35,843 bases of DNA. It comes from Planctomycetota bacterium (GTDB lineage Bacteria; Planctomycetota; B15-G4; JADJEK01). The position numbers and the translations under genes were made by a program. Shown one piece after another: positions 1 through 35,843 of this stretch. Position 1 is the first letter of the stretch; every line of letters begins with the position of its first letter. Under the pieces are notes generated by a model, which ran no database searches, was not told the DNA's origin, and saw nothing but the letters and a program-made list of their open reading frames with translations. The stretch is from assembly GCA_016213895.1 (NCBI GenBank), contig JACQZJ010000072.1:21064-56906 (forward strand), written 5' to 3'.

Positions 1-354
1 GGCAACGTCTCCGAGAACGTGGTGGGCACGCGCGGCCGCGCCGATCCGTCCGGCTCGATCTCCGTCTTCGGCGAGAGCTGGTGGCGCTACGAGGGGCAGT
101 CTCCCAACCCGTACGTCCAGGAGCACGTCGACCTGATCGCTTCGATTCGCGCCGGCACGCCCTTGAACGAGGGCAAGACCATCGCCGACAGCACGCTCAC
201 CGCCATCATGGGCCGCATGTCGGCCTACACCGGCAAGGAAGTCACCTGGGAACAGGCGCTCGAGTCCAAGCTCGACCTCACGCCGCCGCACTACGAGCTG
301 AAGGAGCTGCCCGTCGCCGAGGTGGCGATGCCGGGGCGCACCGAGCTGATCTGA
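1..354 (+). CDS. Gfo/Idh/MocA family oxidoreductase, C-terminal fragment
   Basis: The frame is open from the first base of the window, so the gene begins upstream; 117 residues and a TGA stop are visible. The piece matches the C-terminal end of Gfo/Idh/MocA NAD(P)-dependent oxidoreductases of the planctomycete type: a segment reading NPYVQEHVDLIASIRAG, then a helix with the IADSTLTAIMGRMSAYTG pattern, then a charged tail with paired prolines. These enzymes oxidise or isomerise sugars, inositols or related polyols through an N-terminal Rossmann fold, which is outside the window, so substrate and catalytic Lys/His cannot be judged. The short hairpin 9 bases past the stop may end its transcript. 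The family is quite sure; the substrate is unknown. Confidence 0.85.
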   Translation, partial: GNVSENVVGTRGRADPSGSISVFGESWWRYEGQSPNPYVQEHVDLIASIRAGTPLNEGKTIADSTLTAIMGRMSAYTGKEVTWEQALESKLDLTPPHYELKELPVAEVAMPGRTELI

Positions 355-362
355 GCCTCTCC

Positions 363-380
363 GCGCCCGTCCGCGGGCGC
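363..380 (+). terminator. Hairpin after the oxidoreductase, possible terminator
   Basis: A perfect 7-bp stem (GCGCCCG / CGGGCGC) with loop TCCG lies 9 bases after the stop of the first gene. No T-tract follows, so it is at best a non-canonical terminator or a 3'-end stabilising hairpin. Confidence 0.35.
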
Positions 381-743
381 TCGGAAGATCCCGCTGGCCG
401 GGACCTCGCGCATGATCGCCGGCGGGCGCAGTCCTCGAGGAGCTTCCGGCCGAGGCCAAGCGTCCCGCGCGGCATCCGTGCGGCGGCGCCACCGTGCCGT
501 CGCGGCCGTTGCCGGAGGAGCCGTCCACGAGCGTGCCGGTCGCCTCGCGGCTGGCCTCGCGCGCTTCCAGGGGGGCGTCGCGGGTGGCGGCGAAAGCCTC
601 CGCATGCTGATGCTCCTCGCCGGTGAAGAAGTACGCCGCCGCCGCGACCGGCGCGCACCCTGACACAAGCGGCGCGCACAGCGCTGAACGCGCCGGCCGT
701 TCCGGGGCACGCAGGGTCCGTCGCACCGAAGAGCGGGTTCACC
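381..743. other. Intergenic stretch without a supported gene
   Basis: Several frames are open here on both strands, as expected from the high GC content, but none has a start with a ribosome binding site, a recognisable motif or natural composition. One minus-strand frame around 480-665 reads in a somewhat protein-like way (FFTGEEHQHAEAF and onwards) and could be an old gene remnant. I could not assign it. Confidence 0.4.
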
Positions 744-772
744 TTGACGCAGAGAGAGAGAGAGAGTACATT
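744..772 (+). promoter_or_regulatory. Sigma-70 type promoter with an (AG)8 repeat as spacer
   Basis: The -35 hexamer TTGACG (744-749, 5 of 6 consensus bases) is separated by exactly 17 bases from the -10 hexamer TACATT (767-772, 4 of 6). The spacer is one C followed by eight AG dinucleotides. Transcription would start near 779, leaving about 27 bases before an ATG at 806 that has GGAG 6 bases upstream. One unit gained or lost by slippage would give 19 or 15 bp spacing and should weaken the promoter sharply. Slipped-repeat promoter spacers are known, for example the TA tract at the Haemophilus influenzae hif locus. That this one varies is inference. Confidence 0.6.
751..766. repeat. Dinucleotide microsatellite (AG)8
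   Basis: Eight uninterrupted AG units. No other dinucleotide tract of this length was noticed in the window, and it falls precisely between the two promoter hexamers of the following cassette. Confidence 0.95.
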
Positions 773-805
773 CCTGTCTCGCGGGAACCAGAATCGGAGA
801 AACCC

Positions 806-2628
806 ATGGAGATTCGAGAGGTCTTCTGACCCTGGTCGTCCTCACGACGCTGGCGCTCTTCGCTCGGGCTGACGACGGCGACATTGAGTGTCCGCTGGGC
901 GCGGACCTGCTCGAGACGAACGGGACCATCCACCTCGCCGTACCACAGGACTTCTTCGCCCCAGGATCAGCCGCGTATACTGGCGACGTCCCGGCAACTG
1001 GCGACCTGGTCAACACCGCCGGTCCTTACGAGCTTGGGACGACGAGCCTGATCGTGCAGCGCAACACCCTGGTCTCGCTCCCTCTGCCGCAGGGCCAGCC
1101 CGCGCACGTCGTGACGACCGTGTCCGACTTCGCCTTGTCCGGGACGCAGCGGATCACGGTGCTCGTCAACGGCGTCCCTCAGGAGTGGGCTGTGTCCGCC
1201 ACGCTCTCGTCTCGAACGACGGCCTACGGCTCGTACGACCTGACCAGGACGAGCCTCTCGTCCGGCACCTTCACCGCGAACATCGAGCTGCCTGTTACCC
1301 TGATCTTTCGCCGAGGCGGCCAGGCGAAGACCCTGGACCTGGGCGTCGTGCCGCTCCTCACGTCCAGCGGCACGTGGACGACCATCGCCACGTCGCCTAC
1401 CGCGGCGCTCGCCGCGTCCAAGCTGCAGCTCGGGGTTGCACTCACGGGCACGCTCACCTCGACGGCGCTCGACCTGTCCATCTCCCCGGCACATGTGGAT
1501 CCGAATCGGCCGGGGCCCACGTACGTCGATCCGACGGCGGCCGTCGATCCCGGGGTGGGGAGCCTCGGACGCTACTGCTCGATCGGCGCCGGAGCGAGCA
1601 TCGCCGCAGGCGCCGTGATCGGACCGCACGCGGTGATCGGCCCGAGCGCGCACATCGGCGTCGACGCGGTCATCGGCGATCGCGCGTCCATCGGCACGCG
1701 CGTCGTCGTGGGCGACGGATCGGCCCTGAGCTCCTTCGTGGTCGTCGCCTCCGGCTGTACCATCGGAGCCGCTGCCGTTCTTGGCACCGGCGCGAACCTC
1801 GGAACAGCCACCCAGGTCGGTGACGGCGCCTCGATCCTGGGTGACTCGGTGCTCGAGGGCGGCTGCACGCTCGGCAACAACGCGCGCCTCGGCCGGCAGG
1901 TGCGCGCCCGGGCGGGCGCGACCGTCGGTGCGGGCGTGGAGATCGCCTCGGGCGCGACCGTTCCGGCGTCGCCGGCGCAGCTCACGGACATCGTCCGCTG
2001 CATCTTGGACGACGGCTCCGAGGAGTACCGGTCGCTGCCAACCTCGAGCTGGCCTCCGGAGACTCCCCCGGCCGTCATTCAGCAGGGCTCATCGCCCAGT
2101 GTCGCGGGCTCTCTTGCCGCTCCGCCCATCATGGCCGAGCATGGCCCTATGGATCCCGGAGATCCGCCGGCGGGCTACGAAGACCTCGCGGATCACATCG
2201 GAAAGGACATCGCACCTCCGGGAAATGGCGGGACGGGCCAGCCTTGCGGCGACGACTATCGGTGCGGTTGGTACGCGGAGCAGCTTCGCATCAAGCTCGA
2301 AAGCAAGGGCTACGACACGACGTTCACGGTCTGGGATAGGCTGAATCCGGACTGGAAACAGGGGAGCTCAGCGCCAAAGTGGCTCCGATCCCACTGTCTG
2401 ACGGACATCCACTGGCCAGGTGGGAACATGGTGTTTATCGAAGCCCAATTTATCGAGGGGCACGGAATCAACGCGCGCACGAAAGAGCTCGACGGCAACA
2501 ACGATCACAAGATCGCAGCTTTCGTCGGCACTCTTCCCGACGCGACGAGTGACGGCAACAACCGCATCGCAGTCTTCGAGAGCCGGGCCGAAGCAGCAGC
2601 AGCCGGTGCTGTATGCAATGGCAACTGA
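806..2628 (+). CDS. Secreted left-handed beta-helix protein with a Cys/His C-terminal domain; 5' end out of frame
   Basis: The long frame is open from 748 to 2628 but has no ATG, GTG or TTG before GTG 1054. From about 826 it encodes a hydrophobic stretch (LTLVVLTTLALFARA, then DD) that looks like a signal peptide. The only well-placed start, ATG 806 with GGAG upstream, is in another frame and stops after seven codons at 827. So either one base is missing near 809-828, or CTG 826 (GAGAGG at 816-821) initiates, or the gene is off or broken. Domains: an N-terminal beta-rich part; about 145 residues of hexapeptide repeats (roughly 1528-1970, many IG and VG turns); a Pro-rich linker; and a C-terminal domain of about 120 residues with CGWYAEQL (Cys codon 2263) and DIHWPGGN (His codon 2410). 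The latter recalls the Cys...His order of transglutaminase-like or papain-like folds. That comparison is tentative. The first lipoprotein gene overlaps its end by 16 bases. Confidence 0.6.
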
Positions 2629-3173
2629 CGACCGGGCTGAGTTGGTCTCACCCGCTCATCCTGCTGGCGTTGGGCGCCCTCTTGGGCTGCTCCGGGGAGA
2701 TGCGCGACCCGTACGAGCCCTACCCGCCAGACAGCTGGGAGCGGCGCCTGCCACCCGCGCTACAAGTGGAGCCCATGGAGCGGCTGGCGCACGACCGGTT
2801 TGGAGTGGTCCCGGATGCCTATCAACCGGAGGCCCAGGCGCTTCTCGCCGCGAACAACCATGTCCTGCTATCCAACGAGCAGGCCGCGCGGTACGGTCTT
2901 CCCGCGCCGACGGGTCCCGGCGCTGACGGTCTGGTTGTCTTGCTGCGTGGCTTGGAGTACGAGCGCGACGAATCGGGTCTAGGCAAGGCAGACGGATTCC
3001 ATGTGTATTGGAGGGACGGGATCGTATCGGTGGAGCACTCGACGATCCGAACGCGTGAGACGCCACAGCGACGCCGCGCGATCGTCGCGATTCTACCGTG
3101 GGCGCCGCGAGACACGTACGCGGTCCCGCTGAGCGTGTTTTGTGATAGAGTCAAGTGGCCGTGGTTCCCGTAG
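2613..3173 (+). CDS. Lipoprotein, first tandem paralogue
   Basis: Hypothetical lipoprotein of 186 residues. The N-terminus has a hydrophobic segment ending in the lipobox LLGC (Cys 26) followed by Ser, suggesting lipid anchoring in the envelope. The mature part shares with the next gene the blocks RDPYEPYPPDSWER, VVPDAYQPEAQALLAA, RYGL-x-APTGPGA, LLRGLE and VYW-x-DG. No catalytic motif is seen and I do not recognise the family. The ATG lies within the last codons of the beta-helix gene (16-base overlap), which implies co-transcription and translational coupling. A small envelope lipoprotein coupled to a secreted protein, in two diverged copies, fits an immunity or inhibitor role, but nothing in the sequence proves that. 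Confidence 0.75.
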   Translation: MQWQLTTGLSWSHPLILLALGALLGCSGEMRDPYEPYPPDSWERRLPPALQVEPMERLAHDRFGVVPDAYQPEAQALLAANNHVLLSNEQAARYGLPAPTGPGADGLVVLLRGLEYERDESGLGKADGFHVYWRDGIVSVEHSTIRTRETPQRRRAIVAILPWAPRDTYAVPLSVFCDRVKWPWFP

Positions 3174-3737
3174 ACGAAGTTGGTCTCGGAGGCGTCAATG
3201 GCGCGGCTGGTCGCTTGCACTCGCGTACTCCTGATGCTGGCGGTGGGCGCCCTCTCGGGCTGCTCCGGCGAAGGACGTGACCCGTACGAGCCGTACCCGC
3301 CGGATAGCTGGGAGCGGGCCCTGCCGACAGGTTCGGGGAAGGGCATGGAGAGGCTCGCGGACGAGCGGTTCCGAGTCGTCCCGGACGCGTATCAGCCGGA
3401 AGCGCAGGCCCTGCTTGCCGCGAAGTCGCATGCGCTGCTTTCCGAGGATCTCGCCAGCCGATACGGACTTGCCGCTCCGACCGGGCCCGGGGCAAAGGGC
3501 GTCGCGGTGCTTCTACGCGGCCTGGAGGCCGAGAAGGACGGATCCAAGCTAGGCTCTCCGCACGGCTTCAGCGTGTATTGGAAGGACGGGTGCGTGGATG
3601 TGGTGCACTGTGCAGATCGAATGCGATTCACGCCGAGCAGGCGCCGCGCGCTGATCGCGGTCCTCCCGTGCCTGCCAAAGGAAGTGTACACGACGGCCGA
3701 TATCGTGATCTTCGGAGGTATCAAGTTGCCGCCGTGA
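2640..3737 (+). repeat. Tandem gene duplication, unit about 538 bp
   Basis: The 10-mer AGTTGGTCTC occurs at 2640-2649 and again at 3178-3187, each time just before or within the signal-peptide region of one lipoprotein, and coding similarity follows in both copies. The spacing of 538 bp defines the duplicated unit. The 5' part, around the lipobox (GGGCGCCCTC-x-x-GGGCTGCTCCGG), is nearly identical at DNA level, while the 3' part has diverged. Confidence 0.7.
3198..3737 (+). CDS. Lipoprotein, second tandem paralogue
   Basis: A 179-residue paralogue of the preceding lipoprotein, 24 bases downstream. ATG 3198 is chosen because GGAGG sits 5 bases upstream; an upstream in-frame TTG at 3180 lacks this. 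The lipobox is LSGC with Cys 22. The first two thirds are strongly similar to the first copy, including the DPYEPYPPDSWER and VVPDAYQPEAQALLAA blocks. The C-termini differ: this copy ends in a hydrophobic IVIFGGIKLPP, the other in a Trp/Phe-rich tail. Such tail divergence would fit different partner specificity, which is speculation. Function unknown. Confidence 0.75.
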   Translation: MARLVACTRVLLMLAVGALSGCSGEGRDPYEPYPPDSWERALPTGSGKGMERLADERFRVVPDAYQPEAQALLAAKSHALLSEDLASRYGLAAPTGPGAKGVAVLLRGLEAEKDGSKLGSPHGFSVYWKDGCVDVVHCADRMRFTPSRRRALIAVLPCLPKEVYTTADIVIFGGIKLPP

Positions 3738-4087
3738 ACCTGCCACGCTCCGGATTCCAGACCGATGCCCGATGATCGCGACCGAAGCTCCGGTCACGAT
3801 GATCAGGCCTGCAATCCAGCGAGCGTAACGGATCGCGACAAACCTCCTACGAGAGGGCAGGGGTCGCTGGGAGATGTCCCGTTCCCCGTTGGAACTCCAA
3901 GGCGGCCGGGTAGTGGGCGACATTACGCGGCCACTCCCTTGCTGTCCAGGGCCATCCGGAGCGCGACGCCCAGGAAGGGCATATCCTGAGAATGACGTGA
4001 TCCGGCGGTGCGACCTCCGGGACGCACGCAGGCCTTGCCGCCGGCACGCTCAGACGCGGAGCCCCGGAACGGCTCACCGCGTCGCGG
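3738..4087. other. Intergenic region between convergent transcription units
   Basis: No convincing gene. A minus-strand frame around 3760-3870 encodes a short hydrophobic segment (IAGLIIVTGASVAIIG) after basic residues. A ribosome-binding-like AGGAGG is present there on the minus strand, but no proper start codon is well spaced from it, so a broken small membrane protein gene is possible but not claimed. Confidence 0.4.
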
Positions 4088-4102
4088 CCCCGCGCAGCGG
4101 GG
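4088..4102 (-). terminator. GC hairpin downstream of the Trm112-like gene
   Basis: A perfect 6-bp stem CCCCGC / GCGGGG with a 3-base loop lies 24 bases beyond the stop of the minus-strand gene ending at 4126. There is no T-tract. A second short inverted repeat, GTAGC / GCTAC (4110-4129), overlaps the stop codon itself. Together they could mark the 3' end of the minus-strand block. Confidence 0.35.
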
Positions 4103-4125
4103 ACTGCTCGTAGCATCCCGCCGGG

Positions 4126-4392
4126 CTACGGGCTGCCGAGAGCCCCGCCCTGGGCCAGCCAGGGCGGCGCGTTCGGGAGCCCCCGCCGCCGCGCCTCCTC
4201 GCAGAGCTTCTCCGCCGCCTGCTCGTCCAGCCGCTCCGCCTCCTCGACCAGCATGTACGGGATGCCGTCCACGATCGGGAACTTCAGGCGCGAGGTCGGG
4301 CAGAAGAAGAAGCCCTCGGCCTCGAAGTAGATGAGCGGGGCCTTCGACTCCGGGCAGGCGAGGATGTCGAGAAGCTCCGGGTCGATCGCCAT
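4126..4392 (-). CDS. Trm112 family protein
   Basis: An 88-residue protein of the Trm112/YcaR type. It begins MAIDPELLDILACP and continues with a beta-rich core containing a single CP pair, then RLKFPIVDGIPYMLVEEAERL, the signature block of the family, and a short charged helix. Eukaryotic and archaeal Trm112 activates RNA and protein methyltransferases. Bacterial homologues such as E. coli YcaR are often linked to envelope genes and their role is unclear. The first of the zinc-ligand pairs is reduced (ACPES), so metal binding is doubtful. ATG 4392 has GGAG 8 bases upstream. It is the last gene of the minus-strand block, 65 bases after the DUF1501 gene, and may be co-transcribed with it. Confidence 0.8.
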   Translation of the reverse strand: MAIDPELLDILACPESKAPLIYFEAEGFFFCPTSRLKFPIVDGIPYMLVEEAERLDEQAAEKLCEEARRRGLPNAPPWLAQGGALGSP

Positions 4393-4457
4393 GTGCGTGC
4401 TCCAGCGGCCCTTGCGCCGCGCTCCACTCTCGCCGGCCAGGCCGGCCGTGTCAACCG

Positions 4458-5495
4458 CTACGCCAGGAAGCCGAGGGGCGCGAAGGCGTTGCCGAGGATC
4501 GGCGCGGCGGGAACGCGGAACCAGCGCTCGAGGAGCGTGGCGTAGACGCTGCGGAAGTCGGTGGTGACGGCCAGAGCGCCGTCCTCGGCCGCGTCCGCGA
4601 GGCGCGGCCGCGCGCCGTGAAGGCCCCCGGCCACGCGCGCGCCCAGCACCAGCACGGGGTTGGCCGCGCCGTGCTCGGTGCCTCCGCTCGCGTTGACCGG
4701 CAGGCGCCGCCCGAACTCGGAATAGACGAAAAGGAGCACGCGCTCGAGCAGGCCGCGCTCCTTCAGGGTGGCGAAGAACGCGCAGAGCGCCTGGTCCAGC
4801 TCGCGCAGCAAGAATGCGTGGCGGCGCGCCTGGCAGGAGTGCGTGTCGAATCCGGCCATGCTCACGTGAACGGCGCGCAGCCCGGGCGCGCCGGCCAGGT
4901 GGGCCGCCGCCCTGGCCAGGCAATCTTCCGGCCGCGTGTCAGGAGGCAGGCCGAGGGCAGCGGCGCGGCGCTTCTCGCCTGCGAGGGCAAGCGGCACGCG
5001 CGTTCCTTGCATGGCGACGGCCCGCGGAGCGCCGCCCTCGTCCTCGAGGCCGTCCAGGAAGCGCCCGATCCAACCGGTCGTCGCGCGCGCTCCTGCCGGC
5101 CGCGCGCCGTGCCAGACCTCGGCGGAGAGGATGTGCGAACGTTCCGCTCCCGGGTAGCCCACGCCCTCGATGATGGCCACCATCCCCTCGTCGAAGAGCC
5201 GCTTCACCCCCGCCAGCTCGGGGTGCAGGCCGGTCCGATCGTCGAGCGCGAGCACCTCGCGGCTCGGCACGGCGAGAGCACCCCGCGCCCGGTAATACGC
5301 GTCATCCGCGTACGGCACGACCGTGTTCAGCCCGTCGTTGCCGCCGCAGAGCTCGAGCAGCACGAGGGCGCGCTCGCCGCCGCCTTGCGCGCCCGCCGCG
5401 CGCTCGCGGCCGAGCGCGGCCGGCAGGAGCGCCGCGCAGGCGGCCGCGCTCTTCAGGAACGCACGGCGCGGGATGGAGACCGGAGTCGCGACCAT
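4458..5495 (-). CDS. DUF1501 domain protein with twin-arginine signal
   Basis: 345 residues. The N-terminus has the twin-arginine motif PRRAFLK followed by an alanine-rich hydrophobic segment, so export through Tat is expected. DUF1501 hallmarks follow in order: LVLLELCGGNDGLNTVVPY, ERSHILSAEVWH, MAGFDTHSCQ, YSEFGRRLPVNASGGTEHG, and a final TTDFRSVYATLLERWF block. The family has an alkaline-phosphatase/sulfatase-like fold, is abundant in planctomycetes, and has no settled function. It is commonly paired with a DUF1800 or DUF1549/1553 partner, and none is adjacent here. At 345 residues it is shorter than many members (about 400-450). A GGAGGG lies just upstream of the ATG. Confidence 0.85.
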   Translation of the reverse strand: MVATPVSIPRRAFLKSAAACAALLPAALGRERAAGAQGGGERALVLLELCGGNDGLNTVVPYADDAYYRARGALAVPSREVLALDDRTGLHPELAGVKRLFDEGMVAIIEGVGYPGAERSHILSAEVWHGARPAGARATTGWIGRFLDGLEDEGGAPRAVAMQGTRVPLALAGEKRRAAALGLPPDTRPEDCLARAAAHLAGAPGLRAVHVSMAGFDTHSCQARRHAFLLRELDQALCAFFATLKERGLLERVLLFVYSEFGRRLPVNASGGTEHGAANPVLVLGARVAGGLHGARPRLADAAEDGALAVTTDFRSVYATLLERWFRVPAAPILGNAFAPLGFLA

Positions 5496-5592
5496 CGGCC
5501 CTCCGAGGCGGCGGGAGGGAAGACCCCGCCTCCTGCAGCCTACGCTCCGCGAGCCGGCCGCAGGAGAGGCCTTGGAGCGGCACGTGGCGTTC

Positions 5593-6687
5593 TCAGCCGC
5601 CGGCCGGCTCCTCGGTCACGGTGGGACCGGCGATCACCTGGAGCCACTCCCCCACGTGCGCGGGGCGAGACGCCTGGTCGAGGCGGTCGCGCGCATGTTG
5701 CACGCGCGCTTCCGCCCAACCGAGGGCCTCCTTCAGCTCCTGGTACTCCTGCGCGAGCAGGGCGAGCTGCGTGGCCTCCTGCTGCTCCTTGGCCACTCCT
5801 TCCGCCAGGCACGCGCGGCGGCTCTCGGCAAGCACCAGGTCGCGCTCCACGGAGAAGAGCTCCCTCTCCAGGTCGGCCCTGCGGGGATTGGGACGGGGCC
5901 AGGCTGCGCGGGCCGAAACGAACATCGTCTCGAGCGTCTTGAGTTCGGCCCTCTTCCGGTTGATCTCCGGTATGGGCTCCTTGAACTCGGCTTCCAGCGC
6001 CGTGAGCTGGCTGCGCGCTCTTTCGATACTCTCCTCGAGCGAGGCGATGTCGACCGGCGCCGACCCCGCCATGACCTCCGCCGGCTCCCGGGCGATCGCC
6101 TCGACCAGGTAGTCGCGCAGGGCGCGCTGCCCGGCGAGATCGAGATCGAGACTCTGCAGCATCGACGCCTGGTCCATCAGCGACCCCCTGACTTGGGCGA
6201 GGCGAGCCTCGGGATCGAGGGCCACGTGCTGCTCGACAAAGGACTGCAGGGCGGCGTGGGCCCTGGAGTACGCCTCCGCCGCCTCTTCGTACTCCCGGCG
6301 CGCTGCGTCGAGGTGCTCGCGCGCCAGGACGCGGTCGCTCGGCACGATGGACTTCAGGTGCGCCAGCAAGACCTCCATCCCGGCAGCCACCGCCTCCTTG
6401 TCTGCGCCGCGCAGGTCGAGGGTCAGGATCTCCCTGCCGGGCGTGGCCACGGTGAGCACCAGCACTTCATGCGGGAACACGTCGGCGGCTTGGCTCGCCA
6501 CCGGCACCATGCCCGCGCGCACCGAGCCCAGGTAGGCCGGGTCGGCAAGAAAGGCCGCGACCTCCGCGGCCGAGTAGCCCGGCTCGTTGCGCACCTGGAG
6601 CGTGACGCGCGCCACGGTCGTCTCGGCCCGGGCGAGGCCCGCGAGCAGCAGCAGCGCGATGGGCAGACAGAATGAGGACGTTCTCAT
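5593..6687 (-). CDS. Secreted coiled-coil protein, possibly Wzz/GumC-like
   Basis: 364 residues with a clear signal peptide (CLPIALLLLAGLARA, cleavage before ETT). An alpha/beta N-terminal part follows (about 25-115, with PGREILTLDLRGADKEAV), then long heptad-rich helices up to about 340, and a short C-terminal GEWLQVIAGPTVTEEPAGG. The order of a compact N-terminal domain followed by long coiled coils and a Pro-rich end recalls the periplasmic part of Wzz/GumC chain-length regulators, but the usual flanking membrane helices and the C-terminal hydrophobic anchor are absent. Function is therefore uncertain. It starts 19 bases after the coupled sigma-factor pair, with GGAGAG upstream, and is probably in the same operon. 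Confidence 0.6.
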   Translation of the reverse strand: MRTSSFCLPIALLLLAGLARAETTVARVTLQVRNEPGYSAAEVAAFLADPAYLGSVRAGMVPVASQAADVFPHEVLVLTVATPGREILTLDLRGADKEAVAAGMEVLLAHLKSIVPSDRVLAREHLDAARREYEEAAEAYSRAHAALQSFVEQHVALDPEARLAQVRGSLMDQASMLQSLDLDLAGQRALRDYLVEAIAREPAEVMAGSAPVDIASLEESIERARSQLTALEAEFKEPIPEINRKRAELKTLETMFVSARAAWPRPNPRRADLERELFSVERDLVLAESRRACLAEGVAKEQQEATQLALLAQEYQELKEALGWAEARVQHARDRLDQASRPAHVGEWLQVIAGPTVTEEPAGG

Positions 6688-6706
6688 GTGTTCTCTCCGA
6701 TCGGTT

Positions 6707-7267
6707 TCAACGGTTCAGGGAATCCAGGCGGGCCCGCGCCACGGCCGCGGCCGGGCTCTCGCCGTACTGATCGAGCAGCTCGTGGTAGCGCCGCGCGGCC
6801 TGCGCCGGGTCGATAGCCTCGAAGGCGCGGGCAGAGGCCAGCCGGAGCAGGGCCGGATCGCGGTCCAGAAGGACGAACGCCCGCAGGAAGCGGTCCTCGC
6901 CCTCCGCCGGCGGCTCGTCGCCTGCGGCCTCCGGCGCCGGCGGCCGGGGCGTGGAGCGCTGCAGAAGCGCCACCTCGGCCGCCAAGCGCTCGATGCTCGC
7001 GGAGAGCGCGGCGAGGCCTTCCCGCCCGCTCCGCGTGGGCGGGCGCGGCTTCGAGGGCGCAAGGGCCAGCCCCAGGGCCGCAACGAGGAGCAGCGCGGCG
7101 GCCGCGGCCGTCGCGATCCACTGTCCGAGACGACGCCGGCGCGCCCGGGCGAAGCAGCGCTCGAACTCCGCGAGCAGGTCCGCGCGCAGACCGGGCCGCT
7201 CGTGCGGCGGCGAAGCGGCGGCGAAGCCACGAATCTCACGCTCGAGGATGTCGTCGCGCTCGTTCAT
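6707..7267 (-). CDS. Membrane protein coupled to ECF sigma factor, putative anti-sigma factor
   Basis: 186 residues, overlapping the sigma-factor gene by the 4-base ATGA at 7264-7267, so it is translationally coupled. Residues 1-45 are a charged cytoplasmic N-terminus, 48-69 a single transmembrane helix (IATAAAAALLLVAALGLALA), and the remainder contains a coiled-coil-like segment, a Pro-rich linker and a C-terminal TPR-like helix pair (PAQAARRYHELLDQYG). Topology and position fit a membrane anti-sigma factor. The zinc-binding HxxxCxxC anti-sigma motif is not present, so this is inference from context rather than from a recognised domain. Confidence 0.6.
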   Translation of the reverse strand: MNERDDILEREIRGFAAASPPHERPGLRADLLAEFERCFARARRRRLGQWIATAAAAALLLVAALGLALAPSKPRPPTRSGREGLAALSASIERLAAEVALLQRSTPRPPAPEAAGDEPPAEGEDRFLRAFVLLDRDPALLRLASARAFEAIDPAQAARRYHELLDQYGESPAAAVARARLDSLNR

Positions 7268-7809
7268 GGCGTGAGCTCCCGGGCCGCCAGCAGGGCGCGC
7301 AGCCTCTCCCGGGCGTCGTGGGCGCGGCGCCGCACCGTGCCCTCGGGCGCGGCCAGGATCAGGGCCGCCTCGGCCGCGCCCATGCCCTGCACGTCGCACA
7401 GCACGAAGGCCTCGCGCAGCGGCGGCGAGAGGCGCCCAAGGGCGCGGCGCAGCAGGTCGCCTTGCTCCTGGCGCACGGCGACATCCAGGGGCCCGGGCGC
7501 CGGATCGACCTCGGGCCGGGCGACCTCGAGCGGCGCCTCCCGTACCCGCCGCCGCCGGCGCAGCACGTTCACGGCGATGCCAAGCAGCCAGGTCGAGAAG
7601 CGGCCCGCGCCGCGAAAGTCCTTCAAACCGCGGATCACGGCGACGAACACCTCCTGCGCCAGATCGTCCAGGTCAGCGTCTTCCGCCCCCATGCGGAAGA
7701 GGAAGGCGCGTAGGCCGGGCAGGTGTTCGCCGAGCAGCTCGCCGAACGCCTGCCGGTCGCCGGCTCGCGCGCGCCGCACCACCTCCTCGTCACGGGCGCG
7801 CTCGCTCAT
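7264..7809 (-). CDS. RNA polymerase ECF sigma factor
   Basis: 181 residues, the usual length for an extracytoplasmic-function sigma factor. Region 2 runs from DRQAFGELLGEHLPGL through DLDDLAQEVFVAVIRGLKDF to RFSTWLLGIAVNVLRRRRR. After a Pro-rich linker, region 4 runs from ALGRLSPPLREAFVLCDVQG to the helix-turn-helix AAEAALILAAPEGTVRRRAHDARERLR. It would direct RNA polymerase to a small regulon, perhaps including this operon with the coupled membrane protein and the secreted coiled-coil protein. The gene is divergent from the lipoprotein gene at 8003 with 193 bases between them. Confidence 0.9.
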   Translation of the reverse strand: MSERARDEEVVRRARAGDRQAFGELLGEHLPGLRAFLFRMGAEDADLDDLAQEVFVAVIRGLKDFRGAGRFSTWLLGIAVNVLRRRRRVREAPLEVARPEVDPAPGPLDVAVRQEQGDLLRRALGRLSPPLREAFVLCDVQGMGAAEAALILAAPEGTVRRRAHDARERLRALLAARELTP

Positions 7810-7938
7810 GCCTGCGCCTGGCCTCCACGGGACACGCGGCCCCGCCGCTCAGTGTGTGCCGCGAACGCCCGCGCCGTTCGCGAGAAATCGGCCGGGCGCT
7901 CCTCCCTGCGGAAAAGACCAGGCGCGGGCGCGTGGGCG

Positions 7939-7967
7939 TTGAAGTCGGCACGGCCCCGCGTTACGGT
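7939..7967 (+). promoter_or_regulatory. Weak candidate promoter for the lipoprotein gene
   Basis: TTGAAG (7939-7944), a 17-base spacer and TACGGT (7962-7967) lie just ahead of the lipoprotein gene. The hexamer matches are modest (4 of 6 and 3 of 6). Support comes from the exact spacing and from the position in the only intergenic stretch available. Confidence 0.3.
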
Positions 7968-8002
7968 CCCTTTTCGTGACGCGGCCCGAGGGGGTGCGAC
8001 CC

Positions 8003-8746
8003 ATGTGTTTCCGCTGGTCTGCGGCCGTGGCGGCCGCGCTCTGCTCGACGTTGTCAGCCTGCGCTTCGCCCACGCCGAACGACTTGGTCCTGCTCGACGT
8101 TCCAGGAGCGGAACGATACGCCCTCGCCACCGAGGACGGCATCGTCGCCCTGGACGGCGACGACTTGGGCCTGGCCGAGCTGCCCATCGTCCTCTGGTTC
8201 CGCGGCTCGCCCGTCCCGGACAAGGCCGTGGTGGAGCAGCGCAGCGAGGACCTCGGCCTGCTCCGGCCGAAGAGCACGCGCCTGCTCTACACCGAGTTCG
8301 CCGCCCAGGAGCCCTTCCCGGGCGAGGATCTCTACATCGGGCTCGTCGAGGATGACGACCCCGAGCACCGGCCCTTCGTCGTGGACGCCCATCTCTATGC
8401 CGACGGGGAGTTTGGCGATCTCCTCGCTGTCGACGACTGGTTCCCGACATGCGAGTCGATCGCCCGCGACTTCGCCGGGGCCGGCGTGTACGCGCGGCGC
8501 GACGGACGCTACGTGCTCGTGGGCATCCTGAACGGGACAGTGGCCACGAACCCCAACCCCTCCACCTGGAGCCACTACTTCGGCCCCTACCGCCTGCTCC
8601 CGTTCCTCGGCCTCGACGCCATCGCGCCCGTCTTGCCGCAGACCAGCAGCTTCTTCGAGCGCCGCGTGCGCGCCTTCCGCCCCGACTTCGAGTACGGGCT
8701 CGACCGCGAAGGCCGCGAGCCGAATCCGGCCGGCGACGAGAATTGA
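8003..8746 (+). CDS. Lipoprotein, possibly a degenerate trypsin-like fold
   Basis: 247 residues from ATG 8003, chosen because GAGGGGG lies 8 bases upstream; an in-frame GTG at 7976 would add nine residues. The lipobox is LSAC with Cys 19. The mature protein is beta-rich and acidic. Residues around DFAGAGVYARRDGRYVLVGILNG resemble the end of trypsin-like domains, where GDSG-x-GVY is followed by a short strand and LVGI. The position of the catalytic Ser would be Ala here, so if the relationship is real the protein is an inactive pseudoprotease. I do not otherwise recognise the family. The nuo promoter lies across its stop codon. Confidence 0.7.
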   Translation: MCFRWSAAVAAALCSTLSACASPTPNDLVLLDVPGAERYALATEDGIVALDGDDLGLAELPIVLWFRGSPVPDKAVVEQRSEDLGLLRPKSTRLLYTEFAAQEPFPGEDLYIGLVEDDDPEHRPFVVDAHLYADGEFGDLLAVDDWFPTCESIARDFAGAGVYARRDGRYVLVGILNGTVATNPNPSTWSHYFGPYRLLPFLGLDAIAPVLPQTSSFFERRVRAFRPDFEYGLDREGREPNPAGDEN

Positions 8747-8771
8747 CCCTGCACCCCGGGCTCGATATAAC
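8743..8771 (+). promoter_or_regulatory. Sigma-70 type promoter of the nuo operon
   Basis: TTGACC (8743-8748, 5 of 6), a 17-base spacer, and TATAAC (8766-8771, 5 of 6). This is the strongest promoter match in the window. The -35 element overlaps the stop codon of the preceding lipoprotein gene. Transcription would start near 8778, giving a leader of about 90 bases before nuoA. Confidence 0.75.
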
Positions 8772-8809
8772 GCTCGACTCCAACTTCTGTTCGCACGAGG
8801 TCCGGAGCG

Positions 8810-8828
8810 GGCGGACGCGGCGTCCGCC
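8810..8828 (+). promoter_or_regulatory. Hairpin in the nuo leader
   Basis: A perfect inverted repeat GGCGGACGC / GCGTCCGCC around a single G, equivalent to a 7-bp stem with a 5-base loop in RNA. It lies in the untranslated leader between the promoter and nuoA. No T-tract follows. It may protect the 5' end or affect elongation. Confidence 0.4.
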
Positions 8829-8867
8829 GGCGATCGGGCCGCGTTCCCGGAGAGTCCAGGGGCTGCC

Positions 8868-9254
8868 ATGCTCATGTTCGCTTTCCAGCAGACGTCGGCG
8901 GTCGCCGACCACGTCCCGCTCCTCCCCTACCTGCTGATCGTGCTGGGCCTTGTGGCCGCGCTGCTCACGCTGCCGCTGCTCCTCGGCAGGAAGACGAAGA
9001 ACGCGGTCAAGAGCGCCTCCTACGAATGCGGCGTCGCCCCCAAGGGCAGCGCAAGGCAGCGCTTCTCCGTCCACTTCTACCTCGTGGCGGTGCTGTTCAT
9101 CCTGTTCGACATCGAAGCCGTCTTCCTCTTTCCCTGGGCGCTGAACATCCAGGGGCTCGGCCTGGCGGGCTTCGTGGAAGCGGTGGTGTTCGTGGCCGTT
9201 CTCGGCCTTGGCCTCGGTTACGCGTGGCGGAAGGGTGTCCTTGACTGGCAATAA
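8868..9254 (+). CDS. nuoA: NADH-quinone oxidoreductase subunit A
   Basis: 128 residues with three transmembrane helices (about 18-39, 71-92 and 98-120). Family blocks are SYECGVAP in the first loop and FILFDIEAVFLFPWA entering helix two, with the conserved acidic residues. NuoA is a core membrane subunit of respiratory complex I beside NuoH at the quinone chamber. AGGGG lies 5-6 bases before the ATG. It is the first gene of the operon. The next gene, nuoEF, starts inside its last codons, so the nuoB-nuoC-nuoD block that usually follows nuoA is missing. Confidence 0.95.
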   Translation: MLMFAFQQTSAVADHVPLLPYLLIVLGLVAALLTLPLLLGRKTKNAVKSASYECGVAPKGSARQRFSVHFYLVAVLFILFDIEAVFLFPWALNIQGLGLAGFVEAVVFVAVLGLGLGYAWRKGVLDWQ

Positions 9255-11097
9255 CTTCGCGGCCGACCTCGAGGGCGACCGGGCCCTCGCCGAGCGGTTC
9301 GCAGAACTCGTCTCTCGCTACCCGGAGAAGCGGGCGGCGCTCATCCCGGCGCTGCACGCCGTCCAGGAGAAGCTGGGCTGGCTCCCGGACGAGGCGGTGG
9401 CGTTCGTGGCCGAGCGCTTCGACACCACCCCCGCGGACGTCCTCTCGGTGATCACCTTCTACGACATGTTCCACCGCGAGCCGCGCGGCCGGCACGATGT
9501 GGAGGTGTGCCGCAACCTGGCCTGCCGCGCCCGCGGCGGCGACCAGGTGGTCAGCCGCCTGGAAAAGAAGCTGGGCATCAAGTGCGGCAAGACCACGCCG
9601 GACGGCGAGTTCTCGCTCGGCACGTTCGAGTGCCTGGGCGGCTGCACCGAGGCGCCGGTCATGGCCGTGGACTGGCGCTACTACAGGAACGTCGACGCGG
9701 CCAAGGCGGAGCGGATCATCGACGAGATCCGCGCCGGCCGCGCCCCGGCGCAGGAGCCGCGCGGCGAGGAGCCGGACTGCAAGGCGGCGGCCGCCGGCCA
9801 CGAGATCTACCTGACGAAGCGCATGCGCGAGCGCGGCAAGGGCGAGCGGCTCGAGGTCGGTCTGGACGACTACCTCGAGAGCGGCGGCTACGAGGCGCTG
9901 AAGAAGGCGCTCGCCATGGAGCGCGACGCGGTCATCGAGGTGGTGAAAGCGTCCGGGCTGCGCGGCCGTGGCGGCGCAGGCTTCCCCTGCGGCGTGAAGT
10001 GGGGCTTCATGCCCAAGGTCCCGAAGGGCCCGCACTACCTCGCGATCAACGCCGACGAGAGCGAGCCGGGCACGTGCAAGGACCGCCTGCTCATGGAGCG
10101 CGATCCGCACTGCCTGATCGAGGGCGCCGCGATCTCCGCCTACGCCATCCGCGCCGAGACGGTCTACGTCTACGTCCGCGGCGAGTACCTCTACCCGGCC
10201 GAGGCGCTGGAGCGTGCGATCGCCGAGGCGCGCGCGCGCGGTTTCCTGGGCGAGAACGTGCTCGGCAGCGGCGCCAAGGTCGAGATGCACGTCCACCGCG
10301 GCGCCGGCGCCTATATCTGCGGCGAGGAGACGGCGCTCATGGAGTCGCTCGAAGGCAAGCGCGGCCATCCGCGGCCCAAGCCCCCCTTCCCCGCCCAGGC
10401 CGGCCTGTGGCAGCGCCCGACCACGGTCAACAACGTCGAGACCATCTGCAACGTGCCGTACATCGTGCTGCAGGGCGCCGAGTGGTACCACACCATGGGC
10501 ACGGAGCGCAGCCCCGGGAACCTGCTCTACGCCGTGGCCGGGCGGGTCAAGCGGCCCGGCATCTACGAGATGCCGCTCGGCACCACCGCGCGCCGCCTTA
10601 TCGAGGAGTGCGCCGGCGGCATGCAGGACGGCTGCCGCCTGATCGGCTTCAACCCGGGCGGCGCCTCGACCGGCTTCCTCAAGCCCGAGCACCTCGACGT
10701 CCCGCTCGACCACGAGTCGCTCAAGTCGGTCAAGACCATGCTCGGCACGGGCGGCATCACCGTGGTGGACGAGGCCTTCGGCATGGTGCCGGCCGTCGAG
10801 ACCTTCGTGCGCTTCTTCGAGCACGAGACCTGCGGCCAGTGCGCCCCGTGCCGCGAGGGCTGCGCCTGGGCGTCGAAGCTCGTGTCGCGCTTCCGCGACG
10901 GCACGGCGCGCCTCGAGGACCTGGACGTGATGCTGGACGCGCTCGAGCACGCCGTGGGGCGGACGATCTGCGTCTACCCCGAGGCTCTCGCCGGCCCGGT
11001 GCGCCTGGGCGTCGAGAACTTTCGCGAGGACTTCGCGCGGCTGGTGAAGAACAAGGCGGCGGGGCAGACGCCCGCCGCCTCGAGCCAGGAGGCCTGA
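9241..11097 (+). CDS. nuoEF: NADH-quinone oxidoreductase, fused subunits E and F
   Basis: 618 residues from TTG 9241, preferred because GGAAGG lies 6 bases upstream; GTG 9235 and TTG 9208 are alternatives. Residues 1-165 are a complete NuoE domain with the [2Fe-2S] ligands C90, C95, C131 and C135 (C-x4-C and C-x3-C). After a linker of about 20 residues, NuoF follows: FMN/NADH-binding GLRGRGGAGFPCGVKW (239-254), NADESEPGTCKDR (270-282), the GAYICGEE block (355-363), and [4Fe-4S] ligands C531, C534, C537 and C577. Both subunits belong to the NADH-dehydrogenase module: NADH reduces FMN, and electrons pass into the iron-sulfur chain toward NuoG. The fusion is intact, in one frame, and overlaps nuoA by 14 bases. 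Confidence 0.95.
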   Translation: MTGNNFAADLEGDRALAERFAELVSRYPEKRAALIPALHAVQEKLGWLPDEAVAFVAERFDTTPADVLSVITFYDMFHREPRGRHDVEVCRNLACRARGGDQVVSRLEKKLGIKCGKTTPDGEFSLGTFECLGGCTEAPVMAVDWRYYRNVDAAKAERIIDEIRAGRAPAQEPRGEEPDCKAAAAGHEIYLTKRMRERGKGERLEVGLDDYLESGGYEALKKALAMERDAVIEVVKASGLRGRGGAGFPCGVKWGFMPKVPKGPHYLAINADESEPGTCKDRLLMERDPHCLIEGAAISAYAIRAETVYVYVRGEYLYPAEALERAIAEARARGFLGENVLGSGAKVEMHVHRGAGAYICGEETALMESLEGKRGHPRPKPPFPAQAGLWQRPTTVNNVETICNVPYIVLQGAEWYHTMGTERSPGNLLYAVAGRVKRPGIYEMPLGTTARRLIEECAGGMQDGCRLIGFNPGGASTGFLKPEHLDVPLDHESLKSVKTMLGTGGITVVDEAFGMVPAVETFVRFFEHETCGQCAPCREGCAWASKLVSRFRDGTARLEDLDVMLDALEHAVGRTICVYPEALAGPVRLGVENFREDFARLVKNKAAGQTPAASSQEA

Positions 11098-11102
11098 GTC
11101 CC

Positions 11103-12659
11103 ATGCCGAAGATCACTCTGAACGGCAGGGAGATCGAGTTCCCGCCCGGCCAGACCGTGATGCTGGCCGCCCGCGGCCTGGGGATCGACATCCCGCACTA
11201 CTGCTGGCATCCGGCGCTCTCGGTCGTCGGCTCCTGCCGCATGTGCCAGGTCGAGGTGCACGGCCCGGGTCCGAAGCGGCTGACCACGGCCTGCAACCTG
11301 CCCTGCGTCGACGGCATGGTGATCGTGACCGAATCGCCGGCCGTGGCGCGCGCGCGCGCCGGCGTGCTCGAGGACCTGCTGCTCAACCACCCGCTCGACT
11401 GCCCGATCTGCGACAAGGCCGGCGAGTGCTGGCTGCAGGACTACGCCTACGAGTACGGCGCGGCCGTGGGCAGGAACGACTTCCCGCGGCGCAAGTGGAA
11501 CAAGCGCGTGGACATCGCCGAGCACGTGCTCCTGGATCAGGAGCGCTGCATCCTGTGCACGCGCTGCGTGCGCTTCCTGGACGAGTACGCCGGCAAGGCG
11601 GAGCTGGCGGTCCTCGGGCGCGGCGCGCACTCGGTGATCGACATCTTCCCCGGCATGAAGGTCTCGTCCGGGTATCAGGGCAACCTGGCCGACATCTGCC
11701 CGGTCGGCGCGCTCACGCTGAAGGAGTTCCGCTTCCAGACGCGCGTCTGGTACCTCGAGGGCACGGACTCGGTCTGCCCGTCCTGCTCGCGCGGCTGCTC
11801 CATCACGCTCGACGTCCGCGACAACGCCGTGCGGCGCGTGCGGCCGCGCGTCAATCCCGAGGTGAACGGCCACTTCATGTGCGACGTGGGCCGCTTCGGC
11901 CTGCTCAAGGCCTACCAGCCCGCGGAGCGCCTCGCGGGCGCGCGCCTGCAGGGCGAGGCGGTCGACCTGGCGCAGGCCGCGCGCGCCGCGGCCGAGGGCA
12001 TGACGCAGGCGGCGCGCGCCGGCGGCGGCGTGCTGGTGCTGGCCTCGCCGGACGCCACGAACGAGGAGCTCTTCCTGCTGAAGAAAGTCCTGCTCGAGGC
12101 CGCGGCCTTGCGCGGGCGCGTGACCCTGGCCTTCCGCCAAGTGGCCGAGGAAGGCGGGGACGGCATCCTGCAGACCGGCCAGAACGCTGGTAACGTCGCC
12201 GGCCTGCGCGCGCAGGGCTACGAGGAGCTGGACGCGGGCGCACTGGCCGCGCGCCTCGGCGCGGCGTCTGCGCTCTACCTGCTGGACGAGGGCCTGGCGC
12301 GCCTGGACGTCGAGCCGGAGCTGCTCATCGTGCACGCGATGCGCTCCGCGCTCGCCGCGCGGGCCGGCGTGGTCCTGCCGGGCAGCACCATCGCGGAGAA
12401 GGAGGGCACGCTGACCAACTGCGACGGCGTGACGCAGCGCATCCGGCCGGCGCTCAGGCCGCCCGCCACGGTCGCCGGCGATTTCAACTGCCTGCTGGCG
12501 CTCGGCCGGGAACTCGGCGCGAGCGGCTTGCCGCGTACGCCGGGCGAGGCGTTCATCGCCTGGGCCGACGCCAGCGGAGAACGCGGCGGGCTCACCCTGG
12601 CCGCCCTGCCGCAGAACGGCATCCGCCTGGCCGCCGCGGCCAAGGAGGCGCAGTCGTGA
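11103..12659 (+). CDS. nuoG: NADH-quinone oxidoreductase subunit G, short form
   Basis: 518 residues, much shorter than the roughly 900-residue E. coli protein because the molybdopterin-oxidoreductase-like C-terminal region is reduced. All iron-sulfur motifs are present: [2Fe-2S] C34, C45, C48 and C64; the His-Cys3 cluster H96, C100, C103 and C109; a [4Fe-4S] C149, C152, C155 and C199; and the extra N7 motif C225-x2-C228-x3-C232-x27-C260. Electrons flow from NuoEF through these clusters toward NuoI/NuoB, neither of which is encoded here. AGGAGG lies just ahead of the ATG. The stop overlaps the nuoH start in GTGA. Confidence 0.95.
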   Translation: MPKITLNGREIEFPPGQTVMLAARGLGIDIPHYCWHPALSVVGSCRMCQVEVHGPGPKRLTTACNLPCVDGMVIVTESPAVARARAGVLEDLLLNHPLDCPICDKAGECWLQDYAYEYGAAVGRNDFPRRKWNKRVDIAEHVLLDQERCILCTRCVRFLDEYAGKAELAVLGRGAHSVIDIFPGMKVSSGYQGNLADICPVGALTLKEFRFQTRVWYLEGTDSVCPSCSRGCSITLDVRDNAVRRVRPRVNPEVNGHFMCDVGRFGLLKAYQPAERLAGARLQGEAVDLAQAARAAAEGMTQAARAGGGVLVLASPDATNEELFLLKKVLLEAAALRGRVTLAFRQVAEEGGDGILQTGQNAGNVAGLRAQGYEELDAGALAARLGAASALYLLDEGLARLDVEPELLIVHAMRSALAARAGVVLPGSTIAEKEGTLTNCDGVTQRIRPALRPPATVAGDFNCLLALGRELGASGLPRTPGEAFIAWADASGERGGLTLAALPQNGIRLAAAAKEAQS

Positions 12660-13723
12660 GCGACACGCAGGTCTACTACCTCGCCTTCCTCGTCAAGCTC
12701 CTGGTGGTCTTCACTCTCGCGGTCGGCCTGGTGCCGATCCTGGTCTACGCCGAGCGCCGCGTGTCCGCGCTCATGCAGTTCCGCTGGGGCCCGAACCGCG
12801 TGGGCCCCTTCGGCCTGCTGCAGCCCTTCGCGGACATGGTGAAGCTCCTGTGCAAGGAGGACCTGGTGCCGGAGCGCGCCAGCAAGGTGCTGTTCACCAT
12901 CGCGCCGGCGCTCACCTGCATCCCGCCCTTCCTGGTCATGTCCTTCATCCCCGTGGCGCCCTCCTTCGCCCTGGCCGGCCGCGAGATGAAGGGCGTGGTG
13001 GTCGACTCGCCGGTCGGCATCCTGCTGCTGCTCGCGCTCTCCTCGCTCACCGTCTACGGCCTGGCCATCGGCGGCTGGGCCTCGAACAGCAAGTACTCGC
13101 TGCTCGGCGGCCTGCGCTCCTCGGCGCAGATGATCTCCTACGAGCTCGCCATGGGCATCTCGGTGCTGGCGGTGCTCTGCGTCTCCGGCACGCTCAACCT
13201 GAGCGAGATCATCTACCGCCAGACTCAGTTCTTCGGCTACGACGCGCAGAGCGGGAACTGGGCCGGCTGGAACATCTTCGCCCAGCCGCTGGCCTTCGTC
13301 ATCTTCCTGGTCGCGGCCTTTGCCGAGACCAACCGCCTGCCCTTCGACCTGCCGGAAGCCGAATCCGAGCTCGTGGGCGGCTACCACACCGAGTACTCCT
13401 CGATGAAGTTCTCGCTCTTCTTCATGGGCGAGTACATCGGCATGGTGGGCATCTCCAGCGTGCTGGTGGTGCTGTTCCTCGGCGGCTGGCACTTCCCCGG
13501 CATGAACTCGCTCGGCGTTCAGCCGGGCACGCTGCCGTTCACCCTGCTCGGTCTGCTGGTCTTCCTGGCGAAGATCGGCGTTCTCTTGTTCTTCTTCATC
13601 CACGTGCGCTGGACCCTGCCGCGCTTCCGCTACGACCAGCTCATGCGCATCGGCTGGAAGGTGCTCCTGCCGCTGGCGCTCTTGAACGTGCTGGTCACCG
13701 GCGCGGTGGTGGCGGGGAGCTGA
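12656..13723 (+). CDS. nuoH: NADH-quinone oxidoreductase subunit H
   Basis: 355 residues with about eight transmembrane helices, starting at GTG 12656 in a 4-base overlap with nuoG. Signature blocks are AERRVSALMQFRWGPNRVGP (about 32-51) and, in the acidic quinone-chamber loop, ETNRLPFDLPEAESELVGG (224-242) followed by YHTEYSSMKF. NuoH forms the membrane part of the quinone-binding site and the entry of the first proton path. In most operons nuoI follows; here nuoJ starts 3 bases after the stop. Confidence 0.95.
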   Translation: MSDTQVYYLAFLVKLLVVFTLAVGLVPILVYAERRVSALMQFRWGPNRVGPFGLLQPFADMVKLLCKEDLVPERASKVLFTIAPALTCIPPFLVMSFIPVAPSFALAGREMKGVVVDSPVGILLLLALSSLTVYGLAIGGWASNSKYSLLGGLRSSAQMISYELAMGISVLAVLCVSGTLNLSEIIYRQTQFFGYDAQSGNWAGWNIFAQPLAFVIFLVAAFAETNRLPFDLPEAESELVGGYHTEYSSMKFSLFFMGEYIGMVGISSVLVVLFLGGWHFPGMNSLGVQPGTLPFTLLGLLVFLAKIGVLLFFFIHVRWTLPRFRYDQLMRIGWKVLLPLALLNVLVTGAVVAGS

Positions 13724-13726
13724 CCC

Positions 13727-14245
13727 ATGGAAGTGCTGGAACGCGTCGCCTTCTACGTCATGGCCGTGCTCGCGGTCATCTCGGCCCTGCTGGTGGTCGT
13801 GAACCGCAACCCGGTCGCCAGCGCCATGTCGCTGGTAGGGGCCTTCCTGGCCGTGGCCGGGCTCTACCTCACGCTCAACGCCACCTTCCTCTCCGCCATC
13901 CAGGTGCTCGTGTACGCGGGCGCCATCATGGTGCTCTTCCTGTTCGTGATCATGCTCCTGAACCTGGAGCGCGAGCCCTTCGACCTGCCGGGCATCGGCC
14001 GCATCGCCGGCTTCGGCCTCAGCGTGGCCCTGCTCTTCAGCCTCATCTCCCTGGCGCTCGGCGCCGTCGCCCGGCCGGAAACCTCGGCGCGCGGCGGCTC
14101 GGGCGCGGAGATCGGGGACGTGTTCTTCTCCGACTACCTGTTCCCCTTCGAGATGGCGTCGCTCCTCTTGCTCGTCGCCATGGTCGGCGTGATCGTGGTG
14201 GCGCGCCGGAGGAAGCCCGAGGAAGAAGAGGAGGAGCAAGCATGA
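13727..14245 (+). CDS. nuoJ: NADH-quinone oxidoreductase subunit J
   Basis: 172 residues, five transmembrane helices. The conserved third helix region reads SAIQVLVYAGAIMVLFLFVI, with the Tyr and Gly at the pi-bulge position. The C-terminus is a highly charged tail (RRRKPEEEEEEQA). A membrane subunit of the complex I proton path. It starts 3 bases after nuoH and overlaps nuoK by ATGA. Confidence 0.93.
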   Translation: MEVLERVAFYVMAVLAVISALLVVVNRNPVASAMSLVGAFLAVAGLYLTLNATFLSAIQVLVYAGAIMVLFLFVIMLLNLEREPFDLPGIGRIAGFGLSVALLFSLISLALGAVARPETSARGGSGAEIGDVFFSDYLFPFEMASLLLLVAMVGVIVVARRRKPEEEEEEQA

Positions 14246-14544
14246 TCACCGTCGTGGACTACTACGTCGTCGCCTCGATCCTGTTCGCCATCGGCGCGCT
14301 CGGCTTCCTCTTGCGCAAGAACGTCCTGGTGATGTTCATGTCGGTCGAGCTGATGCTGAACTCGGCCAACCTGGTGCTCGTGGCCTCGGCGAAGAGCTTC
14401 GACCTGGCGCGCGGCTCCGCCTTCGCGCTCGTCTCGGTGGCGGTGGCCGCGGCCGAGGTCGGCGTAGGCCTCGCGATCATCATCGCGCTCTTCCGCCTCA
14501 AGGCCACGGTCGACGCCGAGGAGATCACGAACCTGCGCGGCTAG
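14242..14544 (+). CDS. nuoK: NADH-quinone oxidoreductase subunit K
   Basis: 100 residues, three transmembrane helices, the standard length. The two essential membrane glutamates are present: E36 in MSVELMLNSANL and E72 in AAAEVGVGLAI. The gene is read by translational coupling from nuoJ (ATGA at 14242-14245). NuoK is part of the proton channel between NuoJ and NuoN. Confidence 0.95.
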   Translation: MITVVDYYVVASILFAIGALGFLLRKNVLVMFMSVELMLNSANLVLVASAKSFDLARGSAFALVSVAVAAAEVGVGLAIIIALFRLKATVDAEEITNLRG

Positions 14545-14592
14545 TTTTCGCGCGTCCGGCCGCAGCGCGGCCCAGTGGAGCGGCTTTTCCAC

Positions 14593-16521
14593 ATGGAAGA
14601 GAACCTTCTCGAGCTCATCATCCTGATCCCCTTCGCCTCGGTGGTGGTGCAGTACTTCCTGCACCGGGTGCTGCCGGCGCGGCTCGCCGGCCTGATCGCC
14701 TGCGGCGCGGTGCTCGTGCCCTTCCTGCTCACGGTCGTGGTCGGGCGCGGCATCGGCGCCGCGGCCCCGCAGGTCCCGGCCGTGACCGCGACCATCGCCT
14801 CCTGGCTCACCGGCGGCGGGCTCGAGGTCGCCTTCGGCCTGCGCCTCGATCCGCTCTCCTGCGCCTGGACGCTGGTCGTCACCGGGATCGGCTTCCTCAT
14901 CCACGTCTACTCGCTCGGGTACATGCACCACGATCCCGGGTTCAAGCGCTTCTTCATCTACATGAACCTCTTTATCGGTTCGATGCTGGCGCTGGTCCTC
15001 GGCGACTCCCTGCCTCTCCTCTTCCTCGGCTGGGAAGGCGTGGGGCTCTGCTCCTACCTGCTCATCGGCTTCTGGTTCGAGGACATGAACAACGCGCGCG
15101 CCGGGCAGAAGGCGTTCGTCGTCAACCGCATCGGCGACCTCGGCTTCCTCCTGGCGATGCTCATGATCTTCCAGACCTTCGGCACGCTGGACATCGCCGC
15201 GGTGACGAACGGCCTGTCCGCCGGCCACGCCCAGGGCACGTTCGCCCTCGGCGACGCGCGCATCACCCTCATCGCGCTCCTCCTCTTCGTCGGCGCCTGC
15301 GGCAAGTCGGCGCAGCTCCCCCTGTTCGTCTGGCTGCCGGACGCCATGGCCGGCCCGACTCCGGTGTCGGCCCTCATCCACGCCGCCACCATGGTCACCG
15401 CCGGCATCTACATGGTCGCGCGCTTCAGCGTCTTCTTCGCCCTGGCGCCGGTCGCGTCCGCGGTCGTGGCCATCGTCGGCGCCCTCACCGCCTTCGTCTC
15501 GGCGACCATCGCGCTGCGCCAGCGCGACATCAAGAAGGTGCTGGCCTACTCCACCTGCTCGCAGCTCGGCTACATGTTCCTCGGCCTGGGCGTCGGCGCC
15601 TACGGCGCGGCCGTCTTCCACGTGGTGACCCACGCCTTCTTCAAGGCCCTGCTCTTCCTCGGCGCCGGCTCGGTGATCCACGCCCTCTCCCACGAGCAGA
15701 ACGCCATGAAGATGGGCGGCCTCAAGCCGCACCTGCCGCGCACGCACTGGACCTTCTTCGTGGGCTGCTTCGCCCTGGCCGGGATCTTCCCCTTCGCCGG
15801 CTTCTTCTCCAAGGACAAGATCCTGGGCGAGGCGCTGCTCGGCCACGGCTGGCTCTTCCCGCTGGTCGGCGTGCTCGGCCTGATCACGGCCCTCATGACC
15901 GCCTTCTACACCTTCCGCCTCTACCGCCTGGTCTTCACCGGTCCCGAGCGGCTCGACGCGCACGCCAAGAAGCACTTGCACGAGTCGCCCGCGACCATGA
16001 CCGTGCCGCTGGTGATCCTGGCGTTGCTGTCCATCGGGGGCGGCGCCCTGTCGCTGCCGGCCTTCGCGCACTTCGACATCCTCGGCGACTACCTGCGGCC
16101 GATCTTCGCTCCGGCTCTCGCGGTGGCCGGGGAGGCCGCGCACCACGCCGTGAACGTCGAGGTGGCGCTCATGCTGGTGTCCTTGGCCGTGGTCATCGGC
16201 GGCGCCTGGTGGGCCTGGAACCGCTTCGCGCGGGGCCCGGGCGATCAGTTGCCGCTGCCGCAGGGCGGGCTGCCCTTCCTGCTCGAGAACAAGTGGTTCG
16301 TGGACGAGATCTACGCCATCTTCGTGGTCGGCCCGATGCGCGGCACCGCGCTGCTCGCCGGCTTCTTCGACCGCTACGTCATCGACGGCATCGTCAACGG
16401 CCTGGCGCGCCTCTGCGACCTGTGCGGCGCCGTGGTGCGCCTGCTGCAGAACGGAGCGGTGCACACCTACGCCCTGCTCTTCATCGCCGGCGCGGTCTAC
16501 CTGGTCTGCTCGCTCTTGTAG
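14593..16521 (+). CDS. nuoL: NADH-quinone oxidoreductase subunit L
   Basis: 642 residues from ATG 14593; GTG 14575 is a possible earlier start, but its region contains the only nearby purine-rich stretch (GGAG, 12 bases before the ATG). Antiporter-like subunit with about 16 transmembrane helices. Blocks include FLGWEGVGLCSYLLIGFW (with the conserved Glu), CGKSAQLPLFVWLPDAMAGP (with the conserved Lys), HAATMVTAGIYM and YSTCSQLGYMFLG. The long C-terminal amphipathic helix and final anchor (LFIAGAVYLVCSLL) are present. It forms the distal proton pump of the membrane arm. Confidence 0.95.
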   Translation: MEENLLELIILIPFASVVVQYFLHRVLPARLAGLIACGAVLVPFLLTVVVGRGIGAAAPQVPAVTATIASWLTGGGLEVAFGLRLDPLSCAWTLVVTGIGFLIHVYSLGYMHHDPGFKRFFIYMNLFIGSMLALVLGDSLPLLFLGWEGVGLCSYLLIGFWFEDMNNARAGQKAFVVNRIGDLGFLLAMLMIFQTFGTLDIAAVTNGLSAGHAQGTFALGDARITLIALLLFVGACGKSAQLPLFVWLPDAMAGPTPVSALIHAATMVTAGIYMVARFSVFFALAPVASAVVAIVGALTAFVSATIALRQRDIKKVLAYSTCSQLGYMFLGLGVGAYGAAVFHVVTHAFFKALLFLGAGSVIHALSHEQNAMKMGGLKPHLPRTHWTFFVGCFALAGIFPFAGFFSKDKILGEALLGHGWLFPLVGVLGLITALMTAFYTFRLYRLVFTGPERLDAHAKKHLHESPATMTVPLVILALLSIGGGALSLPAFAHFDILGDYLRPIFAPALAVAGEAAHHAVNVEVALMLVSLAVVIGGAWWAWNRFARGPGDQLPLPQGGLPFLLENKWFVDEIYAIFVVGPMRGTALLAGFFDRYVIDGIVNGLARLCDLCGAVVRLLQNGAVHTYALLFIAGAVYLVCSLL

Positions 16522-16530
16522 TGCCCACGA

Positions 16531-18018
16531 ATGGGAGCGCTCGACTTGAACAGCTTCGGCATCCTGTCGCTGATCACCTTCCTCCCGCTCTTGGGCGCGC
16601 TCGTGGTCGCTTTCCTGCCCCGCGAGAATCCCAAGGTGCTGCGCGCCGCCGCGTTGCTCTTCGGCCTCGCCAACCTCGGGCTGTCGCTCCTCATCGTGAA
16701 CGCCGCCGGCACGATGGTGTTCGTCGAGCGCCTGCACTGGATCCCCGCCTTCGGCGTGTGCTACGGCATGGCCGTGGACGGCATCTCCATGCCGCTCGTC
16801 ATCCTCTCCTGCCTGGTGGTGCCGATCATCATCGCCACGACTTTCCACGTCGGCCGCGGCCTCAAGGAATACCTGGTGCTGCTGCTCATCATGGAGACGG
16901 GGATGGTGGGCGTGTTCTGCGCCACCGACATCATCCTCTTCTACGTCTTCTTCGAGCTGACGCTCGTGCCGCTCTACTTCCTGATCGGCATGTTCGGCGG
17001 CGTCAACCGCATCTACGCCGCGTTCAAGTTCTTCCTCTTCACCGCCTTCGGCTCGCTGCCCATGCTGGTGGCGATCCTCTTCCTGCTCTACCAGCACCAC
17101 CAGGCGACCGGCGTCTGGTCGGCCTCGATCGAGGACCTGCGCGCCCTGCGCCTGGACGCGGCCACGCAGAACTGGGTGTTCGCCGGCTTCGCGCTCGCCT
17201 TCGCCATCAAGGTGCCGCTCTGGCCGCTGCACACGTGGCTCCCCGACGCGCACGTGCAGGCGCCGACCGGCGGGTCGATCGTGCTCGCCGCCATCATGCT
17301 CAAGCTCGGCACCTACGGCTTCTTGCGCATCGCCATGCCGCTCGCGCCGCAGGCGGCGCACAGCTTCGCGACGCCCGTGCTGGTGCTCGCCGTGATCAGC
17401 GTGATCTACGGCGCCTACCTCGCCTGGGCGCAGGACGACCTGAAGAAGCTCGTCGCCTGCTCCTCAGTCAGCCACATGGGCTTCGTCATGCTCGGCCTGT
17501 TCGCGCTCGAGCCGCTCGCCGCGCGCGGGGCCATGCTGCAGATGCTGAACCACGGCGTGTCCACGGGCGCGCTCTTCCTCCTGGTCGGCTGCGTCTACGA
17601 ACGCCGCCACAAGCGCGGGCTCGACGACTTCGGCGGGCTGGTCAAGGTCTCGCCCGCGCTCGGTATAGCGCTCGTCATCACCTCGCTCTCCTCCATCGGC
17701 CTGCCGGGGCTCAACGGCTTCGTCGGCGAGCTCTTCATCCTGCTCGGCGCCTTCAAGACGCAGCCCGTGTTCGCGATCCTCTGCGCCTCGGGCGTGCTGC
17801 TCGGCGCGATCTACATGCTGCAGATGGTGCGGCGCGTCTGCTACGGCACGCCGAACTGCGAGGAGGCGGCGCACCTCTCCGACATGAGCGTCGCCGAGAA
17901 GTTCGCCTTCGCGCCGCTCGTCATCCTGATGTTCTGGATCGGCCTGGCCCCGGGCTTCCTGCTCGAGCGCATCGGACCAGCGGTTGACTCGATCCTCGCG
18001 GCTCTCGGAAACACCTGA
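16531..18018 (+). CDS. nuoM: NADH-quinone oxidoreductase subunit M
   Basis: 495 residues, about 14 transmembrane helices. Family blocks are FFELTLVPLYFLIGMFGG with the conserved Glu, FAIKVPLWPLHTWLPDAHVQ with the conserved Lys and His, and YGAYLAWAQDDLKKLVACSS before the half-helix. Antiporter-like proton pump between NuoL and NuoN. It starts 9 bases after nuoL and ends 2 bases before nuoN. Confidence 0.95.
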   Translation: MGALDLNSFGILSLITFLPLLGALVVAFLPRENPKVLRAAALLFGLANLGLSLLIVNAAGTMVFVERLHWIPAFGVCYGMAVDGISMPLVILSCLVVPIIIATTFHVGRGLKEYLVLLLIMETGMVGVFCATDIILFYVFFELTLVPLYFLIGMFGGVNRIYAAFKFFLFTAFGSLPMLVAILFLLYQHHQATGVWSASIEDLRALRLDAATQNWVFAGFALAFAIKVPLWPLHTWLPDAHVQAPTGGSIVLAAIMLKLGTYGFLRIAMPLAPQAAHSFATPVLVLAVISVIYGAYLAWAQDDLKKLVACSSVSHMGFVMLGLFALEPLAARGAMLQMLNHGVSTGALFLLVGCVYERRHKRGLDDFGGLVKVSPALGIALVITSLSSIGLPGLNGFVGELFILLGAFKTQPVFAILCASGVLLGAIYMLQMVRRVCYGTPNCEEAAHLSDMSVAEKFAFAPLVILMFWIGLAPGFLLERIGPAVDSILAALGNT

Positions 18019-18020
18019 TC

Positions 18021-19490
18021 ATGTTCCAAGACATCGCACTCGCGGGCCCCATCCTCCTGCCGGCGCTCGCCGCCCTCCTCCTGCTCGGCGTGGAGCTGCT
18101 CGCCGGAGGCAGGCGCTCGCAGGGCTCGTTCCTGCTCTGCGCGCTGGGAGCCCTGGTGGCGCTCATCTACACCGGCTACTTCCTGGCGAACGGCCGCACC
18201 GGCCTGGCGTTCAACGGCACGCTCAACGTCGACAACACGGCGCTGCTCATCGCCCTCATCGTGCACTTCTCCGCGCTGCTCGCCGTGCTCTTGTCGCGCA
18301 GCTACCTCGCCGCGCGCCGCGACGCCGACGCCCCCGAGTACTACTCCCTGGTCATGGCGGCGGCCTCCGGCATGGCCATGCTGGCCGCGGCCAACGACCT
18401 GGTCAACGTCTTCCTCGGCGTCGAGCTGATGTCGATCCCGCTCTACGTCCTGGCCGCGATCCGGCGCAAGAGTGCGCGCTCGGTGGAGGCCGGCCTCAAG
18501 TACCTGCTGCTCGGCGCCTTCGCCTCGGCCTTCCTGCTGTTCGGCATGGGCCTGCTCTACGGCGCCTCGGGCAGCACGCTCCTCTCGGCGCTCCCGGCCG
18601 AGATCGCACGCCTCGAGACCAACGGGGGTCTTGCCGCCTTCGGCGTGGTCATGTTCCTGATCGGGGTGTTCTTCAAGGTCGCCGCCGTCCCCTTTCACAT
18701 GTGGACGCCCGACGTGTACGAGGGCTCCCCCACGCCCGTGACCGCGTTCATGGCCACGGCCACCAAGGCGGCGGCGTTCGGCCTGCTCTTGCGCTTCACC
18801 CCGGTGATCGCGACCGGCATGGGGCCGGAGGCCGGCTCGTCCATGCTCGCCGTGATCGCCGTGCTCACCATGTTCGTGGGCAACCTCGGCGCGCTGCGCC
18901 AGCAGAACCTGAAGCGCCTGCTCGCCTACTCGTCGATCGCCCACGCCGGCTACATGCTCGTGGGCGTGGCGGCCATCGTCGCCGAGGACGGCGGCGAGAT
19001 CGCGCTCACCGGCTCCTCGGCCATCGTCTTCTACCTCGGCACCTACGCGGCCATGAACCTCGGCGCCTTCGGCGTGGCCGTGGTGCTCGATCGCGGGGAG
19101 GGCCGCGAGGGCGTGAACGAACTCAAGGGCCTGTGCAGCGAGCGGCCGCTGCTTGCGGCGGTCATGGCCGTCTTCACCCTGGCGCTCGCGGGCGTGCCGC
19201 CCACGGCCGGCTTCCTCGGCAAGCTCTACGTCTTCTCCTGCGCCGTGCAGGCGCGCATGTACGCGCTCGCCGTGGTCGCGGTCCTCGCCTCGGTCGTGGG
19301 CCTCTTCTACTACCTGCGCCTCATCCTGCTCATGTACTTCACCCCGCGCGAAGAAGGCGCCGAGCCGCGCCTGCTCCGCACCGACTCCTTCCTGGCCGTG
19401 GCCTCCTTCGTCTGCGCCGTGCTGGTGCTCTGGCTCGGCGTCCTGCCGGCCTGGTTCGTGGACTTCGTCGAGGCCACGGTGCGGGGTTAG
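18021..19490 (+). CDS. nuoN: NADH-quinone oxidoreductase subunit N
   Basis: 489 residues, about 14 transmembrane helices. Blocks include FLGVELMSIPLYVLAAIRR, FKVAAVPFHMWTPDVYEGSP and LAYSSIAHAGYMLVG. Antiporter-like subunit nearest to NuoK and the last gene of the operon. Two bases separate it from nuoM. The region after its stop holds hairpins and transposon remnants rather than more nuo genes. Confidence 0.95.
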   Translation: MFQDIALAGPILLPALAALLLLGVELLAGGRRSQGSFLLCALGALVALIYTGYFLANGRTGLAFNGTLNVDNTALLIALIVHFSALLAVLLSRSYLAARRDADAPEYYSLVMAAASGMAMLAAANDLVNVFLGVELMSIPLYVLAAIRRKSARSVEAGLKYLLLGAFASAFLLFGMGLLYGASGSTLLSALPAEIARLETNGGLAAFGVVMFLIGVFFKVAAVPFHMWTPDVYEGSPTPVTAFMATATKAAAFGLLLRFTPVIATGMGPEAGSSMLAVIAVLTMFVGNLGALRQQNLKRLLAYSSIAHAGYMLVGVAAIVAEDGGEIALTGSSAIVFYLGTYAAMNLGAFGVAVVLDRGEGREGVNELKGLCSERPLLAAVMAVFTLALAGVPPTAGFLGKLYVFSCAVQARMYALAVVAVLASVVGLFYYLRLILLMYFTPREEGAEPRLLRTDSFLAVASFVCAVLVLWLGVLPAWFVDFVEATVRG

Positions 19491-19535
19491 CCGGCTCGCG
19501 GCCGCCCTCCCACCGTCAAGGCCCCGGCGCGCCCG

Positions 19536-19560
19536 CGGCAGGCTCTTCGCTTCCCTGCCG
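19536..19560 (+). terminator. Candidate terminator of the nuo operon
   Basis: A 7-bp stem CGGCAGG / CCTGCCG with an 11-base loop, 45 bases after the nuoN stop; the stem extends by a G-T and a C-G pair. No T-tract follows, so termination may rely on Rho or only on 3'-end protection. Confidence 0.35.
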
Positions 19561-19629
19561 TGCCTGCAAGTGGATCCGGATCGCCGACGCAGGGGCACCC
19601 CCTCGCAGGCTGCGCTTCGCTCGCGGCTA

Positions 19630-19733
19630 CGCCAGCACGGACGTGCGGGGCTGCGCCCGCGGGCTCTTCTGGTGCACGGCCGGTGCTGGCGGTGATCAGC
19701 GCGACCGCCCTCAGCAGTGAAGGGCGGTCGCGC
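19630..19733. repeat. Cluster of strong inverted repeats upstream of the HUH transposase
   Basis: Two nested or adjacent palindromes. CGCCAGCAC (19630-19638) pairs perfectly with GTGCTGGCG (19683-19691) across 44 bases. A perfect 13-bp stem follows: GCGCGACCGCCCT (19699-19711), a 9-base loop, and AGGGCGGTCGCGC (19721-19733). No T-tract accompanies them. They lie 340-440 bases before a REP-associated-type transposase gene, which makes a role as its palindromic substrate possible. They also lie inside the degraded ISL3 area. Confidence 0.6.
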
Positions 19734-19819
19734 CAGCGAAGCGTCGTTTGGGGCTGCCCGTTGGCCCGGGCTTCTTGGCGTCGGCGCAGTGGCGGCAGTC
19801 GGCCCGGCGCGTGACGGCG

Positions 19820-19990
19820 CGCGCCCACGGAACGTCAGGCGACGCGCAGGCAGCTCGCGATCGTGCTCTTCTCGCAACGCTGCATCAGCCACGCCGCCTG
19901 CTCCTCGAAGGGCCTGGTGAAGCGCGAACCCGGGCCGGCGAAGCTCACGGCTTTCATCGTGACCCCAGGGCGCCGGCAGCGGGCGCGCCC
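19820..19990 (-). pseudogene. ISL3-family transposase remnant
   Basis: The minus strand reads RARCRRPGVT, then VSFAGPGSRFTRPFEEQAAW, then LMQRCEKSTIASCLRVA, then TGA, then RSVGA. This matches the N-terminal zinc-finger-to-helix region of ISL3 transposases, where the usual text is close to RCPRCGV...SRFT-x-x-FE, ending AWRTVG. The TGA at 19835-19837 replaces the conserved Trp codon TGG, the second Cys of the CxxC pair is Pro, and similarity is lost after RSVGA. No DDE domain remains. The unit is a dead fragment of perhaps 60 codons. Confidence 0.65.
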
Positions 19991-20028
19991 GCGCGGTGCG
20001 ATTCGGCACATGAATCGTGGGTTTCTGC

Positions 20029-20057
20029 TTGACTTCCGGGTGGCCATTGGCTAATAT
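20029..20057 (+). promoter_or_regulatory. Promoter of the HUH transposase gene, near-leaderless
   Basis: TTGACT (20029-20034, 5 of 6), a 17-base spacer, and TAATAT (20052-20057). The ATG at 20070 comes 12 bases after the -10, so the transcript would carry only about 6 untranslated bases. No Shine-Dalgarno sequence precedes the ATG. Confidence 0.7.
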
Positions 20058-20069
20058 CTGCTCAATCAC

Positions 20070-20777
20070 ATGGGCAGCAAGCGACAACCGATCCCGAGCC
20101 AGCAACGGTTCGCCTTCGCCCGGCGTGGCGGCCGGCGTCCCGGCGCCGGCCGCAAGCCCAAGGGGGAGCGGGCCGGGGTGTCGCACAGGACGCGCGAGAA
20201 GCTCGCGGCGCGCTTTCCCGTGCACGTGACCGTGCGGCTCGAGCAGGGTTTGCCGCGTCTCCGTGACGAGAAGACATACCGCGCCCTGCAGGGCGCGTTT
20301 GCGGCCGGGTGCGACCGCTTCGGGTTCCGGCTGGCGCACTACTCGGTGCAGACGAACCACGTGCACATGATCTGTGAAGGGAGGGACAAGGACGCGCTGG
20401 CGCGCGGCATGCAGGGGCTCTTGATCCGCCTGGCCAAGGCGCTGAACCGGGTCTGGGAGCGCCACGGACGAGTGTTCGCCGACCGCTACCACGCCCGCAT
20501 CCTGAGGACGCCGCGCGAGGTGAGAAGCGCCCTGTGCTACGTTCTGAACAACGCGCGGCGGCACGCGGCACGGCTGGGGAAGGCCCTGCTTGATCCCTTC
20601 GCGAGCGGGTTCTGGTTCGGCGGATGGAGGGAGACCGGGGGCCAGGTGCCCCGAGGCTCGACTGGCAGGGACGCGGCTCCGCCGCTGGCGCGGGCGAGAA
20701 CCTGGCTGCTCGAACTCGGCTGGCGGAAGCGTGGCCTGATCAGCATGCGCGAGGTGCCGGCCGCCGGGGCCCTCTGA
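20070..20777 (+). CDS. REP-associated-type Y1 (HUH) transposase
   Basis: 235 residues, a complete single-domain Y1 transposase of the IS200/RAYT superfamily. Visible features: an N-terminal basic segment GGRRPGAGRKPKG typical of one RAYT group; the beta strand HVTVRL (52-57); the metal-binding HUH motif in NHVHMI (H97, H99); and the nucleophile region CYVLNNARRH with the expected catalytic Tyr at 157. Such enzymes cut single-stranded DNA at palindromic ends, and many are immobile domesticated genes associated with REP elements. No IS200-like ends are recognised at its borders. The ATG fits the family start. It is intact among decayed neighbours and has its own promoter. Confidence 0.85.
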   Translation: MGSKRQPIPSQQRFAFARRGGRRPGAGRKPKGERAGVSHRTREKLAARFPVHVTVRLEQGLPRLRDEKTYRALQGAFAAGCDRFGFRLAHYSVQTNHVHMICEGRDKDALARGMQGLLIRLAKALNRVWERHGRVFADRYHARILRTPREVRSALCYVLNNARRHAARLGKALLDPFASGFWFGGWRETGGQVPRGSTGRDAAPPLARARTWLLELGWRKRGLISMREVPAAGAL

Positions 20778-20811
20778 CGCTGAAGCCTCGAGAGAAAAGT
20801 TCCCGTCCGCG

Positions 20812-20829
20812 CGCCCGCAGCCGCGGGCG
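20812..20829. terminator. Hairpin between convergent genes
   Basis: A perfect 7-bp stem CGCCCGC / GCGGGCG with loop AGCC in the 78-base gap between the transposase gene (plus) and the FG-GAP remnant (minus). It may serve as a bidirectional terminator; there is no T-tract on either side. Confidence 0.4.
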
Positions 20830-20855
20830 GAGCGTGGCTCGGCAAGAGAAGGCTC

Positions 20856-22206
20856 TCACCGCACGTTGACGTGGAAGGCTGCGCCAGAGATGGCCCGGGC
20901 GAGCCGCTCGTTCTTCCCGGGGTCGGACTCGGTCACGCCGGCGGGAGCCTCCACGGCAGCGACCACGTTCAGCTCGAAGGGAACCGCGCTCCCGGTGACG
21001 AGGGAGGCCGTGATCGACAGGTCGTGGTGCGCGCCCCGCGGCAGCGCACTGGGGAACGTCCACGTCGCCAGCAGCGGGCCGCTCTTCGACTCCACGAAGA
21101 GCTTCACCGTGCCGCCGGCCGGAAGCTCGAGCCCGCCGCCGTTCCGCACGCGCGCGATGAACGAGTACGTCTTGCTGGTGAGTCTCGCCACCTGGATCGA
21201 GTCGAGGATCGCGTCGGGAAGGAACGCGTCGCTGAGCACCGCCGAGTTGTTCGAGAGGTCGGCGTCGCCGAGCGTCCCGGCCGGATCCAACGCGGCGATC
21301 GGCCCCGGGATCGCGACCGTGCCGATGGATCCGCCGTTCGCCTGGAACTCGACCGGGACGTTGGCCGCGGCGAACGAGCCGACGTTGGCGACCGTGGCCT
21401 TGAGCTCGAGCGGCGTGCCCGACGGCGCATTCGCAGGTTCGACCAGGAAGAGGCCGGGCGCGACGGCGAGGTCGATTCCCGGGAGGCGGCGGAGGGCCGC
21501 CAGGTCCACCTGCCCGGGCACGGGCACCTGCACCTGCACCAAGTCCCCGCCGACGTAGAGCGTCTCCGTGGTCATCGAGATCGCCGCGGTGTCGTACGCG
21601 AGCAGCAGCTCGCCGGTCAAATCGAAGGCCCCCGCCAGGCCGTACTCGAGGTTCTGCGAGGCGGTGAGGCGCTGCGGCTCCCCGAAGAGCTGGTGGACGC
21701 CGTCGTACAGGACAGAGCAGAGGTCGGGAAGGTCCTCGCTCGGGTCGCTCCACGCCAGGCCGAGGCGCCCCTGGCCGGTGACCAGACGGAAGCCGGAAGA
21801 GGCGTGCGCTCCCCCCCGCGCGGCCCACGACCGTGGCGACGGACGACAGGGCGAGATCGGACGCTCTGACGACCTCCTCTCCGCGCTTCCACATCGCGGC
21901 GGCGCTGCAACCAAGCGCAGCGACTCCCCGGGCGACCGCCTCGGCGCCGCCGCGATGTGTGTTCGTCAAGAGGGGCGCCTGGCCGGGAATGCTGACCGAA
22001 GCCCCCAGGAGGAGCAGGCCGGTCGCGCCGTTCGCCACGTGGCCCGCGGACGTTCCAGTGGGCGAGGACGCTCCCCGGAGCCGGAACACGTAGGCCGAGC
22101 CAGCATCCGTCCCGCCGGCGTGGTCGTCGCAAAGAGCCCCGACGAGCGCCGGGTCCCCGGAGAGGGAGACCGAATAGCCGTGATAGCCAACGGCCGCGGC
22201 GTCTGA
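20856..22206 (-). pseudogene. FG-GAP / CARDB secreted protein, truncated and frameshifted
   Basis: The 5' part (frame open from about 22206) encodes one FG-GAP unit, GYHGYSVSLSGDPALVGALC, ending AGSAYVF, as found in long planctomycete surface proteins. It lacks a start codon, a signal peptide and the usual further repeats. At the run of seven C (21811-21817; G7 on the coding strand) the reading must change frame by one base to continue into the second part. That part encodes two CARDB-like beta-sandwich domains, one with LELKATVANVGSFAAANVPV and one with TYSFIARVRNGGGLELPAG, and ends near DPGKNERLARAIS. So two lesions are visible: loss of the N-terminus and a frameshift. The frameshift could be an assembly miscount of the G-run, but the missing start could not. 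Confidence 0.7.
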
Positions 22207-22225
22207 GCCTCTCCTGCGGCGAGCC

Positions 22226-22516
22226 TCAGCGGGCGCGGCCGGGACGATCGAGGAACTCGATGGCGATGCCCAGGCCGCCGCCGGGGATGGTCTCGAGGCG
22301 CACCACGCGCACGCGGCGCGGCTCCGCGTCCGGGTCGTCGCCGATCCCAACCTCGACGGTGAAATCATCGCCGGTGAGCAGGAACACGCCCCCGGAGGAG
22401 AGGTCCCTGGTCAGTCCGTGCAGGACCTGCTCCGGGATCCACAGCCGAACGGGCTTGCGCACCGGGTCGCGGGCGTTCCCCCTCTTCTCGCGCTGCAGGT
22501 CCTCCGGCTCAGCCAT
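22226..22516 (-). CDS. PilZ domain protein
   Basis: 96 residues consisting of one PilZ-like beta barrel: RKPVRLWIPEQVLHGLTRDL, then SSGGVFLLTGDD, then a strand region RRVRVVRLETIPGGGLGIAIEFLD. The D-x-S-x-G-G motif (DLSSGG) of c-di-GMP binders is present. The N-terminal RxxxR motif is only approximate (REKRGNARDPVR), so ligand binding is uncertain. PilZ proteins transmit c-di-GMP signals to motility or exopolysaccharide machinery, which suits the polysaccharide locus nearby. The ATG lies 5 bases after the stop of the upstream lipoprotein gene, so the two form an operon. Confidence 0.75.
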   Translation of the reverse strand: MAEPEDLQREKRGNARDPVRKPVRLWIPEQVLHGLTRDLSSGGVFLLTGDDFTVEVGIGDDPDAEPRRVRVVRLETIPGGGLGIAIEFLDRPGRAR

Positions 22517-22521
22517 GGCCG

Positions 22522-22890
22522 CTACCGCCGCCTCACGGCCGTCGCGCTGACGTGGCACTCCGTCCACCCGGCCACCCACAAGAAGGGCATGTGCGTCTCG
22601 ACGTGGAGCTGCACGTCGGTAATGGAGTCCGCGCCCAGGCTCTTGGCCTTCTCCACGGCCAGCTCCCTGGCGCGCTCCGGCGACTGCGAGGGCAGCAGGG
22701 GGAACACGTAGAGGAACGCCGGCGTCCAGGCCTCGGAGTGCACGAAGCCCTTGATCTGGTACGGGCCGCCGCCGCTCCCGGCCTCCGAGATCATGTTGTC
22801 GTAGTCGACGCTGAAGGCATGTTCGAAGCCGCAGCCGCCGAGCGCCAGACCCGCGCCGAGCAGCGCCGCCACCATCCACATTCGCCGCAT
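22522..22890 (-). CDS. Small lipoprotein
   Basis: 122 residues. A signal segment MVAALLGAGLALGGC gives a lipobox LGGC with Cys 20. The mature domain has ERARELAVEKAKSLGADSI followed by two strands and a C-terminal CHVSATAVRRR. This helix-strand pattern, an alpha helix with a KAK-x-LGAD turn and then a strand, occurs in small bacterial lipoproteins of the TRL or YbjQ-like type; I cannot place it with certainty. GAGGAGGG lies 5 bases before the ATG. It is the first gene of a two-gene operon with the PilZ protein and is divergent from the polymerase gene at 23028. Confidence 0.75.
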   Translation of the reverse strand: MRRMWMVAALLGAGLALGGCGFEHAFSVDYDNMISEAGSGGGPYQIKGFVHSEAWTPAFLYVFPLLPSQSPERARELAVEKAKSLGADSITDVQLHVETHMPFLWVAGWTECHVSATAVRRR

Positions 22891-22992
22891 GGAACCCTCC
22901 TCAGAGCACGGCGGAGCCGCCTGTCCGCTCGCGTGCGAGCACGTTAGGCAAGGCGCGGCCCGGAAACAACCGAATCCCCGCCGGGCGGCGCC

Positions 22993-23021
22993 TTGAGACC
23001 TCCGGTCCGACCTGCTACGAC
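22993..23021 (+). promoter_or_regulatory. Candidate promoter of the O-antigen ligase-like gene
   Basis: TTGAGA (22993-22998, 5 of 6), a 17-base spacer, and TACGAC (23016-23021, 3 of 6). The GTG start at 23028 would coincide with the expected transcription start, and no Shine-Dalgarno sequence is seen, so a leaderless transcript is suggested. Confidence 0.4.
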
Positions 23022-23027
23022 GCTGCC

Positions 23028-24455
23028 GTGAGCAGACCTGACGCTGGTCCGCCCGCTCTCGCCGGGGCCATGAGCGCCTGCGCCGCGGGCCTTCTCGCCG
23101 CGCTACTCTGCGCTCTCGCGCTCTACTTCGCCCAGGCGAGCGGCTCGCTGCAGCAGGCCGCCCTCGCCGCAGGAGTGGTGCTTGCCGCCGCGCTCGTCGC
23201 GGCCGCGGCGCTTCTCTGGCGGCGCAGGCTCGACGCGTTCCGCCTGGCGTCTCTTCCCGCCCTCGCGCTCATCGCGGCCGCGGCCGCGGCGTACGGCGGG
23301 GCCGCTCTCCCGGCCGACGTGCACCTGCGCACGATCGGGCGCCCGCCCGAGTTCGTTTGGCCGCTGGCGTCTTGCCTCGCGCTCGCGGTCGTGCTGCAGC
23401 TCGTGCTGGTCGCGCGCGGAGAAGGCCCGGCGCGCGCCGGCCTGCTGGTGCTGCTCCCGGCCCTCACCCTCGAGGGGCTGCCGCTCGGCGCCCCGCCGGC
23501 GTTTGCCGCGGCCGCGGGCGGCATCCTGCTGCTCCTCTCCTCGCCCGGGGCGCCGCGGACGAGAGTGCCGCTCCTTCTCCCCATCGGGCTGTTCCTGGCC
23601 TGCTCTGCGCTCTCGACCGCGCTCGCGGCTGACCCGACGCCAGGCGTCGCCGTGGTCCTGCGCCTCGCCGCCCTTTCCTGCGCCTTCGTGCTCATCGCCG
23701 GCGACCCGCAGCCGGAGCGCGCGGCGCGCCTGGGCCTGGCCGCGCTCCTCGCCACGCTCCTCGTCGTGGCGCTGGCCGCGCTCTCCGTGCACTTTCGCCT
23801 GAAGAGCACGCTCGCAGAGTTCGGCGCCGACGCGATGGTCACCGAGCTGTCCCTTTTCGGCCGCCATCCCAACGTCCTCGCGCCCTGGTTCGGCGCGGGC
23901 GCCGTGCTTTGTCTGCACCTCGCCTTCACGCGCGCCTCGCGCCTGCGGCTCCTCGCCCTGCTCGCCATCCTTCCGGCGACCGCATGCCTCTTCCTCACGG
24001 CGTCGCGCCTGGCCATCGCCGCGTCGCTCGCGGGAGTCTTCCTGCCCGTCTTCTTCGGCCTGCGCCGCGCGCGCTGGGTCATGCTCGCGGCGGTCGGCGC
24101 CACGGCCGTGCTCTGTGCCGCGCTGGTCCTTTCTCCGGCCCTCAGGGACAAGACCCTGAACAAGGCGCGCCACGCCAACGTCCTCGGCGAAAGCCACCGC
24201 CTGCACCGCATGGAGACCGCGCTCGCCACGGCAGAGGAGCGCCCCTGGCTCGGCCAGGGGCCGCTCTGCTGGTTCCGCCAGGGGGCCTTCGCCTCGCATT
24301 CGCGCTTCGACGGAGAGAACACCGCCGACCACCCCCACTGCCTGCCGCTCGCGTTGCTCGAGTCGACCGGCATCCTCGGCAGCGCGGCCTTCTTCGCGCT
24401 CCTCCTGGCCGCGGCCCTGCTCCTGCGCCAGAACCTGCGCGATTCCGACGTCTAG
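23028..24455 (+). CDS. O-antigen ligase-like polymerase, membrane part, ended by amber codon
   Basis: 475 residues, about ten to twelve transmembrane helices. The periplasmic loop typical of Wzy/WaaL O-antigen ligases follows helix eight: HANVLGESHRLHRMETALA, then RPWLGQGPLCWFRQG, with the conserved Arg and the His-containing HPHCLPLALLESTGILG segment. It would join or polymerise lipid-linked glycans on the periplasmic side. Starting GTG 23028 has no ribosome binding site. The TAG at 24453-24455 is followed in the same frame by RRQVSAAVASALAVQLLTNL and what look like the last membrane helices of this same domain and then TPRs, so the stop appears to interrupt one longer protein. Confidence 0.75.
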   Translation: MSRPDAGPPALAGAMSACAAGLLAALLCALALYFAQASGSLQQAALAAGVVLAAALVAAAALLWRRRLDAFRLASLPALALIAAAAAAYGGAALPADVHLRTIGRPPEFVWPLASCLALAVVLQLVLVARGEGPARAGLLVLLPALTLEGLPLGAPPAFAAAAGGILLLLSSPGAPRTRVPLLLPIGLFLACSALSTALAADPTPGVAVVLRLAALSCAFVLIAGDPQPERAARLGLAALLATLLVVALAALSVHFRLKSTLAEFGADAMVTELSLFGRHPNVLAPWFGAGAVLCLHLAFTRASRLRLLALLAILPATACLFLTASRLAIAASLAGVFLPVFFGLRRARWVMLAAVGATAVLCAALVLSPALRDKTLNKARHANVLGESHRLHRMETALATAEERPWLGQGPLCWFRQGAFASHSRFDGENTADHPHCLPLALLESTGILGSAAFFALLLAAALLLRQNLRDSDV

Positions 24456-24464
24456 CGCCGCCAG

Positions 24465-25989
24465 GTGTCCGCGGCCGTGGCCTCGGCCCTCGCGGTGCAG
24501 CTCCTGACCAACCTGCTGGACGCGGGAGATGCGCTCGACACGCTCATCCCCTCGCGCCTGCTCATCGACCTCGGCCTGCTCGCCGCCCTGTATCACGCCA
24601 GCCGGCCGCAGGCGCCCTCTTGCGCCTGGAGCGGGCCCGTGCCGCGTTTGGCCGGCGGGCTCCTCCTGACCTCTGCCTCGCTGCTCTTCCTCCTCGGCGA
24701 GGGGCTGATCGAGCAGGGAGCGCTCCTCGCGCGCCATGGCCAGCCGGCCCGCGCCGCCCAGACCCTGAAGACGGCGGCCGCCCTCCTGCCCCACCACGTG
24801 CCGGTGCGCACGCGCCTCATCGGCCTGGGGCTCGCCACGGACGACCTCGCCCTCTCCCGGACGTACCTCCGCGAGGCCGAGGAGCTGGCGCCCGACCTTC
24901 CCGAGCTGCATGAGACGCGAGCGCGCCTGCAGCGGTCGCTCGGCAATCCGGGAGCGGCCATGATCGCCGCACAGACGGCCTTCGATCTCGACCCCACCGG
25001 CCTCACCGGCCTGCGCCTGGCCCCGCTCCTGGCCGAGCTGCGCCTGGCGAACGCCGACCGCGCGGGGGGCGTCCAGGCGCTCGCCGCGGCCGCGCGCCAC
25101 GACTACATGGCGCTCGCGCCGTTCGTCGTGGCCGGCCGCCGGGACGTCCTGCGCGTCGGCCAGGTCGAGGTGCTCCTCGCGGAGCTGCTCGAGGCGCTCG
25201 ACGATCCGCTCGCGCCCGGCGCCTCCGCGCGCGAGCGCCGGCGCGTGCCGCTGCGCGAGTGCGACATCCACCTGCTCCTCGGCAACCACGACGCGGCGCT
25301 TGGCGCCCTCGAGCGCGTGGCCGAGATCGACGGCGAGAAGGGCGTGACCTACCACCAGTTCGCCGCCCGCGTGCTGCTCGCGCGCGGCGATCTCGAGGAA
25401 GCGCTCGCGGCCAACGACCGCGCCATCGAGTGCGTGGACTCGCCCTACCTGCGCTCCGATCGCAGCGACATCCTCATGGCCATGAAGCGCCCGGCGGAGG
25501 CGATGCAGGCCTGCGTCCAGGGCCTCGTGCTCTCCATCGACGCCCACTTCGGCGAGGCCATCTACCGCGACATCCTGAAGAAGCTCGAGCAGGCGAGCGC
25601 GGCCGCCGGGGACGGCGAGAGGCGCCGCGACGCGCTCCACCAGCTCGGTTTCTTCACCCCCGACGACCTGGAGCGCGCCCGCATCCTGATTTCCCTGGCC
25701 GAGGCGGAGCAGGACGCCGGCCGCGCCGGCGCAGCGCGCGCCTCCCTGGAGCGCAGCCTGACGCTCGTCCTCTCGGCCGGCGCCTCCGAGGAGGCGAGCG
25801 CGACCGCGGCCAGCATCGGCCGCGCGCTCGCCGCCGCCAGCCTCGAGCCCGGCAGCCCCAGCGCCCTGGCCGACGAGCTCGGGCGTCGCCCTGCTCGAGG
25901 GCCTGGGCCTCGAGGCGCGCGCGGCCGAGGCGCGGAAGGACCTCGACGCCGCCGAACGCGAGCGCGGCGGCAGGCGCGGCCGCAGGTAG
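24465..25989 (+). pseudogene. C-terminal part of the polymerase: last membrane helices plus TPR region, frameshifted
   Basis: In frame with the preceding gene, ten bases after its TAG. GTG 24465 could restart translation, but it has no ribosome binding site. The text begins with membrane-helix material (ASALAVQLLTNLLDAGDALDT, then LLIDLGLLAALYHA, then LLLTSASLLFLLGEGL) and continues as TPR-like helix pairs over about 400 residues. Near 25874-25890 the frame must shift by one base to continue naturally as GVALLEGLGLEARAAEARKD and end at TAG 25987-25989. Without the shift the frame turns Arg/Pro-rich and runs to 26246, overlapping the next gene on the opposite strand by 224 bases. Membrane polymerases fused to TPRs are known in this family. 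Both lesions could be real or assembly errors. Confidence 0.65.
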
Positions 25990-26022
25990 AAGAACGGCCC
26001 GAGCCGCGCCCGCGCCCGCGCG

Positions 26023-28092
26023 TCACTCCGCGCCGAGGGCCTGGAGCAGCGCCCGCGCCTGCGCCAGGTCAGGATCGAGACGCAGCGCCGCGCGCGCGTT
26101 CTCCACGGCCTCGGTGCGGCGCTCGGGCTCACGCGAGCAGAGATACGCCAGGCGGAACCAGGTCAGGGCCTCGTCCTCCTTCAGGTCGACGGCGGCGCGC
26201 AGGTCGGCCTCCGCCTCCTTGGTGCGCCCGAGCAGGAGCTTCGTGAGCCCGCGCTCGGAGAGCGGCTCGGCCGCCCCCTCAGCCCGCGCCACCGCTTCAT
26301 CGAACGCCGCGACCGCTTCCTGCCGCTTGCCCGCAGCCAGCCGCGCCAGCCCCAGCTCGAACCACGGCTCGTACAGGTCGGGATTGACGCGCACCGCCTC
26401 CTCGCAGGCGCTCGCCGCCTGGTCGAAGCGGCCGAGAGCCTGCAGGAAACGCGCGCGGTTGAGCTCGGCGATCGGCTCGGAGCGCCGCCAGAAGGTCGAC
26501 GGCTCCGTGCGCGCGACCGGCGCGAAGCGCCCTTCCTCGAGCGCGAGCTTGAGGTCGCAGCGACGCGCCCACTCGTCCGGCGCGGAGGCGCGCGCGACGA
26601 TGACGCACGCGTGCCGGCCGAGGAAGACCGGCGCCCAACGCCCGTCCTGGAGCAGCATCGCCGTCAAGGCGTGTCCGGGCTTGAGCAGGAACTGCGTGAT
26701 GCCGTACTTCGCGACCAGCTCGTCGAGGCCGGCTTCCCCCTGGACCGCGCGCGCGTACTCCCGCAGGAACGAGACGTCGTAGCCCGCGGTATTGCCGTCG
26801 ATGAAAGGCGCGCGCCCGGGCCAAACCCGGCCGGTGAAGTACGAGCCGAAGGAAAACGAGTTGAAGAGCGCGCCCGGCGGCAGCTCGGCCAGCAGGAAGT
26901 CGATCTCCAGGTCCGGATGGGCGAGCGCCGACATGCCGGCGCCGAAGTGCTTGGGCAGGCGGTCGTTGACCGCGAGCCGGCCGGTGGCGTGCAGGAAGCC
27001 GAGCCAGAGCGCGAGCGCGAGCGCCGCGACGCCGAGAAGAAAGGCGGCCGGGCGCCGGGCGCGCTTCACCGCGCCCGGCAGCGCCGCCGCGCCCACGCAC
27101 AGCCAGCGCGCGGCGAGCGGAGCGGCCACCACCGCGAAGAGCGAGACGTTCCGCCGCAGGGTCAGGGACATGAGGCAAAGCATCGCGACCGGCAGGACCT
27201 CGACCAGGCGCGCGCGGCGGTGGGCGAGAAGCAGCGCCGCGCCGGCGAGAGCCAGGAGCACGCGGTACGCCGCGAGGTCGGAGGGCAGGACCGGGTAGTA
27301 GCTGAAGGGCCGCGCGAACTCCACGATCGCCTCGGAGTAGAACGCGAAGTTCGCGCGCAGGTCGAGGAGGATCTCGACCGGCGACCAGACGAGCCCGGCG
27401 CCGTACGGGTTCACGAAGCAGACGAGCAGCAGCGCGAGCAGCAGGAGGAGCCGCCGGCCCACCGCGCCGCGCGCCTCCCCGTGGAACAGGCGATCGAGGA
27501 CCGCGCCAACCGCGGTCGCGGCCGCGAGCAAGGGACCGAGGACGAAGTAGCCGTGCAGGTTGACCCACGCGATCTGCAAGGCGACGAGCAGCAGCACCTC
27601 GCGGCGGCAGGGAGCGGCCGGCCGCGCAAGCACGCGGCCGAAGAGCGCGAGGAAGAGGAGGGTGAAGAGCTCCGGCCGGAAGGCGAAGCGCTCGCTCGAG
27701 GCGGCCAGGGCCAGGACGCCGAAAAGCGAGGCCGCGGCCTGTTGCGGCGCGGGCGCGCGGCGCAGCGGGACCAGGACCAGCGCCAGGCAGGCGAGCAGCA
27801 GGGCGCGGAGCAGGACGGTGGGCGCGGGGCCGAGGCCGTCCACGAGCAGGCTCGCCAGCACGTGGAAGAGCCACTTGTCGTCCACGAAGGGGCGATCCTG
27901 GTGGATCGCCGAGAACACGTTCGCCACCGGCACCGCGCGCTGTTCCAGGATCCAGCGGCCGGCGGCGCGCGCCAGCCCGAGGTCGTAGTCGTAGAGGTCG
28001 AAGACGCCGAAGAGCGCGGCGAGCAGCACGGTCGCCAGGGCGGCGGCGCCCGCCAGGAGGCAGAGCGGCGCGGGCTCGCGCTCGCTGCTCAT
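26023..28092 (-). CDS. GT-C-like polytopic membrane protein with C-terminal TPRs
   Basis: 689 residues. The first 430 or so hold about ten transmembrane helices. The first loop carries LARAAGRWILEQRAVPVANV and FVDDKWLFHVL, the layout of GT-C type lipid-phosphosugar glycosyltransferases and related proteins (acidic residues after helix one, a W-x-x-H motif before helix two). A periplasmic domain follows with PPGALFNSFSFGSYFTGRVW and RAPFIDGNTAGYDVSFL. The last 140 residues are four TPR units (for example FDQAASACEEAVRVNPDLYE and RTKEAEADLRAAVDLKEDE). A sugar transferase or a glycan-assembly scaffold is likely; donor and acceptor are unknown. ATG 28092 overlaps the stop of the SGNH-like gene in ATGA. 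Confidence 0.7.
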   Translation of the reverse strand: MSSEREPAPLCLLAGAAALATVLLAALFGVFDLYDYDLGLARAAGRWILEQRAVPVANVFSAIHQDRPFVDDKWLFHVLASLLVDGLGPAPTVLLRALLLACLALVLVPLRRAPAPQQAAASLFGVLALAASSERFAFRPELFTLLFLALFGRVLARPAAPCRREVLLLVALQIAWVNLHGYFVLGPLLAAATAVGAVLDRLFHGEARGAVGRRLLLLLALLLVCFVNPYGAGLVWSPVEILLDLRANFAFYSEAIVEFARPFSYYPVLPSDLAAYRVLLALAGAALLLAHRRARLVEVLPVAMLCLMSLTLRRNVSLFAVVAAPLAARWLCVGAAALPGAVKRARRPAAFLLGVAALALALWLGFLHATGRLAVNDRLPKHFGAGMSALAHPDLEIDFLLAELPPGALFNSFSFGSYFTGRVWPGRAPFIDGNTAGYDVSFLREYARAVQGEAGLDELVAKYGITQFLLKPGHALTAMLLQDGRWAPVFLGRHACVIVARASAPDEWARRCDLKLALEEGRFAPVARTEPSTFWRRSEPIAELNRARFLQALGRFDQAASACEEAVRVNPDLYEPWFELGLARLAAGKRQEAVAAFDEAVARAEGAAEPLSERGLTKLLLGRTKEAEADLRAAVDLKEDEALTWFRLAYLCSREPERRTEAVENARAALRLDPDLAQARALLQALGAE

Positions 28093-29969
28093 CGCCCGGC
28101 CCGCCGGCGCTCGCGCAGAGCCAAGAGGACCGCCGGCAGGATCTCCTGCGCCAGGCGGAGCGGCGTCGCGACGTCGACGCATCGGCAGCCGAGACGGCCT
28201 GCCGCCAGTTCCACGGCCGCGCACAGGTCCGCGCCGCCCGCCACGCCCCCGGCCCCGGGCCACGCGACGAGGACGAGGTCGATTCCGCGCGCGGCCAGGA
28301 GGTCGGCGCTGGGCCGCAGGCAGCGCTGCAGCGCCTCGGCGAGCGGCGGCGCGCGATCGAGGCCCCTCTCGTCCGCAAGCATGTCGCGGAGCGTCCGCCA
28401 GTAGTCCTTGGCCGAGATGCGCGCCAGGTAGCCCTCGACGTCGACCTCGGCCTCGAGGCGGAGCGCGTCCGGACCCACGGTCAAGACGACGACGTCCGGG
28501 TCGTAACCGAGCAGCACCTCCGCCAGGAAACCGGAAAGCGCCGCGAGCGGCGCGCCCGGCCAGGCGGCGTTGATGACGCGCACCGAGCCGAGGTCCGCGC
28601 CTTCTTCCAGCCGCGCGGCGACCTCGGCCGGGAAGTCGCGGCCGTCTTCGCCCGGACCGGCCGTCTCGCCCGCGCCGAGGAAGACCACGCGCAGCTCCTG
28701 CGGCGGCTTCTCCACGGGCGCGCTCCCGGACTGGAAGCCATGCCGCGCCAGGTAGGGATTCCCGTCGCGGAACGCCGGATGCTGGATGTAGGCGAGGTCC
28801 CGCTCCATGCGGCTCCCGGACCAGGCGCGGAGGTCGCCGCGCGCGCCCGCGGCAGGCGCGGGCCAGGCCCAGATGACGCCGCCCGCGCCCGCGAAAGCGA
28901 GCGCCGGCAGGATCAGGAAAGCCCAGGGAGACGAGCAGCGGCGCAGCGCCAGAGCGGGCGCGAGCAGCAGCAAGACGCCGAGCGACAGGAGCTCCGCGCG
29001 CGCCACGGCCGCGTGTGCGGAGGCCGGGGCAGAGAGGGCCAAGGCCGCGCCCATAGGCATAGAAGTCAAGGCGGCGAGGCCCAGGGACTCGCGGAAGCGC
29101 AGCGGCGTGAGCCCGGCCTGCAGCAGGCCGAAGAGCAGCAGGAAGAAGAGCGGCGCGAGAGCGAGGACCAGGCGCAGGCCGCCCGGCGAGGGCACCGGGT
29201 CGAGGCGCGCGACCTCCACCTCGCTCACGAGCAGCCGCCCACGCGCCGCGAGCAGGACCGCCTCCCCGCGCGAGAAGGCGCGGTTTCGCGCCTCGGCCAC
29301 CAGGCGGCCGTCGAGCCAGGCGCTGTAGCTCCCGCCCTGGGCGCGCAGGCGCAGCGCGTGCTCGTCGCGCGCGAAGCGCACGTCGCTCCGGTCGGGCGTG
29401 AAGTTCAGCGAATCCACGCCGGAGCCGATGCGCGCGAACGCCGCCGCGCTCTCCTCGTAGAAGGAGGTGCGGAAGCGCGGATCGCAGCCAGTGAAGAAGG
29501 CGATCCCCTCGGCGCGTTCCTCGCTGGCAGGCGGCGCATGCAGGCGCGCCTCGAGCACGGATGCGAATCCCGGCTTGATGCGCAGGCACAGATCGAAATC
29601 GGTCAGGTCGAGCGGAATGGGGAGGGCGTTGCCCTGGTCGAGGAGCAGCGGGCCGGCCTCACGGAAGGCGGCCGCAGCCTCGGGCGCCGCGCCGCTGGCG
29701 GGAGCGGGCGCGCGGCGAGCGTCCCGCTGCACCATGAGGGCGCCGGTACCCGCGGCCACGGCCAGGAACACGGCGAGCGCCAGCCAGCGGAGCAGGGGCC
29801 GGGCGCTTGCAGTCCGATCCGCGCCGCGCCAAAGCGCGAGGAGCAGCCCTGCGGCCGCGCAGAGCGGCGCGAGCAGGAGCGGCCGTGCGCGGCTGTCCGG
29901 GGCAACGGCGAGCAAGACCGCGGCCGCGGCCGCCGCGAGCACGCACGCCGCCGCCAGGCGCCTTGTCAA
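28089..29969 (-). CDS. Membrane protein with a degenerate SGNH-hydrolase-like domain
   Basis: 626 residues from TTG 29969, chosen because GGAGGGG lies 8 bases upstream and the codon overlaps the preceding stop (TTGA). Two N-terminal membrane helices, a beta-rich periplasmic domain (about 90-270, with SAWLDGRLVAEARNRAFSRG, a concanavalin-like pattern), and a second group of membrane helices (about 275-400) precede a C-terminal SGNH-like domain. There the usual block I G-x-S-x-T becomes FLGAGETAGPG, block III G-x-N-D becomes VLTVGPDAL, and no D-x-x-H pair is visible at the end. The catalytic Ser and Asn positions are therefore lost. It may be a non-enzymatic relative of the acyl-transfer proteins (AlgX/DltD/OafA type) of polysaccharide loci. 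Function unknown. Confidence 0.65.
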   Translation of the reverse strand: MTRRLAAACVLAAAAAAVLLAVAPDSRARPLLLAPLCAAAGLLLALWRGADRTASARPLLRWLALAVFLAVAAGTGALMVQRDARRAPAPASGAAPEAAAAFREAGPLLLDQGNALPIPLDLTDFDLCLRIKPGFASVLEARLHAPPASEERAEGIAFFTGCDPRFRTSFYEESAAAFARIGSGVDSLNFTPDRSDVRFARDEHALRLRAQGGSYSAWLDGRLVAEARNRAFSRGEAVLLAARGRLLVSEVEVARLDPVPSPGGLRLVLALAPLFFLLLFGLLQAGLTPLRFRESLGLAALTSMPMGAALALSAPASAHAAVARAELLSLGVLLLLAPALALRRCSSPWAFLILPALAFAGAGGVIWAWPAPAAGARGDLRAWSGSRMERDLAYIQHPAFRDGNPYLARHGFQSGSAPVEKPPQELRVVFLGAGETAGPGEDGRDFPAEVAARLEEGADLGSVRVINAAWPGAPLAALSGFLAEVLLGYDPDVVVLTVGPDALRLEAEVDVEGYLARISAKDYWRTLRDMLADERGLDRAPPLAEALQRCLRPSADLLAARGIDLVLVAWPGAGGVAGGADLCAAVELAAGRLGCRCVDVATPLRLAQEILPAVLLALRERRRAGR

Positions 29970-31035
29970 GGGTGCCCCTCCGCCAGGCCGAGGCAGTCGA
30001 GCAGGCGCTCGGCCGCGTGCGCCGCGGCATCTCCTGGGTGGTAGAAGAAGTCCTCTGCCGCGGCGCGGCGCACCTCCGCGCGCTCCTCGGGATGCGCGAG
30101 CGCGTGCGCCACGGCTTCGCCCAGCTCCTCCGCGCGGTCGATGGTCGCGCCCGTCTTCGTGCCCCAGGTCTCGAGGTCGGTCGCGGGCCAGTCCTTCTCC
30201 AGCCCCTCGAGGTCTTTGATGTTCCACCAGGAGCTGATCGTCGGCTGCTCGATCCCCGCCGCCCGCGCGTCGAGCACGACCTTGGAGCGGAGAAAGAGCG
30301 TCTCCGTGCCTTCCTTGGACCGTCGAAGTCGCGCACCAGGCGCTGCCTGGACGTGAGCAGCGGCGGCAGCACGCGCGCCCAGTCGCAGCTCTCCTTCCGC
30401 GGGTCGTACGAGTTGTCGTGCAGCTTGACGAGCGTGTTGACCTCGAGGCGGCCGAGCGCGCGCACGATCTCCTGGCCCTGGCGCTCGAGGCAGCCGCCCT
30501 GGATCCACGTGGGAGCGAACAGCACCGTGGGCAAGGACGGGTCGAGGCCGAGCCCGGCGAGGACCTGCCCGCGGTCGAAGCAGCCCTGCACCAAGGAGTC
30601 GAGCTTCGGCATGCCGACCTTCTCGATGCGCGCGTCGTCCGCGCTGAGCAGCCCCGTCTCGACGAAGCGCCGCGTCATGTACGGCCCGATCATGAACAGC
30701 TTGTCGAAGCGCAGCACCCGCTCCTGCACGGCGAAGTTGCGCAGCGAGAAGCCGTGGAACATGTGCACCTTCACGCGCGCGCGCCGCCCCGAGAGCCGCA
30801 TGTCTGGCGTGACGTAGAGGTCATAGGCGCGCCAGCGCGCCAGCGAGTTCCGCACCAGCCGGCCGCCCTTCAGGTCGAAGGCGCCGTAGACGAGCGCCGG
30901 GTTCTTCCTGCCCTGGTACTTGCCAGTGAAGTGGAACTCGATGCGAGGATCGCGCCGCAGCCGGTCATGGACCGGGGCGAACAGCACGAAGTTCATCGGG
31001 CACTTGGCGAAGAACAGGACCCGTTTTCGTCTCAT
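29966..31035 (-). pseudogene. CDP-glycerol glycerophosphotransferase-like gene, frameshifted
   Basis: The 5' frame runs from ATG 31035 with MRRKRVLFFAKCPMNFVLF, VKVHMFHGFSLRNFAVQERV, LFMIGPYMTRRFVETGLL and KVGMPKLDSL, a clear match to the N-terminal half of CDP-glycerol:poly(glycerophosphate) glycerophosphotransferase-like proteins (COG1887 type). Near 30311-30330 (after RLVRDFDG) the coding sense moves to another frame, which continues with PTISSWWNIKDLEGLEKDW, PATDLETWGTKTGATIDRAE and a typical C-terminus to the TGA at 29966. At the junction the D-x-S-S motif of the family is not seen; the nearest text is LDARAAG. So an indel, probably with local loss, separates two recognisable halves. It would transfer polyol-phosphate units if intact. 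The divergent FAD gene is 32 bases away. Confidence 0.7.
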
Positions 31036-31047
31036 GTCGAGCTGCGG

Positions 31048-31057
31048 ATTGTAGGCT
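31048..31057. promoter_or_regulatory. Overlapping divergent -10 elements
   Basis: On the minus strand TACAAT (31053-31048, 5 of 6 consensus) lies 12 bases before ATG 31035. On the plus strand TAGGCT (31052-31057, weaker) lies 10 bases before ATG 31068. The two overlap in a 32-bp gap, and both would give transcripts with almost no leader. No strong -35 is seen for either. Confidence 0.35.
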
Positions 31058-31067
31058 CTCCGGCGCG

Positions 31068-32363
31068 ATGATCGTCGTGCTTGGCGCGGGACTGGCCGGT
31101 CTTTCCACGGCCCTCCACCTCGGGGGCCGCGAGTTCGCGGTGATCGAACGGGAGAGCGAGGTCGGCGGCCTGGCGCGCTCGGCCTGCCAGGACGGCTTCT
31201 GCTTCGACTTCGCGGGCCACGTCCTGCACCTGCGGGACGCGTCGGTGCGCGCGCTCGTCGACGACCTGCTGGGCGAGGACCAGCTTCATGTGCAACGCTC
31301 GGCCTGGATCCGCTTGGGCGATCGCCTCGTCCCCTACCCGTTCCAGGTCAACACCCACGCCCTGCCGCTCGCGGACCGGGTGGCCTGCGTCGCCGGCTTC
31401 GCCCACACCTTGCTCCCGCGCCCGCCCGCGCGCGGCGCGCGCCTCTCCTGCCAGGACTGGATCCTCGACTCCTTCGGCGCGGGCTTCGCCGAGCGCTTCT
31501 TCCTGCCCTACAACGAGAAGTGCCTCGCGACCGACCTGACCACGCTCTCCGCCGACTGGCCGGAGCGCGCGATACCGAAACCCGACCTGGAGGAGGTCGT
31601 GCGCGGCGCCCTCGGCATCGCCGCCCGCGCGCCCTTTGGCGCGAACGCGACGTTTCGCTATCCCCGCTCGGGCGGCATGCACCGCCTGCCCGAGGCCATG
31701 GCGCGCCGCCTGCCGCCGGTGCGCCGGGGGGCGCGCGCTCTCCGCATCGACGCCAGACGCCGCGTGCTCGAGCTCGCGGACGGGAGCGCGCTCGCCTATG
31801 ACGCCCTGGTCGCGACCAATCCGCTGCCCGAGCTGATCGCCATGATCAGCGACCTCGGGCCAGAGGAGCGCGCCGCGGCCGCGCGGCTGCGCCACTCATC
31901 GCTCTCGTGCTTCTGCTTCGGCTTGCGGGGCGCCCTGCCCCACGGCCGCCACTGGGTGTACTGCCCGGAGAAGCGCTATCCCTTCCATCGCGTGAGCTAC
32001 CCGGCCAACATCGCCCCGAGCATGGCGCCGGCCGGCATGAGCTCCGCCTGCGCCGAAGTGTCCTACGCGCGCGACTGCTTCCCGCCGCCCGCCGGCGCGG
32101 AAGAGGGGGTGCTCGCCGGGCTGATCGCGGCGGGCGAGATCGAGGACGCCGGCCGCGTGGTGCTCTGCCGCCGCCTCGATCTGCCCTTCGCCTACGTGCT
32201 GCACGACGGCGCGCGGCGCGAGGTCCTGCCGCTGCTCTTCCGCGCCCTGCGGGAGCGCTCCATCATCCCGGTCGGCCGCTACGCCACGTGGAGCTACCTC
32301 TCCATGGAGGACGTGATCCTGCAGGGCAAGGAAGCGGCCGCGCACCTCTGCCGCGGGTCCTGA
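31068..32363 (+). CDS. FAD-dependent oxidoreductase of UDP-galactopyranose mutase / amine-oxidase type
   Basis: 431 residues. The N-terminus is a dinucleotide-binding fold, MIVVLGAGLAGLSTALHL (G-x-G-x-x-G), followed by the second motif FAVIERESEVGGLARS that binds the FAD diphosphate. The middle has FLPYNEKCLATDLTTLSADW, and the end has PVGRYATWSYLSMEDVILQG, the conserved C-terminal FAD-contact block of this superfamily. Related proteins in polysaccharide loci act as UDP-galactopyranose mutases or sugar/isoprenoid oxidoreductases; the true substrate cannot be read from sequence. It is followed 11 bases later by the GT4 gene, so they form an operon. Confidence 0.8.
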   Translation: MIVVLGAGLAGLSTALHLGGREFAVIERESEVGGLARSACQDGFCFDFAGHVLHLRDASVRALVDDLLGEDQLHVQRSAWIRLGDRLVPYPFQVNTHALPLADRVACVAGFAHTLLPRPPARGARLSCQDWILDSFGAGFAERFFLPYNEKCLATDLTTLSADWPERAIPKPDLEEVVRGALGIAARAPFGANATFRYPRSGGMHRLPEAMARRLPPVRRGARALRIDARRRVLELADGSALAYDALVATNPLPELIAMISDLGPEERAAAARLRHSSLSCFCFGLRGALPHGRHWVYCPEKRYPFHRVSYPANIAPSMAPAGMSSACAEVSYARDCFPPPAGAEEGVLAGLIAAGEIEDAGRVVLCRRLDLPFAYVLHDGARREVLPLLFRALRERSIIPVGRYATWSYLSMEDVILQGKEAAAHLCRGS

Positions 32364-32374
32364 GCGCGAGCACG

Positions 32375-33541
32375 ATGGCCGATTTTCGCCCCACCGTCGT
32401 TCACGTCATCACGAGGCTCGACCTGGGCGGGGCGCAAGAGAACACGCTCGACACCTGCCGCTTGCTCGACCGCGCGCGCTTTCGCGTGGCCCTGCTCGCC
32501 GGCCCCGAGGGGCGCCTCGACTCCGCGGCGGCGCGCATCCCCGACCTCGACTTCCGCCTCGTTCCCGATCTGGTCCGGGAGATCGAGCCGCGGCGCGACC
32601 TCGCCGCGCTGCGCCGGCTGCGCGATCACCTGCTCGAGCTGGGTCAAGACGGCGCGCCCCTCATCGTGCACACGCACTCGAGCAAGGCCGGCATCCTCGG
32701 CCGCCTGGCCGCGCGCGCGGCCCGGGCGCGCTTCGTGGTGCACACCATCCACGGTTTCGGCCATCCCGCCCTCACGCGGCGCTGGCAGAAGGGGCTCGCC
32801 ATCCTGGCCGAGCGCATGGTCGCGCGGCGCACGAGCCGCTTCGTCGCGGTGTCCCGCGCCGACGTCGAGGAGGGCATGCGGCTCGGCCTGTTTCGCGCAA
32901 CGGACGTCGAGCTGATCCGCAGCGGCTTCGACGTGACGGCCTTCGCCGAGCCGGGCGTGGAGCGCTGGGCCGCGCGCCGCGCCCTCGGCGTCGAGAGCGA
33001 CGGTCCACTCATCGGCATGGTGGCGTGCCTCAAGCCGCAGAAGGACCCGCTCGCCTTCCTGCGCGCCGCGCGCCTGGTCCTCAACGAAAGGGACGACGCG
33101 CGCTTCCTCATGGTTGGGGACGGCGAGCTGCGCATGGAGGTGGAGGCCCTGCGCGATCGCCTCGGCCTGGGCTCAGCCCTCCTGCTGCTCGGCTGGCGCG
33201 AGGACGTGCCGAGCATCCTGCGCGCCCTCGACCTGTTCGTGCTGACCTCGCGCTGGGAGGGGCTGCCGCGCGCCCTGGTCCAGGCCATGGCGGCAGGCGT
33301 GCCGGTCGTGGCGTGCGCCGCCGGCGGGATCGGCGAGGTGGTGAGCGACGGGCTGACCGGCCGCCTGGTGGCGCCTCGCGACCACCGGGCGCTGGCCGCG
33401 TGCATGCGCGAGCTGCTGGAGGATCGCACCCGCGCCGCGAGGCTCGCCGCGGCCGCGCGCGAGCGCGTCGCCTCCGAGTTCGACGTGCGCCTGATGATCG
33501 AGCGCCTCGAGCGCCTCTACCAGCGGCTGCTCGCGGGCTGA
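32375..33541 (+). CDS. Glycosyltransferase family 4 protein
   Basis: 388 residues of GT-B fold. The N-terminal domain starts VVHVITRLDLGGAQENTLDT, the donor-independent motif of GT4 (GGAQ/E), and includes HTHSSKAGILGRLAAR and HTIHGFGHP. The C-terminal domain has GMVACLKPQKDPLAFLRAA, LMVGDGELRMEVEAL, and the EX7E-type site in LFVLTSRWEGLPRALVQAMA, ending in the nucleotide-sugar binding GGIGEVVSDGLTGRLVAP. It would add a sugar from a nucleotide donor to a lipid-linked glycan in the cytoplasm. Start ATG 32375 fits the family; the ribosome binding site is weak. It is convergent with the sulfatase-like gene. Confidence 0.9.
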   Translation: MADFRPTVVHVITRLDLGGAQENTLDTCRLLDRARFRVALLAGPEGRLDSAAARIPDLDFRLVPDLVREIEPRRDLAALRRLRDHLLELGQDGAPLIVHTHSSKAGILGRLAARAARARFVVHTIHGFGHPALTRRWQKGLAILAERMVARRTSRFVAVSRADVEEGMRLGLFRATDVELIRSGFDVTAFAEPGVERWAARRALGVESDGPLIGMVACLKPQKDPLAFLRAARLVLNERDDARFLMVGDGELRMEVEALRDRLGLGSALLLLGWREDVPSILRALDLFVLTSRWEGLPRALVQAMAAGVPVVACAAGGIGEVVSDGLTGRLVAPRDHRALAACMRELLEDRTRAARLAAAARERVASEFDVRLMIERLERLYQRLLAG

Positions 33542-33575
33542 AGCGGGCGCGGGGAGCGGCAGGCGGCGCGCCGCG

Positions 33576-35429
33576 TCAGCGCCCTTCGCCTCCAGCCGCG
33601 TCCGCGTGCTTCAGCTCCTGCAGGCGGCGGTAGGCGTGCTGGATCGACGCGTCGTCCTGGCCGCCCGCGCGCAGGGCCGCGTCCACGTAGCGCTCCCAGG
33701 CGGCGCGCGCCGCGCCGGGATCGAGCCGGTCCGTGGTCAGGGCGAGGTTGAACAGGGCGTCCGCGAACTGGGGATCGAGCCGCGAAGCGGCCAGGAAGTC
33801 CGCGCGCGCAGCCTCGAGGTCGCCGGCGACAAAGGCGCGATTGCCGCGCGCCAGGTGCTCCTGCGCGTGCACCGAGCCGCCGCGCGCCCGGCCGCCGGAG
33901 AGGTATCCCAGGCGGGTCAACTCCTCCAGCTCCTCGGCTGACGGACCGACGGACGGCTCCTCGGGCCGGTGGACTTCCTGGACGGAGCGCCTCTCCCGGA
34001 GCCGCTGCTCGAGCGCCCCCTGCAGGCGCGCCAGAGGGCCGGGCTCGGCTTGCGCTACGTCCGCGCCCTCGTCCAGGCTGTCGGCCTGAAGCGCGAACAG
34101 CCCGTCCTCGAGCCCCTCCATGCGCAGGAGCTTCCACGGCAGGCCCGGAAGCACGGCGGCCACGCCGCGGCGCGCGAGCGCCGAGGCGTCCACCTGGGGA
34201 CGGAGAGACGCGAGGCGCTCCAGCACCTCGACCGGCCGCATGCGCTCCGAGAGGAGCGCCAGACGGCTCGCGGTGAGGTCGGGGCGGAACGTGCGATCGC
34301 GCAGGTCCTGGATCCAGCGGAACAGATCGGTCAGGACCACGGGATGGTCGTGTCGCTCGCCCGCGGGCACGCCGCTGCCCCAGAGGACGAGGGGCACGCG
34401 CAGCACCGACTCGTGCAGCGAGCCCTGGTGATCGACGAGACCGTGGTCTCCCAGGTTCTCGCCGTGGTCTGAGGTGACGATGAAGACCGCGTTCTCCAGG
34501 AAACCGCGGCGCTTGAGCGCGTCGTGCACGTCCGCCAGCCAGGCGTCGAGCCCGCGGATGGCGCTGTCGTAGCGCTCTGCGAGCGCCGCGCGAAAGGCGG
34601 CGTCGAGGGGCACCTCGCCCGCGAGCACGCGGTCGAGAAAGTCGGGCGCGGCCAGCACGTCCCGGTCGAGCGATTCTCCCGCCTCGCCGAAGAAGCGCTC
34701 GTAGCCGCGCGCGGCGTCGTAGGGCAGGTGCGCGTCCATGAGGTTGACGAAGACGAAGGCAGGGCGGCCCTTGCGGCCGCTGTCGATCCACTCGAGCAGG
34801 CGCTCCCGGATGGCCGCGCCCGGCTGCTGGCCGGAGCGCACGGCCGCGTCGTTCCAGGTCTCGTAGAAGTGGTCGAAGCCCTGGTCCAGGTGGAAGGAGC
34901 GGCTGACGTTGACGTTGGCGGAGAAGGCCCCGGTGGCGTAGCCGGAGCCGCTCAGGACCTCGGCGATGGTGGCGGCCTCGCCCGCGAGGTAGCGGTGCTC
35001 GAAGTGGCAGCCGTGCTCGGACGGCGAAAGGCCGGTGAAGAGCGACGCGTGCGACGGGAGGGTCCAGTTGGCCGGCGCCCGCGCCTGCGAGAAGACCACC
35101 CCTTGCCGCGCCAGGGCGGCGAGGAACGGCGTGGTCTCTCGCCGCGACATGCCGGCCACGGACACGTGGTCTGCCCGCACCGTGTCGAGCACGATGAGCA
35201 CGATGTGCGGAGGGGACGTCTCGCGCTCCCCGATGCCGAACTCGACCACCGCCACGCCCGTCAGGAGGATGACGGCGAGCGCGAACGCGAACGTGGTGAT
35301 GCGGATCGTGGTGCTTCTCCGCCTGCGGCCGGCTTGCCGCGCGAGCGACGCGCCCCGCGCCGCCGCGCCGGGCTCCAGGTTAGAAGGCGCCCCGGGCGAG
35401 GGGAAGCCGAAGGCCACAAGGGACCGCAC
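33576..35429 (-). CDS. Sulfatase-fold membrane-anchored protein with C-terminal TPRs
   Basis: 617 residues. A membrane helix lies at about 46-66 (AFALAVILLTGVAVVEFGI). The alkaline-phosphatase/sulfatase fold begins at HIVLIVLDTVRADHVSVAGM (metal-binding Asp). The nucleophile region is NWTLPSHASLFTGLSPSEHG: the formylglycine Cys of sulfatases is Thr and the following Arg is His. IVTSDHGENLGDHG and HQGSLHESVLRVPLVLWG give the other metal sites. A Thr nucleophile occurs in phosphoethanolamine and lipoteichoic-acid-type transferases of the same fold, so a phospho- rather than sulfo-substrate is plausible. The last 110 residues are TPR units (SVHAQEHLARGNRAFVAGDL and DPQFADALFNLAL). GTG 35429 is the first available start and is uncertain. 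Confidence 0.75.
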   Translation of the reverse strand: MRSLVAFGFPSPGAPSNLEPGAAARGASLARQAGRRRRSTTIRITTFAFALAVILLTGVAVVEFGIGERETSPPHIVLIVLDTVRADHVSVAGMSRRETTPFLAALARQGVVFSQARAPANWTLPSHASLFTGLSPSEHGCHFEHRYLAGEAATIAEVLSGSGYATGAFSANVNVSRSFHLDQGFDHFYETWNDAAVRSGQQPGAAIRERLLEWIDSGRKGRPAFVFVNLMDAHLPYDAARGYERFFGEAGESLDRDVLAAPDFLDRVLAGEVPLDAAFRAALAERYDSAIRGLDAWLADVHDALKRRGFLENAVFIVTSDHGENLGDHGLVDHQGSLHESVLRVPLVLWGSGVPAGERHDHPVVLTDLFRWIQDLRDRTFRPDLTASRLALLSERMRPVEVLERLASLRPQVDASALARRGVAAVLPGLPWKLLRMEGLEDGLFALQADSLDEGADVAQAEPGPLARLQGALEQRLRERRSVQEVHRPEEPSVGPSAEELEELTRLGYLSGGRARGGSVHAQEHLARGNRAFVAGDLEAARADFLAASRLDPQFADALFNLALTTDRLDPGAARAAWERYVDAALRAGGQDDASIQHAYRRLQELKHADAAGGEGR

Positions 35430-35612
35430 AGGCCTCTTCGCCGGCGCCGAGATCCCGCCGCCCCACGACGCGCCTGCCGAGGAGCCCTCCGCAGCGCTGG
35501 CAGGTCACTGACAGCCGAACCGCGCGCCCAGGACAAGCGGCTCCACATCCCCGGTAGGACATCGAGTCCGTACGGCCCACCATCACCACGCCGAACCGCC
35601 TGCTTCGCCTCC

Positions 35613-35674
35613 GCACCGCGCGCCCCGCGCGGTGCATCGATTCTGGGGCGGTCGCGGGCTCTTGCACGCGACCG
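35613..35674. repeat. Two strong hairpins flanking the group II intron
   Basis: A perfect 10-bp stem GCACCGCGCG / CGCGCGGTGC with a 3-base loop (35613-35635) and a perfect 8-bp stem CGGTCGCG / CGCGACCG with a 10-base loop (35649-35674). The second is 33 bases beyond the intron's 3' end. No T-tract follows either. The rest of 35430-35706 contains no gene I can support. Confidence 0.55.
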
Positions 35675-35706
35675 ACTTCCTCACGTAACTCGTCTCGAGC
35701 AGCCCG

Positions 35707-35779
35707 GTCGCGGTAGGGATGCGGGTTGCCCCGCACCCCCCGCACAGATCCCGGCGTGCGGCGCTACCGCACCGGGCTC
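35707..35779 (-). ncRNA. Group II intron domains V and VI
   Basis: Domain V is 35779-35747, 33 bases. It starts GAGC, so the catalytic AGC triad is present. The lower stem CCCGG / CCGGG and upper stem TGCGG / CCGCA are separated by the characteristic 2-base bulge CG on the 3' strand. Domain VI follows with a stem GGGTGCGGG / CCCGCATCCC closed by a GCAA tetraloop and a basal helix GCGG / CCGC, from which the branch-point A (35714) bulges, 7 bases before the last intron base. Confidence 0.8.
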
Positions 35780-35843
35780 TTGCCTCGGGTCAAGTAACGC
35801 GCAGGCGTTGGCTCGGCCACGGCTGGAGGATTCGGGCGGGTGG
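35707..35843 (-). mobile_element. Group II intron, 3' part, continuing beyond the window
   Basis: On the minus strand, domain V, domain VI and the 3' end of a bacterial group II intron are recognisable, with the boundary at 35707 (end ..CGAC, satisfying the AY rule). The intron body, and presumably its reverse-transcriptase/maturase gene, lies to the right of the window. From the window edge to TAG at 35766-35764 the minus strand has one open frame of 25 codons, which could be the tail of the intron-encoded protein or non-coding domain IV. Confidence 0.8.

What the first reader, a model, noticed from the sequence alone, without database searches (positions are those of the whole stretch)
744..772. 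Promoter spacer made of an (AG)8 microsatellite
TTGACG and TACATT are exactly 17 bp apart, and 16 of those 17 bases are AG dinucleotides. Slippage by one unit would move the spacing to 15 or 19 bp, so this looks like an on/off or graded switch for a cassette of secreted and lipid-anchored proteins, comparable in principle to the TA tract of the Haemophilus hif promoter. The repeat and hexamers are seen; variability is inferred.
Basis: partly seen in the sequence, partly recalled or inferred. Interest (0 to 1): 0.75.

Follow-up and report, generated by a model that had tools for sequence, protein, structure and literature searches.

The report
Promoter spacer made of AG repeats
In an uncultured bacterium, the gap inside a gene switch is made of a slippery AG repeat set exactly to working length, one of about 17 long slippery tracts in this genome, most at the starts of exported-protein genes, which suggests random on/off switching in a lineage where I found no published report of it.

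Summary
It is not chance. Random flanks give such a straddling hexamer pair in 0.03% of trials, and AG runs in the sampled genome end at 10 bp, then jump to 15-18 bp. The site sits 33 bp before a start codon with GGAG, in the modal -10-to-start distance bin for this genome.

The switch reading gains independent support. The genome carries about 17 long tracts, most at the 5' ends of signal-peptide genes. A paralogous cassette has (GA)9 at the same place. A second gene family has TTGACA/G beside poly-C tracts of 6 to 17 bases, with spacings of 12, 18 and 21 in three paralogues. Across the phylum, poly-C promoter spacers exceed a reversed control 4-fold and peak at 16-17 bp. One orthologous pair has C10 versus C11.

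Three cautions. Variation in repeat number at this locus was not observable. The paralogue keeps the tract but has a poor promoter (TTGCGA, 14 bp, GACAAT). The first gene, as assembled, stops after seven codons, one base short of the paralogue's frame.

Verdict: probable promoter-spacer contingency locus. The principle is known; the AG unit and the lineage appear new.

The parts
744..749 (+). -35 hexamer TTGACG (5/6)
751..766 (+). (AG)8 dinucleotide tract, 16 of the 17 bp of the promoter spacer
767..772 (+). -10 hexamer TACATT (4/6)
779..780 (+). predicted transcription start (inferred from -10 position only)
   Evidence: inference from the position of the -10 hexamer
796..799 (+). Shine-Dalgarno-like GGAG, 6 bp before the ATG
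806..829 (+). ATG and seven codons in all, then TGA: start of gene 1, out of frame with its body by one base relative to the paralogue on contig 5
826..2628 (+). Body of gene 1: signal-peptide-like N terminus and a left-handed beta-helix (Hexapep, E 1.4e-18) domain; 72% protein identity and dN/dS 0.41 to the contig 5 paralogue
2613..3173 (+). Gene 2: lipoprotein-type protein (LLALGALLGCSGE); no Pfam match
   Evidence: translation read
3198..3737 (+). Gene 3: second lipoprotein (MLAVGALSGCSGE), sharing the motif RDPYEPYPPDSWE with gene 2; no Pfam match

Best explanation
A sigma-70 promoter for a three-gene exported/lipoprotein cassette whose -35/-10 spacer is a slippery (AG)8 tract. Slipped-strand mispairing at replication would add or remove 2 bp, moving the spacing from 17 (working) to 15 or 19 (weak), so a fraction of cells would switch the cassette between high and low transcription. 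It would be one member of a repertoire of simple-sequence contingency loci in this genome. Shown: the anatomy, the outlier tract length, enrichment of such promoters before genes, and paralogous or orthologous length differences at sibling loci. Inferred: hypermutation and the expression change at this locus.
For: Exact anatomy and chance estimate 3.4e-4. The 9/12 sigma-70 site class occurs at 153/Mb upstream of genes on the sense strand, against 57 on the antisense strand, 8 in coding sense and 12 in shuffled sequence; the 20-40 bp bin is the modal -10-to-start distance, and here it is 33. Long AG tracts are outliers, with nothing at 11-14 bp. The paralogous cassette on contig 5 has (GA)9 at the same place. 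The DUF7948 family has TTGACA/TTGACG beside poly-C tracts, with 12, 18 and 21 bp to a shared ATCCTTG block. Poly-C promoter spacers across 179 phylum genomes: 87 versus 20 control, spacing peak 16-17. An orthologous promoter pair in one genus has C10 (19 bp) versus C11 (20 bp) before a secreted protein. Most long tracts in the genome lie at 5' ends of signal-peptide genes.
Against: No second strain or read data: repeat variation at this tract is unobserved. The contig 5 paralogue keeps the tract, but its best hexamers are TTGCGA and GACAAT at 14 bp, so either it is in an off state or the promoter is not conserved. The exact arrangement is unique among 392 phylum genomes. Gene 1 is frame-broken at its start in this assembly, so a working promoter may drive a broken first gene. 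Sixteen bp is a modest length for a dinucleotide tract.
Confidence: 0.55

Rival explanations
1. The tract is a 5'-leader element, not a promoter spacer: transcription starts further upstream, and tract length tunes translation or mRNA stability, as may happen at the poly-C loci on contigs 103, 211 and 26.
For: In those three loci a TTGACA-16..18-TA(T/A)NNT promoter lies 54-55 bp upstream of the tract, and the tract ends 42-44 bp before the ATG. The AG tracts end 39 bp (window) and 42 bp (contig 5) before theirs. The contig 5 paralogue keeps tract and position but not good hexamers.
Against: No sigma-70-like site lies upstream of the tract in the window. RNA folding of the leader is unremarkable (z -1.2 with the tract, 0.4 without). 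No Rfam match.
Confidence: 0.22
2. A neutral microsatellite: a chance expansion next to a promoter or beside a decaying duplicated cassette, with no selected switching role.
For: Gene 1 is frame-broken as assembled. The arrangement is unique in the phylum sample. Hexamers are not conserved in the paralogue.
Against: The tract is present at the same position in a paralogue that differs by 26% in DNA and evolves under purifying selection (dN/dS 0.41). Long tracts in this genome concentrate at starts of exported-protein genes.
Confidence: 0.18
3. Assembly artefact: tract length and the frame break reflect consensus errors in a metagenome assembly.
For: The genome is in 218 contigs with completeness 95.5%; the contig 5 copy stops 45 bp upstream of its tract.
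Against: Two independent contigs carry the tract. The rest of gene 1 is an uninterrupted frame of about 600 codons. Short tracts of 16 bp are well within read length (general knowledge).
Confidence: 0.05

Closest known systems
Haemophilus influenzae hifA/hifB promoter, (TA)9-11 tract (described in PMC2651432)
   Same: Dinucleotide tract in the promoter region; changes in repeat number were proposed to alter the -10/-35 spacing of surface-protein genes.
   Different: TA versus AG unit; bidirectional pilus promoter in a host-adapted pathogen; variation shown there, not here.
Neisseria porA, opc and fetA homopolymer spacers (described in PMC2791445)
   Same: Unstable tract between -35 and -10, graded transcription of surface proteins.
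   Different: Homopolymers, not a dinucleotide. The poly-C spacers found here in the same phylum are the closer match to these.
Neisseria nadA distal TAAA tract (PMC2791445)
   Same: Repeat upstream of the gene changes promoter output.
   Different: Tract lies upstream of the core promoter and acts through NadR operator spacing, not through the -35/-10 distance.

Membership tests
Promoter-spacer phase-variable loci (hif, porA, opc, fetA type) | Simple repeat lies between recognisable -35 and -10 hexamers at workable spacing | tested here: met
   5/6 and 4/6 hexamers, 17 bp
Promoter-spacer phase-variable loci (hif, porA, opc, fetA type) | Repeat number varies between cells or strains of the species | not testable with these tools
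   No second genome of the species and no reads; no relative outside this genome encodes the gene. Only a paralogue differs, 18 bp versus 16 bp
Promoter-spacer phase-variable loci (hif, porA, opc, fetA type) | Change of spacing changes transcription | not testable with these tools
   Needs reporter or RNA data
Promoter-spacer phase-variable loci (hif, porA, opc, fetA type) | Controls a surface or exported product | tested here: met
   Signal-peptide-like protein with Hexapep domain and two lipoproteins read from sequence; surface exposure itself untested
Promoter-spacer phase-variable loci (hif, porA, opc, fetA type) | Hexamers retained around the tract in the nearest homologue (supporting, not strictly defining) | tested here: not met
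   Contig 5 paralogue: TTGCGA-14-GACAAT
Genome with a repertoire of simple-sequence contingency loci | Several long tracts, far over chance, concentrated at 5' ends of exported-protein genes | tested here: met
   about 17 long tracts; eight upstream of signal-peptide genes and three in or near first codons. Concentration judged by reading each site; no formal enrichment test

The most novel reading that the evidence does not exclude
An uncultured, probably planctomycete, lineage uses a broad set of slippery tracts (AG and poly-C in promoter spacers, poly-C in leaders, poly-C/G and CT in first codons) to randomise expression of exported proteins, with the AG promoter spacer as a previously unrecorded type of switch.
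Probability: 0.4. Interest if true: 0.75.

Novelty: new variant of a known kind. Interest (0 to 1): 0.56.

Why it matters
Slippery-repeat switching is known mainly from host-adapted pathogens. A repertoire of such loci in an environmental, uncultured lineage, with promoter spacers, leaders and first codons all used, would show that bet-hedging by replication slippage serves free-living bacteria too. It also gives short, precisely placed tracts whose lengths can be counted in existing metagenome reads.

Tried and rejected
Orthologues of gene 1 in 58 relatives and in GTDB contigs: none; only hexapeptide-repeat cross-matches. The same TTGAC-(AG)5-TANNNT pattern in 392 phylum genomes: only this site. 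(AG)8 in relatives: nearly absent, except one genome with very long repeats. An Rfam element: none. Leader hairpin: no signal. Programmed frameshifting at GTC TTC TGA: considered; the shift needed is -1 and the site is not a slippery heptamer, so rejected by inspection. CTG start at 826: possible but unsupported. Papers on phase variation in planctomycetes: none seen in three searches of the open library, of which only the top-ranked titles were read.

Full report
Observation. The sequence is as described: TTGACG at 744-749, one C, (AG)8 at 751-766 and TACATT at 767-772, a spacing of 17 bp. It is the only sigma-70-like site of at least 9/12 matches in window 1-6000, both strands, where shuffles give 0.2. 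Putting random flanks of local composition around an (AG)8 tract gives such a pair in 0.000345 of trials. In 1.37 Mb of the same genome (71% G+C), AG/CT runs fall off from 20 to 10 to 6 at 8, 9 and 10 bp, are absent at 11-14 bp, and reappear as four runs of 15-18 bp; the whole 5.5 Mb assembly has only those four loci with (AG)6 or more. The tract is therefore an expanded microsatellite, not a chance run.

Is it a promoter? The gene caller (my own script, codon usage trained on this genome) gave 647 upstream regions. Sites of the same class occur at 153/Mb there on the sense strand, against 57/Mb on the antisense strand, 8/Mb in coding sequence and 12/Mb in shuffled sequence. The commonest distance bin from -10 to start codon is 20-40 bp; here it is 33 bp. 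A GGAG lies 6 bp before the ATG at 806. No other sigma-70-like site lies between the upstream gene (ends 354) and the tract. I put the promoter at about 0.75 (judgement).

What it drives. Gene 1 encodes a signal-peptide-like N terminus followed by a hexapeptide-repeat (left-handed beta-helix) domain (PF00132, E 1.4e-18). Genes 2 and 3 encode lipoproteins that share the motif RDPYEPYPPDSWE and match no Pfam family. So 'cassette of secreted and lipid-anchored proteins' holds, from sequence features alone. But the ATG at 806 reads seven codons and stops; the body of gene 1 is in another frame, one base short of the paralogue. The remaining 583 aligned codons are uninterrupted and evolve at dN/dS 0.41 against the paralogue, so the break is recent, an assembly error, or the gene starts elsewhere. 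I could not decide which.

The paralogue. Contig 5 carries a second copy of the cassette (74% DNA identity over 2.2 kb), with an intact first gene (MKIQGVFLALVVV...) and (GA)9 ending 42 bp before its ATG, against 39 bp in the window. The tract is thus retained and differs by 2 bp (18 versus 16). The hexamers are not well retained: the best reading is TTGCGA-14 bp-GACAAT. That could be an off state, one unit short of 16 bp, or evidence that the promoter reading is wrong. This is the strongest point against the claim. No orthologue exists in 58 related genomes or in the GTDB contigs scanned.

Genome context. Searching all C/G runs of nine or more and reading each neighbourhood shows a repertoire. 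Upstream of signal-peptide genes: window AG; contig 5 GA; poly-C on contigs 103, 211, 26, 11, 30 and 56. In or near first codons: (CT)8 in frame on contig 117 (MRLSLSLCLGLG); C14 on contig 170 and G10 on contig 5 at 18113, both out of frame as assembled. Others (contigs 39, 67, 102, 111, 139) lie within genes or are unclear. Contigs 103, 211 and 26 share a leader: TTGACA-16..18-TA(T/A)NNT, then 54-55 bp, then the poly-C, then 42-44 bp to the ATG. There the tract is in the leader, not the promoter spacer; this is the main rival for the window locus.

Spacer tracts elsewhere. Four paralogues of a secreted DUF7948/beta-propeller family (PF25778 E 3.9e-53, for the contig 30 copy) carry poly-C close behind a -35-like hexamer. 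Contig 128 has TTGACG, C8 and 18 bp to a shared ATCCTTG block; contig 56 has TTGACA, C11 and 21 bp; contig 133 has a degenerate ATGACC, C6 and 12 bp; contig 30 has TTGACA and C17 joined to the start codon. Lengths therefore do differ between copies in one genome, though the -10 of this family is weak. In 179 genomes of the phylum, TTGACN-C7+-TANNNT gives 87 matches against 20 for the reversed pattern; spacings peak at 16 (30) and 17 (32) of 85 distinct sites, and C10-C12 tracts have 17-21 bp. Two species of one genus (G176, G015) have the same secreted-protein gene behind TTGACAAATG-C10-GTTTGTACATT (19 bp) and TTGACAGCG-C11-ATCTTGTACATT (20 bp): promoter and tract kept, length changed. These are related loci, not this one, but they make a slippery promoter spacer an ordinary device in this phylum rather than a one-off coincidence.

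Taxon. Its NuoH is 96% identical to a metagenome-assembled record titled Phycisphaera mikurensis isolate FI88_71_9 and 70% to an unnamed bacterium. I take it as probably planctomycete; the title is not a reliable species name.

Comparison with known systems. Tracts between -35 and -10 are known for porA, fetA and opc (PMC2791445), and the (TA)9-11 tract of hifA/hifB was proposed to act the same way (PMC2651432). The window locus works like these if it varies. As to membership, anatomy and type of product are met, variation and expression change could not be tested, and hexamer retention in the nearest homologue was tested and not met. I file it as 'works like', not as a proven member. I found no paper describing slippery-repeat switching in planctomycetes in the open library; absence there is weak evidence.

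Verdict. Observation confirmed; interpretation partly supported and strengthened by context. Probability that it is a functional spacer switch: 0.55. The wider repertoire is the more interesting result.

Noticed in passing
window 806-829: The first gene's start codon opens a frame of only seven codons; the body is one base out of frame relative to the contig 5 paralogue.
   Followed up: partly
L209 4240-4252, L215 3979-3989, L217 4244-4256 (contigs 103, 211, 26): Three exported-protein genes share a conserved promoter and leader with poly-C of 11-13 placed 42-44 bp before the start codon.
   Followed up: partly
L213 4179-4192 and L081 18113-18122: C14 and G10 tracts in the first codons of probable exported proteins, both out of frame as assembled, as in translational phase variation.
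   Followed up: partly
L015 3670-3685 (contig 117): (CT)8 tract encodes LSLSLC in an apparent signal peptide directly after a GGAGGAAAGTGATG start.
   Followed up: partly
L014 4101-4129 (contig 39): An (AG)7 tract runs directly into a run of 15 G inside what reads as a methyltransferase-like coding region, probably breaking its frame.
   Followed up: no
L397 and L398 (G176, G015): Orthologous secreted-protein promoters in two species with C10 and C11 spacers and an identical TACATT -10.
   Followed up: partly
L106 4830-4870 (contig 30): Poly-C of 17 joined directly to the start codon, apparently by loss of the 110-bp leader that its paralogue on contig 56 has.
   Followed up: no
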